Source: Aureliella helgolandensis (GTDB lineage Bacteria > Planctomycetota > Planctomycetia > Pirellulales > Pirellulaceae). From it: DNA of 64,000 nucleotides. Below the pieces are notes generated by a model. That model did not search any database and was not told the DNA's origin. It saw only the letters and a program-made list of their open reading frames with translations. Positions within the stretch are counted from its first letter, which is position 1, and each line of letters opens with the position of its first letter. Location of the stretch: assembly GCF_007752135.1 (NCBI RefSeq), contig NZ_CP036298.1, positions 3,596,001 to 3,660,000 on the forward strand, in the 5' to 3' direction. This document shows positions 1 to 64,000 of the stretch, in pieces. The translations under genes and the position numbers were made by a program.

Positions 1-2
1 AG

Positions 3-50
3 CTTCCCGGCAGCAACCGCTTCGAGTTCATCTCCGCTGGCAGGCCCTAA
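3..50 (+). CDS. possible 3' end of an upstream gene (partial)
   Basis: One frame is open from the window edge and ends LPGSNRFEFISAGRP followed by TAA at 48-50. A strong hairpin terminator follows at 112-144, as expected after the end of a transcription unit. The fragment is too short to identify and could be chance. Confidence 0.3.
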   Translation, partial: LPGSNRFEFISAGRP

Positions 51-111
51 TTGGGGCTGCGGGAGAGACTAGAGCTCATAGGCGATGCGAGCGGGAAAAA
101 CGATCTTCCCC

Positions 112-144
112 AAGGGAGGCAAGCTCGATGGCTTGCCTCCCTTT
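112..144 (+). terminator. rho-independent-type terminator hairpin
   Basis: A perfect 13-bp stem (AAGGGAGGCAAGC paired with GCTTGCCTCCCTT) closes a 6-nt loop and is followed by TTTCGACTTT. It lies about 60 bp after the stop of the partial gene at the window edge and before the next gene, so it probably ends that upstream transcript. The T-tract is short and interrupted. Confidence 0.65.
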
Positions 145-254
145 CGACTTTATAGTTCTTCCGACGCGGTGTTTTGCCGCCTCCGGTCTGTCCTGGCTCG
201 CCTAGGGCGTCTGCAGCCAGTCGAATTCATCGGTCCCTTGGATTTAGCATTTCC

Positions 255-1031
255 ATGCCTAGAAAGAAACGATCGCAGCGACACGTGGAGGGCCAAGCTG
301 CCGACGCGGCTAGTGCGGCCCGCTCCGGTGTCGAGGGGAGAACCTCCGATGGTTCCGTGCATTCCTCGCCGCAGCCTCCTTCGCCGGTCGTGCGTCGCTG
401 GGTAAGCCTGCTTGTCGTGGTGCAACTCTCCCTTGTAGTGCTCTCATTGGCCGCCAACTTGTCTGCAAGTTATCTGCAAGGCAAACTGCTGGACATTGCC
501 GCACCCTATCTAGTCTCCACCGGGCAGGACTACGGAGCGGTACCGATTGAATTGACACACGCTGAGGATATCAATCGCCCATTGCATGTCCAGCTGCACC
601 GTGCGGGTGATCGCGCCGCAGATTGGATTCCTTTAGCTTTACCCGGTGAACAGGCTGGGGCGAATGGAATAGCGAATTGGTCGCGATCTCGATGGCCTAA
701 TCTTTCGCGCATCCTCCAGTTGATCGCCCTTGAGATTCCCGACAGTGAAATTCTCTCCGAAGTGGCAGCTCAGATCTTGGCGACTGCGGGACAACGCGAT
801 TTGACTTCGGTCGATGCCATTCGGTTCGTGGTACCCTTTGCGCCCAGCTACGACGAATACTCGATCCTCACATCTGCACAGGGCTCCCTAAGCCAAGACC
901 TGTTTGAAGACGAAGTGCTCTACTCGGCTAGGATCTTAAGATCCGCCGATGGACAGCTCACGTTAGTTCCGGCTCAGGATGGACTCCGAACCAGCAAGCC
1001 TCGCCTGCCGCTGCAGGGAGAACAGCCATGA
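255..1031 (+). CDS. membrane-anchored hypothetical protein, partner of HTTM gene
   Basis: This is a 258-residue protein with a basic, low-complexity N-terminus (MPRKKRSQRH, then Ser/Ala/Pro-rich) and a single predicted membrane span at about residues 50-70 (SLLVVVQLSLVVLSLAANL). A soluble, mainly extracytoplasmic domain follows. The open frame extends upstream to 174, but the ATG at 255 gives the natural lysine/arginine-rich start. The stop codon overlaps the next gene's start as ATGA (1028-1031), which implies translational coupling. Its job is therefore probably tied to the HTTM-domain membrane protein that follows. I do not recognise the family; the pairing is seen directly, the functional link is inference. 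Confidence 0.75.
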   Translation: MPRKKRSQRHVEGQAADAASAARSGVEGRTSDGSVHSSPQPPSPVVRRWVSLLVVVQLSLVVLSLAANLSASYLQGKLLDIAAPYLVSTGQDYGAVPIELTHAEDINRPLHVQLHRAGDRAADWIPLALPGEQAGANGIANWSRSRWPNLSRILQLIALEIPDSEILSEVAAQILATAGQRDLTSVDAIRFVVPFAPSYDEYSILTSAQGSLSQDLFEDEVLYSARILRSADGQLTLVPAQDGLRTSKPRLPLQGEQP

Positions 1032-1921
1032 TCAATGCCATCGGAGAAAGTTGGGACCGTTTTTGGTTTTCCAATCGCGCCGCCTCCTGTACCAATCTGA
1101 CTCGGTGTAGCCTGTGCTGGGTTGTCGCAATCTGGTTTCTCAGCTTTCTACCGACAGCAAACGACTGGTTCGGAGAAACCGGCATCCTAAGTCCAGACCT
1201 CAGTGCGCAGTTCGTTGCATTTGAGGAGACTCCACGCTGGCAACTGTGGTCTCCTCTTTGGTGGGGCACCTCGAGCATTTTCGTGCAGTTTTGGATCATC
1301 GCCGGTGTGGCCCTAGGAGTGTTGGCCGGCGTCGGTGTGGGGGGACGCGTGACCTTGGCCATTCTTTGGCTGTGGTCCCTGGCTTGGATACATCGCATTG
1401 GGTGGCTGAGTGGTGCGGTGGAACCTGCTATCGCGGCGTCGCTTGGCTATCTCATTATCGCCCCGGGAACTGTCCTGAGAAACGCTCATCCGGCGACGTC
1501 TCGGACCGCTAGTTCGGATTGGTTGCCCAACCTCGTCCTCAGGCTCATTCAAGTGCACTTCTGGTTGCTCTTGGCTGCTGGGGTTCTCAGTCAGCTGGGC
1601 GGCCTAGTCTGGTGGAGAGGCGAAGCGGTGTGGTGGTTGGCAGCCAACGGGCAATCGCAACTGTTAAACATCGACATGTTTCGGGATCGTGCGTGGCTCG
1701 TCAATGTTCTAACCCATGGAACGATCACAATCCAATTGCTAACCCTCTGGTTGCTAACGATTCCGATAGCAAGAACGTTGGGGATCGCATGTGGCCTGTT
1801 GAGTTGCTTCTCAATCGGACTGCTTGCAGATCAAACCCTCTACGCAGCATTTCTGGCCGCCGGTTTGACAGCCTATCTACCCTGGGCAACACTGCAGGAA
1901 TCTACGGCAGAAGCCGAATGA
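1028..1921 (+). CDS. HTTM-domain-like integral membrane protein
   Basis: A 297-residue polytopic protein with several hydrophobic segments rich in Trp, Leu and Ala. It resembles the HTTM (horizontally transferred transmembrane) domain related to vitamin-K-dependent gamma-carboxylase, which is common in planctomycetes. The N-terminal stretch (RFWFSNRAASCTNLTRCSL, then a span, then DWFGETGILSPD) matches the usual HTTM opening, in which the first helix is followed by a short extracellular loop with W-F and G. The carboxylase lumenal domain is absent. It is translationally coupled to the preceding membrane-anchored gene by an ATGA overlap. Substrate and reaction are unknown. Confidence 0.7.
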   Translation: MINAIGESWDRFWFSNRAASCTNLTRCSLCWVVAIWFLSFLPTANDWFGETGILSPDLSAQFVAFEETPRWQLWSPLWWGTSSIFVQFWIIAGVALGVLAGVGVGGRVTLAILWLWSLAWIHRIGWLSGAVEPAIAASLGYLIIAPGTVLRNAHPATSRTASSDWLPNLVLRLIQVHFWLLLAAGVLSQLGGLVWWRGEAVWWLAANGQSQLLNIDMFRDRAWLVNVLTHGTITIQLLTLWLLTIPIARTLGIACGLLSCFSIGLLADQTLYAAFLAAGLTAYLPWATLQESTAEAE

Positions 1922-2227
1922 CGCGTTATTTTGAGGGAGCCTGCAGAATTGACAGTCTCGCTGCAGTTTGCGCTGCGAAGCTAGCATCCAATGCGTAGGC
2001 GAGCGTGGGCGAAGGGCGGCAAGGTGAAGGGCGGCAGTGACTAGCCGGCGAGTCACCTAGCCGCGCTGGATCTGCTGTTTCAGACCGGCAGAATTGTGGT
2101 TTAGCTTCTACGGCCAGGGGTAGACGGCGTAAAACGCAAAACGTCTGCATTCGGATCTGTCGCGAAGTAGGCCGAAGTTCGGCTTGTATTTGCTTGCAAC
2201 GCGTCCTGCTACAGCTCTGGCGAGCGT
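1922..2227. other. intergenic region between convergent genes
   Basis: No gene is supported here. A hairpin GTGACT-AGCCGGCG-AGTCAC near 2036-2057 lies between the convergent HTTM and Pro/Ser-rich genes. It could act as a bidirectional terminator, although it has no T-tract. Confidence 0.4.
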
Positions 2228-4060
2228 CTAGCGTACCGGCTTCCAACCATCGGTGTTGTACAACGAATTGCTCGCTGGAGCGGCCGATGGTGTACGGTAC
2301 GATTCACTGGATGGTCGCGCAGTTGGCGTCTGAGGCCGAATCTCGGGTGTTGGACTACCCATTGCATGCGATTGCTCGGAAGAGATCGCCGCTGGTTCAC
2401 TGCTCAACTCCAACTCGCCCCAAGGAGTGCGAGGTTCTGGCGTGGTCGAGGGACGAACGCGGGAATTCCGTAAGCCAGACTGGGGCGTCGACCCGTACGA
2501 GGATTCCCTCTGCAGGCTCGACTCGGATTCAACAGTGGGAAGTTGAGGACGCAGTTGGAGTCTGTTCGTTGGCAATTCGGGCGTCTGGCGACTAGCTGTT
2601 TCAGATTCGAAACTGGCCCAATGGATCGCGGTGGATTGACCCGCATATTGCGCTGCCAGAGGCACGTATTGCGGCGGGGCGTTGTGGGAGGCAGTCATAT
2701 CTCCCTCACGCAATAGACCAGGATTCCAGTTGGGGGATGCATCAAATCCACGTGGCGCTGGCAGTGGCGTCATGGCTGGAGCAGAGCTGCGTGGCTGGTC
2801 CGTGGACGGCTGGGCGACGGTAGTGTCTTCCTCTTGGCGAGGCTGACGCGTAATGCTTCGGAGCGAGGGACGGTATGAATCATTGCTCGCCGCGCTTGTC
2901 GACGTGGGGAAGTTCGGAAGGCTCGGCGGCGAATCCGCGGGGTCGTTGCTAGGTCCTGGGTAAACGCCACTCGGTGAACTGCTCGACGGAGGCGCTGTGC
3001 TGCCTGGGTACGATCCACTTGGTGCAGGGGCACTCGTGGAAGGTGGTGGCGAAGTAGGCGCGGCTTGAAGGCTCGGGGGAGCCGAGAGCCCAGGTACCGT
3101 GTAGGGATAGCCAGGACTGGAGGAACCACTGTATCCCCCGCAACTGCCACCGTTGTTGGTGCTGTAATTTGGGGTCGTGTTGTAGTACGGTGTGGCGCCA
3201 TATTGATTGGTTGGGTAGGAACCCGGAGTACCGTATGCCGGGGGCGGTGCCGTCAAATCGGTTGTGGGCGTTTGCAAGGCTGAATAGCTGCCATACCCGC
3301 TGGTGTAACCATAGCTGGTGGCTGCGGGGGCCATCATGCTGGGAGCAGCGTAGCCCAACGGGATTCCACCACTGGGAAGTGTGTACGATTGCATGCCTGG
3401 CGCTGTCTGCGGCGCGGCCGGCGGTGCGTAGGATCCGAACAGTGAGCTGCGTCCAAGTGTCGGGACTCGTTGTGCCTGATACTCGTAGGAGGTGCAGGGA
3501 GCCATCGCGACAACCTGCGCTCCCGTGCGTGGATCGGTCGAGAGCATCGGTCGGTAGTAGGTCACTGGGGCACGCAGAGACTGCGTGCCATAATTGGGTA
3601 CGTAGGAAACCGTGGGAGGCATGGTTGCGGCCGCAATGCCGGAAAGCGGCGGGGTTGAATAACCAGCGCCCGTTGAACCAATGACTGGCAATTGCGAGCC
3701 GTAGTAGTTTCCGTAGTTCGTGGCATAGCCATTCGGAATCATCGGTACCGGACTGGCTGTCGGAGTGCCGTAGCCGGACACCGCTGCATTGTAGGGCGCA
3801 TAACCGGCGACATTCCCGCTACCGACTGGTACCGGTTGCCCAACGGGATAGGCTGGCGCAGTGCGCCTAGCGCCAAACAGCCAATCGATCAAAGGGCCGG
3901 CTTGTGCTTGTTGGGGCGCGAGTCCCCCCAGGCAGCAACCAGCAGTGAGCAACATCACACCGGCCAACTTCAACGGCTTGCGATGCGCTGCGGCGCAGCG
4001 ATTCGACGAGCTGGGACAGTTGATTGAGCCTAAGTCGCGTTCGACTTGGTTAATCGGCAT
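2228..4060 (-). CDS. secreted Pro/Ser/Tyr/Gly-rich low-complexity protein
   Basis: About 610 residues from the ATG at 4060 (MPINQVERDL); an upstream in-frame start at 4087 is possible. A long signal-like segment at about residues 28-55 (LKLAGVMLLTAGCCLGGLA, then QQAQA) indicates export. GPLIDWLFGARR follows, a pattern I associate with planctomycete secreted proteins. Residues 60-350 are dominated by Tyr-Gly, Ala-Pro and Ser repeats (YGYTSGYGSYS, YPGSTAPPSSSS). The C-terminal 250 residues are Pro/Ser/Thr/Arg-rich and look disordered. No enzymatic motif is visible. It may be a cell-envelope or matrix component; this is inference from composition only. Confidence 0.75.
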   Translation of the reverse strand: MPINQVERDLGSINCPSSSNRCAAAHRKPLKLAGVMLLTAGCCLGGLAPQQAQAGPLIDWLFGARRTAPAYPVGQPVPVGSGNVAGYAPYNAAVSGYGTPTASPVPMIPNGYATNYGNYYGSQLPVIGSTGAGYSTPPLSGIAAATMPPTVSYVPNYGTQSLRAPVTYYRPMLSTDPRTGAQVVAMAPCTSYEYQAQRVPTLGRSSLFGSYAPPAAPQTAPGMQSYTLPSGGIPLGYAAPSMMAPAATSYGYTSGYGSYSALQTPTTDLTAPPPAYGTPGSYPTNQYGATPYYNTTPNYSTNNGGSCGGYSGSSSPGYPYTVPGLSAPPSLQAAPTSPPPSTSAPAPSGSYPGSTAPPSSSSPSGVYPGPSNDPADSPPSLPNFPTSTSAASNDSYRPSLRSITRQPRQEEDTTVAQPSTDQPRSSAPAMTPLPAPRGFDASPNWNPGLLREGDMTASHNAPPQYVPLAAQYAGQSTAIHWASFESETASRQTPELPTNRLQLRPQLPTVESESSLQRESSYGSTPQSGLRNSRVRPSTTPEPRTPWGELELSSEPAAISSEQSHAMGSPTPEIRPQTPTARPSSESYRTPSAAPASNSLYNTDGWKPVR

Positions 4061-4336
4061 GGAGAAGACTCCCGAAGGATATTGCAAAACTACGTCAGCG
4101 GATTACGTGCACTATGTTTGATGCCAGCGCCCTGGGCCGCGTCAACACAGCGACACTGGAGCTTAACCAATTACGAGAAAATTGCGTTTGCCATTCGCCG
4201 CACGTTCCGGTTGTAACGATTGTGACGGCGCAGGCAGGGAGCACAGATTTACGCAAGTTGGTTCGATGAATGGTAGGTCATCGACGGCAGAAGGCAAGAC
4301 ATTTTCTTGCTAGCCAGAGGGGTTGCCTATTCGTTC

Positions 4337-5479
4337 TTAAGCTGCAACTCGCGATCGTAACATTTGGGGAATCTGCGTTTCGCTTGAATTCGGCTCAAGT
4401 GGCTCGCTTCGGTGAGAGACGCCTGCAGTCGCACCTGATCCTGTCGGCGCAGCAGGTATTTCATCCGCTACTAACGAAATAATCGCGATACCCTTCCGGT
4501 TGGCCAATGCTAGCGTTGCTTCGCGATCCACAAAGATTGTTTTGCCCGCTTCGATCGCAATCGCCGTGCCTCCAGCAGCGGCCATGCGCTCGATGGTCTG
4601 CATTCCGATGGTGGGTACATCAAACCGCAAGTCTTGATTGGGCTTGGCCACCTTAATCAGCGTAAAACCGCCGCGGGGACAGAGGTTTCCCGTGCGTGCA
4701 ATGAGTGCGTCGGTGCCTTCGACGGCTTCGACCCCCAGCACCACTTGCTCTTGGACGGTGATGCTCTGGCCAATATCAAGTCCGCCCATGCTGCGGGCGA
4801 TCTTCCAACCGAATTGGATGTCTGCGTTTTGGGAGCGGCTTAATTTACGACGCGTGAGGCACCCGCCTTCGGCAAGCAGGTGCGGTGCGATTTGCGTTAT
4901 GGATAGCACTTCGATCCCTCGCTGTAGATAAGTCGAAACCACTTTGGACATTAGGGTGTCGTCGCATGCGTCACGCGTGCGCGTGATGAAATTGCTGGCG
5001 AACATCCGCAGGCAGGTCAGATCTGGAAAATGCTGGATCCACCCATAGCCGTGGTACATGATGCGGTCTTTGAAGATCTTGCCAGCCAAAGCGATTTGGG
5101 GAACTCGGTGTTGAGTGAAGAACCGCATTTGAGCTCCCAGCTTCAACACGCCGCACCATTTGACTTTGGTCGCAATTTCCTCGAGCCGTTCGTCGGCATG
5201 CCCTTTCAGGGCGGCGACATAAACCTCATAGCCCTGGTCGCGAAACCGCTGAGCCACTTCAACTGGAAAACTTCCCCAGCCAGCGATGATGCCAACGCGC
5301 TTCGGTGTGTCGGCTGAAGTCTGCAGCGAGGCGTTGTCGGTTGGTCGTTCCAATGGAGATCTATCTTCTATTAGGCTTGGATGCACAACGGTGCGAGGGG
5401 CGAGCACTAGTTTGGGAGTGAACCTGCTGGATCTAAGCGGCCTCTCGCTGCTCGTCCGAGCAAGACGACTGCTCTCCAT
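4337..5479 (-). CDS. lpxI: LpxI-family UDP-2,3-diacylglucosamine pyrophosphatase (DUF1009)
   Basis: In lipid A synthesis LpxI hydrolyses UDP-2,3-diacylglucosamine to lipid X and UMP, replacing LpxH. The core from VGIIAGWGSFPVEVAQRF matches the family N-terminal nucleotide-binding region, and the C-terminal part with GAQMRFFTQHRVPQIALAGK and the VEGTDALIARTG and DVPTIGMQTIERM segments fits the family. The family core is about 270-290 residues, so about 65 extra N-terminal residues follow the only ATG (5479). GTG starts at 5407 or 5386 would shorten this and avoid the 47-bp overlap with lpxD. Its place directly after lpxD supports the lipid A role. The enzymatic call is by family similarity. 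Confidence 0.85.
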   Translation of the reverse strand: MESSRLARTSSERPLRSSRFTPKLVLAPRTVVHPSLIEDRSPLERPTDNASLQTSADTPKRVGIIAGWGSFPVEVAQRFRDQGYEVYVAALKGHADERLEEIATKVKWCGVLKLGAQMRFFTQHRVPQIALAGKIFKDRIMYHGYGWIQHFPDLTCLRMFASNFITRTRDACDDTLMSKVVSTYLQRGIEVLSITQIAPHLLAEGGCLTRRKLSRSQNADIQFGWKIARSMGGLDIGQSITVQEQVVLGVEAVEGTDALIARTGNLCPRGGFTLIKVAKPNQDLRFDVPTIGMQTIERMAAAGGTAIAIEAGKTIFVDREATLALANRKGIAIISLVADEIPAAPTGSGATAGVSHRSEPLEPNSSETQIPQMLRSRVAA

Positions 5480-6524
5480 TGGTGCCCGCGGTCTTGCTGG
5501 CTTGCTCCAGTTGGTCGAGCCGTTTCTGCAGCGATCGCATTTCCTTGCGCAGGGCCGGGAGTCGCGTAATTGCAGCTACGGTCAACATATGTTGTTTGCT
5601 CGGTGAGGCGGGACTTCCCAGCACTACGCTACCCGCTTCTAGATCTGCCATCACTCCAGACTGCGCCCCGACTTGGACGTGATCATGCAGCGTGATGTGA
5701 TCAGCGACACCCACCTGTCCCGCCAAAACGACGTAGTTGCCGGTGGTGGTTGAACCCGCGACGCCAACTTGCGAGCAGATTAAATTGTGTTGACCAATGT
5801 GGCAGTTGTGTCCAATTTGAACTTGATTGTCGATCTTGGTGCCATGTCCAATTTTAGTAGGACCGTAAGAGCCACGATCAATGGTACTGCCAACGCCGAT
5901 TTCTACATCGTCGCCAACTTCGACCCAGCCAAGCTGTGCCGTGCGCACGTGCCGCCCTTCGACCTGGCGATAGCCGAAGCCAAATGCACCGAGGACGGAT
6001 GACGCGTGCAGCAGTGCCCGATCTCCAAGGATCGTCCCTTCGTACAGCGTGACGTTGGGGTAGAGGGTGCAGTTTTCGCCCAGCTGGCAACCAGCCAAGA
6101 TCTGCACTCCAGCGTACAGAGTGCATCCCTTCCCAATCTTGCAATTGGGGCCGATACTCACCCCAGCTTGGATGCACACGTCTTCTCCAACTTCCGCCGT
6201 CGGGTCGACGGCTGTCATCGGATGGATGCTACGGAGCTCAATCGAATGGGGCGGACGCAAATGCTCGACGATTTGGATAAAGGCCGCGTGCAGATTGGGC
6301 ACGATTAACACGGGCTTCTTGCACCCCGCCAATGGAGTCGTCATGACTACCGCCGCTGCACTAGAGCGATTCAAACGTTCTAGGTTGCGAGCGGAATCGA
6401 TGAGAGTGATACACCCCTGCTGAGCATCTTGGAGCGGTAAGGCGTTGGTGAGTACGATATCACCGTCTCCGTGGACTTCACCACCGGTAAGCTCGGCTAG
6501 TTGATAAAGTGTTGCTGCGCGCAC
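5433..6524 (-). CDS. lpxD: UDP-3-O-acylglucosamine N-acyltransferase LpxD
   Basis: LpxD adds the second 3-hydroxyacyl chain to UDP-3-O-acylglucosamine in lipid A synthesis. The N-terminal domain (LYQLAELTGGEVHGDGD) is followed by left-handed beta-helix hexapeptide repeats through most of the protein. These include IGHNCHIGQHN, which carries the expected catalytic His, and GSTIDRGSYGPTKIG. The C-terminus is a helical extension (LPALRKEMRSLQKRLDQLEQ). I prefer the GTG at 6524 because it sits 5 nt after a strong GGAGG ribosome binding site and places the family N-terminus at the start; the frame is open to a GTG at 6590. It precedes lpxI, so the organism probably makes a lipid A-type outer leaflet. 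Confidence 0.92.
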   Translation of the reverse strand: MRAATLYQLAELTGGEVHGDGDIVLTNALPLQDAQQGCITLIDSARNLERLNRSSAAAVVMTTPLAGCKKPVLIVPNLHAAFIQIVEHLRPPHSIELRSIHPMTAVDPTAEVGEDVCIQAGVSIGPNCKIGKGCTLYAGVQILAGCQLGENCTLYPNVTLYEGTILGDRALLHASSVLGAFGFGYRQVEGRHVRTAQLGWVEVGDDVEIGVGSTIDRGSYGPTKIGHGTKIDNQVQIGHNCHIGQHNLICSQVGVAGSTTTGNYVVLAGQVGVADHITLHDHVQVGAQSGVMADLEAGSVVLGSPASPSKQHMLTVAAITRLPALRKEMRSLQKRLDQLEQASKTAGTNGEQSSCSDEQREAA

Positions 6525-6636
6525 GAGGTCCTCCCTGACTAATTGTTTTTTGACGGTGTCCGCTAGCTTCTGATCGTGTATGGCTAACACGAGAGCCGGT
6601 GGTTAGGGACTCCGTTCGATCGCTTCCCCAGAAGTA

Positions 6637-8226
6637 TCATTTTGCTGGGGTTGCGGCAACCTTAAAACTTTGCGAGATCGCCTCGACCAACGCGGGCATC
6701 GTGTTTTGCCCAGCCTCCGCCCGGACAGGCCAGCCCAAACGTTTGAGCTCGGTCGAAATGGCTGGACTAAGGCTAATCGCCTGCAAGCTGGGTAAATACT
6801 CAGCTAGCAACTCCGTGGCGACGCGCGCGATCGCGGAACTCGTAAGGGTCACCAGTTGAATGCGACCTGCCTCCAAGGCGGTTCGCGTGGCTGGCAAAAG
6901 GTCGGAAACGGCTCTTGTTTCGTAAGCCATCGCGGTAAGGACCTCGGCCCCCTGCTGGCGTAGGCCCTCGTGGAGGGTTGCGGCGCTGTGATTGGTCTGC
7001 AGAACGAGCCACCGCTGCTGGTCGACTGAGCCGGACAATTTGCTCAGTAATCCTACAGCACTGAAATCGCTATCGGGCACCACATCAGCTCGCACGCCTC
7101 GTAGCTGTAAGGAAGCTGCGGTTGCAGGCCCCACGGCGGCGAGTCGCATGCCCGCTAGGGCCCTAGCGTCGAGTCCTGCTGCGTCGAGATAGTTGAAGAA
7201 GCCCTCAACGCCGTTTGAACTGGAAAAGGTAATGCCGTCGATCTGCTTCAGCTTAATTTGGTGAGTGGCCTGCGCGAGCGATTGGGCATCGCTCGGCGGG
7301 ATGATTTCTAGAAGAGGTTGGCAATAAACGGTGGCACCAAGGCTGCGCAAGCTCTCGGCCAGCTCGTGGGATTGTTCGGCTGCCCGCGTGATTAGAACGC
7401 CACAACCATGCAACGGCCGAGTTGTAAACCAATCGAACTGGTCCCCCAAGGCAGCGACGTCCCCCACGATGGTGATGACGGGAGGCCGCATTTTGCCGTC
7501 CGGCGTCAGGTGTTGAATGACATCTCCCAAATTGCAGCGGACGACCTTCTGATCGCTCCAAGAGCACCGTCTTACGATGGCGGTGGGAGTAGTTGCCGGT
7601 TTCCCAGCCGCAATGAGATTGGTGGTCCATTGCTCGGCTGTCGTCACTCCCATGTAAAAGATGAGAGTGCCTGGAAAGCGGGCCAACGCCTCCCAATCGA
7701 TCGGTTGGGGAGTGCCATCCTGTTGTTGTTGCCCCGTGATCAGGGCGACGGCGGAAGCGTGATGGCGGTGTGTAATGGGGATGCCCACGTAGCTCGCTGC
7801 CGCCATGGCTGCCGTAATGCCAGGTACCACTTCAAAGCCAATTCCCGCAGTATGCAATGCGTCCAGTTCCTCGGCAGTGCGGGCGAATACACCCGGGTCC
7901 CCCCCTTTGAGGCGGACGATCTGTTTCCCTTGCTGCGCCAGCTCCACTAAGCGGCCATTGATATCGGCCTGCGTCCAGAATGGTAAGCGACCATGTTTTC
8001 CAACGCATAAGTGTTCTGCTTGGGGGGCGAGCTCCAGTAGCTGCTCGTTGGCCAGGCCATCGTAGAGGACAATTTCTGCTCTAGCTAAGCACTCACGACC
8101 GCGAAGTGTCATCAGACCGGGGTCTCCAGGTCCGGCGCCAACGAGGTACACATACCCCTGCTGGCTATTTTCCTGCACGTAAGTTGCCGAACGTGGCTGG
8201 ACAGATTGGGAAGAATCAGACATCAT
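6637..8226 (-). CDS. cobA-hemD: uroporphyrinogen-III C-methyltransferase/uroporphyrinogen-III synthase fusion
   Basis: A 529-residue bifunctional tetrapyrrole enzyme. Residues about 25-265 form the SAM-dependent methyltransferase that makes precorrin-2 (VYLVGAGPGDPGLMTLRG, then RLKGGDPGVFAR and ITAAMAAASYVGIPITHR). Residues about 275-525 form HemD, which cyclises hydroxymethylbilane to uroporphyrinogen III (PLHGCGVLITR, ITFSSSNGVEGFF, VTLTSSAIARVATELL). It therefore sits at the branch between heme and siroheme/cobalamin. The start is ATG-ATG at 8226. Fusions of these two domains are common in several phyla. No other heme gene is adjacent. Confidence 0.93.
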   Translation of the reverse strand: MMSDSSQSVQPRSATYVQENSQQGYVYLVGAGPGDPGLMTLRGRECLARAEIVLYDGLANEQLLELAPQAEHLCVGKHGRLPFWTQADINGRLVELAQQGKQIVRLKGGDPGVFARTAEELDALHTAGIGFEVVPGITAAMAAASYVGIPITHRHHASAVALITGQQQQDGTPQPIDWEALARFPGTLIFYMGVTTAEQWTTNLIAAGKPATTPTAIVRRCSWSDQKVVRCNLGDVIQHLTPDGKMRPPVITIVGDVAALGDQFDWFTTRPLHGCGVLITRAAEQSHELAESLRSLGATVYCQPLLEIIPPSDAQSLAQATHQIKLKQIDGITFSSSNGVEGFFNYLDAAGLDARALAGMRLAAVGPATAASLQLRGVRADVVPDSDFSAVGLLSKLSGSVDQQRWLVLQTNHSAATLHEGLRQQGAEVLTAMAYETRAVSDLLPATRTALEAGRIQLVTLTSSAIARVATELLAEYLPSLQAISLSPAISTELKRLGWPVRAEAGQNTMPALVEAISQSFKVAATPAK

Positions 8227-8340
8227 ATTGAACTGCCTGCCAGCGGCGTGCCGACACGTGGGTAAATAAGTAGTGAATTTAGAGGTCGGGAATGGGTTCC
8301 AGACCGTTTAGACATCCAGCTAGTGTAAGAGATTGTTTAG

Positions 8341-8613
8341 ATGCCAAACACCAAGGGGGCCAAAAAGCGTTTGCGACAGAATATCGTTCGTCGCGATCGA
8401 AATCGGGCTAAAAAGACACGCATGCGCCATGTATTGCGTAAATTCCGCGAGGCTGTCGCGGCCAAGGAATTTGACGCGGCTGCAGAACTGTCACAGCAAG
8501 GCTGCCGCTTGCTTGACAAGGCTGCTGCAGATGGCGTGATTCATCGCAATCAAGCTGCTCGCTTGAAGAGTCGCATGTCTCACTTGCTGTTGACCGCCAA
8601 GCAAGCCGCTTAG
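8341..8613 (+). CDS. rpsT: 30S ribosomal protein S20
   Basis: A 90-residue, Lys/Arg/Ala-rich helical protein starting MPNTKGAKKRLRQNIVRRDR and ending in RLKSRMSHLLLTAKQAA, which is the full-length bacterial S20 pattern. S20 is a primary binder of 16S rRNA. It is monocistronic: the divergent neighbour is cobA-hemD and a strong terminator follows 33 bp after the stop. Confidence 0.96.
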   Translation: MPNTKGAKKRLRQNIVRRDRNRAKKTRMRHVLRKFREAVAAKEFDAAAELSQQGCRLLDKAAADGVIHRNQAARLKSRMSHLLLTAKQAA

Positions 8614-8645
8614 GCGAGTCGCTCTAGCAATCTTCAGTGATCAAT

Positions 8646-8678
8646 AAAAACCGTCTCCCAAGATTGAGACGGTTTTTT
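8646..8678 (+). terminator. rho-independent terminator of rpsT
   Basis: A 12-bp stem (AAAAACCGTCTC paired with GAGACGGTTTTT) encloses an 8-nt loop and ends in a run of six T. It starts 33 bp after the rpsT stop and is the clearest intrinsic terminator in the window. Confidence 0.95.
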
Positions 8679-8739
8679 CTTGCGCCCAGCTCGGACGCGG
8701 TCACGGTCTGCTCCTTCCAGAATCATCAGGGCCCTTTGG

Positions 8740-9465
8740 ATGAAGATACTTCGAAACCCGTTGCGCTACATGCGCTTTCTAAGGCAGTACCGCGAGTTCT
8801 CGGCACAGAACGCGGCCAAACGTCCGGAATTCACGGTGAACTGGTCAGACCGGTGGCTGCAGCTCAAGGATGATACCGGTGATCAACCGTTCGATGGTCA
8901 CTACATCTATCACACCGCTTGGGCCGCTCGCGTCCTGGCACAAACTCGGCCAACGAAGCATGTCGACATTAGCTCGTACCTCTACTTCGCCACCATTGCT
9001 TCGGCTTTTGTCCCGTTCGAGTTCTACGATTTTCGCCCTGCCGCCGTTCAGCTAGCGAATCTCCACTGCGGGAAGGCAGATCTCTCCAATCTGCACTTCT
9101 CCGATCAAAGCGTTGCCAGTCTGTCGTGCCTGCACACCATTGAGCACATCGGACTCGGCCGTTATGGCGATCCCATCAACGCTACTGGCGATACAAGAGC
9201 TCTCGAGGAGCTGCAACGAGTGCTCGCGCCGGCCGGAAACTTGCTCATCGTCGTTCCGGTTGGTCGTCCCCGCATTCAGTACAACGCACACCGCATTTAC
9301 CATCCACAAATGGTAGTCGACAAGTTGCCCGAGCTGTCGCTCAAAGCATGGTCGCTGTTGCCCGACGATGCATCCCAAGGTCTGCTGGAAAATCCCAATT
9401 TTGAGTTGGCTGAGCAGCAGCGCTATGGCTGCGGTTGCTTTTGGTTCGAGCGTCCGACTGCATAG
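8740..9465 (+). CDS. DUF268-like putative methyltransferase-fold protein
   Basis: A 241-residue protein from the ATG at 8740 (MKILRNPLRYMRFL); the frame runs open from 8680 through the terminator, so the longer version is unlikely. It contains HVDISSYLYFATIASAF, then LSCLHTIEHIGLGRYGDPINATGD and LAPAGNLLIVVPVGRPRIQYN. These resemble the DUF268 family, whose fold looks like a class I SAM methyltransferase with an IEHIGLGRYGD signature. In some genomes such proteins lie near glycan or cell-surface genes; here the neighbours are rpsT and tmk. Substrate unknown. Confidence 0.75.
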   Translation: MKILRNPLRYMRFLRQYREFSAQNAAKRPEFTVNWSDRWLQLKDDTGDQPFDGHYIYHTAWAARVLAQTRPTKHVDISSYLYFATIASAFVPFEFYDFRPAAVQLANLHCGKADLSNLHFSDQSVASLSCLHTIEHIGLGRYGDPINATGDTRALEELQRVLAPAGNLLIVVPVGRPRIQYNAHRIYHPQMVVDKLPELSLKAWSLLPDDASQGLLENPNFELAEQQRYGCGCFWFERPTA

Positions 9466-9603
9466 GTGTCAGCTGGCACGGCTCCTGCCCCGGTGCGGGT
9501 GCCTCGATCATTGCTCGCCCGAGAGACGTTGACAAGGTTGGCCGGGCAATTGAGCTCCCTTTCATCTTCCGCATAACAGTTATTGAACTCTTAGAGAATT
9601 TCC

Positions 9604-10218
9604 ATGTCCGGTGTGTTTATTAGCCTTGATGGAGTTGATGGTGGCGGGAAGTCGACTCAAGTCGCCTTGCTGTCCGAGTGGTACCGCCAACGCGGTCGAA
9701 TGGTCCATTCTTTGAGGGATCCTGGCGGAACAAAACTGGGGGATTCCTTGCGTGAAATCCTGTTGCATCGGCAGGAGATTCCGCTTTCCATGAAGAGCGA
9801 AATGCTGCTCTACATGGCTAGTCGAGCCGAGTTGGTGGCCAGTCAAATACTTCCGGCAATCGAGGCGGGAGAAATCGTGATTTGCGATCGCTATCTGTTG
9901 GCGAATATCGTCTATCAAGGCCATGCCGGAGGGCTGCCCGTCGAAGCCATTCGCAGCGTCGGAGCCATTGCCACCGAAGGCCTGCAACCCGACCTGACAT
10001 TCGTCTTTGATCTGCCTGTCGACGTGGCCTTGAGCCGCTTGCAAGGGGAAGCCGATCGGCTGGAGAGCCGCGGTGCCGAGTACATGCAGCGAGTTCGAGA
10101 AGGCTTCCTCACCGAATCGCAGCAGCTCCCCGCAGCTTGTATTCTAGACGCTACCCAACCAATTCCCACGATTCATCAAACCATCGTAGACGCCCTGCTA
10201 TCACGAAATCTAGCCTAG
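9604..10218 (+). CDS. tmk: thymidylate kinase
   Basis: A 204-residue dTMP kinase. The P-loop is GVDGGGKST (residues 10-18), followed by LRDPGGTKLGDSLRE and the DRYLLANIVYQGHAGG segment (the DRY motif of the dTMP site), with a short LID containing RLESRGAEY. It makes dTDP for DNA synthesis. The last about 51 codons (from about 10066) exist a second time 2.96 kb downstream at 13030-13181 as an orphan, diverged 3' end ending in the same SxA-stop. The present 3' end may thus have been swapped in by the inserted segment. Confidence 0.95.
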   Translation: MSGVFISLDGVDGGGKSTQVALLSEWYRQRGRMVHSLRDPGGTKLGDSLREILLHRQEIPLSMKSEMLLYMASRAELVASQILPAIEAGEIVICDRYLLANIVYQGHAGGLPVEAIRSVGAIATEGLQPDLTFVFDLPVDVALSRLQGEADRLESRGAEYMQRVREGFLTESQQLPAACILDATQPIPTIHQTIVDALLSRNLA

Positions 10219-10258
10219 GGCCCGCTCCAGAGATCCTATTGGGTATGTTTCGATTGGT

Positions 10259-10552
10259 TTGGGCCTATACTCAGGCGTATTTGCGTGCAAGTCAGCAGTC
10301 GATCCACTGGGCAACGATTGGGTTTGGCCTTGGGATCCTCGTGCGGTTTGGTGGTTCGGAAGCGAGGTTCCATCCAGTGAAACTGAGCATGAAGAAGACG
10401 CTACACTCAACTCTTTGGAGTGGATTCTCAGTCAAGGATGCATGTCGCAATGCTATTTTCTAGGTATGACAGATGAGGCAATCAATCAGCTGTTGGACGA
10501 CCTAAAGAATGATTTGCCTTCTTCCGTACGTACAGCTCTTGGGAATACCTAG
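10259..10552 (+). pseudogene. small orphan ORF, possible C-terminal relic of an RHS-type protein
   Basis: An open frame of 97 codons containing CKSAVDPLGNDWVWPWDP, which resembles the end of the RHS/YD-repeat core (consensus like N-x-VDPLGL) followed by a variable tip. It has no clear ribosome binding site. It ends at 10552, while the next frame is open from 10513 and continues smoothly (SSWEYLGAVPGRAATAAMGLLNL). The two may therefore be one reading frame broken by an indel. Family assignment rests on a short motif and is tentative. Confidence 0.4.
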
Positions 10553-10584
10553 GTGCAGTACCAGGGCGTGCTGCTACCGCTGCG

Positions 10585-10980
10585 ATGGGCTTGTTGAATC
10601 TCATCAGACTCGCCCAGGGTACGGGGTTAACGGCGGGCGTTTTGAAAAAGCTCGAGTCTCTTGCACTGCCTGATCGAGTCCTCAAGCAATTACGCCATAA
10701 ATTGCGGAAGTTCCTCGTGAAAAAGCTTGGGCTCAATGCTTCCAAGCTTATAGGGAGACAAGGAGTAAAGTTACTTCCTGGCATCAATTTTGGGATGTGC
10801 ATAGTTGAAGGCGGCATGTTTGCTGAGTGCAAATTCGCTTGCGAAGACGGCAAATTCACAGAAACTGATACTTTCCCAGAGAAAACCAAAGGAATACCTC
10901 GCGACGGCGACATTCTTGAAGAATGCCCACCGAATATGTACCGAGGGCTTAATGGTCGCTGCTACTTTTTTGAATCGTAG
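10585..10980 (+). CDS. orphan protein of unknown function in tmk-bounded patch
   Basis: 131 codons from ATG, extendable in frame to 10513 without a start codon. The N-terminal half is amphipathic/basic (LKKLESLALPDRVLKQLRHK, RKFLVKKLGL). The C-terminal half has five cysteines (GMCIVEGGMFAECKFACEDG, EECPP, GRCYFFES). It could be the tip domain of a frameshifted RHS-like protein whose preceding piece ends at 10552. I recognise no family. The small membrane protein that follows could be a partner, which is speculation. Confidence 0.45.
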   Translation: MGLLNLIRLAQGTGLTAGVLKKLESLALPDRVLKQLRHKLRKFLVKKLGLNASKLIGRQGVKLLPGINFGMCIVEGGMFAECKFACEDGKFTETDTFPEKTKGIPRDGDILEECPPNMYRGLNGRCYFFES

Positions 10981-11009
10981 TACGCCTGTCAGGTTTTCAC
11001 TAGAGGAAT

Positions 11010-11234
11010 GTGACGATGCCTCGGATTTGGCTTTGGCGAATACTACTACTTGTTGCGTTCATATTCGGATGGTTGGGCTCGCCTATTATTGGTGAGTTCG
11101 CTGCACGGACGATCAGCGGCTGTGGTTTTTCAGCAACGACCGCAACTCTTGTTTCCATGGGACTTGGAATGTCAGCATGCGTATGGATGCCATTCCTAGT
11201 GATTGTGGTATTCTGCGTGTCACAGAACCGATGA
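11010..11234 (+). CDS. small two-span membrane protein
   Basis: 74 codons from GTG at 11010, or 72 from the ATG at 11016 (MPRIWLWRIL). Two hydrophobic stretches, LLLVAFIFGWLGSPIIG and LVSMGLGMSACVWMPFLVIVVF, predict a small membrane protein. An AGAGGAA sequence lies just upstream. It sits 30 bp after the Cys-rich orphan gene. Function unknown. Confidence 0.5.
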   Translation: MTMPRIWLWRILLLVAFIFGWLGSPIIGEFAARTISGCGFSATTATLVSMGLGMSACVWMPFLVIVVFCVSQNR

Positions 11235-12054
11235 AGAACAGAGTTAGTTGTTTCCGCCTCGGGTCAGAAAACTCCGACGAGCCTTTAGAGCGGTGATATG
11301 CGACAAAATCTTGACAAAGAGCTAGGTCCCCCGACACCGGTGGAGGGTGGTGTTGCGGATTTTCTGCCTGAATAGCGTTTATCGGATCGATTCCCGTAAG
11401 GTGGTTAGTGGGGGGAAGCTGTGCCGGAGGAAATACAACACTTTGCACAGAGATCTCTGCTGAAACTAGCGAGTTAGCAGGGGGCGGAAGATGGTGTTGT
11501 GCGGGTAATTCTATCCAGTGCCTCTGAGCGGTGTGCGGAGAGGCTGCAACACGAGTGAACTCTGTTTTTGAGCGATGTTGTTGGATGCAATGAGCGGTTC
11601 GCCGTCAACGCTCGTCGAAAATTCTGTGTCAACTTTCAGCAACTCGATCGAATCCAATCGCTGGCTCCGCCGGGACAAGCCCGTGACGGAGGCCGATGAG
11701 CCTGATTGCTTTTGATGGTAGCTGCCAGTTGTGCGCTCCGATCCGGGGCAAGCCCGGCGGAAGCAGGGATAAAAAAAGCATGAAGCAAAGCATGAAGCAG
11801 GGGGGAAGCGGACGCCGTCAGGGACGCGTGCCTCTGAGTGTGACACGCAATTCTGCGAGTTAAGAATCACTGCTTCCGTCCGGCTTGCCCGGGCGGTGCA
11901 ACAACTGTCAGCTACCCACCACCACGGTCCTTGCCACCGGATCTCCGTTTCGGGCTTGCCCCGGCGGAATCAGCGACTTTGAGCCTTATTGAAGAACTAC
12001 CAACGCCATCTTGGGGCAGCGTTCACAAAGGGCTAGGTACCCCGACACCGGTGG
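11235..12054. repeat. non-coding, repeat-rich region
   Basis: I support no gene in these 820 bp. It contains a partial copy (about 11640-11810) of the 366-bp unit found downstream, and one of two copies of a short direct repeat (11311-11347; the other at 12022-12057) with the core CCCGACACCGGTGGAG. It also has three copies of a palindromic element related to CGGCTTGCCCGGGCGG (11743-11760, 11881-11896, 11951-11968). Open frames on both strands here are by-products of the repeats. Confidence 0.7.
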
Positions 12055-12420
12055 AGAGGGAGCAAAAAGTGCCACCCATCTTTAGCTTGAACTGCTTTTG
12101 CTAGCTTCTACATCAAACGAGCGGTTCTAATTGCTAGCAATGGCAGGTGCTGTCAAAACGAAAAGTGGGTGGCACCTTTTGAGTTTGCGTCATTTTGTGG
12201 CTTCACTCTGTGGTAGCGATAGATGGAAGGCACTTTTCGAGTTCCTAAGCGAAAAGCCTGTGTCAGCCAGCAGCAATTTGATGGAATCAAATCGCTGGCA
12301 CCGCCGGGACAAGCCCGTGACGGAGGCCGATGAGCCCGATTGCTTTTGATGGTAGTCACCAGTTGTGCGCTCCGATCCGGGGCAAGCCCGGCGGAAGCAG
12401 GGAAGAAGCAGGGACGAAGC
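12055..12420. repeat. 366-bp tandem repeat, unit 1
   Basis: This unit begins AGAGGGAGCAAAAAGTGCC and is followed directly by a second copy at an exact offset of 366 bp. It differs by scattered substitutions and, near its end, by a shorter version of the AAGCAGGGA tail. Both strands are open over about 70-80 codons in each unit, which probably reflects low stop-codon density and not a gene. Confidence 0.9.
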
Positions 12421-12786
12421 AGAGGGAGCAAAAAGTGCCACCCATCTTTTGCTTGAACTGCTTTTGCTAGCTTCTACATCAAACGAGCGGTTCTAATTGC
12501 TAGCAATGGCAGGTGCTGTCAAAACGAAAAGTGGGTGGCACCTTTTGAGTTTGCGTCATTTTGTGGCTTCACTCTGTGGTAGCGATAGATGGGAGGCACT
12601 TTTCGAGTTCCTCAGCGAAAAGCCTGTGTCAGCCAGCAGCAATTTGATCGAATCCAATCGCTGGCTCCGCCGGGACAAGCCCGTGACGGAGGCCGATGAG
12701 CCTGCTTGCTTTTGATGGTAGCTGCCAGTTGTGCGCTCCGATCCGGGGCAAGCCCGGCGGAAGCAGGGATAAAAAAAGCATGAAGC
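12421..12786. repeat. 366-bp tandem repeat, unit 2
   Basis: The second copy of the unit at 12055-12420, more than 95 percent alike by eye over the first 330 bp. It runs into a microsatellite (12-bp unit TGAAGCAAAGCA). The copies are so similar that the duplication must be recent or kept uniform. Confidence 0.9.
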
Positions 12787-12824
12787 AAAGCATGAAGCAA
12801 AGCATGAAGCAAAGCATGAAGCAG
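12776..12824. repeat. 12-bp microsatellite (TGAAGCAAAGCA)n
   Basis: Four units of a 12-bp repeat, the last partial. The same sequence is present with only two units in the partial copy near 11777-11803, so the copy number has changed between repeats. Because 12 is divisible by 3, it stays open in all frames and inflates nearby ORFs on the minus strand. Confidence 0.85.
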
Positions 12825-13029
12825 GGTGGAAGCGGAAGCGTTCATCCATAGGTGCCTCTGAGTGTGACATGCAATTCTACGAGTCAAGCAATTTTGCTTC
12901 CGTCCGGCTTGCCCGGGCGGGGCGACAACTGTCAACTACCACTCTCCACGGCGCCTACTACCGGATTTCCGCTGCGGGCTTGCCCGGGCGGAAGTTGAGG
13001 AGGGAGGCGGAAGCTGAGGGGGGGCTGTG
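12825..13029. repeat. repeat-rich spacer with REP-like palindromes
   Basis: No gene is seen. It contains the palindromic element at 12905-12920 and 12976-12991 and leads into the orphan tmk 3' end. Confidence 0.6.
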
Positions 13030-13181
13030 AGTCGCGTGCCGAGTACATGCAGAAAGTTCGAGAAGGCTTCCTTGCCGAGTCGCAGCAGTTCCCCACAGCT
13101 CGTGTGCTAGACGCTATCGAACCGCTCCCCGGAATTCAGCTAGCCATCGCAGAAGCTTTGCGATCACGAAGTCCAGCCTAG
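13030..13181 (+). pseudogene. orphan 3' end of tmk (duplicate)
   Basis: The frame reads ESRAEYMQKVREGFLAESQQ and continues to the terminal SRSPA-stop at 13179-13181. This aligns without gaps, apart from one residue, to the last 51 codons of tmk (ESRGAEYMQRVREGFLTESQ onward, ending SRNLA-stop). Roughly 60-70 percent of residues match, and many differences are synonymous or conservative. The fragment has no start and cannot be expressed alone. Its reading frame is intact, so it comes from a once functional, diverged tmk allele. Confidence 0.9.
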
Positions 13182-13326
13182 GACGTCTTGCGCAAATTCA
13201 GGGAATCTACCTATTTTCTCACGTGGATTTCGGACTTCCACTGCCAAATCTGTTAGATAGTAGGGCAAGGGCCCTCCGTGCGCAGCCAACAGTAGGGTGA
13301 CGCTTCAAGCGAAGGCATATTGGAAG

Positions 13327-14169
13327 ATGAGCAATAAATTGATGAACGATTACTATAGAAAACGATTGTGCTTCGTGGCGGGCTTGCTTCTAGGGAATGC
13401 GTTGGCCCTATCGGCGGCTTCCGCGGCACGGGCTCAGGAATCAGATTCCTCCGGATTCTCCAACTTGTTCGACGGTAAGACTCTCACGGGGTGGGATGGT
13501 GATCCTCGCTTTTGGAAGGTTCAAGACGGGGTGATCGTGGGCGAAACTACGGCGGAAAATCCAGCGGAAAAGAACACCTTCCTAATCCATCGCGGCGGCG
13601 AATACGGGGATTTTGAGTTGCGGTTGCTCTATCAGGTTGAGGGCTTCAACTCAGGGGTTCAGTATCGTAGCGTCGATCAAGGCAGTTGGAGCGTTGCTGG
13701 CTATCAATGTGACTTTGAAGCTCGGTGGCACAAGCCGAAAGGTGAGCCCGATGCGATGGGGGCTGACAAATTCACCGGGATGTTCTTCGAAGAAGGTGGT
13801 CGTGGCTTCATGGGACAACGTGGTGAGATCGTGATTGCTCGCCCCAATCCTGAAAATCCCAAAGCTGCCAGTATCGAAAAGATTGGTTCCGTCGGGGACG
13901 CAGCCGAACTGGAGTCGCATATCAACCGAGAGGATTGGAATGAGTTGATCGTGATTGCTACTGGCAACCAGTTCGTGCATATCGTCAATGGACATGCCAT
14001 GGCAATCGGAATCGACGAAGATGAAAAGCTTCGGCGAGCAAAGGGGATTTTTGCATTCCAATTGCACAGTGGAACGCCCATGCGAATTGAACTGAAAGAT
14101 ATCCGAGTGCGTCAGCTTGGCCAGGCATCCGCAACATCCACCTCAGAGGTCCCGCAAAAAAAAAATTAG
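13327..14169 (+). CDS. secreted DUF1080 (3-keto-disaccharide hydrolase-like) protein
   Basis: About 280 residues from the ATG at 13327. A basic N-terminus and a hydrophobic stretch ending ASAARAQES give a signal peptide. The mature part is a DUF1080 lectin/glycosidase-like beta-sandwich (FSNLFDGKTLTGWDGDPRFW, IVGETTAENPAEKNTFLIH, then the core FELRLLYQVEGFNSGVQYRS). These proteins are abundant in planctomycetes and some cleave 3-keto sugars. The stop lies just after a run of ten A (14156-14165). In the -1 frame the run continues without a stop into a c-type heme domain and the next ORF. This ORF is therefore probably the first part of a larger protein, or its slippage-free product. Confidence 0.88.
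   Translation: MSNKLMNDYYRKRLCFVAGLLLGNALALSAASAARAQESDSSGFSNLFDGKTLTGWDGDPRFWKVQDGVIVGETTAENPAEKNTFLIHRGGEYGDFELRLLYQVEGFNSGVQYRSVDQGSWSVAGYQCDFEARWHKPKGEPDAMGADKFTGMFFEEGGRGFMGQRGEIVIARPNPENPKAASIEKIGSVGDAAELESHINREDWNELIVIATGNQFVHIVNGHAMAIGIDEDEKLRRAKGIFAFQLHSGTPMRIELKDIRVRQLGQASATSTSEVPQKKN
14156..14165 (+). other. A10 homopolymer, candidate frameshift or transcriptional slippage site
   Basis: Ten consecutive A lie immediately before the DUF1080 stop TAG (14167-14169). A -1 shift, or one extra A in the mRNA, gives KKLAIETHPAALGVQ and then an uninterrupted frame through a CIVCHK heme site into the 1176-codon ORF. That downstream frame has no ATG or GTG before the heme site; the first candidate is a TTG at 14373. 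A long A-run is a classic site for polymerase slippage and also contains the A-AAA-AAA ribosomal slippery heptamer. A sequencing indel is the alternative. Confidence 0.75.
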
Positions 14170-14372
14170 CGATTGAGACGCACCCAGCAGCCGCGCTAGG
14201 CGTTCAGGTCTACGAGCAATTTGCCCTTCGGCATGCTGGCAACGCCAAGAATGGTGCGAAGCTGTTTAAGGATAAGCGCGCCCAGTGCATCGTCTGTCAC
14301 AAGATCGCTGGCCAGGGGGGCGACGTTGGTGTTGAGCTCTCACACATTGGTGGGAAGTTCGATCGGCCTCAC

Positions 14373-17300
14373 TTGATCGAATCACTGCTAGAGCCTTCTC
14401 GGCAAATCGTCGAAGACTTCCGAACGTCGAACATCTTGACCGCCGATGGCGAAGTGCTCAGCGGCATTGTGAAGACGCAAGACGCTAAACAACTCACCCT
14501 CATCGACGCCAAGGGCGATTCGAGGCACATCCTGCGGGCGGATATCGAAGACATCAGCATCAGCGACATTTCGCTGATGCCTGCCGGTTTGGCCAATGAA
14601 TTATCGCTAGAAGAATTTGCCGACCTAATCGCTTACTTAGAAAGCCTGCGACCGGGAGGCGATGAAGCGCGCGGTGCTGGGATTGTTGGACCAATTTCAT
14701 TACCCGAGGACTTTGAAATCACGACGGTTGCCACTGAATTGGATGGTGCTGTCGCCTTGGAGGTCCTGCCCGACGGCCGCCTATTGATCTGCGAACAGAT
14801 CGGTCGCGTTCGCGTCGTTGAGCACGGAAAGTTGCTGGCCGAACCCTTTGTGACATTGCCCGTGGATGCCTATTGGGAACGCGGTGTCATCGGCGTAACC
14901 CACGATCCCCAATTTCCCGCCAAACCCTACATCTATGTTTGCTGGGTTGCCAAGGATCCGTACCCGCACCATCACGTTAGCCGATTTACCATGGAAGGGA
15001 ATGTCGCAGTTGAGGGGAGTGAGAAACTGCTGCTCGTCGGTGACGATCAATCCAAGATGGGAGGAAAAGTCCCGGCAGGCCACCAGGGAGGTGGAATGCA
15101 CTTTGGCGTTGATGGCAAGCTGTATGTCTCTATCGGAGAGCAGACTTCCGCTCCCGCAGCTCAGGAACTCGATACCTTCCTGGGCAAGATTTTGCGGATC
15201 AACTCCGACGGTTCCATCCCCGAAGACAACCCGTTCTTCCAGCAAGCTCAAGGGAAATACCGCGCGATTTGGGCGCGAGGCGCCCGCAATCCATTCACGT
15301 TCGCCATTCGTCAACCAGACGGGCTGATGTTGATCAATGACGTTGGTGGCGAAAGCGAGGAGATCAATGTAGGACGTAGCGGCGCCAATTTTGGCTGGCC
15401 TGCGGTCGACCACGGCGATCAAGATGCGTACAAGCTTCCTGAATTTGATGGACCGATCCACTTCTACCCGCATTCATCGATCAATGGCGCGGCTTTTTGC
15501 CCGGACGACAGCCACTGGCCCGAATACTGGCGGGGACGCTTCTTCTTTGCCGACTACATTCATGGCTGGATTCATACCTTGGATCCAGAGAGTCCCGCAA
15601 ATGCCGAACCATTCGTGCAAGGCATGCGGCGGCCTGTCGATCTGCGGTTTGCACCCGACGGGAGCCTTTACGTTTTGCTGCGAAACGCGTGGGTAATCGA
15701 TTCGAAGTACCAAAGTGGAACGGGATCTCTGCTGCGGATTCAAATCCGCGATCAATCGAGCCAAACCAATTCAGGCGACGCCTCGGCCGAAGCGACCTCA
15801 CCGCGCACCAGTCCGCTTGGGGCCAACGTGGTGCTTACCGAAAATGCAGTCGACGAGTCCGCGGGCAATCTGGCTGCCTTCAAAATTGAAACGCCCACTG
15901 CCACCTATTTTCTCGAGAAGACGGGAGCCGGCTTGAGCAGTCTGTTGGATCGTGATGGAAATGACTGGATTGGATTTCATCCTACCGAGGGAAGTGGTGC
16001 AGGTGGCGAGTACCGTGGGTTTCCCAATGCCGTTTACAAGCAACATGGCAACTATTTCCACGCTCGCAATCGCCAGACCGATCCGATGACAACACGCGTT
16101 GAGCGAGTTGAGAAGGAGTATGTGGCGATCGTTGCCGAATCCGAGAATGGACTGTGGGCCGGCCGCTACGAGTTCTTCCCCACACATTGTTCATTCGCAA
16201 TCACAAAATTGCCGAGCGACAGCCATTACTGGGTGCTGTACGAAGGGACTCCTGGTGGAAAACTGGATTTGGACGATTGGTGGATGGCAGCCGATGTAGA
16301 GACTCCGCAACCCATCACTGCTCGCCATGAAGGCGATCTGCCAGCGACCGAATGGATTGCCTTTGGAGATGCGAAAACCGCTCGCACACTCGTGATGCTG
16401 AATCATCAAGATGACGCGTTTCCGGACACTGGCTATCAAATGAACCAAGAGATGACGGTCTTCGGATTCGGTAGGAAAGACTTGAACGCGTTTCACTCGC
16501 GTGTTGGAGTGCCATTCTCCATTGGTTTGGTGGAAAGTACGCAGCATCAGGCGATTTCCGAGTTTGCTGAGCGGACGAAGTCAGCGCCGTCGAATGTTTC
16601 GGCTGCGGACGCTGCCGTTCATCCTCCACGGGATTCGATCGAATTGGGGCCGAAGCCTGGGGATGTCTATCGCGAGTTTTCGCTGTTCAATGGTGGCAAC
16701 TTTGATTGGCGGGTCACCGATCCCGAAGCGACGCACGAAGGTGCGCAAGATTTCTTGCCCAACCCTGTACTGAGCATCTTAGTGGACGATCTAAAGCATG
16801 CGATTCGAGCTGAAGCGGTCCTTGAACGTTGGGGAGGCCACGCGGGGACAACCGATCAGTTAATACGCTTCAACGGCCAAGAATGGATAGCGTTGCCAGC
16901 GCTCACGACGACGCCAGCTGGCAAGCGACCTGAAGACTACCACTCCCAAGACAATCCGGTGATTGCAGTTCCGCTAGAGCAAATTAGGAACGGCAATAAC
17001 GTCGTGGAGGGCATGATTGGTGCAGATAATACCGGCAGCTGGGGGCAGTGGGGACTGTACTCCGTCATCCTCCGTGTCTACTACGATCCCATAGAAAAAA
17101 AACACGTCAGCGGCGAGATCGTCTCGCCGAGATCGGGCGACACACTGCCCGAAAATCCGGTCATTGAGCTTACGCATGATGCCAACGCGGAACGCATCGA
17201 TGTGTTGGGTTGGTACGACGGTTATGACGAGGATGGCAATGGTATTTACGAAGAGTGGCATGGCACGCGCTTTCAGCCGTTCCGCGGCGAAGCAGCCGAT

Positions 17301-17903
17301 TTGCGAGACCATATTGGAACGCTCGATGCCTCACTGGGAACGGACGCGGAACTGACTTGGAAGACGCGGTGGGTTCCCGATCAACGACCTGGAGCGATCA
17401 AGTTAATGGCGCTGGTGACTAGCAACGATCACCTGTGCTACGTCACTGAGATTGTCGAAGGCCTTAGTCTCCAGCGAGATGGGTATTCCGTGGTCCAGTA
17501 TCACGCGACCGACGTGCCAGAATCCTTCAGTGTTCGAGTGGGGCAACGCAAGTCGTGCGGGATTCCGATCCCTGCGGAAGCGAATCTCACTTCCGCAACG
17601 GCAGCGGTCATGCACTATCGCACGTGGGAAGCGCATGACAGCCACCATAGCCCGTTTAAACTCAACGGCCATGAGCATCTCAACCAGGGGAAGAACCATC
17701 ACTATGATTACGATCTTCTGCCAATCCCGGTTGCCGAACTGAAGAATGGCGACAATAGGTTTGAGATCCACTCCGATACCGTACACCATATGCTTGAAGT
17801 CCTATGGCCAGGGCCAGCTGTCACGGTGCGGTACGAGACTGCGCATACCGAAACCGCCGAATCCGCCGCTCACGAGTTACTTCATGCGGAGGTGTCCTTC
17901 TAA
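14373..17903 (+). CDS. very large c-type heme/sugar-dehydrogenase-like protein, probably fused to DUF1080
   Basis: Annotated from the first possible start (TTG, 14373), but homology begins earlier. In frame from 14163 there is QFALRHAGNAKNGAKLFKDK, a CIVCHK heme motif (14310-14327) and LSHIGGKFDRPHLIESLLEP, the planctomycete c-type heme domain. Next come the DUF-like VLSGIVKTQDAKQLTLIDAK strand region and a six-bladed propeller of the PQQ-dependent glucose/sorbosone dehydrogenase type at about residues 100-460 (ALEVLPDGRLLICEQIGRV, RGARNPFTFAIRQPDG, INVGRSGANFGWPAVDHGD). About 700 residues of beta-rich domains of unknown function follow. A periplasmic sugar-oxidising role fits, but is inferred from families. 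Confidence 0.82.
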   Translation: MIESLLEPSRQIVEDFRTSNILTADGEVLSGIVKTQDAKQLTLIDAKGDSRHILRADIEDISISDISLMPAGLANELSLEEFADLIAYLESLRPGGDEARGAGIVGPISLPEDFEITTVATELDGAVALEVLPDGRLLICEQIGRVRVVEHGKLLAEPFVTLPVDAYWERGVIGVTHDPQFPAKPYIYVCWVAKDPYPHHHVSRFTMEGNVAVEGSEKLLLVGDDQSKMGGKVPAGHQGGGMHFGVDGKLYVSIGEQTSAPAAQELDTFLGKILRINSDGSIPEDNPFFQQAQGKYRAIWARGARNPFTFAIRQPDGLMLINDVGGESEEINVGRSGANFGWPAVDHGDQDAYKLPEFDGPIHFYPHSSINGAAFCPDDSHWPEYWRGRFFFADYIHGWIHTLDPESPANAEPFVQGMRRPVDLRFAPDGSLYVLLRNAWVIDSKYQSGTGSLLRIQIRDQSSQTNSGDASAEATSPRTSPLGANVVLTENAVDESAGNLAAFKIETPTATYFLEKTGAGLSSLLDRDGNDWIGFHPTEGSGAGGEYRGFPNAVYKQHGNYFHARNRQTDPMTTRVERVEKEYVAIVAESENGLWAGRYEFFPTHCSFAITKLPSDSHYWVLYEGTPGGKLDLDDWWMAADVETPQPITARHEGDLPATEWIAFGDAKTARTLVMLNHQDDAFPDTGYQMNQEMTVFGFGRKDLNAFHSRVGVPFSIGLVESTQHQAISEFAERTKSAPSNVSAADAAVHPPRDSIELGPKPGDVYREFSLFNGGNFDWRVTDPEATHEGAQDFLPNPVLSILVDDLKHAIRAEAVLERWGGHAGTTDQLIRFNGQEWIALPALTTTPAGKRPEDYHSQDNPVIAVPLEQIRNGNNVVEGMIGADNTGSWGQWGLYSVILRVYYDPIEKKHVSGEIVSPRSGDTLPENPVIELTHDANAERIDVLGWYDGYDEDGNGIYEEWHGTRFQPFRGEAADLRDHIGTLDASLGTDAELTWKTRWVPDQRPGAIKLMALVTSNDHLCYVTEIVEGLSLQRDGYSVVQYHATDVPESFSVRVGQRKSCGIPIPAEANLTSATAAVMHYRTWEAHDSHHSPFKLNGHEHLNQGKNHHYDYDLLPIPVAELKNGDNRFEIHSDTVHHMLEVLWPGPAVTVRYETAHTETAESAAHELLHAEVSF

Positions 17904-18060
17904 GCTTTCGCCAGCCAAACTCCCCGGCCCCAACGCGTTCGCCGCCGGCGCGGACCGCGCACCGCAGCGCGGTGACCGCCGCAGTGGCGGAGGAAGGCGG
18001 CTGGCGAGACCGCTACCCGCCACGAATGGATCACGGTCGCCTGGCTAGCTTCGCGTCGGA

Positions 18061-18942
18061 CTAGGGCTCCCGCTGCTTCAAATCGGCGCTCGGCCGGAAC
18101 TTCGGGCGTGCATTTGAATTGACAAACGCGGCAATATCGAAAGCTTCCTGAGCAGTCAGGTCACATTCATCGAGCGGCATTGCGACTTTCAGCCATGATG
18201 CCATTTTGGGTACCTTGGATAGTCCGGCCCCGTCGTTGAACGACATATCTCCCCATACTGCCGGGCCGTCGTCCGTTCCACTGCCGTCAGCGGCATGGCA
18301 GTCCGCACATCGGTCGGCGTACAGGGATCGCCCGTTGGCAATCCTCGGCGTATAAGAATCGGTATCCAGCATCTCGAGATGGTTCGGGCCAAGTGGTGCA
18401 GTGGGATTCATTTCAATTGGCGTGCCCCGTGACAACCATGTGATGTATGCAGCGATGGCAACAGACAGCTTACTGCCAAGCTTCGGTCGTGTTCCGTTTT
18501 GACTCCGTAGGAAGCAGTTGAGGATACGGTCTTCTAACGTGATGACGGCTTTTTCTCTGGGGGAGAAGGCTGGGTAGGCTGCAGCAACTCCTATCAAGGA
18601 TGCTGCCGCCGGGTGCCTACCCGCATCCAAATGACAGGAAGTACAGTTCAACGAATTGCCCACAAATGGTTTGGTCAGTGGATGCGAGCTGGTCTCGTTG
18701 ACAAGTGATTCTCCTAAGCGGACCATTTCGCCCAGTTCTCCTGCGGGGTAGTCCGACGAGTCGAGCTCGGCGGACTCCGATGAAGTTGGACTGGGGATTG
18801 CCGCCACTGTCTGTCTGGCTTCCGAGATTGAGGGCTGAAGGGGGCCATCCAACGGCCCCTTAGACTGGGCGGACGCTTGTTGAGTCTGAGGTAGACTCAA
18901 TGCACTCAACGCGGCAAACAGGTAGATGAATCTGCGAGTCAT
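18061..18942 (-). CDS. diheme cytochrome c, thiosulfate dehydrogenase (TsdA)-like
   Basis: 293 residues with a signal peptide (LFAALSALSLPQTQQASAQ) and two heme-binding sites, C100-TS-C103-H104 and C212-AD-C215-H216. The segments LGESLVNETSSHPLTKPFVGNSLNC and AAYPAFSPREKAVITLEDRI are typical of TsdA. TsdA oxidises thiosulfate to tetrathionate in the periplasm, or works in reverse. Downstream of an ArsR-type repressor on the same strand, with 260 bp between. Substrate is inferred from family resemblance; other diheme cytochromes of the SoxA/TsdA group cannot be excluded. Confidence 0.82.
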   Translation of the reverse strand: MTRRFIYLFAALSALSLPQTQQASAQSKGPLDGPLQPSISEARQTVAAIPSPTSSESAELDSSDYPAGELGEMVRLGESLVNETSSHPLTKPFVGNSLNCTSCHLDAGRHPAAASLIGVAAAYPAFSPREKAVITLEDRILNCFLRSQNGTRPKLGSKLSVAIAAYITWLSRGTPIEMNPTAPLGPNHLEMLDTDSYTPRIANGRSLYADRCADCHAADGSGTDDGPAVWGDMSFNDGAGLSKVPKMASWLKVAMPLDECDLTAQEAFDIAAFVNSNARPKFRPSADLKQREP

Positions 18943-19202
18943 GAAGGCACCGATTTAGAAAAGGCTGGAAAACTCAAGCATTGGTCGAACCAATTGGACG
19001 GAGCGGGTGTTTGCGGAGAGTTGCTCCGCTGCAGTGGAATTCGCTGTTGCTGCGCAGGGATGATCTTGCAGATGCACGCACGGGATTCGGTTGTCTTAGT
19101 TCGGTTCGGCTCTAACCAAGTCATACTGCAAGGCAAATCGAACAGCTACCCATGCGGTTCGGAAGGGAGGTGAAATTGCGTCGCGCTCTGGGAGTGTGGA
19201 CG

Positions 19203-19550
19203 CTATGCATCCCCTTTCAAAAAACGGCCTTCAATGCATCCCATCAGTTGCTCCAAATGTGGTTCCGCGATTTGGTAGTAGACCTTCCGTCCCTCGCGTT
19301 CACTATTCAGAAAACCACACCGCTGGAGCAGGCGAAGATGCTCAGACCCTACATTGTCGGGTATACCGCTGTCTTGGGCCAACTCCCCCACGGTGTATCT
19401 CCCATGCAACAGCATTTGCACAATCCGCAGGCGAACCGGATGCGCCAGCGTTTTGAGGCATTCCGCCGCCTCAGCAAAGTCCTGGACGGTGCCCGGGGGC
19501 TTCGTCGGTTGCGGAGCAGAAGGAGTTTTCGAGTTTTGGGGCTTAGCCAT
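19203..19550 (-). CDS. ArsR-family winged-helix transcriptional regulator
   Basis: 115 residues with the ArsR fold: CLKTLAHPVRLRIVQMLLHG, then the recognition helix VGELAQDSGIPDNVGSEHLRLL and the wing NSEREGRKVYYQIAEPHLEQL. The N-terminus is Pro/Lys-rich. A single Cys follows the recognition helix (LLQRCGFL), and the classic ELCVCDL metal-binding motif is absent, so it is not an obvious arsenic sensor. A regulator responding to sulfur or redox state would fit its placement upstream of the TsdA-like gene. An AT-rich inverted repeat 20-30 bp upstream of its start may be its operator. Confidence 0.85.
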   Translation of the reverse strand: MAKPQNSKTPSAPQPTKPPGTVQDFAEAAECLKTLAHPVRLRIVQMLLHGRYTVGELAQDSGIPDNVGSEHLRLLQRCGFLNSEREGRKVYYQIAEPHLEQLMGCIEGRFLKGDA

Positions 19551-19568
19551 GGCAGTTCCTTTAGGTTG

Positions 19569-19584
19569 GTATATTTAATATATC
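19569..19584. promoter_or_regulatory. candidate ArsR operator
   Basis: The sequence GTATATTTAATATATC contains the imperfect dyad ATAT-TTA-ATAT in otherwise GC-rich DNA. It sits 19 bp upstream of the ArsR start codon, where autoregulators usually bind. ArsR-family operators are commonly AT-rich dyads of this size. No second copy was found upstream of the TsdA-like gene. Confidence 0.45.
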
Positions 19585-19944
19585 GCCAGGTGTCGAGATG
19601 CCAAGATCGCGTTGCTGGAATGTTGGATTTCAGCACGCGGAAGTTTCCGGGGACGCCGATGCGTTTTCCATGCAACGGGTTGGCTGTACGGGAGAGCGGA
19701 GACCTGGAACACTCCAGTCCGCGGCCAACTGGCGGTCTCGCCCTTGGCCCGCCCCCTGGGTAAGGTGTTCAGTTCTCCAGTCGTGATTCGCTTAGAATGG
19801 CCCGCGGCTACATGCTGCGAGCGCAACGTGGGCTCGCAATAACCACCAGAAACGCCATCCTCTAGAAACGCTAATTGAGTACCGAACTTCTTCTCGGCGT
19901 CGCTTTGGCCACGCCGCTTTCCTACACTCTAGAACGACGATGCC
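19585..19944. other. intergenic region between ArsR and sulfatase
   Basis: This divergent intergenic region must hold the sulfatase promoter. I see no convincing gene or repeat in it beyond the ArsR-proximal dyad. Confidence 0.4.
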
Positions 19945-21357
19945 ATGAAATACTTCCTGCTACTCATCTGCTGCTTAGGGACTTGGGGCGACCTTGCTGG
20001 CCAAGCTTGCATGGCCGCCGAGCGTCCCAACATCGTCCTAGTCTTCATTGATGATATGGGCTGGGGCGATTTTTCGTGTTTTGGGAATGAAGACGCCACG
20101 ACCCCCAATATCGACCGTCTGGCTGCAGAGGGAATTCGGTTCGAGCAATTCTATGTCAACTCCCCGATTTGCTCACCCTCTCGCACTGCAATCTCTACCG
20201 GACAATATCCGCAGCGTTGGCGGATCACCTCCTATTTGAATCATCGAAAGGCCAATGAAGAGCGAGGCATGGCCCAGTGGCTTGACCCGCAGGCTCCCAT
20301 GCTCGCTCGTTCGCTGCAACAGGCCGGCTATGCCACAGGCCATTTTGGGAAGTGGCACATGGGAGGCCAACGCGACGTCAACGATGCGCCGACAATCCAG
20401 ACCTACGGCTTCGACGAATCGTTGACCAATTTTGAAGGCATGGGGCCCAAATTGCTGCCTCTGACTTTAAAGCCTGGGCAGGAAAAGCCCGGACGTATCT
20501 GGGAGGATGCAGAGAATTTGGGAGCAGGTTTTCGCTGGATGTTGCGTTCTGAGATCACCGGTGGATTTGTCGATGCGGCGATTCCATTTATTGACCAAGC
20601 AGTCGCCAATGACAAGCCGTTCTACATCAACCTTTGGCCAGACGATGTCCATGGTCCGTATTGGCCCCCTGTCGAATCCTGGGGGGACGGATCAAAGAGG
20701 CGTTTGTATCTCTCAGTGCTCGAGTCGATGGACCAGCAGTTTGGAAGGCTTTTTGACCGTATCCGTAGCGATGCTAAATTGCGAGATAACACGCTGATCC
20801 TCATATGTTCGGACAATGGCCCGGCACCAGGTGCTGGTGAAGCGGGACCGTTTCGCGGTTTCAAAACGCACTTGTACGAAGGCGGCATCCGCTCGCCGCT
20901 GATCGTGTGGGGGCCAAACTTCCTTCGGAAAAAGGGATACAACAACACCGAATCGGTGTTTTCAGCAGTGGACCTCGCACCAACTCTGCTTGCGTTTACG
21001 GACACCACATTTCCTGCCGGTATCCAGTTCGATGGAGAACCTTTGGTCGCAACGTTGCTGGGAGATGGTGGTTCACGTGCAGCCCCGCTGTTTTTTCGCC
21101 GGCCACCCGACCGTGACTCTTATTATGGGGTCGATGACTTGCCCGACCTCGCCGTTCGCGCCGGAAAGTGGAAGCTGTTGTGCGAATACGATGGCTCGGC
21201 TCCAGAACTCTACGACATGCAGACCGACCGAGGCGAGTCGTCAAATGTAGCAGCTAACCACGCCGATATCGTGGCACACCTCACCCGATCGCTACTTGCG
21301 TGGCACAAGAGCATGCCGCCCGACAATGGCCCGATCCTTAGCAAACAGGCGAAGTGA
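19945..21357 (+). CDS. secreted sulfatase (formylglycine-dependent)
   Basis: 470 residues with a signal peptide (FLLLICCLGTWGDLAGQACMA). NIVLVFIDDMGWGDFSCFG supplies the metal-binding Asp pair. The C76-SPSR motif (CxPxR) is the site where Cys is converted to formylglycine, and HFGKWHMGG is the second conserved sulfatase segment. The C-terminal NGPAPGAGEAGPFRGFKTHLYEGG and LYDMQTDRGESSNVA also fit. The enzyme removes sulfate esters from glycans; planctomycetes carry many of these for algal polysaccharides. No maturase is in the window. Confidence 0.93.
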   Translation: MKYFLLLICCLGTWGDLAGQACMAAERPNIVLVFIDDMGWGDFSCFGNEDATTPNIDRLAAEGIRFEQFYVNSPICSPSRTAISTGQYPQRWRITSYLNHRKANEERGMAQWLDPQAPMLARSLQQAGYATGHFGKWHMGGQRDVNDAPTIQTYGFDESLTNFEGMGPKLLPLTLKPGQEKPGRIWEDAENLGAGFRWMLRSEITGGFVDAAIPFIDQAVANDKPFYINLWPDDVHGPYWPPVESWGDGSKRRLYLSVLESMDQQFGRLFDRIRSDAKLRDNTLILICSDNGPAPGAGEAGPFRGFKTHLYEGGIRSPLIVWGPNFLRKKGYNNTESVFSAVDLAPTLLAFTDTTFPAGIQFDGEPLVATLLGDGGSRAAPLFFRRPPDRDSYYGVDDLPDLAVRAGKWKLLCEYDGSAPELYDMQTDRGESSNVAANHADIVAHLTRSLLAWHKSMPPDNGPILSKQAK

Positions 21358-21397
21358 GTGGTGAGTGATATGCAATTCACTCAACGCGCCGCTTTGC

Positions 21398-21513
21398 CGG
21401 GCTGTTGATTTAATAGCAATTTGCATTTTAATGCGGAGGTAACATCCTTAATTGACTTGTAGCGGAGGTTATCTTTCCTTGCGCGCGCGGTGGGTTACTA
21501 TTTCAACAGCCCG
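21398..21513. mobile_element. MITE-like element, copy 1
   Basis: A 116-bp element bounded by perfect 11-bp inverted repeats (CGGGCTGTTGA at 21398-21408 and TCAACAGCCCG at 21503-21513), with partial complementarity extending outward. The interior shares about 70 percent with the segment at 52389-52518, including CTTTCCTTGC and CGGGTT/TGGGTT followed by CTATTTCAAC. No coding capacity. Such structures are typical of non-autonomous miniature elements. Confidence 0.75.
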
Positions 21514-21656
21514 TTTGCGCCGGGGGGACGTTTTCTGCTAACGTCGAATCCCCACCTGAGCCGCCACGAGAACTTACGGAAGGCTCGCGACGCCTTGCCT
21601 TTAAGACGCAGGGAAAGGGGGGCTGCAAAGCAGCGAACTGACTTTCCTTCTGGCGT

Positions 21657-22322
21657 TCATTGGGGAGCGCTTTTGGCGCGTAGTCGTCTGGTTTTAGGAT
21701 TTCGTGCAGCTAATTCTTCGGCTAAGTGCTCGAGGGTGAGCTGGTGAATGCGCCTCAATTCAGACTGCTTAGGCGAACTGAGTCCGTGCCGAGTATCGCG
21801 GTCATATTCGAGATTGTCTGCTGCAATTTGTGAATCAACCTGTTGGAGCTGTTCATCCAGCATGGCGACAACCGCTGCAGACGCTTCTTGTTTCGAGTTC
21901 TTGGTGACCATCATCGACTTACCGTTCGACTTGGATTGTGCGATGGCAAGTTGAGCTTTTCTCACATTGATTTCCGCGATATCGAAATGTCCCTGCTCAT
22001 GGTCAAGTAGGGCAGTGCTTGCGTGGGATGCCCACCACGAATCTTGTGGTAAGAAGACAGTGAAAAGAGTGATGGAGGTGATTTTTGCCTCAAAATGGCG
22101 GCCCGATCGCCTAATCGAGTAGCGGAATTTGGAACGGACCCGCGTCGCGGTGTTGGCTTGCGCGGTGCTGCCCGGTTCGACGCGGCCGATAAATTCGCTG
22201 ATGGTGAGCGGTCCCAATTCATAGGGCCGTTCGAGGGCAGCGGGTTCTTTACCCACTGCAACTCCCCAGCAGCAAAAAAACGTTAGCCACTGTGCAGCTT
22301 GGAAAGACGTGATCAACCGCAT
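21657..22322 (-). CDS. DUF922-like secreted protein with HExxH-like motif
   Basis: 221 residues starting MRLITSFQAAQWLTFFCCWG (signal-like). The sequence STALLDHEQGHFDIAEINVR carries an H-E-x-x-H motif, as in DUF922 proteins, which are annotated as secreted zinc-dependent peptidases. The C-terminal half is helical and charged (VAMLDEQLQQVDSQIAADNL). Zinc binding and proteolysis are inferred from the motif. The gene stands alone between a MITE-like repeat and an intergenic stretch. Confidence 0.75.
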   Translation of the reverse strand: MRLITSFQAAQWLTFFCCWGVAVGKEPAALERPYELGPLTISEFIGRVEPGSTAQANTATRVRSKFRYSIRRSGRHFEAKITSITLFTVFLPQDSWWASHASTALLDHEQGHFDIAEINVRKAQLAIAQSKSNGKSMMVTKNSKQEASAAVVAMLDEQLQQVDSQIAADNLEYDRDTRHGLSSPKQSELRRIHQLTLEHLAEELAARNPKTRRLRAKSAPQ

Positions 22323-22689
22323 TGTTTATTCCAGCTGGTTCGATTTGGGGCTTGAGTAATCGGGGCATGACTGGGGACACCCGCATACCACGATACATCC
22401 AGCCAACTCCAAGTCCGATTCGGTCGCACTCTCGTGCGATTATTCATGAGGACCTTTTGCTCAAATGCATGTCACGGTTCTAGCGGGACTCGTTGCAAAA
22501 TCGGAGCAGATGGATGGACGCACGAGAGCGGCGAAGATTTTCAGGAAAACGCTGGGCCCGTATTCAAAAGAGCCGATGGGATCCGCAGACCCCACCAGCT
22601 GGGATGGCAATACAAACCTAGGCTTGGCGACGAGGCTCTTAAAGCAGTTCAGCGCCAAATCCGGCGTCGAAAATGGCTTTTGACCGATG
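22323..22689. other. intergenic region
   Basis: No gene, terminator or repeat could be supported here. Two short frames open to about 100 codons look like chance. Confidence 0.4.
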
Positions 22690-24813
22690 TTATTGCGAGG
22701 GTGGTGCGCCTTCCGTGGGTGATCGCACATCGACATCGGGGAGGAGTTTTGGGAGTCGGTCGATCGGAAGTGTCCATTCACCATGGTAGCCCACGAACAG
22801 CGTTTTTAGTCGTCGTATATTCTTCAGGCTCTCCAGTCCCGTTTCGGTTACTGTGGTTTCGGGATTCGTTCCATAGACTGGAGCGAGCACAAGAGTTTCC
22901 AGATTGGGCAATACGCTAATCTCTGCGATCGATGCGTCATTGATATGCTCAAACGAGCTTAAGTAGAGAGTGTGGAGGTTTGGAAGGTCCGCAAGGCGTG
23001 TTAGACCACCCAAGAAGTTCACTTGGCTCAGGTCAAGCAGTTCGAGGGACCTTAGCGTTGAGAATTTTGCCAGCTCCTCTCCATTGAGGCGATGCGATGA
23101 GGAGTCAAACACTTTAACTCCGCTCAGCGATAGCCGTTCCAGTTTGAGGCAACTGGCGATCTGATCGAGATCTGCCTGAGTCAGATACAGATGACTCAGA
23201 TCAAGCCCTTTCAGGTTCGTAAACTCTCCCAAAAAAGCGAGGCGTGATGAGTTTGGATCGCGTTGAGGCTTCCACTTCGGATCCACCACCTGCATGACGA
23301 TCTCTTCTCCTGGCTTGTATTGAATCTGCGATTCTATGAACTCTGGCATCCATCCCAGACTCAGATACTCGACGTTGAACTGAGTGCCCTCTCGGCGGGC
23401 TTTCTCAAGTAGGGCGTATTCGCGGATCGCACCCGAGGGCAACGAAAAATTGGGGGTTGAAACACGAATTGAATTTCTGGCCTTGGACGGATTCACCACC
23501 GCTTGAGGCTTAGCCGGCAAATTGTCTCGAGTAACATCCTGGACCGTTAGATCGGCGTAAAGGACTTTAAAATTATCGTCAGCGTCTGGCGAATACCAAA
23601 GTATGGGCCGGTCTGCTTCGTTGAGTTGGGCTCCGCCAAAGTAGTTCCAGGCGTTTTCAGGCTTTATGGAAAACTGAAACGCCATCGCACGTCCGACAGC
23701 CGACCCGAACTCTTGGACTTTCTGGAGGGCGGCTGCTCTTTCAGCATCGTTACCTTCATTGAACTGTTTCTCCAAAGCGGCAGCGAACTTGCTTTGGATT
23801 GCAAGTGGCGAACCGAGTGCGTCGTTCACTGAAAGACGCAGAGGGAACTTGGAGTCGTTGGCAACAGCGCAAAGGCGAAGCATTTCAATCACATCGGCGA
23901 GCTCTGCGGATGACTGGTTCCATGGAATGTCAACCGCCAGCGTTTCATAGCCAACAGGAACTTCGGTGCTGAATAGATCGGGTGAGACGTCAACGTCCAC
24001 TTCAATTTTCGACATAACCCGCCACCTGCGAACCGCATTTCCGTCTGCCATATGAGCCGGGATTTCAAATCGCAAGGCAACCATTTTCGGTAGAAGCGTT
24101 TCCACGTCGAACCAGGCACGAACTGTTTCGCCACCTAGGGTCGATTCGTAGCCTTCCAGTTCTACGCCACCCAGAGTTTGCGTCCCCAGAGACACTAAGC
24201 CGGCTTCTCGTGCACGATCAACACGGATATGCCGCATCAATGATTCGATCAGCCTAGCTGGCGAATTCACGTCCATAGCCGCCGCAGCAGGCCCGTTCAC
24301 TACAATGGCTTGTTGCGATTCCGACATCAGTAAAATACTGTTCTGCTTTTCTCGATCCACGATTCGGATAGTGCCAAGCTGATCATTTTCAATACGGTGC
24401 AGTGAGGGTGCGAGATAGCTCACTTTCTGGACGTTAAACTGATCCTGCGATTGTTGCAGGGCACCAGTCTCGGAGAACTGCACGTAGCACACGATTGATC
24501 GGATCTTCTCTAAACGCTCCGCGACCTGAGCGTAAACACTGCTCTGGGTAAACGGAATATTGAACCAAGCAAAACCACCGACGACAATCGCCAGGATGGA
24601 GGCGGCGAGGCATAGTCGCAGGATTTGTGACGATCTCATCCGAGGCTGTTTGCGATCAATGGCTGATTGAGAGTCAACAGCGAGAACGCGAGCTCGTTGC
24701 TTGACGCGTTCGACTGCGTCAGCGGGAACAGGGGTACTTAGGACAGCCCAAACGGCAGATTTCAGTGGGCCATCCAGTTCTGGGTGGTTCGAGTTTTCGG
24801 TTTCTTGGCTCAT
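22690..24813 (-). CDS. membrane protein with anti-sigma-like N-terminus and leucine-rich repeats
   Basis: 707 residues. A cytoplasmic N-terminus (about 1-65, with VWAVLSTPVPADAVERVKQRA) is followed by one membrane span (about 68-88, LCLAASILAIVVGGFAWFNI). An extracytoplasmic domain of about 400 residues resembles LolA/RseB-like sheets in places (AWFDVETLLPKMVALRFEIP). Leucine-rich repeats lie at about residues 520-690 (LKGLDLSHLYLTQADLDQIA, LRSLELLDLSQ, LETLVLAPVYG). It is coupled to the ECF sigma gene by an ATGA overlap (24810-24813), so it is the likely anti-sigma partner. The role of the LRR domain as a sensor is inference. Confidence 0.8.
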   Translation of the reverse strand: MSQETENSNHPELDGPLKSAVWAVLSTPVPADAVERVKQRARVLAVDSQSAIDRKQPRMRSSQILRLCLAASILAIVVGGFAWFNIPFTQSSVYAQVAERLEKIRSIVCYVQFSETGALQQSQDQFNVQKVSYLAPSLHRIENDQLGTIRIVDREKQNSILLMSESQQAIVVNGPAAAAMDVNSPARLIESLMRHIRVDRAREAGLVSLGTQTLGGVELEGYESTLGGETVRAWFDVETLLPKMVALRFEIPAHMADGNAVRRWRVMSKIEVDVDVSPDLFSTEVPVGYETLAVDIPWNQSSAELADVIEMLRLCAVANDSKFPLRLSVNDALGSPLAIQSKFAAALEKQFNEGNDAERAAALQKVQEFGSAVGRAMAFQFSIKPENAWNYFGGAQLNEADRPILWYSPDADDNFKVLYADLTVQDVTRDNLPAKPQAVVNPSKARNSIRVSTPNFSLPSGAIREYALLEKARREGTQFNVEYLSLGWMPEFIESQIQYKPGEEIVMQVVDPKWKPQRDPNSSRLAFLGEFTNLKGLDLSHLYLTQADLDQIASCLKLERLSLSGVKVFDSSSHRLNGEELAKFSTLRSLELLDLSQVNFLGGLTRLADLPNLHTLYLSSFEHINDASIAEISVLPNLETLVLAPVYGTNPETTVTETGLESLKNIRRLKTLFVGYHGEWTLPIDRLPKLLPDVDVRSPTEGAPPSQ

Positions 24814-25325
24814 GACTTCTCTCCTTGGATGACGGCTAATCGGCTGGAAAGCCTTTTGCGAGCTTTGTAAAGCGTTGTGGAGACGGCTTCGGGGGAGACA
24901 TCAAGGGCGGTGGCAATCTCGTTGCGCGAAAGCTGCTCGAAGTAAGCAAGACTGAAGATTGCGGCTTGCTGGGTGGGCAGACTTTCAATCTCGCCTCTCA
25001 ACCAAGTTGCAAGTTCTGTTGCGATGAGTTCCTGGTCTGGCTGCGGTTCCGGCGATGGAGTGAAGTCGCCGTTCGGTAACGCCCCCGGCCTGCCTTGGTT
25101 ACGTCGCAGGCGATCAAGCGCTCGAACCGTGGCCAAGCGGACCATCAGTCCCGTCCATGTCCGGACCATTCCCGATCGATGAACCGACATCGCCTCAGTG
25201 AAGACTTCTTGGCTCACATCCTCTGCGTCATGAACGGAGCCGAGGATGCGATAGGCGATGCGGAAAACTCGTTCCGCATGCTGATGAATGACTGCGCTCC
25301 AGTCGGGGGGCTCGGTGTCGGACAC
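24810..25325 (-). CDS. ECF-type RNA polymerase sigma factor
   Basis: 171 residues from the GTG at 25325, which follows an AAGGGAGAA ribosome binding site by a few nt; the frame stays open to 25385. Region 2 is VFRIAYRILGSVHDAEDVSQEVF and region 4 is LPTQQAAIFSLAYFEQLSRN through EIATALDVSPEAVSTTLYKARKRL. The two are joined by a linker and no region 3 is present. It should direct RNA polymerase to specialised promoters and be held by the membrane LRR protein encoded immediately downstream (ATGA overlap). Confidence 0.92.
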   Translation of the reverse strand: MSDTEPPDWSAVIHQHAERVFRIAYRILGSVHDAEDVSQEVFTEAMSVHRSGMVRTWTGLMVRLATVRALDRLRRNQGRPGALPNGDFTPSPEPQPDQELIATELATWLRGEIESLPTQQAAIFSLAYFEQLSRNEIATALDVSPEAVSTTLYKARKRLSSRLAVIQGEKS

Positions 25326-25965
25326 ATTGGTTCTCCCTTGAGGATGTTGGTGACAACCGAATGGTCGATTCAAAACGCCCGGCATAACCTCGGAAGTCCG
25401 AATTTACTTCATTGGCCCGTATTAAGCCGTCAATCTATCTCCAGGACGCGCAATTTTGGCGTCCTCGCTACGCATTCGCAGCGGCTGAGCGGCTGACTTG
25501 CCGCATATTTTTCCAACTTTGGTGTGGGGCCAGGGGGGGGGGGCAGTGCACATTGCTCGGTGGGGGGGTGGGGACAGTGCACATTGCTCGGTGAACATTG
25601 GTGTGGGGCCAGGGTGGTGTGGGGCCAGTGCATTGGTGTGTGGCCAGTGCACGATGCTTCGGTGCACGATGCTTCGATGGCAAACGGCGGGCACCGCTTC
25701 AAGGACAGGTGCGTTAGACTGGGGGAATCCGAGTTTCGGGCGGTGCTGTCCAGCGCCCACGCGCTCTGCACCTGTTTTGGGTGAGGTTAGCGATGACCGG
25801 CCGACGGGCAGCGGTCCGCTGGCAACCACGGAGTGCTTGACGATTGCAAGGATCTTCAAGCGACAACAACGCGACGAACTACCATTTCAGCGAGTTCGGA
25901 ACAAAATGGGACTTCCCGTGTTACAGGCAACAGACTCAAAAGATGCTAAAGCTGGAGAGACAAGC
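25326..25965. repeat. divergent intergenic region with G-rich imperfect tandem repeats
   Basis: About 25520-25690 is a low-complexity block. It has a run of eleven G (25533-25543), a 19-bp direct repeat CAGTGCACATTGCTCGGTG (25544-25562 and 25575-25593), three copies of GGTGTGGGGCCAG, and two of GTGCACGATGCTTCG. An open frame runs through it into the esterase gene but has no gene-like composition. It lies between the ECF sigma gene and the esterase, which diverge. Confidence 0.75.
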
Positions 25966-27180
25966 ATGCATAGACTTCTTCGATCGACTTACTGCCTGGC
26001 CTGGTTCGTCGTGGTGAATGCCGTGGCGAGTTTGCCAGCCTACGCACAGGCTCCAAGCGACCAGACGCCGCGTCTTCAACGCGCCACAAACGCACTCGAG
26101 GGCGTGATCGCTCACCGTGATGTGGCTTATGTGAAAGATGGCGACGCTCGCCAGCGACTTGACCTTTACTTACCAGACGCCACTGAGCCGCTTCCCGTGA
26201 TTGTGTGGGTTCACGGTGGCGGCTGGCAAAGCGGTAGCAAAAATGGCTGTCCGCCACTGCGCGCCGGTTACACGAAGCAAGGTTATGCAGTTGCGAGTAT
26301 CGGTTATCGGCTTAGCGGTCAGGCTCCATTTCCTGCACAGATTGAAGACTGCAAGGCTGCCATTCGCTGGATTCGGGCTCACGCCGATGAGTTCAACTTA
26401 GATCGCGAGCGGATTGGCGTTTGGGGGAGTTCCGCTGGGGGCCACCTCGCTGCACTTGTTGGAACCAGCGGTGGTTTCGAGGAGTTTGACGTGGGCCAGC
26501 ATCTGGATCAGTCCAGTGCCGTTCAGGCGGTTTGCGATTATTACGGCCCAACCGATTTCAAGGTCTTTGTCCAAACGCCTCACTACGAGCGCCATGCCGA
26601 AACGCAATCACCGGAGAGCAAGTTGCTCGGTGGTGCCGTGTTGTTGAATCCCGACAAGGTCAAACGCGTGAATCCGATGACCTACATCGCTGGAGACGAT
26701 CCATCATTCCTGATTGTGCATGGAGACCGCGACGCCACGGTACCGCTTAATCAGAGCGAGCTTCTCTTCAAGGCTCTCAAAAATGCGGGTGTGCCTGTCC
26801 ATTTCCACACGATTCAGGGGGCTGGGCACGGTGGTCCTGCATTTAATGAGCCTGGGATCGGCGAGATGGTCCGCGACTTTTGGGAGCACAACCTCAAGCA
26901 ATTGAATACCGAACGCCCACAGCCTTCGGCAAGCACCTCCGAGAGCAGGGCCAGCGAAACTCCCAATCCGGGCCAAGCACCGCCTCGTGGCTCCGGCAGG
27001 TCACGGCTGAAGTGGGAGAACGTTGTTGCAGCCCAGGATCATGATCAGGATGGGCGAATTAGTGAGGAAGAGTTTCGTGGAGGGGCAATGCTTTGGAAGC
27101 GGCTGGACCGCAACGGGGATGGCTTCGTTTCCGAGAGCGAACACCGTACCGCGTTCCCAGGGCGTAGTGCAAGCGAGTAG
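25966..27180 (+). CDS. secreted alpha/beta-hydrolase esterase with C-terminal EF-hand
   Basis: 404 residues from the ATG at 25966, which has GGAGAG just upstream; the longer frame runs through repeats. The signal peptide ends YAQA. The hydrolase domain has VWVHGGGW (oxyanion, H83), GSSAGG (nucleophile Ser156), Asp256 in GDRDATVP and His288 in GAGHGG, a complete triad of the BD-FAE/carboxylesterase type. A Pro/Ser linker leads to one clear EF-hand pair (DHDQDGRISEEEF and DRNGDGFVSESE). Calcium binding and substrate are inferred. Planctomycetes often append EF-hands to secreted hydrolases. Confidence 0.9.
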   Translation: MHRLLRSTYCLAWFVVVNAVASLPAYAQAPSDQTPRLQRATNALEGVIAHRDVAYVKDGDARQRLDLYLPDATEPLPVIVWVHGGGWQSGSKNGCPPLRAGYTKQGYAVASIGYRLSGQAPFPAQIEDCKAAIRWIRAHADEFNLDRERIGVWGSSAGGHLAALVGTSGGFEEFDVGQHLDQSSAVQAVCDYYGPTDFKVFVQTPHYERHAETQSPESKLLGGAVLLNPDKVKRVNPMTYIAGDDPSFLIVHGDRDATVPLNQSELLFKALKNAGVPVHFHTIQGAGHGGPAFNEPGIGEMVRDFWEHNLKQLNTERPQPSASTSESRASETPNPGQAPPRGSGRSRLKWENVVAAQDHDQDGRISEEEFRGGAMLWKRLDRNGDGFVSESEHRTAFPGRSASE

Positions 27181-27318
27181 CAACCAGGCGAGCGGGACCA
27201 TGCCAAGCCCTAGGACGTTGCCGTCGCCGATCGCTTGGATCGACGCACTTACCCCCGTAGAGCTGCCATGTTGGGGGCGGGGTAGACGTCGCCAGACCAT
27301 GTCGTAATGCGTTGACCT

Positions 27319-28677
27319 TCAATGGAGGCCGTAGCGGCTCATTTTGTAGTGCAGTGTGCGGACGCTGACTCCCAATGCTTTGGCTGTCAGTTCCCGATGA
27401 GAGTCGCAGGCGGCGAGCGCGATTTGCACTGCTTTTTTCTCAGCATGCTCGGTGGCTTCCGCCAGTGTTTGCACTCTATTGGAAACCGTCGTAGCGCCAG
27501 ACTTCAGATCGTTGGGCAAATGGTTCGCGTCGATCTGATCATCAACACAAGTAACTACCAATCGCTCGATTACATTTCGCAATTGCCGAACATTGCCTGG
27601 CCAACTGGCTTCGGTCAACCGAGAAATGGCTTCATCCGTCAATCGTTTTTCATTCCTTTTGTGACGGCTGCAGAAATGTTTCATAAAGTGGTCTACGAGC
27701 AGCGGGATGTCGTCGCGACGTTGTCGTAGCGGTGGAATGTGGAGCGGAATGATATTTAGGCGATAGTAGAGATCTTCGCGAAAGCAGCCGTCTTCAATCA
27801 GCGCGCGCGGGTCTTTGTTGGTCGCAGAAACGAGCCTCGCATCGGATTCCAAAAGCTCCTCACCGCCAACGCGATTGAACTGCCCGGTTTCGAGGACTCG
27901 CAACAAATCCACTTGGCTTTTGGTCGGTATCTCGGTGATCTCATCCAAAAATAGCGTGCCGCCGCGGGCTTGTTCGAAGCATCCCGGCTTTTGTCGGGCT
28001 GCTCCTGTGAACGATCCCTTTTCATGCCCAAATAGTTCACTTTCCAACAGCATTTCTGGGAGCGCGCCGAGATTGACTGCGACAAAGCGATGGCGGCAGC
28101 GGCTGCTGAGATCGTGCAAGGCGCGGGCCACCAACTCCTTGCCAGTGCCGCTTTCCCCCTGGATCAAGACCGTTGCGTCGGTGTCGGCCACCTGCCGCAG
28201 TTGAGCGAACAATTCATGCATGATCGTACAGTTTCCAATGATATCGGAGATCGTACCTGCATCGGCCAACTGGCTCTTCAGCGATGTGTTCTCGCTTTGA
28301 AGTTGTTGATGGTTGAGCGCTTTGGCGACCTGCTCGCGAATCAGGTTGAGATCCACCGGTTTGGAAATGAAATCAAACGCGCCTCGCCGCATTGCATCAA
28401 CGGCCGTTTCGACGGTTCCATGGGCTGTCAGGACGAGGACCGTCGTCTCGGGGCTTCTTTGAGCGATCAGCGAGACAAGGTCCAAGCCATCTCGATCACC
28501 TGGAAGACGCACGTCAGCGATTACTACGTGGTACGGTGACTTGTCGAATTTATCGAGAGCTTCGTTGACGTCGCTCGCCGTGTCGACCTCCTCAGCCGAC
28601 TTGACGAGTCCTTTGGCCAAACCGCTACGAATATGTGGTTCGTCGTCAACAATCAAAATTCGCGTTGCTGGATTCAT
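27319..28677 (-). CDS. NtrC-family sigma-54-dependent response regulator
   Basis: 452 residues. An N-terminal receiver has the phospho-acceptor Asp55 (VVIADVRLPG). The central AAA+ domain carries GESGTGKE (Walker A) and EKGSFTGA, a Ser variant of the GAFTGA sigma-54 contact loop. A C-terminal Fis-type helix-turn-helix (VQIALAACDSHRELTAKALG, VRTLHYKM) binds DNA. Activators of this type hydrolyse ATP to open sigma-54 promoters. It is coupled to the histidine kinase gene by a 4-bp overlap. A sigma-54-like promoter and two dyads lie upstream of the divergent dabA operon, its most obvious target. Confidence 0.95.
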   Translation of the reverse strand: MNPATRILIVDDEPHIRSGLAKGLVKSAEEVDTASDVNEALDKFDKSPYHVVIADVRLPGDRDGLDLVSLIAQRSPETTVLVLTAHGTVETAVDAMRRGAFDFISKPVDLNLIREQVAKALNHQQLQSENTSLKSQLADAGTISDIIGNCTIMHELFAQLRQVADTDATVLIQGESGTGKELVARALHDLSSRCRHRFVAVNLGALPEMLLESELFGHEKGSFTGAARQKPGCFEQARGGTLFLDEITEIPTKSQVDLLRVLETGQFNRVGGEELLESDARLVSATNKDPRALIEDGCFREDLYYRLNIIPLHIPPLRQRRDDIPLLVDHFMKHFCSRHKRNEKRLTDEAISRLTEASWPGNVRQLRNVIERLVVTCVDDQIDANHLPNDLKSGATTVSNRVQTLAEATEHAEKKAVQIALAACDSHRELTAKALGVSVRTLHYKMSRYGLH

Positions 28678-30092
28678 TCACTCGATTTCGATGTAGGGGA
28701 CGCGATGCCGTCGCTCACGCGGGGCGATGTCTGGTGGTCGATAGGAAGCGTCATGCGAAACGTGGTTCCGTCTCTAGAAGTCACAAAGTCGAGACTACCG
28801 CCGTGCTGGCGAACGATTTTGTCCGACAATGCCAACCCCATCCCGGTGCCATCGCTTTTGGTCGTGAAATAGGGATCGAAAACATGGGACCGTGAGGACT
28901 CGGGAATTCCGTGCCCGGTATCACTGACCGATACGCACACGGCATCGCTTCCCGAGAGTTGGGCTGATTCTTGGGAAATGGTTAGCGTTCCGCCACCTTG
29001 CATTGCTTGAATCCCGTTGAGCATCAGGTTCAACAGGACTTGTTCAATGCGCACTCGATCGATGCAGACAGGACGGTCGGTGGCGGCAAATCCATCAATC
29101 TTGACCTTCACGTTAAGCTGCGAAGCACGCGGACGGAGCAGCTTCACTTGCTGATCAACGATCTCATGCAACATCGTTTCGTCGAGCTGTAGACGGCCGA
29201 TTGATGCAAAGTCACGGAACCCCTCTAAGACACTACCCACTCGCGACACTTCGGTCTTGATCACATGCATTAGTTTTCGGATCTCATCGGGCTCATTCGG
29301 CTCGTCGAGCTGTTCTTCTAGCAGTTGGACGTGTAGCGACAAGCCTGCTAAAGGATTCTTGATTTCGTGGTGAAGACCCGCGGCGACGGAACCAAGGCCC
29401 ATGAATCGCTCCATGCGCCGCATTTGACTCTCAATATGGATTTGTTCCGTCACGTCACGCAGCTGAATGACATTTCCTATCATTGCGTTCATGCGATCGC
29501 GAAGCGGCTGGCAGAAGGTCCGCAAGCGACGTTGCCCTTCGGGGACTGTGATGAAAAAATCCTCAATCAGTGAGCCGTGTTCGGTGTTGTTGGCCTTAGC
29601 GCGAAATGCGGGCAGGTCAATCTCGTCGGTGACCGATGCAAGCGGCGTGCCGACAGGGTCGGACTCCAGTCTCAGCAGATCTGCGACTCTCGAGTTGCAA
29701 CTAGTCACATCACCAAGGCGATTGGTAGTAATCACCGCTTGATCCATGCTACTAAGGATGTCGCCAGCAAGTGCCTTAATATCTCGCAGAGAGTCTTGCG
29801 AGGTTTGGTACGCACGCCATAGCAATAAAACGGCACAACCGGTGGCGACGAGATTCACGACCACCAAAATGGACATTCGGAATTGCCATTTGAGTTCCCC
29901 CACAAGCGTTTCGGCCTCGATTCTCGCGTCGGCTGGCAAATCGCGAATCAATTGTCGAACCGTCGCTTGCTCATCCACAAAATCGATCATGACCCAGATC
30001 GTGATGACAAGTGCCGTAACGCTCAGGACGAGCAAGGCCGTGATGGCTGTACGGTAGGTCTTGACCGTTTCGCCCGATGGAACGCGGAACAT
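28674..30092 (-). CDS. membrane sensor histidine kinase
   Basis: 472 residues. Two membrane spans (about residues 14-36 and 75-97) flank a short, charged external segment (FVDEQATVRQLIRDLPADAR). A PAS-like domain (SSMDQAVITTNRLGDVTSCN) follows, then the H-box GLHHEIKNPLAG and the N/G boxes VLLNLMLNGIQAMQGG, SVSDTGHGIPESS and GTGMGLALSDKIV. It should autophosphorylate on His and pass phosphate to Asp55 of the downstream NtrC-type regulator, with which it overlaps by 4 bp. The small external loop suggests sensing in or near the membrane or through the PAS domain. The stimulus is unknown; inorganic carbon is my guess from the neighbour operon. Confidence 0.93.
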   Translation of the reverse strand: MFRVPSGETVKTYRTAITALLVLSVTALVITIWVMIDFVDEQATVRQLIRDLPADARIEAETLVGELKWQFRMSILVVVNLVATGCAVLLLWRAYQTSQDSLRDIKALAGDILSSMDQAVITTNRLGDVTSCNSRVADLLRLESDPVGTPLASVTDEIDLPAFRAKANNTEHGSLIEDFFITVPEGQRRLRTFCQPLRDRMNAMIGNVIQLRDVTEQIHIESQMRRMERFMGLGSVAAGLHHEIKNPLAGLSLHVQLLEEQLDEPNEPDEIRKLMHVIKTEVSRVGSVLEGFRDFASIGRLQLDETMLHEIVDQQVKLLRPRASQLNVKVKIDGFAATDRPVCIDRVRIEQVLLNLMLNGIQAMQGGGTLTISQESAQLSGSDAVCVSVSDTGHGIPESSRSHVFDPYFTTKSDGTGMGLALSDKIVRQHGGSLDFVTSRDGTTFRMTLPIDHQTSPRVSDGIASPTSKSSE

Positions 30093-30192
30093 AGCTCAGT
30101 AATGCCTTGGGGAATTCAAAGTAGCCAGCCGTGATTTTCGCACGCCACCCGATTTTTGTAAGCCGGGGGGACGATGCACCAGGGCTCGGTTG

Positions 30193-30227
30193 TGCAAAAG
30201 TTTGCAGCTATCGTGCAGAAGGTTGCA
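30193..30227. promoter_or_regulatory. paired palindromes, candidate enhancer sites for the NtrC-type activator
   Basis: The first site is the perfect dyad TGCAAA-AG-TTTGCA (30193-30206). The second, TGCAGA-AG-GTTGCA (30214-30227), is a near copy exactly 21 bp away, which is two helical turns. They lie about 100-130 bp before the sigma-54-like promoter. This is the usual arrangement of upstream activator sites for a dimeric bacterial enhancer-binding protein, and such a protein is encoded next to them. Confidence 0.65.
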
Positions 30228-30325
30228 GTCGGCAGTGCCATGGTAGCAATCTCAAGCAGGGTGCCGACTGCAAAAATGCCCTCCAACGCGGTCAAACAGC
30301 TAGAAATTGTGCTCGAATTTCCTGT

Positions 30326-30341
30326 TGGCACGGGGCATGCA
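30326..30341 (+). promoter_or_regulatory. sigma-54-type promoter of dabA operon
   Basis: TGGCACGGGGCATGCA has the conserved GG and GC elements at the correct 10-nt separation and matches the sigma-54 consensus TGGCACG-N4-TTGCA with one mismatch. Transcription would begin near 30352, giving a leader of about 112 nt before dabA. A sigma-54 activator gene lies next to it. Confidence 0.7.
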
Positions 30342-30463
30342 TACCAGGCCGGTGAGGTAGTCGAACTCTCCTCGATAATGATCTCACTTTGACTAGCAGC
30401 GTGGATGCCGATGGGTTTCCAGGCTAAAACCGACTCGAAACAGTAAAGAATTGCCCCAGCGTC

Positions 30464-33400
30464 ATGCATGACGATACCACCAGCTCAGACTCGAGCACTA
30501 CTTCTACCGCAGGTGATTATCAGCCCGACAATTTGTTGCACGTGATTGAACACGCTTCCCATTTCCTGCCAGCGCAGGGACCGATCGAGGTTTTCGTGCA
30601 TCATAATACGCTGCACGCCTTCGAGCACTTGCCATTCGATCAGGCGGTGCGAGCCGCTTGGAAGATTTACGGGGCCCAGCCCTATATGAGCAAGCAGCGG
30701 TTCCGCGAACTCTTTAGAGAAGGCCGGATTGCAGAATCGGATCTGCGTACCGTTCTGCACGAGGATTTGGGCGACGAAGAATGCGTTCCCGTTGCAGGCT
30801 TGGGGAGCCGTTATGATCTGCGATTGGCTATGCTTTTGCATCCAATGCGGACCGCTCCTGAGGATGAGTTGCGATGGGCCATTGCGGAAACGGATGCGTT
30901 GACCCGCTTTCGTGATGACGTCAATCTGGTGCAAATCGAGCAGATGGTGATGGCGACCAAGGAGTCACTTGCAACCGAAACGCTCAGTGAACCGTTGCAA
31001 TCGCGTATTGCATCGTTTGGCAGAGGGGCGCGCACGAAGTGGGGGCAAGACGACTGGGAGGCGTTTACGCTTCTCTCGCTGTGGGATACCTGTGACACGG
31101 GCGTCGAATTGGCTGACCGAACGCTGACCACCCTCGAGCGTCCCAAACGCCTTCGCGACGTCTTGTTGATTGCGACAGGGGAAGATCCCGACCGGTTCGT
31201 CCATGAGATGCTGATTCGCTTCACGGCAACGTTCATCGACCAAGGGTTCGCCAGCTGGAATCTACCGCACCGCGACCAAGGATATTTCAAGGCGTTCGTG
31301 GCGCTTTACATCCGAGAGATGATTGCAGGCGAGCGTTGGGCACAGGGACTTTCCTCCGAATTGCAAAAGATTCAGGGCGCCCGTACGACGGCGATCGCAT
31401 CGATCCGGCAATCGTTGCGATTGATGGGAGTGGAACCGCAGGACTACGAAACCGTGATCACGCAAACGTTGCTCGCTCTGCCGGGATGGGCGGGGATGGT
31501 TGCACAGTTGGCGGATGCACCCCATTGGGTCGACCGGCCGTTGCCCAAGGACACTTTGGTTGAATTCTTGGCGGTGCGTCTGCTGTTGGATCGTTTGGCA
31601 GCCAAGCACGTCGCAGTTGAGCAACTGGGATTCTCTGGCTCGCTCGATCAATTGTCAGATTACGCTTGGGACCGTGCGAATACTTCGCAGAAAGTGCATT
31701 TGCAGAACTGCTTTCTCGTCTTTCAAGTTGCCCAGATCATGGGATGGGACTGGTCCACACTACGGGAGTTGGATCGTAAGCAATGGGCATTGATCTTCCA
31801 CGAACTGGAGTCGTTTGATGAAGTTCACCGTCGCCGGATTTTTCAGCAAGCCTACGAACGTAAGTATCGCGACGAATCGCTGACGGCAGTGGCGTTGACG
31901 TCCGCACGTGCCAAGTCCAGGCCGCACACACGCCGGCGACCTTCCTTTCAAATTGCGTGCTGTCTCGACGATCGTGAAGAGTCGTTTCGACGCTATTTGG
32001 AGGAGACGGATCCGAACTGCGAGACCTTCGGTGCGGCCGGCTTCTTCGCCGTCGCGATGAATTATCAGGGGGCGACCGACGCGAATTACAAACCGCTCTG
32101 TCCCGCGATTGTGACACCCAATCATTTTGTGCGGGAAAACGTGGGCTATACGTTTGCGGGGGAGCACCGCCGGCGAGCAGCCACGCGACGGAAATTGGGA
32201 ATGGCCACTCATCGCTGGCACTCGCGCAGTCGCGGCTTCATCGGCGGGGCGCTTACGTCAATTCTAGGAAGCCTGGCTGCGTTCCCGTTGGTTTCACGCG
32301 TGTTGTTTCCAAGGTTGACTGCTCAGATTCGTCGCAAGGCGGGGGAGTTGATCAAGCCGCCTCCCGTAACGCAATTGCAACTCGAGCGTTACAAACCAGA
32401 CCCAGGGCCAGAGGATGGCAATGTGGGGTACACGGTCGAAGAGATGATTGTGATTGTCGAGCGATTGCTGCGGGACATTGGGCTAACCCAAACGTTTTCA
32501 CGAATAGTTGTGATCACCGGCCATGGCTCATCAAGTGTCAATAATCCACATGAATCGGCCTACAACTGTGGTGCCTGTGCAGGGAAACGCGGGGGACCGA
32601 ACGCCCGGGCGTTCGCTCAAATGGCGAATGACTGGAGAGTTCGCCGAGGTGTGGCACAAAACGGAATTGTGATTCCAGATGATACCACCTTTCTGGGCGC
32701 CTATCACAATACCTGCGACGACAGCGTCGTCTGGTACGATCTCGATCGGATGCCACCGTCGCACTTTGATCTGTTTGAAACCGTCAAACGCACCTGCGAC
32801 GAAGCTCGACTTCGAAACGCTCATGAGCGAGCGAGGCGATTTGAATCCTGCGAAATTGATTGCACACCAGAGGAAGCGTTGCGTCACGTCGAACGGCGCA
32901 GCGAAGACCTGTCGCAAGTCCGACCCGAGTACAATCACGCCACGGATGCACTGTGTTTTGTGGGACAACGCGAATGGTCGCGTGGATTGTTCTTGGATCG
33001 TCGGGCGTTTTTGACCTCCTATGAACCGGAGCAGGACGATGCAGAGCACTCGATCCTGCTTCGCATTCTATCCGCGGCCATTCCGGTTTGTGCTGGGATC
33101 AATCTCGAATACTACTTCTCAGCTGTGGACAACATCAAGTATGGCTCGGGAACGAAACTGCCCCATAACATCGTTTCGCTGCTGGGGGTGATGGAAGGTG
33201 CAACCAGCGATCTGCGAACAGGTCTTTATCGTCAAATGATCGAAATCCACGAACCGATGCGTATCCTGTTTGTGATTCAGACAACTCCGGAGGCCATGCT
33301 CAGCGTGATGGATCGCCATGAGGGTATCGGACTCCTTTGCCGAGGTGACTGGATTCAATTGGCCGTCTTGGACCACGCCACCTCAAAGATTCAACTTTGG

Positions 33401-33589
33401 CACGATGGCAAATTTGTTCCGTTTGAACCGGAGGCGGATCAGCTTCCGATCGCCCAAGATTCAGTCGCTTGGTTTCGTGGACATCGTGAGAATCTGCCTT
33501 TCGCTTGGTGCGAGGCAGCCACGGTGTCAGACGAGAATGCAGAGTCCGAGAGCTTGGTTGCGAGCGGAATGGAAGCAGGCAGAGCATGA
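30464..33589 (+). CDS. dabA: inorganic carbon transporter subunit DabA (DUF2309)
   Basis: 1041 residues. DabA is the soluble, carbonic-anhydrase-like subunit of the energy-coupled DAB system that traps CO2 as bicarbonate in the cytoplasm. The zinc-site residues can be placed: C500 and D502 in CCLDDREE, H687 in [12 protein letters not shown] and C702 in NCGAC. The 15-residue gap from His to Cys equals that of the characterised enzyme. The N-terminus ([20 protein letters not shown]) and the C-terminal NVVSLLG-like [13 protein letters not shown] also match. The first of four genes that are closely packed. It begins at ATG 30464 without a strong ribosome binding site. Confidence 0.95.
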
Positions 33590-35025
33590 GTATTCAGCAG
33601 CTTTTAGAATTCAGCGGTGCGATTACCCTGATCAGTCCGGCGGCCCTACTATTGATCCTGGGATTGGTGCCTCTACTTGGCATTCGATTGAACGAGGGCA
33701 TCACATCTTTTGTGACGCAGGTTTCGGTGATCATCGGACTCTTCGGTGCCATTGCTGTGCTGGCGATCATGTTGTGGACCGATAGTCGCCATGTGCCGAT
33801 TGAGTTGGGAGACTGGGTTGCAATCGAGCAGCAACACTTTCATTTCCACTTGAAGTTTGTCTTTGATCGTTTGTCAGTTCCGTTTGCCATCATGACCTTG
33901 GTCTTGTGCGGCACCGTGGGCGCGTTCACACGCGTTTACTTACATCGTGACCCGGGTTACCAGCGTTTCTTTTTGTTTTACGCGGTGTTCTTCCTCGGAA
34001 TGGTGGTGTCATCACTGGCCGGCACCATCGAAACGCTGTTCTTGGGCTGGGAATTGGTCGGTTTATCGTCTGCGTTGTTGATCGCTTTCTTCCAAGATCG
34101 CCAATCTCCCGTGCGAAACGGTTTGCGAGTGTGGTGTGTCTACCGGATTGCGGATGCCGCGTTCATGGTCGCCGCACTATTGATGCATCATCTAACCGGT
34201 GCTGGTGACTTTGATGGCCTGATGGGATCGGGACCATGGCCTGAAGGCGTCGCTAATATCGCAGCAGGGCCGGCGCTTGGCGTGGGCCTGTTGTTGCTGG
34301 TTGCGGCAGCTGGGAAATCGGGGATGGTGCCGTTTTCGGGATGGCTCCCGCGTGCGATGGAGGGCCCCACTCCCTCAAGTGCTGTTTTCTATGGCGCCCT
34401 ATCAATTCATTTGGGGACCTACCTACTCTTGAGAGTCAGCCCACTGCTGGATGTCTCCCGAGTTTTGCAAATTGCCGTAATAGCGATTGGCGCTGTAACA
34501 GCCGTCTATGGAGCGTTGACATCTCGGGTGCAAACCGACGTCAAGACGATGCTTGGTTTTGCATCGTTGACACAAGTTGGCATTATCACCGTGGAGATCG
34601 GATTGGGCTTCCGTTATTTGGCATTGATTCACATCATTGGCCATGCCTTGTTGCGAACTTTGCAGTTGCTGCGCGCCCCATCGCTGCTCAAGGACTATTT
34701 CAATTTGGAAGATGCGATTGGCGGCGGCTTGCCCGGCGCCCCCAACTCCACCAGGCAAATCGCGTCCGATGACCGTTGGCAGTGGCTCTACCGGGCATGC
34801 AACGAACGTGGTTATCTGGATTCCATAATCTACCGGTTGATAGCACTTCCAATCATCAAGGCCTTTCAATGGTTCGGTCGTTTAGAGGATGGTTGGACAA
34901 CGTTTCTTTCCGGCGGCAAACCAGCGGGCCGCAAGGCGACCGGATCGCGGTCGTCGCAGAATGATGGGGCGCCCAGCGATACTCGCGCCGACAAAGCCAG
35001 CCAGCTGGTGGAGGACTTAAGATAA
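33586..35025 (+). CDS. dabB: DabB, NuoL-like membrane subunit of DAB
   Basis: 479 residues from the ATG at 33586, which overlaps the dabA stop as ATGA. The protein is a polytopic NuoL/MrpA-type cation-conducting subunit ([58 protein letters not shown], and a [17 protein letters not shown] helix). In DAB, the proton or sodium gradient through DabB powers DabA. Key charged residues of the antiporter family are visible (the E in GWELVGL, and K in AAGKSG). The long hydrophilic C-terminal tail (about 470 on) ends [13 protein letters not shown]. Confidence 0.92.
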
Positions 35026-36542
35026 TGCCTGAACTACTACTACCTTGGCTCGAACTGTCGATCTTAATTCCGTTGCTGGGCGCCTTGCTCGTCAAACTCC
35101 CCAAGAATCGCGAATTTGCACGACGGTTGTGCATCGCTGTTTGCGGCCTGACATTGCTCTGCACCCTTGCCGAGTGGGCCGATTTCTCGCGGATGGACGC
35201 CTTTGAGGCACACGATCACTGGGACCCGTTGGCAAGTATCTTTCATTCGAACATGCTTGTCATCGATGAGCTGAACGCTCCCTTGTTGCCGTTGGTTTCG
35301 CTGCTTTTCCTGTTAACCGTTCTGTCGACTTTACGAACGAAACTGAACCGATTTTCGCTGAGTGGCACGTTGTTGTACGAGGCGACGTTGATGGCTACTT
35401 TCAGCTGCCAAGCGAACTGGCTATTGATTGGCTTGCTGATTCTCGGAGCGGTCTTTCCCTGGTGGGAAATGCGATTTCGGCGTGGTGAGTCAACGCGTGT
35501 CTACTCAATCCACATGCTGCTATTCGCATTCAGCATGGTGGTTGGCTACGGACTATTGCCGGCCGACGCTGAAAATCATCCGAATCAGCCCGGTACGGTC
35601 ACAATGATCGCCGCGGCCCTGTTGACGTTGGGAGCGCTCTTGCGGAACGGCATCGCTCCACTGCATTGCTGGATGACGGACTTGTTCGAGCGTGCCACCC
35701 TAGGAACGGCTCTGCTGCACGTTTTACCAATGACCGGTGCGTATGCCGCAATGCGATTGGTGTTACCGATCGTGCCGACGTGGGCCCTTCAAAGCATCGC
35801 CGTCCTGTCACTCTTTACTGCTGTCTACGCCTCCGGGCGTGCCTTGGTGGAAACCGACACTCGAAAGTTCTTCTGCTATTTGCTGCTCAGCAGTTCATCG
35901 CTGGTGTTAGTCGGTTTGGAATTGGTTACTCCGGTTGGTTTGACGGGGGCTCTATGCCTGTGGTTATCCATCGGTCTATCGCTGGGAGGGCTCGGCCTGA
36001 CGCTGCGTAGCGTCGAAGCTCGCGTGGGACGCATCGGATTGGAACGCTTTCATGGACTGGCCGAACACATGCCTACCCTGGCTGGATTGTTCTTGTTGAC
36101 CGGCCTTGGCTCGATCGGTTTCCCTGGGACGATCGGATTCATTGGAGCGGAATTGTTGGTCGAGGGGGCGGTGGAAGTTTACCCAATTGTCGGCATTGCG
36201 GCGGTAGTCGCCGCAGCGATGAATGGCATTGCAATCATGCACGCCTATTTTCGAATCTTTGCCGGGCACGTGTTCACAGCGACGATCTCATTCAAGGCAA
36301 AACCGTCCGAGAGATTTGCTGTGGTCGTGTTAGCTCTACTGATTGTTGGTGGTGGTTTGTATCCCCAACCCGGTGTGCAGTCGCGTTATCATGCGGCTGA
36401 GACGTTGCTGAAGCATCGCGGGCCATCTTCGACAGTGCATGCCGGACACGGTGACCCCCAAAAACTACAGAGTGGCTCAGCTACCCCGCTGCATGAGCAA
36501 GCCATGCCACAGGAACAACCCACGTCCAGGAGCGAACAATGA
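35025..36542 (+). CDS. second NuoL/M-like membrane subunit of the dab operon
   Basis: 505 residues, polytopic, with a start that shares one base with the dabB stop (TAATG). It keeps the antiporter-like helices ([20 protein letters not shown], where the usual PFHxWLPDA signature appears as [40 protein letters not shown]). It is shorter in key acidic positions than DabB. Many dab operons have only dabA and dabB, so this third gene is notable. It may be an additional ion-conducting subunit. The hydrophilic tail ([14 protein letters not shown] onward) resembles that of dabB. Confidence 0.85.
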
Positions 36543-36676
36543 TTCGCCCCTTGGGGAGCTGTGGGACAGACCAAGTTCGGCTCCTGGAACGCCATCAGCG
36601 CTGATGGGCCAAGCAGCATTCCATTACGCTGGATGTTTAGAGAATTTATTGGCTCTTACCGTAGGAAGACAATCAA

Positions 36677-38677
36677 GTGGCCACCGCTCCAATCGAACCC
36701 CAAGAAACTCCGCGCGGCGATGTTAGCGGTTTTACTCGCTATCTGAAACATGATTTGATCTCTGGCTTGCTGGTCTTTTTGATCGCTCTGCCGCTTTGCT
36801 TGGGTATCTCCCTTGCGTGCGGCTATCCACCGATCGCGGGGATCTTCACAGCGATTATCGGCTCGATTCTTTGTACCTTCCTGAGTAATAGCGAGCTGAC
36901 TATCAAAGGCCCCGCGGCAGGTTTGATCGTAATTGCGATCGGCTGCATCGAGGACTTCGGTGGGAATGGCATGACGGGCGGATGGGGGGAGGCGGATATC
37001 ACCGCGTATAAAGCGGCACTGGCGATTGGAGTCGCAGCGGCAGTGCTGCAGATCCTGTTCGGCATCTTTCGCGCCGGAATTCTGGGAGAATTCTTCCCGA
37101 CCGCCGCAGTCCATGGAATGCTGGCCGCTATCGGGATCATCATCATGATCAAGCAGTTTCCAGTCGCGTTGGGAGTGATCGGAGCAGGCGGTGAACCACT
37201 GGAGATGCTGAAAGAGATTCCGCACTACTTGGCAGAAGCGAATCCAGCCATCGCCGCGATCGGTATCGTAAGCTTGGCGATCATGTTCGCATGGCCGTCT
37301 ATCCGTGAGCGTGTTGCGTTCCTAAAGGTGATTCCGGCGCCCTTGGTTGTCCTATTGGTTGCGGTTCCCATGGGGATGGGATTTGACCTGCTGCATGCGC
37401 ATCCCTATTCGCTGTCTAACCATGAATACCAATTGGGTGAACAGTACTTAGTGAAAATGCCCGACCGTGTTTTCGGTATGTTCGACGACATTACCTTTCC
37501 AGCATTCGCCGCGCTGCAACAGCTGAAAGCGTGGAAATGGGTGATGATGTTCTTCATCATCGGGACGCTCGAATCCCTGTTAAGTGCTAAGGCGATTGAT
37601 CTGCTGGATCCTTGGAAGCGCAAAACCAACATGAACCGCGACATGATTGCGGTTGGAGTTGCCAACTTAGCAGCCGCCGGCGTGGGCGGTCTGCCGATGA
37701 TTTCTGAGATCGTCCGTTCCAAAGCGAATATTGATAATGGTGCGAGAACTCGGTTTGCAGACATGTGGCACGGGATCTTCCTATTGCTGTGCGTTGCGTT
37801 GATGCCAACCATCCTGCACCGGATTCCCCTAGCTGCCTTGGCTGCGATGCTGGTCTACACCGGCTTTCGCCTAGCTCACCCCAGCGAATTTTTGCATGTT
37901 TGGCGAATTGGCAAAGAACAACTGGCCATTTTTGTGACCACAGCCGTGGTCGTTCTGGCCACCGATCTGCTGATTGGTGTTGCCGCCGGGATCATTTTGA
38001 AAATGCTGATCCATGTTTCCAACGGTATGCCTCTGAAGAGCATGTTTAAACCGTTTTTGGAGGTTCAAGACGTCGACGACAACACCAGCATCATCATTGC
38101 AAAAGAGTCGGCGGTGTTTAGTAACTGGATTCCATTCCGCCGCCAAATCGAACAGGTGGGATTGGTCCAACAACGCAACCTCATCGTGGACTTGTCTGGC
38201 GCGAATCTAGTCGATCACAGTGTGATGGAGAAACTGGAGGAGATGGGACGCGACTTCGATCAGGAGGGGCTTAAGTTCGAAGTTCGTGGCTTGGATTCAC
38301 TTACCCCTTGGGCCGGTGACGCGCATGCGGCCCGCAAAAAGGGGCTCGCGAGGGTGCGTCGAATCACAGTCGTGGCTGAGGAAACGTTGGAAGATAGCTT
38401 GATTCTGAAGTTTATTGAATTCGGTATTACGGGCTACACCTTGATGCATTGTTCGGGAGCCGGAAGACAGCAACTCAAGCTTGGCACGCAGCGTTCGCCG
38501 CAGGTTCGGATCGAAGTGATTGCTTCATTGAGCGTGTGCAACAGAATCGTTGATTACTTGCGATGCGAAATTCTGGAAAAGTATCGAGTGACTCTTTGCA
38601 TCGAAAATGTCGAAGTCGTCCGTGCGGCAGATTTTATTCCAGTCCTCGCAGAAGCGGAAGCTCATAAGCTCACCTGA
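36677..38677 (+). CDS. SulP-family bicarbonate-type transporter with C-terminal STAS-like and PII-like domains
   Basis: 666 residues from GTG 36677, with TAGGAAG upstream. Residues about 20-440 are the SulP core ([49 protein letters not shown]). Residues about 465-555 are STAS-like ([37 protein letters not shown]). Residues about 561-660 ([75 protein letters not shown]) read like a PII/SbtB-type signalling domain. The neighbours are dabA-dabB, so bicarbonate is the likely substrate. The PII assignment is by pattern and needs a profile search. Member of the same operon, 134 bp after the preceding gene. Confidence 0.88.
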
Positions 38678-39013
38678 TGGACGCATGGGACGCAGTGCAC
38701 TGCGTCCACAGGCCTGATGTCAGGGGACTTGGAAGAGGCGGCGCTCTTGAACCAACGGTCGGACAGATGGTTTACATCGAACCTCGCACCAGACAGATGG
38801 TATACGAGGTGCAAGAGGGGGATTGGTAATGGATGCCGAAGTCCCGAGAGCTCGTGCCTGAAGGCGAGCAGCACCGTGAAAACTAGTCGATAATGGTGAG
38901 GTTGCCGACTGCGGGAGAGACGGGATTGCCCGCTCTCTAGTAGTGAAAGTGCAGGAGACTACGGTCCCAAGATCCGGTTCGTTGGAAAGTGGAACTGGGG
39001 ACTCACAGGTGTG
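38678..39013. other. intergenic region between convergent sulP and porin genes, with a perfect palindrome
   Basis: The 20-bp sequence GGACGCAGTGCACTGCGTCC (38688-38707) is a perfect inverted repeat starting 11 bp after the sulP stop. It is a candidate terminator without a T-tract. The remaining 300 bp contain several short GC-rich hairpin-forming segments but no gene. Confidence 0.5.
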
Positions 39014-40525
39014 TTAGAAGTCAAGTTGCGCTCGGACAGCAAACAGGTCAGCGTTCGATCGATGGTTAATCGGACTGTTTAACATGGCATGAATGTAGTT
39101 GAACTGGAACTTAGTGTTCGGGTTGATATACCAATTGAGGCCGGATGTGAGATTATTCAAGCGACCACCTTGGATGTTCTTGTCGTTCAAATCAATGTAC
39201 GACCAGCGTCCTGCAAGTTCCAAGGCCCCAATTCCTCCATCCTTCCCGACACTTCGATTCGGTTGAACTCGACCAAAGACGCCACCTTTTCCGTTGTAGG
39301 GACGCGACTCACCGGTCAAGAAGTAGCCTGCATTGGCGTAAGCGCCTGGCAGAGTTAGGGCGGAGTCGTCCTGTCGGCTGACAACTGCAACGATCGCTTC
39401 GGATTGTGCATAGAACGATCCGTAGGACATTGCCAACTCCACATTGGCCAGGTTGACGTGGTCTGTGGCGATTAAGCCGGTGTCAACGAAGGGTGGCAGG
39501 TTGGTTGGAACGCCTGTGGGCAGGGCAGCACCGCCACCTGTTTCGCCAACAAAGAGTTCGGGCTGGTTGCGGTATTGGATCAAGTCGTTCGCGGGGTCGA
39601 TGTAGCTATAGCCACCACCGATATGCAGCAAGCCATTCCCCTCATCCTCCTTGAACAGCAGGCCGGTTATGCGTGAGGCAAGCCCGTAGCCGCCATTATC
39701 CCCCACGTTGCCTCCATAGGTATCGGTTGGAAAGCGAAAACCCGAAATGGCCCAGGTCGCAAGTTCGTCTTCGCGATAGCCGTGAAGCATGGTTCCGATT
39801 TGTCGGAAAGGCAAGAAGGCGAATGGCAAACCACGTTCAAGAAAAGTCATTTCTTTGACGCTTGTCAAACCGTCCATCCCAAAGGGTTGACGGTACTGGC
39901 CAATGCGTAACTTATTACTACCGAGCACATCGTCGATGTCCATCCAGACATCCATGAAACTTGGCCGCCCAGGAAACGCAAAGTCCATTTCAAGCATGTA
40001 AGCGATATTGTCCCATGCTTGCCCGGTGGCTGCGATTCGAGCGCGACGAAAATCAGCACCATCCTGCACGTCACCATCGGCCGCAACGCCCTTGCCCACT
40101 GCCACTCGATTATCCAGGCTCTGGCTGGCCCACAGCGCGTCCGCTTGAAAAAATCCAGTCAGTCGGGCCGTGGGGAATTTCGGTTTTTCCATCGCTGGTG
40201 GAGTGCACCACAGCATTCCTGACGTAGCCGATTGGTCGTTTGCCAATTTCGTAGGGGAGGATGTCGGGGGGCCAATCCTCAACGCTTGCAATTCGTCGAT
40301 CTGCTGTTGGAGACGCGTCGCCTCTTGCTGCCATTGACTGGGCGGCGAGGAGCTCTCAGAGAACTCAGCCTGGGAATTCACTTCCCACGACTGCGGTGAT
40401 TGTGCCAGAACTGGAGACGAAACCGCCCAGGCAGCGGTAGAGAATGAGCTACTAAGAACAGCGAACAGTCGCAGGAAATGGAGAAATTTGCCACTCTGGC
40501 AGAGACTGGTGTGTCGTAGATTCAT
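39014..40525 (-). CDS. outer-membrane porin, OprP/phosphate-selective type
   Basis: 503 residues with a signal peptide ([20 protein letters not shown], then AQSPQSW) and a coiled-coil segment ([20 protein letters not shown]), as in planctomycete Porin_O_P proteins. The barrel follows ([45 protein letters not shown], and the terminal strands [18 protein letters not shown] ending VRAQLDF with a final Phe). Anions are the usual cargo of this family. Convergent to the dab-sulP operon, so an anion role in carbon uptake is possible but unproven. Confidence 0.88.
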
Positions 40526-41140
40526 GCCTGGAAAATCCCTCAGCGAATGGAGTGTAAGACTCGATGCGCAGCGGTGTCACCGATACGATTCCCCATATCG
40601 CTTTTATCGGCATAACCGGTATTACCCTTGAAGCAAATCCTGTCCCGAGGAGAGTGTTTGCGGAATATGTTAAAGTTGAACGGCGGTGTAGACGCCCGTC
40701 AGCCATGGTGCCCTGTACCCGCAGATCCATATTGGTTTTCGGCGGTGCGCCTTTGCGAGCGGGACTGGATTTAAGGCAACTCCAAAGTTGACGGCTTGTT
40801 GAAATGTTGCCCACCGTTTGGCGGCTTGCATGAATTTCTTGGCGGTGCAATCCCGATGCTCAATGCGCTCCCCGAACTGTATTGCAGCAGCAACCAATCG
40901 GCGTTGCATACGGGCATGTTGAACATGAAAGCGATTGGGGGTGCGCGAAGGTAATTCCTCGAATGCCCCTGTGCCAGCAACACCGATCCTTGCTCACGGG
41001 GCGGGTTGCGATTTCGACAAGTAGTGTGGTAGCGGGGTGCTATCTCAAGAGCCAGCTGAGCGGCGAGGGGGCTTTCGACGAGCTGCTGAGTAGGGAAGCT
41101 TGGCTTCAGCTGTTGCGAGACTTGGGGGGATGTCCCTTGC
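40526..41140. other. intergenic region upstream of porin, up to the insertion sequence
   Basis: This should include the porin promoter (on the minus strand). I could not identify a convincing promoter, gene or repeat; the open frame at 40564-40791 has no support. Confidence 0.4.
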
Positions 41141-42584
41141 GTTGTTAAAACTGTTGGTGGTCTCGCTGGCTAAAGGGTACTGGAAAAGGTCTTTAGGATC
41201 AAACAGGTGGTGGAACTAAAGTGATGGGGCCCGTGCCGTCGCCGGAGCCGTAGGCGACGGCACGGGCCCCGACGGCGGCTTTGTTGGTGTAGCCGCGTGT
41301 TCTCTCGCTAGGGCGGCAATCAGCTTAGGTAGTTCCTTGTGGCCGCTGATTCGATGGAACCCCTTTTCGGCCTCAAGCAGTGCGTAGGACAGCCAGCGAC
41401 TCGCCTGATCCGTGTCGGCTCGGAATCGTGTTACACGCCCCAAGCGGCGACGCGTGTTCAGGAAGGAGTTCTCAATCGCGTTGGTACTTAGCAGTGAACG
41501 ATGGAGCGTGTTTGGCACTTCGAGTCGGTGAAGGGCTAGCAGGTCCTCACCGGCCTCATGAAGGCTCTTAAACGCTTCGGCATTGAGAGGCTCAAGGAAT
41601 GCCTCTAGCTCGCCGACGACCTCTTGTGCGGCGGTATAACCCTGCACGCTACGGAGTCGTCTAAACAGCCGAGCGAGTTCACCCGTATGACGCTTCGATA
41701 GCTTGCCACGAATGTTGCGTTCCTTGTGAACTAAGCAGCGTTGGATGACCGAGTCGGGGAAGTGCTCCTTGACCGCTTTGCGAAGCACATCGCTGCCATC
41801 CAGGACTGCCAGTAAGCGCTGCGAGCAAGTAAAGCCGCGACGGGCCAAGCGAGCAAGCAATTCATTGGATACAACTGCATTTTCACTACTGCCCAGCGCA
41901 AAGTCGAGCACATGCTTGCAGCCTTCAGAATCAATACCGAGAGCAACCACTGCCGTCTGGTCTGAGCTTAGCCGGATACCATCGAGCATCAGAATGCACC
42001 ACGTATGCCCCGACAGATCACGGCTGCGTAGCTCGTCGATCAATCGTGTTCCCGCCTCTTGCCATAGACGCGAGACGCTCGAGCGGCTTACGCCTGGCGA
42101 CTTCGGCTTCACCACAGACATCTGACGAGTGCTTACCCCAGACATCAACGCTTGAATTACAGCCTTCTCCAGCTGCTCAGGATCGTTGGCGGCAGCGTAG
42201 CTGATCAGCTCCACTTCGCGGCTTCCCCCCGCCTCCTGACGCTCGCGAACTCGCGGACGCGTCACCGACTCCCGTTCACCTTCGACCAAGATGCGTCCCG
42301 CGGCGCTACCAGCTCGATAGGTCCGACAATCGCTCGGGGCGTGCTTTGGGCCGCACAGTTCAGCCACTTCGGCAGCCATTACCTCACAGGCCATCTTCAC
42401 GATCGAGCCCCGTAAGAATTCGCGAAACACTTCGCCAACTTCAGCGTTCGAAACTTGCCCAAGCTCGCGCAACAAACTAGATTCAGTCATGGTGGTCTCC
42501 CCGTCGGCGGTAACCGACGTAAATTGGAAAATGCAGAAGGCAATATATTGCCTTCTGGGAGACCACCTTTCAACTTTTAACAAC
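41141..42584 (-). mobile_element. IS256-family insertion sequence
   Basis: A 1444-bp element with one transposase gene. The ends are imperfect inverted repeats of about 27 bp: left GTTGTTAAAACTGTTGGTGG, then TCTC, and right (reverse complement) GTTGTTAAAAGTTGAAAGGT, then GGTCTC. No 8-9 bp target duplication could be found: the left flank is GTCCCTTGC and the right flank GATTCGGAC. It lies between the porin and CorA genes and interrupts no recognised gene. Confidence 0.8.
41216..42490 (-). CDS. IS256-family (Mutator-like) transposase
   Basis: 424 residues from the ATG at 42490; the frame is open upstream to 42667, beyond the IS end. It contains the DDE-type signatures of the family: HTWCILMLDGIRLS (first Asp), LLAVLDGSDVLRKAVKEHFP, the conserved RCLVHKERNIRGKLSKRH, and the C-terminal LLSTNAIENSFLNTRRRLGR (catalytic Glu in NAIE). 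The protein is intact and the IS looks capable of transposition. Confidence 0.95.
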   Translation of the reverse strand: MTESSLLRELGQVSNAEVGEVFREFLRGSIVKMACEVMAAEVAELCGPKHAPSDCRTYRAGSAAGRILVEGERESVTRPRVRERQEAGGSREVELISYAAANDPEQLEKAVIQALMSGVSTRQMSVVKPKSPGVSRSSVSRLWQEAGTRLIDELRSRDLSGHTWCILMLDGIRLSSDQTAVVALGIDSEGCKHVLDFALGSSENAVVSNELLARLARRGFTCSQRLLAVLDGSDVLRKAVKEHFPDSVIQRCLVHKERNIRGKLSKRHTGELARLFRRLRSVQGYTAAQEVVGELEAFLEPLNAEAFKSLHEAGEDLLALHRLEVPNTLHRSLLSTNAIENSFLNTRRRLGRVTRFRADTDQASRWLSYALLEAEKGFHRISGHKELPKLIAALAREHAATPTKPPSGPVPSPTAPATARAPSL

Positions 42585-42684
42585 GATTCGGACGCTTCCA
42601 GACTTGGGACGCGAGTTCGACGCGAGAACTCGAGATGCTCTTGAACCGGCAGGTTGCCAAGCGTCACGAACTTGGTCGTTGAGA

Positions 42685-43866
42685 TCAGGAGCTTAGCCAG
42701 CCCTTACGTTGAAAGTACCAAACCATTGCCAGTGTCGTGGCGGTCATTACAGCCAGTGCGAAGGGGTAACCGTACGTCCAATTGAGTTCCGGCATGTTGA
42801 GCGTAGAAACATTCGTGTTGAAGTTCATGCCGTACAGGCCTGCCACGAACGTCAGGGGGATAAACAGCGTCGCAATGATGGTCAAGAACTTCATGATCTG
42901 GTTCATGCGGTTGCTGACGACCGTCAAATAGTAGTCCCGCAAGTCCGCACATAGTTCACGATCGGTTTCAATCACATCGATAATCTGCACCGTGTGGTCG
43001 TAGCAGTCTCGCAGGTACAAATCCGTTTCGTCGGATATCAGATCCCCCGAATCTCGGATCAACGTGTTGATCGCATCACGGAGTGGCCAAATAGCCCGCC
43101 GGATCATTCGCAACTCAGACCGCACGTTGTGGATGCGATGAATCAAATCTTGCTCGCAACTGGCCGAGATCAAGTCGTCCAGAGAATCCAGGCTTTCGCC
43201 GTGCTTTTCCAGGGCTGGAAAGAACTCGTCGATGACGGCATCCAATAGCGTGTATAGCAGATAGTCAGCGCCCGACTCTCGGATGCGTCCTCGGTTCGTG
43301 CGGATGCGCCTGTGGACCTCGTCGAAACATTCAACACCGCGTTCCCGAAAGGTAATGACGAAGTTGCGGCCTAGAAACATCGCGACTTGACGCATGTCGA
43401 GCGCGTCTACATCGGAGTCGGCTTCTGTCCTACCGTCCACTTCCGAATGAGAGCGAGCGATCACAAACAGGTAGTCCCCATACATTTCAACCTTGGGCCG
43501 CTGGTGGACGTTGACGACGTCTTCGAGCGCAAGCGGATGCAATTTAAATATTTTTCCAACTTGTTCAATCACGTCTGCGTCGCCCAAACCATCGATGTCC
43601 AACCAAGTCACTGGCGATTTTGCAATCTGATGGACCAAATCGCCGATTTCCGGGACTTCAATGTCACGCAGCTGCTCGCGGGGTTGCTCCGCTCGATCGT
43701 CGACCGCTCGCGGAACGGAACCGTATTGCATCAACCGAATCTTCGGTTTTGCACTGTAGGCTTGTGGCTGGATGGTTCCTGGAAGTTGGGCCGTTCCGGC
43801 GGGACGATGAAATCGGCGTCTCCGACGATGGGACAGCTTGAGTCCGTGCGAGTGTCTTTTGCTCAA
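42685..43866 (-). CDS. corA: CorA-family magnesium/cobalt transporter
   Basis: CorA forms a pentamer that conducts Mg2+. The C-terminal pair of helices carries the GMN signature as YGMNF (TFVAGLYGMNFNTNVSTLNM), and the family ends with two membrane spans and a short basic tail. The large cytoplasmic domain includes FKLHPLALEDVVNVHQRPKV and EFFPALEKHGESLDSLDDLI. The start is uncertain: no ATG precedes the conserved RRRRRFHRPAG segment closely. A TTG at 43866 gives 393 residues, and an in-frame start at 43968 would add 34. Confidence 0.9.
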   Translation of the reverse strand: MSKRHSHGLKLSHRRRRRFHRPAGTAQLPGTIQPQAYSAKPKIRLMQYGSVPRAVDDRAEQPREQLRDIEVPEIGDLVHQIAKSPVTWLDIDGLGDADVIEQVGKIFKLHPLALEDVVNVHQRPKVEMYGDYLFVIARSHSEVDGRTEADSDVDALDMRQVAMFLGRNFVITFRERGVECFDEVHRRIRTNRGRIRESGADYLLYTLLDAVIDEFFPALEKHGESLDSLDDLISASCEQDLIHRIHNVRSELRMIRRAIWPLRDAINTLIRDSGDLISDETDLYLRDCYDHTVQIIDVIETDRELCADLRDYYLTVVSNRMNQIMKFLTIIATLFIPLTFVAGLYGMNFNTNVSTLNMPELNWTYGYPFALAVMTATTLAMVWYFQRKGWLSS

Positions 43867-44868
43867 GGAATTCGCCTGATGGTGTGGAAATGCACTGGCC
43901 AGTCGGCCGTTTCGGGGATGGGCGTCCTCGTAACCACGATTCTTCCCACGCAAAGGCACGTTCCCCAACGCACCAGTATCCTTACGAAGCTTGTCGGTTG
44001 CCGCAAGTACGCCAACCGCGAGGGGCTAGCTGGTTCTGCCCGTAGGCCATTGGTACTTGGCTTCCAATCCTGGGCTCAACGTTCTGAACTGACTCGGTAA
44101 CGTCGCAATTCGTGGCCAACTGCTGCCCCCGATCCTGAATTGCGTAACGCCAGACTCGTTGCATTGCCGCTTGTTGATAAACTTAACCGCGGAGTAAGCC
44201 AGCCTGCAGAGAGTTGACTTCAGCCGTGCGATTCGGGGGGCATTGATGGACGGCAGTTGAATGGGCTTCGCAGTCAACAACTCGAGTTGTTGGGGTTGTA
44301 CGGTGGAGGCGTTTTGCGAGCCGCGCCTGCTGAGGGGTGCGCCTCATCGACACACCGCGAGCCATAGGGGCACACTCGCCATGAGCGGCAGGAGATCCGG
44401 GAGGGGGTGCAGTAAAAATTCAGCTTGGGGCTCGCAAAATACATGTTGACATATCGCGACCTGCCGATAAGTTGTTAGTGAGGGGAGCGGGGGAATGGAA
44501 CGCTGTTCATGAAAATGGAAAAGCCTCGCAAGGGAGCATGCACCGCCAGCGGTTTGCTAAAGACTGCCGGGTGTTGGGCAGTGCCCACTCACGTTGTTCA
44601 TCAGCGGATCGTGCCGTGGCTGCGGCACGGTACATGAATTGCCTGTGGCTTGCACTATTGGACACGCGGGGTGGCGTCGACCGTGCTACTGGTGAAAGAC
44701 AGCACGAGATGCATGGCCTGAGGGGCTTCCCTGGAAGCGTGAGCTGAGCACGATGCGCGAACTGCGGTAGAACGCGAGTTGGAACGGTCATGGGGAACCC
44801 CGGCGAGTTGCAAACCCCTTGGAACTGGCTGAATTGGCATGAATTTTAGAACAAATAGGAACGGAAGT
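43867..44868. other. long intergenic region with a consensus-like promoter
   Basis: About 1 kb without a supported gene, apart from a possible extension of the CorA N-terminus (to 43968). Several short frames on both strands look like chance. A sigma-70-like promoter is found at 44446-44473. Confidence 0.5.
44446..44473 (+). promoter_or_regulatory. sigma-70-type promoter
   Basis: TTGACA (44446-44451), then a 16-bp spacer and TAAGTT (44468-44473). The -35 box is perfect; the -10 is weaker, with an overlapping GATAAG. It points toward the lipoprotein gene starting at 44869, giving a leader of about 390 nt that could contain a small RNA or attenuator. No structure was established. Confidence 0.45.
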
Positions 44869-45486
44869 ATGAATCGTCCACTCTCCCCGAGGTCGGCTTG
44901 GGTCGCATGTCTATCGGCCGCAGTGCTGAGTTTGGGGTGCCAGCGTGATGGCGTCGCGCCTCCTGCTCAATCGCAGTCCGACGTGATTGGCGAAGTCGCA
45001 ATTGTTGCGGATTCTGAGCCGACGGAACTGCAACGCACCGAGTTGTTGGCTGCGAAGGACGCATTGTTTCAGCAGCTGTCTGATAAACTGAGGCAGGCGA
45101 TGTCGCAAGGGCCCGCCCAAGCGATCGTGGTTTGCCAACAGGAGGCCTCGAAAATTGCGATGGCTGTGGGGGAGGAGCAGGGCGTGGAGATCGGACGCGT
45201 TGGGGTTCGACTTCGAAATCCTAGCAATACCGGACCTGAGTGGGCCGCACCCATGATTGCGTCCCAAAGAGATACACCATTTTTCGCAAACCTAAGCAAT
45301 GGTAACGTTGCAGCGCTGCTTCCCATCAAGCTGCAACCGCAGTGTTTAATGTGTCACGGCCCCAAGGAACAAATTGCTCCCATCATTCGCGACCAACTCA
45401 CCAAACTCTATCCCGACGATGAAGCCACCGGCTTTCAGGAAGGCGAGTTGCGAGGTTGGTTCTGGATCGAAAAACCATCGAGTTGA
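44869..45486 (+). CDS. DUF3365-family c-type heme lipoprotein
   Basis: 205 residues from the ATG at 44869, preceded by AGGAACGGAAG; an in-frame ATG at 44839 lacks such a site. The signal peptide ends in a lipobox (SAAVLSLGC), predicting a lipid-anchored periplasmic protein. The body matches the Tll0287/DUF3365 heme domain: IVVCQQEASKIAMAVGEEQG, RLRNPSNTGPEWAAP, and a CLMCHG heme-binding site near the end, with LYPDDEATGFQEGELRGWFW. These domains may sense redox or gases. It precedes a rhodanese and an oxidoreductase gene in the same direction. Confidence 0.85.
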   Translation: MNRPLSPRSAWVACLSAAVLSLGCQRDGVAPPAQSQSDVIGEVAIVADSEPTELQRTELLAAKDALFQQLSDKLRQAMSQGPAQAIVVCQQEASKIAMAVGEEQGVEIGRVGVRLRNPSNTGPEWAAPMIASQRDTPFFANLSNGNVAALLPIKLQPQCLMCHGPKEQIAPIIRDQLTKLYPDDEATGFQEGELRGWFWIEKPSS

Positions 45487-45578
45487 TCCTTCGCAATCGC
45501 GACGCACACTCGTCTCGGAGGTGTGCTACAGCTGCTCGCCACGCGGGCCCATATTACACTCATCAAGGACAGGTACGC

Positions 45579-46109
45579 ATGAAGGCGTTTTACACTTTTA
45601 TTGCCGCTCTATCGCTCATCTGCGTTTCCAGCACTCCTGCAAACGCTCAATTTGGAAGCTTGTTTGGTAGCGGCCCTAAAGTCGAAACGATCGATACTCG
45701 CTCGCTGTCCGAGTTGCTCAGTCAGCATCAGAAGCTCATCAAAGAAGCAGAACAGACTGGCAAGGATGTTCCGGATGCCAAGTTCGTTGTGGTCGATGTT
45801 CGTTTGGAACAAGAAATCAACGTATCGATCATTCCAGGCGCAATCACAAAGACTCAGTACGAACAGGACTCCGAACGGTACCGAGGTTGGCTGGTAATTC
45901 CCTACTGCACCGTGGGCGTACGCAGCGGAGCGTACGCGAAAGAATTGGCGAGTAAGAACATCACAGTCAAGAACTACAAAGGCAGCATCTTAAAGTGGGT
46001 TGAAGCTGGCCTGCCGCTGGTTACGCTCGAGGGGAAACCGACCCGTCGCGTTCACACTTACAGCGATCGCTATCGAATTCCTGCCAACTACGAGCAGGTG
46101 ACGCGGTGA
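45579..46109 (+). CDS. exported rhodanese-like protein
   Basis: 176 residues from the ATG at 45579, with a signal peptide ending ANAQF. The rhodanese-type core (FVVVDVRLEQEINVSIIPGA) includes a Cys in YCTVGVRSGAYAKELASKN, the position of the sulfur-carrying catalytic residue in rhodaneses, followed by the usual VKNYKGSILKWVEAGLPLV. It would carry persulfide or a similar sulfur group in the periplasm. Its stop overlaps the GTG start of the oxidoreductase that follows (GTGA, 46106-46109), so the two are probably made together. Confidence 0.87.
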   Translation: MKAFYTFIAALSLICVSSTPANAQFGSLFGSGPKVETIDTRSLSELLSQHQKLIKEAEQTGKDVPDAKFVVVDVRLEQEINVSIIPGAITKTQYEQDSERYRGWLVIPYCTVGVRSGAYAKELASKNITVKNYKGSILKWVEAGLPLVTLEGKPTRRVHTYSDRYRIPANYEQVTR

Positions 46110-47257
46110 GTTGCGATGATAGCGGCCCGCGTAGAAAGAGAATCGTTCTACTGGGAATTGGACATACGAACGCACATGTGCTCAAGGAGTGGGCGAGTGC
46201 GCCGATTCCGAATTGCGACCTAGTCTGTGTCAGCAACTACCCAACGGCGACCTACTCCGGGATGCTGCCTGGTACGCTGGGCAGCCAATTTAGCGATGAC
46301 GAGATGCGCATCGATTTGCGCTCGCTCGCCGAGCAGGGGGGCGCGGAATTGGTGCTCGCCGAAACCAGTGGCATCAGCTTGCCGTCCGGTGAGATTCTGT
46401 TCAGCGATCGTGCACCGATCAAGTTCGACGCACTTTCGATTGGCGTTGGCTCGATGCCGGTCGGTTGGGAGCAGCATTCCGCATCGCCACTGCTGGTCCC
46501 CATCAAACCGATGCAGACGTTTCTGGAACGCTTAAATACGCGATTGACGCATTGCTCGAGTGCAAAGAAAACGCCTCTACGCGTCGCCATTGTCGGTGGT
46601 GGCGTGGCGAGTGTCGAGATTGCCTTTTGTTTGCTCCAACAATGCCGCCGACGGGAGCGCGCTGGAGAGTTTTCCATTGAGATATTTACGAGTAGTGAAT
46701 CGGTGTGCGAAGGAATGCACTCACGCAGCATTGGCCGCATTCAGCGGTTGTTGACGTCGCGTGGCATTGGCATCACGGCGGGCCAGCGAGTTACGAAGGT
46801 TGACGACAGCGGGCTCACAACCGAAGACGGAAGTCGTCATGCAGTGGATGCCGTCATTTGGGCTACGGGAGCCGCCGCCCCCCCAGTACTGGCGAAGTTG
46901 GCGTTGCAGACGGATGAACGAGGGTTTATCGCTACCGGTAAGACCTTGCAATCATTGTCCGATCCACGCATCTTTGCCGTAGGTGATTCGGGCACCATGA
47001 TCGAATCTCCCTGCCCCAAAGCGGGCGTCTACGCGGTGCGCCAGTGTCCGATACTCTCGCACAACCTCCGCGCCTACCTTGGTGGAGGAGACTTGCGTGA
47101 TTTCGTTCCGCAAGGCTCATTTTTGAAAATCCTGAATACTGGCGATGGCAAGGCATTCCTCGAATACGGCTGGCTGAGCGCCCATGCCCGCTGGTGTTGG
47201 ACGTTGAAGACATGGATTGACCGCAAATTTGTTCAAGAGTTCCGAACCGAGTCCTGA
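46106..47257 (+). CDS. NDH-2/SelD-N-terminal-like FAD/NAD(P)-dependent oxidoreductase
   Basis: 383 residues from GTG 46106. Two Rossmann motifs are seen: IVLLGIGHTNAHVL (FAD) and RVAIVGGGVASVEIA (NAD(P)), plus the C-terminal FAD site IFAVGDSGTMI. The ATYSGMLPGTLG segment is typical of the oxidoreductase domain found at the N-terminus of SelD-fused proteins and in sulfide:quinone- or NDH-2-like enzymes. It lacks the selenophosphate synthase half. With the rhodanese and the heme lipoprotein it may move electrons or sulfur; the substrate is not known. Confidence 0.83.
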   Translation: MSCDDSGPRRKRIVLLGIGHTNAHVLKEWASAPIPNCDLVCVSNYPTATYSGMLPGTLGSQFSDDEMRIDLRSLAEQGGAELVLAETSGISLPSGEILFSDRAPIKFDALSIGVGSMPVGWEQHSASPLLVPIKPMQTFLERLNTRLTHCSSAKKTPLRVAIVGGGVASVEIAFCLLQQCRRRERAGEFSIEIFTSSESVCEGMHSRSIGRIQRLLTSRGIGITAGQRVTKVDDSGLTTEDGSRHAVDAVIWATGAAAPPVLAKLALQTDERGFIATGKTLQSLSDPRIFAVGDSGTMIESPCPKAGVYAVRQCPILSHNLRAYLGGGDLRDFVPQGSFLKILNTGDGKAFLEYGWLSAHARWCWTLKTWIDRKFVQEFRTES

Positions 47258-47529
47258 GAACTACAGACGCAACGCATCGTAGTCAAAAACGCATCGTGGT
47301 CAAATAGGAGCATGTCCAGCCAAACTTAGAGAGTGTTGAGCGACAAAGTTCAACCGCTGTTCGAGAAAATCGGAGACGGTGGCTGTGAACCCCAAAACAC
47401 TTGACGAAGCGCGGCATGGTTGCTGCACCACGGCAGGGTGGATTGATCAGGACGCGAACAAACTCACAATCAGGCTAACGTTCGGCAACCAGCCGAGGGG
47501 CCTAGTTCAATAAACGGAAGGGGGAGGCA

Positions 47530-48639
47530 ATGAATCTCCAGAAACTAAAACAGTGGTCGCGTGTCTTATTGCGAATCTCGCTGGTTGGCATCAGCCTGGT
47601 TGCGTTGGTTGTGACCATCGGGTGGCTGTCTGGCCTCTTCGAACAGAAGACGAAACCTGGTCATAGTGACCGAGCGGTGCGACGGCTAGCGGGCGAGCCG
47701 ACGGATATCGTACATGAGATCGAAAAGGCCACGATCGAAGAGGCGATTGGGACGCTAAAAGCTTCCAGCCGAACTGTGGTATCTACCAAAATCATGGCGA
47801 CGATCAACGCGATTGCCGTCAATGCGGGAGATGAGGTTAGCGAGGGGCAAGTACTGATTCAGCTCGACGACAAAGAATACCAATCGCGTCTGGACCAAGC
47901 AAAACGCTCATTGGACGCTGCCGTTGCCAATCGTGAACAAGCCGAGAAGCAATTCCTGAGGATCGAAGCGCTCAGCAAGCAGAGTGTGACTTCTCAATCG
48001 GACTTCGATGAAGCATCGCGAGATGTTCAGGTGACGATTGCCGACGAGTCCCGTGCTAAACAAGCGGTATTGGAACTGGAAACGATGCTCTCTTATACCA
48101 CCATCAAGGCAGCAAAGAAGGGACGGATCGTGGATCGCAGTGCTGAACCCGGCGATGTGGCCACGCCCGGCGTGCCCATTTTAACCCTGTATGACGCCAC
48201 ATCGTTGCGTTTGGAGGCTCCCGTGATGGAGCAGCTGGCGGTCAAACTGAGGATTGGCGACAAATTGACCGTTCTCGTTGACGCACTTGGCCGGGAGTAT
48301 ACCGCCACGGTCGATGAGATAGTACCTCAAGCCGATGCCCCCAGCCGCTCGTTCTTGGTCAAGGCGTCCCTGCCCAAATCGGAGGATCTGTACGAAGGCA
48401 TGTTTGGGAGATTGTTGATTCCGGCTGGGGAGCGTCGTCACTTGTGCCTCAACACCTCTGCAGTGATCAATGTTGGACAACTTGACTTCGTGGATGTCGT
48501 GCTACCTGATGGCAACATCGAACGGCGGCTGATCAAAATTGGCCAGTTGGGAATGCCAGGACGCCAGGAAGTGCTCAGCGGAGTGGACGCTGGCGAGCGT
48601 GTATTGATTCAGCATGAAGGGGCAGCCGATGTCCGATAG
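47530..48639 (+). CDS. RND efflux periplasmic adaptor (membrane fusion protein)
   Basis: 369 residues with an N-terminal membrane anchor (SLVGISLVALVVTIGWLSGLF), the lipoyl half motifs (ATINAIAVNAGDEVSEGQVL and IKAAKKGRIVDRSAEPGDVA), a coiled-coil hairpin (DQAKRSLDAAVANREQAEKQ) and the beta-barrel domain (PQADAPSRSFLVKASLP). GGAAGGGGGAGG precedes the start. It links the inner-membrane RND pump encoded next to an outer-membrane channel not found in the window. The gene overlaps the pump gene. Confidence 0.93.
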   Translation: MNLQKLKQWSRVLLRISLVGISLVALVVTIGWLSGLFEQKTKPGHSDRAVRRLAGEPTDIVHEIEKATIEEAIGTLKASSRTVVSTKIMATINAIAVNAGDEVSEGQVLIQLDDKEYQSRLDQAKRSLDAAVANREQAEKQFLRIEALSKQSVTSQSDFDEASRDVQVTIADESRAKQAVLELETMLSYTTIKAAKKGRIVDRSAEPGDVATPGVPILTLYDATSLRLEAPVMEQLAVKLRIGDKLTVLVDALGREYTATVDEIVPQADAPSRSFLVKASLPKSEDLYEGMFGRLLIPAGERRHLCLNTSAVINVGQLDFVDVVLPDGNIERRLIKIGQLGMPGRQEVLSGVDAGERVLIQHEGAADVR

Positions 48640-51600
48640 TACCCATCAAGACGAAGCCGACATACCACTCATGACGCGAATCGTTGAAGTCTTCTTGCGA
48701 GGCGACATCGCGGTGCTACTGATCTTCATTTCGCTGATGTTGGGGGCGGCTGCCCTAGTGCTGACACCACGCGAGGAAGAACCGCAAATCGTGGTCCCCA
48801 TGGCCGACTTGTTCGCGTCGGCTCCGGGATTATCGGCTGAGGAAGTGGAACGGCAAGTCACCGATCGCCTTGAGAAACTACTTTACCAAATCGATGGTGT
48901 CGAATTCGTCTATTCAACGTCGCAGCCGGGACAGTGCGTCGTGACCGTGCGATTCTATGTAGGGGAAGATCGCGAAGACTCGCTCGTCAAAATTTACAAC
49001 AAAATCAATTCCTCGGTCGATCAAATTCCACCCGTGGTCGAGTCTTGGGCAGTCAAACCGATCGAAGTCGATGATGTTCCAATTGTGATTGCGACTTTGT
49101 GGTCCGACCAGCCACAGCGATACGGCGACCATCACTTGCGGCGGATAGCTGAGGAAGTGCAGCATGAATTGCAAGCGATCCCCAATACCAATCGGGTCGA
49201 ATTCGTGGGGGGACGCCCCCGACGAATCATCGTGAACTTGGACGCTCAGCGATTGGCCGCTCATGCGACATCGCCTTTGCAAGTCGCGCGGGCGCTTCAA
49301 GTCAGCAACGTGACAGCTCGCAATGGAAGCTTTGAGCAACAGAATACGCAGTTTAATGTGGAAACCGGTACGTTCATCCGAGGCGTCGACGATCTCAACG
49401 AAACGGTGGTAAACGTGGCCGGCGGACGCCCCGTGTACTTGAAGAACGTTGCCACCGTCGTGGATGGTCCGGCAGAACCAGATAACTACAGTTGGATCGG
49501 GTTCGGATTGGCGGATGTCGAGCACGGTGATGAGACTGGCGTTTTCCCGGCGGTTCAGATTTCGATCGCGAAGCGCAAAGGCGCTAACGCTGTGAACGTC
49601 GCCAAAGCCGTAGAAGCCAAGCTGGAGGAACTGAGTGCCTCCCACTTGCCCGTTGGCGTTCACTTTAGGATCACTCGTGATTATGGCGAAACCGCGAACG
49701 AGAAAGTCAACGAACTGATCGAAGGCCTGGTTGTGGCAGTGCTGACCGTTGTCGGTCTGATCGGCCTGACGATGGGCTGGCGTCCGGCGTTGGTGATCGC
49801 ACTCGCCATTCCAGTGTGCTACAGCCTGACATTGTTTATTAATTTGATGGTCGGCTATTCAATCAATCGCGTGACGATGTTCGCGTTGATTCTATCCCTC
49901 GGCTTACTCGTCGACGACCCGATCACTGACGTGGAAAACATCGCCCGCTATTTTACCATGAAGATCTTTCCGCCCAGGAAGTCGGTATTGCGTGCCGTCC
50001 AGGAAGTGCGGCCAGCGTTGATCCTGTCGACGCTGGCAATCATTGTCAGCTTCCTGCCATTAGCATTTATCACTGGAATGATGGGACCGTACATGGCCCC
50101 TATGGCGCTCAACGTGCCACTCACGGTGACAGTGTCGACGCTTGTGGCATTCCTGATTACGCCGTGGCTGGCGATGGTCTCCTTGAAACAGATTAGTGAC
50201 TCACCCGGCGAAGAAAAATCATACGATTTGACCAAGAGCTTTCTATATCGCGCGGCACGCTGGTCGTTGACCCCGATTTTGAAAGGCCGTCTTGCGGCTT
50301 GGAGTGTGCTGATTCTGATCGCTGGCTTGTTCTTTGCCGCACTGATCCCTCCAGTCATGCGGTGGGTGCCCGTAAAGATGCTGCCCTATGACAATAAGAA
50401 CGAATTTCAAATTGTCGTCGACATGCCCGAAGGAACGACGCTAGAGCGCACCGATGTCGTCTCAAGACGGTTGGGGGAGTACCTGGGCGGACTGTCCGAA
50501 GTTAAGGACTACCAAATCATCGTCGGGAAGTCTTCCCCCATGGATTTCAACGGTTTGGTGCGGCATTACTTTCTGAGGCAGGGGACCAATGTCGCCGACA
50601 TTCGCGTGAACCTACTGGCTAAGGAAAAACGCGAGCAGCAGTCGCACGAGATCTTGCTGCGAATTCGTGACGATATCACCGCATTTGCCGAGTCAATGGA
50701 TGCGAATATCAAACTGGTCGAAGTGCCGCCTGGACCACCCGTGTTGTCGACGATCACGGCGGAAGTCTACGGACCTGCCGATGGCAATTACGGCACACAG
50801 ATCGCCGCGGCTCATGCGGTGATGGAACGGTTGAGTCATGAGCCGGGGGTGGTGGATTTAGATGTAAGCGCTGAAAATGATCAAGTGCGTTTCGTATTTG
50901 AAACGGATAAACCCAAGGCGGCTTTGTCAGGCATTTCGACGCAAACAATTGCCGAAACCGTCCGTACAGCATTGAGTGGAAACAAGGCAACGGTACTGCA
51001 CTTACCGGGTGAAGTCGAACCGTTGTGGATTGAGTTACGCCTGCCGCGAGCAAGCCGCTCGGCGCTGGACGACTTGGAAGAGGTTTACGTTCAAGGTGAA
51101 AGCGGGCAGATGGTTCAGTTGGGGGCGTTGGGAAGTTTTCGCGAGACGATCGAAGACAAGTCGATTTATCACAAAAATCTCCAACGCGTGGTCTACGTAT
51201 ATGCCGAAGTCGCCGGGCGCCCACCGGCGGATGCAATCGTGGATATGCAGTGGGATCAAACTACCGCAGATGAACGCGCCGTGGCCGGTTCCCCGGACGC
51301 CGACGACGCAGGCTTAGGACGCGAGCTCAGCGATCGCTCATGGCTATCTCCTGGCGGTGGCCTGCCATGGAGCGTACCGGACGGGTACCGCGTCGAATGG
51401 GCCGGCGAGGGCGAGTGGGACATTACGCTGGATGTCTTCCGCGATCTGGGGTTGGCCTTTGGAGCCGCACTCCTCGGGATTTTCGTGGTGTTGATGTTCC
51501 AAACGGGCTCGCGAACGTTGCCCGTCTTAATCATGTCCGCAATTCCATTGTCAATGATCGGTATTATGCCTGGGTTCTGGGGGCTCAATGCGCTGATGAA

Positions 51601-51973
51601 CCAGCCCGTTGGCGGACATCCCAATCCCGTGTTTATCACCGCCACGGCGATGATTGGAATGATTGCACTCGCGGGAATCGTTGTGCGGAATTCAGTCGTT
51701 TTGATCGACTTCATCCACTTGGCGCAATCCGAGGGGCACGACTTGCGAGAGTCCATCATTCGAAGCGTCGCCATTCGCACGCGGCCGATCCTCCTCACCG
51801 CCGGCACGACGTTGCTAGCCAATTGGGTCATCACCCTGGATCCCGTTTTCTCTGGACTCGCGTGGGCGATCATCTTCGGAATTGTGACATCCACGTTCTT
51901 CACGTTGATCGTGATTCCAGCCGCTTACTGGATCCTGTACCAAACCTCGGAACAGCAGGTGGAGAAAGCGTAA
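48629..51973 (+). CDS. RND efflux transporter permease (HAE1/AcrB-like)
   Basis: About 1114 residues from the ATG at 48629; an in-frame ATG at 48614 would add five residues. Twelve membrane spans and two periplasmic repeats are evident. The span-4 motif GLLVDDPITDVENI keeps the two Asp residues that relay protons in AcrB, and span 10 has VVRNSVVLIDF in place of the usual Lys-Asn. The substrate is unknown; drug-type rather than CzcA metal-type seems likelier from the motifs, with modest certainty. It overlaps the adaptor gene by 11 bp. Confidence 0.92.
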   Translation: MSDSTHQDEADIPLMTRIVEVFLRGDIAVLLIFISLMLGAAALVLTPREEEPQIVVPMADLFASAPGLSAEEVERQVTDRLEKLLYQIDGVEFVYSTSQPGQCVVTVRFYVGEDREDSLVKIYNKINSSVDQIPPVVESWAVKPIEVDDVPIVIATLWSDQPQRYGDHHLRRIAEEVQHELQAIPNTNRVEFVGGRPRRIIVNLDAQRLAAHATSPLQVARALQVSNVTARNGSFEQQNTQFNVETGTFIRGVDDLNETVVNVAGGRPVYLKNVATVVDGPAEPDNYSWIGFGLADVEHGDETGVFPAVQISIAKRKGANAVNVAKAVEAKLEELSASHLPVGVHFRITRDYGETANEKVNELIEGLVVAVLTVVGLIGLTMGWRPALVIALAIPVCYSLTLFINLMVGYSINRVTMFALILSLGLLVDDPITDVENIARYFTMKIFPPRKSVLRAVQEVRPALILSTLAIIVSFLPLAFITGMMGPYMAPMALNVPLTVTVSTLVAFLITPWLAMVSLKQISDSPGEEKSYDLTKSFLYRAARWSLTPILKGRLAAWSVLILIAGLFFAALIPPVMRWVPVKMLPYDNKNEFQIVVDMPEGTTLERTDVVSRRLGEYLGGLSEVKDYQIIVGKSSPMDFNGLVRHYFLRQGTNVADIRVNLLAKEKREQQSHEILLRIRDDITAFAESMDANIKLVEVPPGPPVLSTITAEVYGPADGNYGTQIAAAHAVMERLSHEPGVVDLDVSAENDQVRFVFETDKPKAALSGISTQTIAETVRTALSGNKATVLHLPGEVEPLWIELRLPRASRSALDDLEEVYVQGESGQMVQLGALGSFRETIEDKSIYHKNLQRVVYVYAEVAGRPPADAIVDMQWDQTTADERAVAGSPDADDAGLGRELSDRSWLSPGGGLPWSVPDGYRVEWAGEGEWDITLDVFRDLGLAFGAALLGIFVVLMFQTGSRTLPVLIMSAIPLSMIGIMPGFWGLNALMNQPVGGHPNPVFITATAMIGMIALAGIVVRNSVVLIDFIHLAQSEGHDLRESIIRSVAIRTRPILLTAGTTLLANWVITLDPVFSGLAWAIIFGIVTSTFFTLIVIPAAYWILYQTSEQQVEKA

Positions 51974-52388
51974 TTGAACAGGCAGCCCAAAATCGCGGTG
52001 CAGCAATTCGGATGGCGTGGAAGTGGTCCGGACTGCCACGTGCGTTGGACCTGAGGGGAGCTGGCTGCGTTGCGATCCCGCCCGCCACACGAGGCAGATG
52101 GGATTGCATCGCTCTCTAGTCAACTCAGCCTCTCACTCACGAGATGGCTGTCCGAAGTGCTGCTTTGCAGCGAACTGCTTAGATGTCGGGAGCAGCCACG
52201 GTACAGATCGTCGATTGCAGCGAAGGCCGCCTTCGCTCGCTGAAGGGACAGCGTCGAACGCCCTCGCTCCACTTATGCAGGTCCATTCGGCGACACCATC
52301 CATGCCTAAGGCTTGCCAAACAACAGCTCGCGTTGCTCAGGTTTAGTGCTTGGCCGTGTTGGATCTTTTTGCAAGAATCGTAGCCCGT
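51974..52388. other. intergenic region
   Basis: No gene seen. It forms the upstream flank of the MITE-like element and contains a short palindromic cluster near 52216-52245 (GCGAAGGCCGCCTTCGC). Confidence 0.4.
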
Positions 52389-52518
52389 CTGTGCACCGGT
52401 TATTGATTTAACCGCAATTTGAATTTTGACGCGGAGATGGCGTCCCCAATTGTCCTGTGACGGTAGCCACCTTTCCTTGCTGAGGCAGCGGGTTCCTATT
52501 TCAACCGCCTGTGCAGAG
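52389..52518. mobile_element. MITE-like element, copy 2 (diverged)
   Basis: About 130 bp related to the copy at 21398-21513. Imperfect terminal inverted repeats: CTGTGCACCGGTTATTGA at the left and TCAACCGCCTGTGCAGAG at the right. The interior shares TTGATTTAA, GCAATTTG, GCGGAG, CCACCTTTCCTTGC and CTATTTCAAC-type blocks. The termini are less alike than in the other copy, so it is older or recombined. It lies 73 bp upstream of the flavin monooxygenase start and could carry part of its promoter. Confidence 0.7.
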
Positions 52519-52590
52519 ACAGTAGAACTTGAAACAATCTATGTACCTCCACATTCTGTCTACTCTAGTGTTAGCTCGAAGAACGATTCC

Positions 52591-53748
52591 ATGAAAGCGA
52601 TGATTATCGGGGCGGGTATTTCCGGACTTTGCACAGCGATTGCGTTGCGGAAAGCTGGCTTGGAAGTGGTCGTATACGAGCGCGCACCTCAGCTTACCGA
52701 AGTTGGAGCTGGAATCAGTCTTTGGGCCAATGCCCTGCGAGCGCTTGACACCATCGGAGCGGGGGCTGCCATTCGCGAACGGCTGGAGCCACTCCGCCAA
52801 AGCGAATTGAGACTGAGAGAGGGACATGTCGTTGCTGGCTCCTTTTTCGCAGCGAAACTGGAGAAGGCTTTAGGACACCAACCAGTTCTCGGCATGATAC
52901 ACCGAGCTGAGTTGTTGGAATCGCTCGTAGGTTGCTTACCCGTTGGCACCGTGCAGTACGGCCATGAAGCGCTCGACGTTCGAGACTGCGGCGATCGAGT
53001 GGAGGTCGAATTCACGAATGGCAATCGCAATGTTGCGGACCTGACTATTGGAGCCGATGGGATTCATTCGAAAGTCCGATCGCTTCTATTGGATAGCTCT
53101 CCGCCTCGCTACTCCGGCTACACGTGCTTTCGTGGCGTCACCGAAATGCCAGCGAGTATTCAGCCAGGTTATCTGGCTGAATGGTGGGGGCGGGGATGCC
53201 GCGTTGGAATTGCCACGTTACGGAATCACCAAATTTATTGGTGGGCAACGGCCAATGCGCCCCAAAATATTCGTATTGAAGACAAGCGAAGTTGGTTATG
53301 CAATCGATTCAGCCGATGGGCCGATCCCGTCCTCGAATTGTTTTCCACGACACCTCCCGATGCGATTTTTCAGAACGATATCATCGATCGCCGCCCCGAC
53401 AAACATTGGTACCGAGGACGATGCCTTCTCATTGGAGACGCAGCCCACCCGACCACTCCCAATCTCGGCCAAGGAGGATGCCTGGCCATCGAAGATGCTG
53501 CGTGCTTGTACTATTTGTTCTCTCGCTCGCTACCGTTGGAGGAGATCATGCCCGAGTTTGTTCAGCTGCGCTATGCCAGGGCGGCAACAATCAACCGCGA
53601 TTCGCTTCGACTGGGAAGGACCGGTCAATGGAATGGCAGAGTTGCTTGCTGGTTACGCGATGCAATTGCCAAGCAACTAATACCTATCCTCGGGGTCCAA
53701 GAAATGCTTAAGCATGCCCGAAACGTGGATCCTGGGTGGGCAGAGTAG
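52591..53748 (+). CDS. FAD-dependent monooxygenase (group A, PHBH-like)
   Basis: 385 residues from the ATG at 52591; the open frame begins at 52426 inside the MITE-like element and that start is not credible. The N-terminal FAD motif is MIIGAGISGLCTAIALRKAG, with the glutamate after the second strand (VVVYERAP). The DG motif reads DLTIGADGIHSKVRS and the second FAD motif is LLIGDAAHPTTPNLGQGGCLA. Aromatic or polyketide-like substrates are usual for the family. No pathway gene is nearby. Confidence 0.92.
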   Translation: MKAMIIGAGISGLCTAIALRKAGLEVVVYERAPQLTEVGAGISLWANALRALDTIGAGAAIRERLEPLRQSELRLREGHVVAGSFFAAKLEKALGHQPVLGMIHRAELLESLVGCLPVGTVQYGHEALDVRDCGDRVEVEFTNGNRNVADLTIGADGIHSKVRSLLLDSSPPRYSGYTCFRGVTEMPASIQPGYLAEWWGRGCRVGIATLRNHQIYWWATANAPQNIRIEDKRSWLCNRFSRWADPVLELFSTTPPDAIFQNDIIDRRPDKHWYRGRCLLIGDAAHPTTPNLGQGGCLAIEDAACLYYLFSRSLPLEEIMPEFVQLRYARAATINRDSLRLGRTGQWNGRVACWLRDAIAKQLIPILGVQEMLKHARNVDPGWAE

Positions 53749-53940
53749 GGCACAACAACGCGGCGAAAGCGCTCACCAAGCCCAAGGCACCCCCACCCCG
53801 AATTTGGAATTTCGGGCGCGTGGATGCGGTCCTCCAGCGTAATCATTGAATGTCGGCGCCGGCGGTGCGGGTAGCCCCCAGGAACTAGGCGAGGCACGAA
53901 TGGCGTTGGCTTACTGATACTTAACGCTCAACGGCAATTT

Positions 53941-54894
53941 TCAAAACAAGTTCCATGCTTTGGCATCTAGTTCTTTTTGAAGGTCCGGATCCTTCGCACG
54001 GGCCAACAGGTCGTAGAACGCGTAGGGATATTTAAACACGTGACCGATCCCCAGGGTCTTGTCACCTCGGTTGTTCCAATATTCGAATTCGTCGGGCCTG
54101 AGCTCGGTGAAGGAATGGTCCTTAATTTTTCGGTCACCCGATTGTGGCCCCAATCGTGTGACGGTCACGTACTTGCGAAACGCCGTGCGGCAACCCTCGG
54201 CCCACTCGACATCGCCCATGGCAGCCAATTCAACGAGCGACTGACCAAACGTTAGCATGTGGCCTGCGAAGCCCTGACCATATCCCTTGAATCGGTCGAT
54301 GGACTCACTAGCCTCTTTGAGAATATATTCTGATGCGGCAACCGAATCGGAGAAAGGTGGTGGTGCAACCTCCTCGCTGGGCGCACTATCTCGCCACGGC
54401 TTGAAAGCACCGATCAGATCACAGATACCAGATACCCTCTCCTCAGTTGCAAGATCGGGAAGCATCCGAAACGCCTTGATGGCGTGCATCGCAAAGATCG
54501 CGTCGTGGCCGACTTCGCGAAGCACTCCATTGCCCTTTGCAAGTGCCTTGCCGATCCGCTCTTCGGCGCCATCAATGGGCTCCGCTTGGGGAAAGGGCTT
54601 GCAGAGTTTGGAAGGTGCCCAGTTTTGGTCAAACAACGCGACGATTCGGTTGCTAGTGGATTCGCCCAGTTCGTTATCGACGCACATCAAGTGTGCTGAG
54701 ATCATGGACGCCCCGCGATGCCCGTCAGCAAAGTAACTTTGCTGCGGCGCGCGGGCCAACGCGTTCACCCCCAGTGCGACGAGGCGCTTGTCGGAAAGCG
54801 ACTGCTCCTCCGCCACTGCAAACCGGTCCAAACCGGCAGTTGCGAGAGCCAGCCCTGCAGTGCTTCCCGCAGCGAATTGCCTTCGATTGATCAT
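53941..54894 (-). CDS. Tat-exported protein of unknown function
   Basis: 317 residues from the ATG at 54894, where the twin-arginine signal MINRRQFAAGSTAGLALATAG begins; the upstream start at 54978 would bury it. The mature protein has a helical, soluble composition (LVALGVNALARAPQQSYFAD, DAIFAMHAIKAFRMLPDLA, GYGQGFAGHMLTFGQSLVEL) and no catalytic motif that I recognise. Proteins with similar Tat signals and this organisation occur in planctomycetes as uncharacterised families. It converges on the flavin monooxygenase gene. Confidence 0.85.
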   Translation of the reverse strand: MINRRQFAAGSTAGLALATAGLDRFAVAEEQSLSDKRLVALGVNALARAPQQSYFADGHRGASMISAHLMCVDNELGESTSNRIVALFDQNWAPSKLCKPFPQAEPIDGAEERIGKALAKGNGVLREVGHDAIFAMHAIKAFRMLPDLATEERVSGICDLIGAFKPWRDSAPSEEVAPPPFSDSVAASEYILKEASESIDRFKGYGQGFAGHMLTFGQSLVELAAMGDVEWAEGCRTAFRKYVTVTRLGPQSGDRKIKDHSFTELRPDEFEYWNNRGDKTLGIGHVFKYPYAFYDLLARAKDPDLQKELDAKAWNLF

Positions 54895-55060
54895 TGGATA
54901 CCCAACTGAGCACGCTAGCCAGAAATTTAAAATTGCCCTGCCACTCAGTCTACTAGATTCCTGCCATTCCCACTTCATCAGGGACCATCTACTGGAATTA
55001 ACACGCGTACGGGTGCACTTGCGTCGGCGTTCCTATGCAATCCCAATTGAGCCTGCTGCT

Positions 55061-55591
55061 TCACAGTTGAACGTGGGCCAATTTGTCGAACAGCACTTTC
55101 ATCAGTTCAGCCTTGCGCTGGGAATTGGTAGATAGTCGATCGCGAATCTGCTCGACGGTCAGCCATTCATAGCCGGACACCTCAGCAGGGTTGCAGGTTA
55201 TCTGCGTGTCTTCAGCGACTTTGCTAAGCGAGCCGTAGTAAGCCTTGCCCTGCATGGGCCGGATCGACAATTCGACATCCCGGCTGCCCTGTCGTTCGGG
55301 GATTGGCCGGCGACCGATCCATATCGAGCGGCGAAAGTGCATCTGATTCCGACGAATGCCAAGCTCAATGTCGAGGCACTGACTGGTGGCCTGCTCGATT
55401 GAACCGTTGGGCTCGACTCCCTCCTGCGGTGGCATCCAAGCATCGCGGTTGGCGGCGGGCTGAATGAATAGGAAAGCATCGCGCTCGAGCGATTGGACCA
55501 AACAAATCACCACCGGCCGATAGCCTAGCAGGCGTTCTCGCGTCGGCCGATCGTAGGCCAGCTTTCCCACAACCTTGATCCATTCAAGCAT
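55061..55591 (-). CDS. Nudix-like protein with degenerate Nudix box
   Basis: 176 residues with the fold order of a Nudix hydrolase: VVICLVQSLERDAFLFIQPA, then W-x-P-P-Q-E-GVEPNGSIEQA in place of the standard G-G-x-V-E-x-G-E. In the Nudix box (normally GX5EX7REUXEEXGU) the REUXEE core is replaced by SQCLDIELGI, so the usual metal-binding glutamates are mostly missing. A shorter C-terminal strand region (VSGYEWLTVEQIRDRLS) fits the fold. It may be a non-catalytic nucleotide-binding protein or have an altered chemistry. AAGGGAG precedes the ATG. Confidence 0.75.
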   Translation of the reverse strand: MLEWIKVVGKLAYDRPTRERLLGYRPVVICLVQSLERDAFLFIQPAANRDAWMPPQEGVEPNGSIEQATSQCLDIELGIRRNQMHFRRSIWIGRRPIPERQGSRDVELSIRPMQGKAYYGSLSKVAEDTQITCNPAEVSGYEWLTVEQIRDRLSTNSQRKAELMKVLFDKLAHVQL

Positions 55592-55766
55592 CGGCAGCTC
55601 CCTTTCCGCCCTAGTGAAAATTTTTCGTTGTTAGCAACGACTCGCCGTCTCCGCGATACGTGACCAACGGCCCACCTTTCGCAACGCAGTCGTCTGTGAA
55701 AGCCATGTTGGTGGAAATGATTTCGGCATGCCAGTTGGCCGTTTGTGGGGCTTCTGAGCTGTCTTC

Positions 55767-56612
55767 TCAGCCGTTTTCCATTCGATCCTGACGTTCCAGT
55801 TCTTCTTCGTAAGCCAGGTCAATCATGTTGAGCACCGATTCGACGTCGGCTGCCTTTGTTGAAAACTCGAACTGGCCGGTGAGTTCCATATCTGCGGTCA
55901 GCTCACTCTTTTCGTGCAGATCCCACATCTCTTCGGCGTAGTGAGTTTCCGCTAGCTCCGGCGCAAACTGCGCGTAGTATTGCGTGATGGTCCGCACGTC
56001 ACGCTGCAGCATGGTCTTCGCGTTGTTGTTTCCGGATGCATTGACGACTTGTGGGAAGTCGATAATGACCGGGCCAGTTGCATCTTGGAGGACATTAAAT
56101 TCTGAAAGATCGCCGTGTACCAATCCGGCACATAGCATCCGCAACACATAGGTCATGACGGTGGCGTGATCTTTCACGGCTTGTTCGGCGGACATCGTGA
56201 TGTCGTTCAGTCGCGGTGCCACGCCGCCGTCTCCATCGGTGATGAGCTCCATCAAGAGCACTCCATCGAACAGCCCATATGCTTTGGGGACCCGGACACC
56301 GGCCTCGGCGAGCTTATACAATGCGTCGACTTCGGCCCGTTGCCAAACGATTTCCTGTTCATCCCGGCCAAACTTGGAGCGATTGTCGATCGCCCTTTGC
56401 CGGCGGCTGTTCCGGATTTTTCGATCTTCCTGGTATTGGACCGCATTCTTAAAACTGCGTTGCGCCACATCCTTATATACCTTGGCACAGCGAGTTTCGT
56501 CGCCACAACGGACAAGGAAGACCTGGGCCTCCTTGCCGCTCATCAGCGAGCCCAAGACTTTGTCGATGAGCCCGTCTTCGATCAGGGGTTGTAACCGTTT
56601 ACCGACTTTCAA
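55767..56612 (-). CDS. RIO1-family serine/threonine protein kinase
   Basis: 281 residues from the TTG at 56612, the first possible start after an upstream stop. The kinase fold is seen: GSLMSGKEAQVFLVRC (P-loop), CAKVYKDV (catalytic Lys), LCAGLVHGDLSEFNVLQDAT (catalytic loop H-G-D-L-S-E-F-N) and VIIDFPQVVNA (metal-binding D-F-P-Q). RIO1 kinases act in ribosome maturation in eukaryotes and archaea; bacterial members are widespread, with roles less certain. Its start and binding site are weak, suggesting low translation. Confidence 0.92.
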   Translation of the reverse strand: MKVGKRLQPLIEDGLIDKVLGSLMSGKEAQVFLVRCGDETRCAKVYKDVAQRSFKNAVQYQEDRKIRNSRRQRAIDNRSKFGRDEQEIVWQRAEVDALYKLAEAGVRVPKAYGLFDGVLLMELITDGDGGVAPRLNDITMSAEQAVKDHATVMTYVLRMLCAGLVHGDLSEFNVLQDATGPVIIDFPQVVNASGNNNAKTMLQRDVRTITQYYAQFAPELAETHYAEEMWDLHEKSELTADMELTGQFEFSTKAADVESVLNMIDLAYEEELERQDRMENG

Positions 56613-56896
56613 GATGCTACCGCTTCAGAAGCATGGAAGCTTCCGCAGGAAAGGATGAGTGGCTGGGCAGGAGATCGCATCCCTGTCTTAACACCGCGTG
56701 CCGGGCGTAATGTAGCATTACGTAGCAAATGTCGCAAAGAGGCTTGTTCGCAGTCCCCGTCTTGGGGGTGACGCTCTTGGGGGCAGGGGGCAGCCACGCA
56801 CAGGCCGAGCTATCATACTCTGCATAGGGCATTGAGGACCAGCCAGGCTGAAGCCGACGATCCACGCAACCTTCAACGAATTCAGGCAGAAAACCG

Positions 56897-57355
56897 ATGG
56901 GACAACTCCATGATGTGGGCCAGGCTGACGGCTGGCGGTGTTGGCTATGCGACGAACCGGTCGACCCGAATATGCCACCCAACGATCCTCGCGGCGCCAG
57001 TATCGATACGCGGATCACTAAGGCCCGCGCAAAGAAAAGAAAACAGGACAAGAAAAATTTGCCATCAGAGCGGCTGGCACACAAGGGCTGCAACACGGGC
57101 AAGGGCGCAAACGATCCGGTCGTGTCTTGGCCGGATCACCTGATTGTCGCCGACCCGGCACCGATTATCACAGCCGTCGAGCGACTTGAGCGAAAGGGAG
57201 GCCGCGAAATCATGGCTCGCTGCCCCACGCGTGAGGATGCCGAAGCTGCATCCGTCTGGCTTGTGGATCGACTCTCGCGTCTTGCCCCCGGCTTGGAGGT
57301 ACACACTGAAATCGCGACCACTGGAGGGCAATTTCTGGTCAACTTGTGCACGTAG
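56897..57355 (+). CDS. HNH endonuclease-like protein lacking the catalytic His
   Basis: 152 residues. A zinc-knuckle C15-WL-C18 starts the HNH domain. The body has NPRGASID-type ASIDTRITKARAKKRK, where the family usually has D-H (IDH) and here has D37-T38, and ends in RLAHKGCNTGKG (H62, C65, N66). The fold is therefore retained, but the metal-activating His of HNH nucleases is replaced by Thr. A 75-residue C-terminal part (ITAVERLERKGGREIMARCP onward) looks like a separate small domain. It may bind but not cut nucleic acid. Confidence 0.7.
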   Translation: MGQLHDVGQADGWRCWLCDEPVDPNMPPNDPRGASIDTRITKARAKKRKQDKKNLPSERLAHKGCNTGKGANDPVVSWPDHLIVADPAPIITAVERLERKGGREIMARCPTREDAEAASVWLVDRLSRLAPGLEVHTEIATTGGQFLVNLCT

Positions 57356-57719
57356 AGGGCCGCGGAGTGCGGAAGTCGCTGCCGGATGTAGAAGTGAGAC
57401 TATTGCCGGCCACTTCTATCGAATTTTGGGGGACTCAGAGAGTGGTCCATGAGGCCAAACAGTATGGGGCCATAGAGGCCCGTGCCCAAAAGTTACCCAA
57501 GGCACCTCAGACGGCCACTTCGCTGTGCGCAATATTGCCTCGCCTCGATGCCAGGTTGGGGGGAGCGGCCCATTACCAAATGGCAATTTGCCTCCCAGGA
57601 TGACGCGATGCTGGACCTGAACCGAAGCATTGCCGATCAGACCGACATGCCGCACCGGGTTCCGTCGATCTTGAGAACTGATGGGTTTACTGCCCCGATT
57701 TCCGCCGAGTCAACTGTCC
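57356..57719. other. intergenic region
   Basis: No gene can be supported. It separates the HNH-like gene from the broken metallophosphoesterase. Confidence 0.4.
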
Positions 57720-58378
57720 ATGAAAATTTGGTCTATTTCTGACACTCATAACGAGCATCTTGGACTCCAAGTTCCAGATGTTGACTTGGTGATTCATTGC
57801 GGCGATGAGTCGACGCATGGTAAGGCTGTGCTGAACGAGCCTGAGGCGAGACGGTTCTTTGACTGGTATGCAGGCTTGGGCATTGCCACGAAGGTGTATG
57901 TACCAGGCAACCATTCGCTCGCAGTGGAATAAGGCCTGCTCCGCGCCGGCGAGTATCCCGGCATTCACTCCTCATCCATGAGTCGATGCGCTGGAACGGG
58001 CTGGAGCTGTTTGGTTCCCCCTACATGCCTCGATTTCACGACTGGGCATACATGAAGAAGCGAGAACAGCTCGATCTCGTTTGGCAATCGGTTCCCGATG
58101 ATGTGCACAGCCTCATTGCGCACGGTCCGCCCAAGGGCATCTTAGATGTTACGCATGACATTGGGACGCACGGACTGATTCAAGTAGGATGTACTGCCCT
58201 GCGGCGACACGTCGACGAGCGGATCCGGCCGAAGCTTCATGCCTTCAGGCATTTGCACAACGAAAGAGGTCTCAGTAACTACGGGATGTTCACGCGTGGT
58301 GCGACGTCGTTCATCAATTGCTCATGCTGCAATCTCGCAGCGAAGTTGAAGAACAACGGGGTTGTTATCGAGTTGTAG
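57720..58378 (+). pseudogene. metallophosphoesterase (UPF0046-like) pseudogene
   Basis: The frame starting at ATG 57720 reads MKIWSISDTHNEHLG, with the D-x-H metal motif, GDESTHG and VPGNHSLAVE, then meets an in-frame TAA at 57930-57932. Reading continues as GLLRAGEYPGIH, and homology then shifts frame near 57965. The second frame carries LIHESMRWNGLELFGSPYMP, IAHGPPKGILDV and FRHLHNERG. The last motif is normally GHxHxxRG, so the glycine is lost as well. At least one stop and one frameshift disable it. The family hydrolyses phosphodiesters. Confidence 0.85.
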
Positions 58379-58464
58379 CCAACGCAAAAGCTCCAGCGAG
58401 GGCTTGCTCATCCAGTAGCGTTAAGTTGATCTCACTCGACGCTTGGTGCCGGAGCGCTCGACGA

Positions 58465-58812
58465 TTAAGTTAGTCGCTTCTTTGCCGTCGACGTCTCAGC
58501 ACTCACAATCATGCGATTATTCCATCTCGCCCCAGTGGTTTTCGATGTAGCCGATCGTCGCTTGAATCGTGTATGCCTTTGTAACATGCACGCTCCCACC
58601 AGCCTCATGAGCGACTGGGCCACCATGCAGGTGTGCTCGGTATCATCGGATATCATGCCGCGCCCCAACAGAAATCGGTAGCGACCGGGCAGCCCGAGCA
58701 AGCGTGGTGCTCTTTGCGGTGTGAGGCCTTCGTAGGGCAGTCCCAACGCATCGCCGACAGCGGTTCCCAGGATACATCCGACAATGGCTTCGCGTTTCAA
58801 GACTTTGTTCAT
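58465..58812 (-). pseudogene. truncated ADP-ribosylglycohydrolase (DraG-like)
   Basis: The first about 70 codons, starting at an ATG that overlaps the nadR stop (ATGA), match the family: [17 protein letters not shown] and [19 protein letters not shown], the N-terminal metal site DDT. After this, similarity stops, and the 115-codon frame ends at unrelated sequence. The second half of the enzyme, with the C-terminal D-x-D-T metal site, is missing. In a shifted frame the next bases read [20 protein letters not shown] and end in a stop, perhaps the tail of another gene joined by a deletion. The enzyme removed ADP-ribose from proteins or nucleic acids. Confidence 0.82.
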
Positions 58813-59789
58813 GAATCCAGCAACTTTAGATTCTCGATGACCCGGCTAACACGACACTCGAGCGAACCAGATAGCTTGATAAATTGGATGTTTCGGCGAA
58901 TCAGATCCGACTCGATCTTCGCCTGAAACACCTTCCGGTGCACTTCGCCACTTCGATCCCATGTGTCATCATACGGGATGTCTGTGTCGCAAACAAAGCA
59001 GAGCCGATATCGTTCGCGACATGTGCCTGCCAATTCCGCAACTGTCGGGTGAGCCTCATGGTGATATTCAAGCGAGAATTGATACGTAGTGGTCGCGTCG
59101 GTATCGACAAATAGATAGCGATTCGCATCCGCAATGATCTCGTCCTCACGTTCGCGATGCCCGACTGCAATCTCAGCGAGCTGCTCCAGCGTTAGACGGC
59201 GGGCGACGTGGTGTGACTCCCAGTACTCTCGACCGAATTCTGGCACCCACTGCGTTTCTAAGCGTTTTGCCAATTCACGAGCAATTGTCGTCTTGCCAGT
59301 TGAAGGGGCACCTAGAAACACGATTTTGGACACTAGATCTCTGTAGACAATGTTTGCCAAATAGCCGCGGAATCGATAGGGATCTTTGCGAATTGCGGTT
59401 CCGGAAATAGGGATTTGCTTTCGATTGGCATCAACGCGGCAGTCAATCGCCCCTAGTGCCTGACTCACGTGATGGCCATAAAACTCGCTGCTGTAGAAAT
59501 GCGTGATGTCTCGTCCCGTCAATAATTGACGCAGATAGGCATCGTGGAGGGCGGTGATCTCCGGCGTTTTGCCCACAACTGTTGGCCCGTCCTCTGCCAG
59601 GATGACCTCGACGCTGGGGTACAATGTTCTGATCCAACCGGCTCGCGTTTCCAAAGGTACAGGGGTGACTTCTGGTGCATCATAGATCACTACAATGGTG
59701 TGGTCGTTCTCGGCTATTGCGCGCTCGATGACCAACTGGTGGCCGCGATGCAGTGGTGCGTATTTCCCTAACGTCAATCCCAAAGTCAC
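58809..59789 (-). CDS. nadR: NadR-type NMN adenylyltransferase/ribosylnicotinamide kinase
   Basis: 326 residues from the GTG at 59789, which overlaps the pnuC stop as GTGA; the open frame to 59918 would overlap pnuC deeply. The N-terminal nucleotidyltransferase has [13 protein letters not shown] (the G-x-F-x-P-x-H-x-GH site) and the [17 protein letters not shown] segment (ISxTxxR). The C-terminal kinase has the P-loop GAPSTGKTT. It lacks a DNA-binding domain seen in enterobacterial NadR. It makes NMN from nicotinamide riboside and then NAD. It is coupled to both neighbours: pnuC upstream and an ADP-ribosylglycohydrolase downstream. Confidence 0.93.
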
Positions 59790-60370
59790 GTTGCGATCTC
59801 GTGCGATCTTTGCTTCGCCAACTGTTTTTGCCAAATTACCATCCCAAAGCTGGCTAGGATCAAAAACGCAATGTAGAGCACCGCAGTTGCGCTGAGCTCT
59901 TTCGTGAAATAGACCCAAATGGCGACGCTATCTACACCGATCCAGAAACCCCAATTTTGAATATACCGTCGAGCAAGCAAGAACTGGGCCACAAGACTTG
60001 CGACTGTTGTGAACGCATCTGCGTAAGGCAGCGAGGCATCCGTCCAAGAAGCCATGGTCCACCCCAGTCCAATCGTTCCAATTGCCGATACGGCGATCCA
60101 GCAGACGAGCCATGGAATCGCTAGCGACTTCACATCTAGGCTCTCGTTGCCAGCATCTGCTCGAGTCCAAGAATACCAGCCATAGAATTGTAGAAAAATG
60201 TAGATTACGTGCAGCACTAAATCTGAATACAGCTTTGCGTCGTAAAAAATGATGATGAATAACAAGACCTGAATCAGTCCGGTCGGCCAGCACCAAACAC
60301 TCCGGCGGATCGTTAGAAAAACGCATAGAAATCCAAATCCGGTCGCCGTAAGTTCGATTAAGTTAAGCAT
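59786..60370 (-). CDS. pnuC: nicotinamide riboside transporter PnuC
   Basis: 194 residues from the ATG at 60370 (MLNLIELTATGFGFLC). Several membrane spans carry the family motifs: WCWPTGLIQVLLFIIIFYDA, LYSDLVLHVIYIFLQFYGW (W-Y-x-W motif, here YGWYSW) and NWGFWIGVDSVAIWVYF. PnuC imports nicotinamide riboside by facilitated diffusion, which is driven by its phosphorylation by NadR. The gene overlaps nadR as GTGA (59786-59789), so the import and phosphorylation steps are coupled in translation too. Confidence 0.95.
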   Translation of the reverse strand: MLNLIELTATGFGFLCVFLTIRRSVWCWPTGLIQVLLFIIIFYDAKLYSDLVLHVIYIFLQFYGWYSWTRADAGNESLDVKSLAIPWLVCWIAVSAIGTIGLGWTMASWTDASLPYADAFTTVASLVAQFLLARRYIQNWGFWIGVDSVAIWVYFTKELSATAVLYIAFLILASFGMVIWQKQLAKQRSHEIAT

Positions 60371-60857
60371 GACCTGTTTCCCAGAATTCTGAGACCTCTT
60401 GGCGATGATTGGAGAGTACAGGTCCACCGATTATGGGGCTCTAGTTCCCATCAAGGCATGTTGATACTGCCAAGGATTCTAAACGAAAGACTGCCAATAT
60501 GGGAGTTCTCTCCTGCAGACGATTTATGGTCGGGGACGCCGCTAGCCGGGCGACTTTGACAAGCCGATTTTCTATTCCATTTTAGAGTTTGCCAGATTCG
60601 AGTTCGCGGACGTTGCGCGATGCGTCGTTTTCTAGAAAGGAATTGGCGACGATCAACACTTTGTTTACTGAAGCCACCGCTGTTCTGGATGTGGTCTTGC
60701 TCGGTTTCTTGATTGTCTCCCGAAGCGTTGGCACGTTTCCGCAGGCACTCCAGACCGCGTCCTGCAAGCGTCTTGATCTGACTGGCAAACTCATTGGTTG
60801 CTTTCATGGGAGTCGCCAGGAACTGGTGCCTGCGAGCGTTCGCCCCGTGGTCATCCA
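60371..60857. other. region between pnuC and the TROVE pseudogene
   Basis: The stretch just upstream of pnuC must hold its promoter. I found no NAD-type riboswitch by eye. The rest may be debris of the TROVE gene; frames are open over short distances, but no further homology could be recognised. Confidence 0.35.
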
Positions 60858-61420
60858 TCAGAACACCGCACGGCGTTCGTCATCTTTCGGTGTCAGACAA
60901 GGCATGGCAGACAGTATTGCAGGTTCGGATCGTTTCCGATCCTAGCTGGCAGCAACTTAGCGACTGACGCATGGTTGAGCCACCGTGAGAACGCCCCTTG
61001 GTGCGATGATGGCTGGCCCTTACACACGATCTGTCCCGAACGAGTCATTTGGAAAACGGTGCGCAACACGCGGCCGTTCTCCACGACTCGGTCGAAGACT
61101 TGGTGCATGAGCTTGGTGTCTCGCGTCGACAACACGGCCAACAGCGCTGCCGCTATGTCCTTCATGTAAGCACGCTCACGTGAGTAGGCTGCCAGCCTTG
61201 CTAGGAACTCGCTGTTTGTCGATCTCTTGATCGGCTTTCGCATTGCGTCGAGTTGGTTTTGCGCGGACGGGTCGTAGACGTTGCCGAACGTGCCGGTCGC
61301 CGCCATTTGGGCGAGCGCGTGCTTCGCGGACAACTTGTACGCTGGGCCGCCCGCTTCGTTGACGATAGTCGCTCGTGGCAGGACGCTGGTGCTGCTTTGG
61401 AATAGAGTCTTGTTAACCAC
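60858..61420 (-). pseudogene. TROVE-domain (Ro60/Rsr-like) RNA-binding protein, frameshifted and truncated
   Basis: The first 175 codons match the N-terminal TROVE domain: HALAQMAATGTFGNVY, NSEFLARLAAYSRERAYMKD, LLAVLSTRDTKLMHQVFDRV, then NGRVLRTVFQMTRSGQ and SRWLNHASVAKLLPARIGND. The frame then ends (GTC-TGA). One base over, the homology goes on as PCLTPKDDERRAVF and then meets another TGA where family members have G. The remaining half of the protein (about 530 residues in full-length Ro60 homologues) is absent. Ro60 binds Y RNAs and misfolded RNAs. The gene is lost by a frameshift plus a deletion. Confidence 0.88.
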
Positions 61421-61506
61421 GGGAGAAGTTCGAATAGTGAGGGGTGAAGTGTAAAAGGAGAAACAGTTGGAGGTGGTAGTGATGCACTTCTGGTATCTTG
61501 AGTTCT

Positions 61507-61854
61507 ATGAAGACAGACTTGCCTGACCGGACGTTCGCTTTTGCGAAGCGAATTGTGAAACTAAGCCAAACGCTGGAAGAGCTGCATGGCGTTCCGCAAT
61601 CGCTCAGCCGCCAGCTGATCCGTTCGGGCATGTCAGTCGGTGCGAACGTTGAAGAGGGGCAAGGAAGCCAGAGCCGGAAGGATTTTCGGCTCAAATACAA
61701 CATCCCTTGTAAAGAAGCACGCGAGACGCTGTATTGGCTTCGGCTGCTTGCAGAAACCGAGATCGTTCCGCACGATCGACTGCAACCGATGATGGACGAG
61801 TGCAACGAGCTAGTCGCGATCCTGACTTCCATCGTCAAGAAACTCCGCGACTAG
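61507..61854 (+). CDS. four-helix-bundle protein (23S rRNA intervening-sequence family)
   Basis: 115 residues from the ATG at 61507. The family features are FAFAKRIVKLSQTLEELHGV, LSRQLIRSGMSVGANVEEGQ, the conserved S-R-K-D-F-R-L-K stretch and ETLYWLRLLAETEIV. It forms a four-helix bundle, and its relatives occur as single ORFs in rRNA-intervening sequences and in defence and accessory islands. The molecular role is not established. Divergent from the TROVE pseudogene. Confidence 0.9.
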   Translation: MKTDLPDRTFAFAKRIVKLSQTLEELHGVPQSLSRQLIRSGMSVGANVEEGQGSQSRKDFRLKYNIPCKEARETLYWLRLLAETEIVPHDRLQPMMDECNELVAILTSIVKKLRD

Positions 61855-61866
61855 CTTTCACTCTTC

Positions 61867-62229
61867 TCACTTCCTTTTCGCCTTCCGCATTTGTTTCCAA
61901 AGCGAGCGACCGTTATCTCGGTCGAGCCGGACCAGTTGTTGCTGCCGTGTGTCGAAAGCGATCAGGTTGCCCCTGGGACGCTTCGCGTAGACGAATGGCA
62001 AGCAAACGGCGACGACTTTATGCGGTTCGCCGGCTGCGTTTGGCAAGTAGCGAAGTCGAACGAGTTCGTCGATGGGTTGCGAGATGCCCGAGCAGTTCCA
62101 TAAGTAGGACGGAAGCTCGATGATCTCGCTGAGGATGGTGACATAGTCACCTTTGGCGATGTCTTCGCCAGCGATCCGCGCTGCGACGGAAATCGCGGTT
62201 TTGGACCGGATTTTGGATTTGGTTTTCAT
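61867..62229 (-). CDS. conserved-looking small basic protein of unknown function
   Basis: 120 residues from the ATG at 62229 (MKTKSKIRSKTAISVAARIA). It is rich in Lys and Arg with a well-ordered body: GDYVTILSEIIELPSYLWNC, RLRYLPNAAGEPHKVVAVCL, PFVYAKRPRGNLIAFDTRQQ, and the end GRSLWKQMRKAKRK. The even composition and the tidy C-terminal end suggest a real gene. I think I have seen such proteins in planctomycete accessory regions but cannot name a family. Its stop lies 12 bp from the stop of the convergent four-helix-bundle gene. Confidence 0.7.
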   Translation of the reverse strand: MKTKSKIRSKTAISVAARIAGEDIAKGDYVTILSEIIELPSYLWNCSGISQPIDELVRLRYLPNAAGEPHKVVAVCLPFVYAKRPRGNLIAFDTRQQQLVRLDRDNGRSLWKQMRKAKRK

Positions 62230-62783
62230 GGTTTCGCAATGGTTGAAAGTTTGGACATGTACACGTGTTTTCTCGGTTGGGCTGCAAGCAGGTGCTACTC
62301 GCGGCCGGTCGTAATTGCAAAATAGGTACGGTAAACACGCATAGCTTGGTCTTTCGAACAATTGTGGAAGACACGACTAACGAAGCGTTATGAAGTGCAA
62401 TTGGGGAAGGGTTAAATCAAAAATTGAAACCAGGAGTCGCAGTGCTTCAAGCTTCATGCCTCTAACTTCAAGCTTGTTTGGATGTACTCCGATGCGGCAG
62501 TTAGTCGTGTTTGGTAACCACCCAACGAAGTTGTTTGCCGAGTAAACCGCTCCGGTCGTTAGCAATGCCATCGACAGTGGACACACGACGGCGATTCTCA
62601 CCGAGATTCGCGGACGATCACGCTGCTTTCGGTCGCCGGTAACGCGATACCTTAGGGACGTCATCGTTGTGATGTATTCCCGGACAAGCAGTTGGACTTT
62701 GTGTTGTGATCGGTCGGCGAAGGTTTCGAATGAGCCAGGCCTTTAGCTAAGATGTAGTCCAATTCGTTGGTTGGTCGATCAAG
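62230..62783. other. intergenic region between the small basic protein and tRNA-Cys
   Basis: No gene is supported; the minus-strand frame at 62377-62664 lacks gene-like features. Confidence 0.4.
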
Positions 62784-62854
62784 AAACGCTGGTGGGAGTC
62801 GAACCCACATAAACCGGGTTGCAGCCGGCCGCCTAGCCATCTGGCTCCAGCGTT
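62784..62854 (-). tRNA. tRNA-Cys (GCA), atypical
   Basis: On the minus strand: acceptor AACGCTG/CAGCGTT, D arm GCC-AGATGGCTA-GGC, anticodon stem GCCGG/CCGGT with loop CTGCAAC (anticodon GCA, Cys), TTAT variable loop and T arm GTGGG-TTCGACT-CCCAC, then U73, the Cys identity base. CCA is not encoded. Position 8, nearly always U, is G, and the first acceptor pair is A-U. It may be an accessory, phage-type or pseudo-tRNA. Confidence 0.8.
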
Positions 62855-62903
62855 AGGATAGGGGGGAGTCTTGAGTTGCGAGTCCTGAGGGAAATGGGAA
62901 GTT

Positions 62904-63374
62904 ATGCGAAATCATCGAAAGCTACGCGCGTTCGAGTTGGCGGATGAACTTGTCATGTCGGTTTATTCAGCAACGAGGACATTTCCGAAGGACGAAATGT
63001 TCGGACTTACATCACAACTTCGCCGAGCTCCCGCTTCAATTCCATCCAACATCGTCGAAGGATATGCGAAGTACTCTGAGGCAGATTTCCTGCGATTCCT
63101 CGACATGGCATTGGGATTTATTCGCGAGGTCGAGTATCAGCTGACCATCGCTAGGCGACTCGAATACACAAATGGCGAGACCGCCGAACAACTCGTAAGC
63201 AAAGCGATCCGTCCAGCCTTATGCGTCTGCCTTAGTTATTGTCGTGGTTCGCTCCGCGAACCCAACGTGATGATCGCGGAGCGATCAACGACTATCAACA
63301 AACCATCGGTGAATCGAACGCTTCCACCCACTTTGCAAGGAACCAGTCGTCGCCTTGGTACATTTGACCACTAA
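62904..63374 (+). CDS. second four-helix-bundle protein
   Basis: 156 residues from the ATG at 62904, with GGAAG just upstream. The first 120 residues match the family (FELADELVMSVYSATRTFPK, GLTSQLRRAPASIPSNIVEG, YAKYSEADFLRFLDMALGFI, EVEYQLTIARRLEY). This subgroup has the SIPSNIVEGY motif, unlike the SVGANVEEGQ variant 1.4 kb upstream. The last 45 residues (MIAERSTTINKPSVNRTL onward) are outside the usual family length and probably result from loss of the original stop. Confidence 0.88.
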   Translation: MRNHRKLRAFELADELVMSVYSATRTFPKDEMFGLTSQLRRAPASIPSNIVEGYAKYSEADFLRFLDMALGFIREVEYQLTIARRLEYTNGETAEQLVSKAIRPALCVCLSYCRGSLREPNVMIAERSTTINKPSVNRTLPPTLQGTSRRLGTFDH

Positions 63375-64000
63375 ATCCGTCATCAGTTTCAAGCAGGCGC
63401 GCAGAAACACAAACAGGACTCGCCATAAGAAACTCAACAGAAAACTTTGTCGCTGCGAACCCGTATGTCGTTACCGTCCCCTTGGCCCTCACGCACAAGC
63501 AGGGCTACAAGATCCTTACAACCCTGCTGGCTAGCGGCCCCGAGACCTATCCGCTGATTCCGGGAACCGAAAAGTTCGAGGGCCATGAGGTCTATCCGAA
63601 AATTTCGGACCTGCCAATCTTCTCCGAATCACTGTCGATCTCGTCTTCCCCCACAGCTATCCCAACTCCTTTTCTTGCGTTGGGTTCCAGCCTGCCGGTG
63701 TCCGGGGCACCAGGTAACCTACTCGGTACCACCACAAAATGCAGCTGCGTTGAGGGTGACGACGCTATCGCCCGGAATAATTGAGAATAGCACTTAAAGC
63801 GTTCGTTGCTCCAATCCTTGAGAACAACTGAAACACTGGACTGGGTGAGCCTGCGTCGAATTCTGGTCAGAAGCATTGACTAGCGGATCGATAGCTGTAA
63901 TCTACAGGTTGCCGGCTTGCGTGAATTCTTCCGGCGAGTTCGATGAACAAACGTGCAACCTCACCTCGCATGAGACGAGTGATATGCCTTCACCAGAAAA
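63375..64000. other. right end of the window, no supported gene
   Basis: A plus-strand frame at 63482-63784 is 100 codons long and has no gene-like signature; a minus-strand frame overlaps it. I can support neither. Confidence 0.4.

Follow-up and report, generated by a model that had tools for sequence, protein, structure and literature searches.

The locus studied here lies in an 8.44-Mb genome assembled as a single contig, from which a stretch of 64 kb (hereafter, the window) was examined. It contains a run of four genes on the forward strand, the first of which, dabA (30464..33589), encodes an inorganic-carbon transporter subunit whose match to PF10070 (E=3.6e-238) covers the full length of the profile. 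It is followed by two genes for DabB-like membrane subunits, one of the proton antiporter family (33586..35025; PF00361 and PF00662) and a second one at 35025..36542 (PF00361), and then by a gene for a SulP transporter with a C-terminal P-II-like domain (36677..38677; PF00916 and PF00543). The first three genes are joined by start/stop overlaps, ATGA between dabA and the first dabB-like gene and TAATG between the two dabB-like genes. The SulP gene is likely the last one of a dabA-dabB-dabB-SulP operon, because the search for a separate sigma-54 promoter in front of it yielded no site scoring above 6.7 between 36301 and 36680, and the same gene order is repeated in many relatives. The P-II-like domain spans residues 561-650 of the SulP protein and may gate transport in response to a nucleotide or bicarbonate signal. 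Beyond the operon, a Porin O/P-family outer-membrane protein (39014..40525, reverse strand; PF07396) is encoded as a convergent neighbour. An open frame near the downstream end of the operon (41216-42667, reverse strand) reads, in translation, like what is presumably a mutator-type transposase.

The assignment of this system to the DAB/DAC/MpsAB complexes is based on the alignment with the solved DabA2 (9rd0), in which C500, D502, H687 and C702 stand opposite C351, D353, H524 and C539, as well as on the adjacent gene for a DabB-like proton-conducting subunit (PF00361/PF00662). We take these four residues to be a beta-carbonic-anhydrase-like zinc site. Unlike the described complexes, the system has two DabB-like genes and a SulP protein with a P-II domain, and its DabA is made of 1041 residues instead of the 870 of DabA2. 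It also stands in a genome with no match for RuBisCO, nor for SbtA. Since no RuBisCO match was found, heterotrophic carboxylation, by anaplerotic and biosynthetic enzymes, is the most likely use of the bicarbonate taken up. The predicted substrates of both transporters follow from their families and, for SulP, also from the operon context.

Divergently from dabA, the reverse strand encodes a membrane histidine kinase (28674..30092; PF00512 and PF02518, HisKA and HATPase), the proposed sensor, and an NtrC-family response regulator (27319..28677; PF00072, PF00158, PF25601 and PF02954), the proposed activator of dabA. In the regulator, Pfam identifies a REC domain, a Sigma54_activat AAA+ domain and a Fis-type HTH within one protein, and its closest solved relatives are NtrC-family regulators, including the ZraR structure 1ojl. 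The original prediction placed a kinase and an NtrC-type activator with a GAFTGA-like loop at this position, and the domains are indeed found, with a sigma-54-contact loop that reads GSFTGA in the translation, a conservative variant of GAFTGA. The kinase has hydrophobic stretches near residues 12-41 and 70-95, with a short loop separating both helices, and a PAS-like domain that scores below the Pfam cut-off only; no known ligand domain was found in it by Pfam. Within the PAS-like region, Cys194 (29511-29513, reverse strand) is kept in at least 90% of 22 aligned kinase orthologues, and it is a possible sensing residue. The genome has one match for rpoN and 23 matches for sigma-54 activator domains, 18 of them strong.

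The intergenic region between the divergent pair and dabA (30093-30463) contains the features on which the proposal of sigma-54 control was founded, each of them lying where the original prediction had put it. Sigma-54 promoters follow the consensus TGGCACG-N4-TTGCW, and the predicted -24/-12 promoter of dabA, TGGCACGGGGCATGCA (TGGCACG-GGGC-ATGCA, 30326..30341, forward strand), departs from this consensus by a single mismatch, an A for a T, with its GG at 30327-30328 and its GC at 30339-30340 separated by N10. When scored with a weight matrix that we made from the consensus, this site ranked first among the nine that reached at least 12 on both strands of the window. Transcription of dabA would thus be expected to start near 30352. 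The GG-N10-GC arrangement, in a TGGCAC...TTGC-like context, is conserved as the same class of site in many relatives, and it is weak in some of them. Upstream of it lie two putative enhancer dyads of the form TGCA-N6-TGCA, TGCAAAAGTTTGCA (30193..30206) and TGCAGAAGGTTGCA (30214..30227), the second one placed 21 bp after the first; an additional lone TGCA is found at 30175. The end of the second dyad is 98 bp away from the -24 element, and, measured from their centres, the two dyads lie some 107 and 128 bp before the GG, near enough to the 110-130 bp originally proposed. The layout corresponds to a textbook enhancer, in which a pair of sites separated by two turns of the helix precedes a -24/-12 promoter by about 100 bp, with the genes for the activator and its kinase adjacent.

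Both dyads are rare in the genome. The pattern drawn from them, TGCANAAGNTTGCA, has just two exact places in the 8.44 Mb, which are these dyads, and 53 places on both strands when up to one mismatch is allowed. The exact array TGCA-N6-TGCA-N6..8-TGCA-N6-TGCA occurs in a single place, at dabA, and its reversed control pattern occurs in none, so the description of the switch as a dedicated one fits the single exact array.

The conservation of these elements was examined in a sample of 199 genomes of the family. A DabA match was present in 121 of them and a close regulator orthologue (E<=1e-120) in 70, the regulator-bearing relatives including Rhodopirellula, Stieleria, Roseimaritima and Neorhodopirellula, while the four-TGCA array was found in 64/199 genomes (reversed control, 4/199) and spread over 26 of the 68 genera. 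From 96 of the 121 dabA genomes, 98 upstream regions were obtained, some of them under 1500 bp and one as short as 178 bp, requiring a DabA match at the N-terminus (start within 40 residues, 30% identity); G056 (too short) was left out, together with others that fell outside the sample or had no such N-terminal match. The notion that the regulator accompanies dabA in every genome did not hold, as 37 of these regions came from genomes without a regulator match, some of which may be wrongly labelled because some genomes are incomplete. The array (at least 15/16) was found at dabA in 47 of the 61 regulator-positive regions versus none of the 37 regulator-negative ones, counts that are not independent trials and whose Fisher values overstate independence, because the genomes share ancestry and some are incomplete. 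The same contrast was obtained for exact dyad pairs (46/61 versus 0/37), for sigma-54 scores of at least 12 in the last 420 bp (37/61 versus 3/37; 3.7% in random windows of the same loci) and for an array followed downstream by a sigma-54 site of at least 12 (29/61 versus 0/37). As a control, five other four-base palindromes were looked for in the 98 regions, and no pair of any of them was found. Most of the 47 arrays at dabA have a dyad spacing of 21 bp (29 arrays) or 20 bp (17), with a single one at 22 bp, and the dyad consensus across relatives is TGCA-R-N4-Y-TGCA. Therefore, poor conservation of the two types of site in close relatives, named from the beginning as a possible refutation, was not what was observed: dyads about two helical turns apart, some 100-150 bp upstream, are conserved together with the regulator, and so is the promoter.

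Fourteen of the 61 regulator-positive regions have no array at the tested spacing. Six of them (G130, G141, G166, G174, G186 and G192) carry two exact dyads at a spacing of 19 or 23 bp together with a sigma-54 site scoring 13.8, and G132 has a single dyad and a site scoring 15.1. Another five (G025, G098, G105, G108 and G133) belong to one clade of regulators (SH-aLRT support 97), with RND efflux genes beside three of its five regulator loci. In G019, the array stands before the SbtA gene and not before dabA, and G014 contributes a pair of dabA regions, of which one carries an array and the other lacks it. A second kind of exception concerns the promoter: among the 47 regions with an array, 17 reach no sigma-54 score of 12 in the last 420 bp, although several score from 9 to 12. 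The top site of G086, G138 and G179 is not downstream of the array but overlaps it or lies before it. The case of G138 weighs most because this is the nearest relative by DabA (71% identity), and beyond the array it has no site scoring higher than 9.0.

These figures bear on the most sceptical reading, namely that the sigma-54-like site and the dyads arose by chance or are parts of the kinase promoter, and that dabA is transcribed from an ordinary sigma-70 promoter. It is true that sequence matches alone never prove function, that TGGCACGNNNNNTGCA, a sigma-54-like pattern, has six exact matches in the whole genome, and that the nearest relative has a weak site only. However, the pairing and spacing of the dyads are conserved and split by the presence of the regulator, sigma-54 sites beside arrays point elsewhere at SulP or Sbt genes, and no minus-strand site above 8.5 directed towards the kinase was found in the intergenic region. 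The genome-wide counts, together with the split between regulator-positive and regulator-negative regions, led us to reject a chance origin of the sites, and the sceptical reading as a whole must be regarded as very improbable. Its recurrence in many relatives makes the arrangement look like a genuine control circuit instead of a coincidence. The sigma-54 two-component switch anticipated for dabA is thus supported, the dyads having been found only where the regulator was found. We consider it probable, at roughly four chances in five, that the kinase and its NtrC-type partner directly activate the dabA-dabB-dabB-SulP inorganic-carbon import operon through sigma-54.

Arrays were also found away from dabA. 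Of the 75 array places among the matches listed, 34 are within 1.5 kb upstream of dabA and another 16 have just a regulator orthologue within 6 kb; the other 25 are at neither, 11 of them being, as judged by eye, tandem or low-complexity stretches. In Rhodopirellula baltica BR-MGV (G164; L049 and L158), the first 127 bp of the contig bearing dabA, which include the array, are found again with identical sequence next to the regulator on a different contig, so perhaps the assembly is broken at this point and regulator and dabA are true neighbours.

The genes beside the regulator were then inspected in 82 of the 83 listed matches (G111:C6, with 48% identity, was left out) by scanning about 9 kb around it, or less at contig ends, which cut several loci. 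A DAB, SulP or Sbt gene was present in 47 of the 82 loci, RND efflux genes in 12 and neither in 23, so that carbon genes appear as targets in many genomes and the RND-linked branches as exceptions. Ten loci (L034, L035, L038, L079, L080, L082, L084, L094, L204 and L212) have an array and a sigma-54 site before the SulP gene, and in L078 both precede a gene for an SbtA-type bicarbonate transporter (PF05982, E=8.5e-91). In L204 (G155), a broken DabA remnant in three short pieces (3319-3710) lies between the array and an intact-looking SulP gene. In four related genomes (L034-L037), the surroundings of the regulator also include an additional DabA-like gene of low similarity (28-34% identity), accompanied by a DabB-like gene of its own.

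The association extends beyond the family. In a draw of 294 genomes from the phylum, the regulator was matched at E<=1e-140 in just eight, and six of these eight belong to a different family within the class. Three of these six loci (G349, G334 and G391) are complete, with kinase, regulator, array, sigma-54 site and dabA-dabB-dabB-SulP, and their promoters score 12.7, 11.3 and 15.6, respectively; two others have arrays, but the stretch contains neither DAB nor SulP genes, and in G222 both arrays and such genes are missing. G391 is the Thalassoglobus neptunius found among the relatives with the regulator, the stretches being identical, so these count as one case.

The 12 RND-linked loci (L060, L061, L063-L067, L070, L071, L090, L093 and L102) fall into two branches of the regulator tree, which was built with 81 sequences, leaving out the truncated regulator of L046, and in which three changes suffice to account for the RND linkage. 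Eight of these loci also contain a cytidylate-kinase-like gene, and in some the TGCA arrays are placed before the RND adaptor or the cytidylate-kinase-like gene. The regulator of the window belongs to a starred group of ten rows, seven of which are linked to carbon importers. The original suggestion that the kinase senses CO2 or bicarbonate fared in two ways: the DAB, SulP and SbtA targets found across genomes favour it indirectly, and the two branches at RND genes count against it. The regulator family has been re-used in these branches, and for this reason the signal stays uncertain.

Indeed, the circuit could work as described with a kinase that senses external pH, membrane potential, or envelope or cation stress, carbon uptake being just one of its outputs. 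The related regulators beside RND genes, some with the same type of array, would fit such a signal, as would the short inter-helix loop and weak PAS-like region of the kinase and the coupling of DAB2 activity to the proton gradient described in PMC13144422. In contrast, the commonest partners tested are inorganic-carbon transporters, an SbtA gene included (47/82 versus 12/82 for RND). We regard a non-carbon signal as possible, if rather doubtful. As different carbon importers share the signature in different genomes, the stimulus may instead be the carbon supply itself or some condition connected with it, and it is plausible, judging from the targets, that the kinase senses carbon status. It can tentatively be proposed, at a little short of even odds, that this is a two-component system for sensing inorganic-carbon shortage, whose sigma-54 regulon would consist of whichever carbon importer a given planctomycete has (DabAB, SulP-PII, SbtA and possibly an outer-membrane porin), in the present case with no RuBisCO match in the genome.

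The inclusion of the porin in the circuit of the operon is tentative. Of the other 81 regulator loci searched, 14 contain a Porin_O_P homologue with 41-65% identity (L107, L106, L091, L104, L105, L046, L047, L068, L069, L072, L073, L074, L078 and L109), and in nine of these an array (at least 14/16) is found within 900 bp upstream of the homologue. Despite these arrays, the sigma-54 sites before the porin homologues score mostly as weak, and no array was found upstream of the porin of the window. A possible role for the protein would be that of an outer-membrane route for bicarbonate.

In several loci, no good promoter accompanies the array, which is placed either in the interval from kinase to porin or immediately ahead of the gene for the regulator. 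Such arrays would suit a regulator that binds the dyads mainly to repress or to control its own expression, sigma-54 activation being secondary. Against this stands the distance from array to promoter, which is 97-155 bp in 38 of the 41 dabA regions having an array and a site of at least 8 beyond it, about the usual activating distance for such enhancers, as well as the fact that the regulator retains its sigma-54 activation domain with the GSFTGA loop. Repression or autoregulation as the main role is thus considered unlikely. Helical phasing between array and promoter was also looked for, and no clear 10.5-bp period was seen by eye in these gaps.

Direct activation can be put together as follows, from the directly observed sites, their rarity in the genome and their joint presence or absence with the regulator across genomes. 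Low inorganic carbon, or an internal state following it (pH or carboxylation demand), would lead the kinase to phosphorylate its divergently encoded partner, whose dimers would then bind both TGCA-N6-TGCA dyads on one face of the DNA. The bound regulator would oligomerise, loop over the approximately 100 bp to the promoter and remodel the closed complex of the sigma-54 polymerase, so that dabA-dabB-dabB-SulP would be transcribed from 30326-30341. Phosphorylation, binding and activation are attributed here by analogy with the family to which the regulator belongs.

A similar organization is known for NtrB/NtrC and ZraS/ZraR, in which a histidine kinase acts with a REC-AAA+-Fis regulator and paired dyads lie upstream of a -24/-12 promoter. 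The present system differs from them in its target, carbon import, and in its dyad, TGCA-N6-TGCA, the NtrC consensus being of the TGCAC-N7-GTGCA type. It also differs from the LysR-type CbbR, CmpR and CcmR/NdhR, which control inorganic-carbon uptake genes, as a phosphorelay and a sigma-54 activator would be used here. The regulators usually named for CO2 or bicarbonate shortage are the LysR types of autotrophs.

Studholme and Dixon reportedly carried out in 2004 an in-silico survey of the sigma-54 activators of Pirellula sp. strain 1, from the same bacterial group, and a counterpart of this regulator may already be listed there. That work is cited in a 2025 survey of sigma-54 regulons including Planctomycetia (PMC12316311), whose main text gave no match for bicarbonate, inorganic carbon, SulP, COG3002 or carbonic anhydrase. 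The accessible text of a 2024 review of inorganic-carbon toolkits (PMC10880623) gave none for sigma, CbbR or histidine kinase, and that of a report on stress transcription in R. baltica (PMC2754498) matched sigma-54 once and bicarbonate not at all. None of the available portions of these three sources mentions DAB genes as being controlled by sigma-54, nor do those of PMC13144422 and PMC2621215 or the literature matches listed, as far as the titles and the beginnings of the abstracts of the latter go. The mechanism would therefore be that of an ordinary sigma-54 two-component switch, acting on a class of genes for which no such control was found described among the literature listed.

Little is known about how heterotrophic bacteria notice a shortage of CO2 or bicarbonate. 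A conserved pair of kinase and activator, with a DNA signature that stands before different importers, provides a concrete candidate for such a sensor, as well as a motif by which its regulon could be traced, and it suggests that planctomycetes keep their carbon import under a switch.
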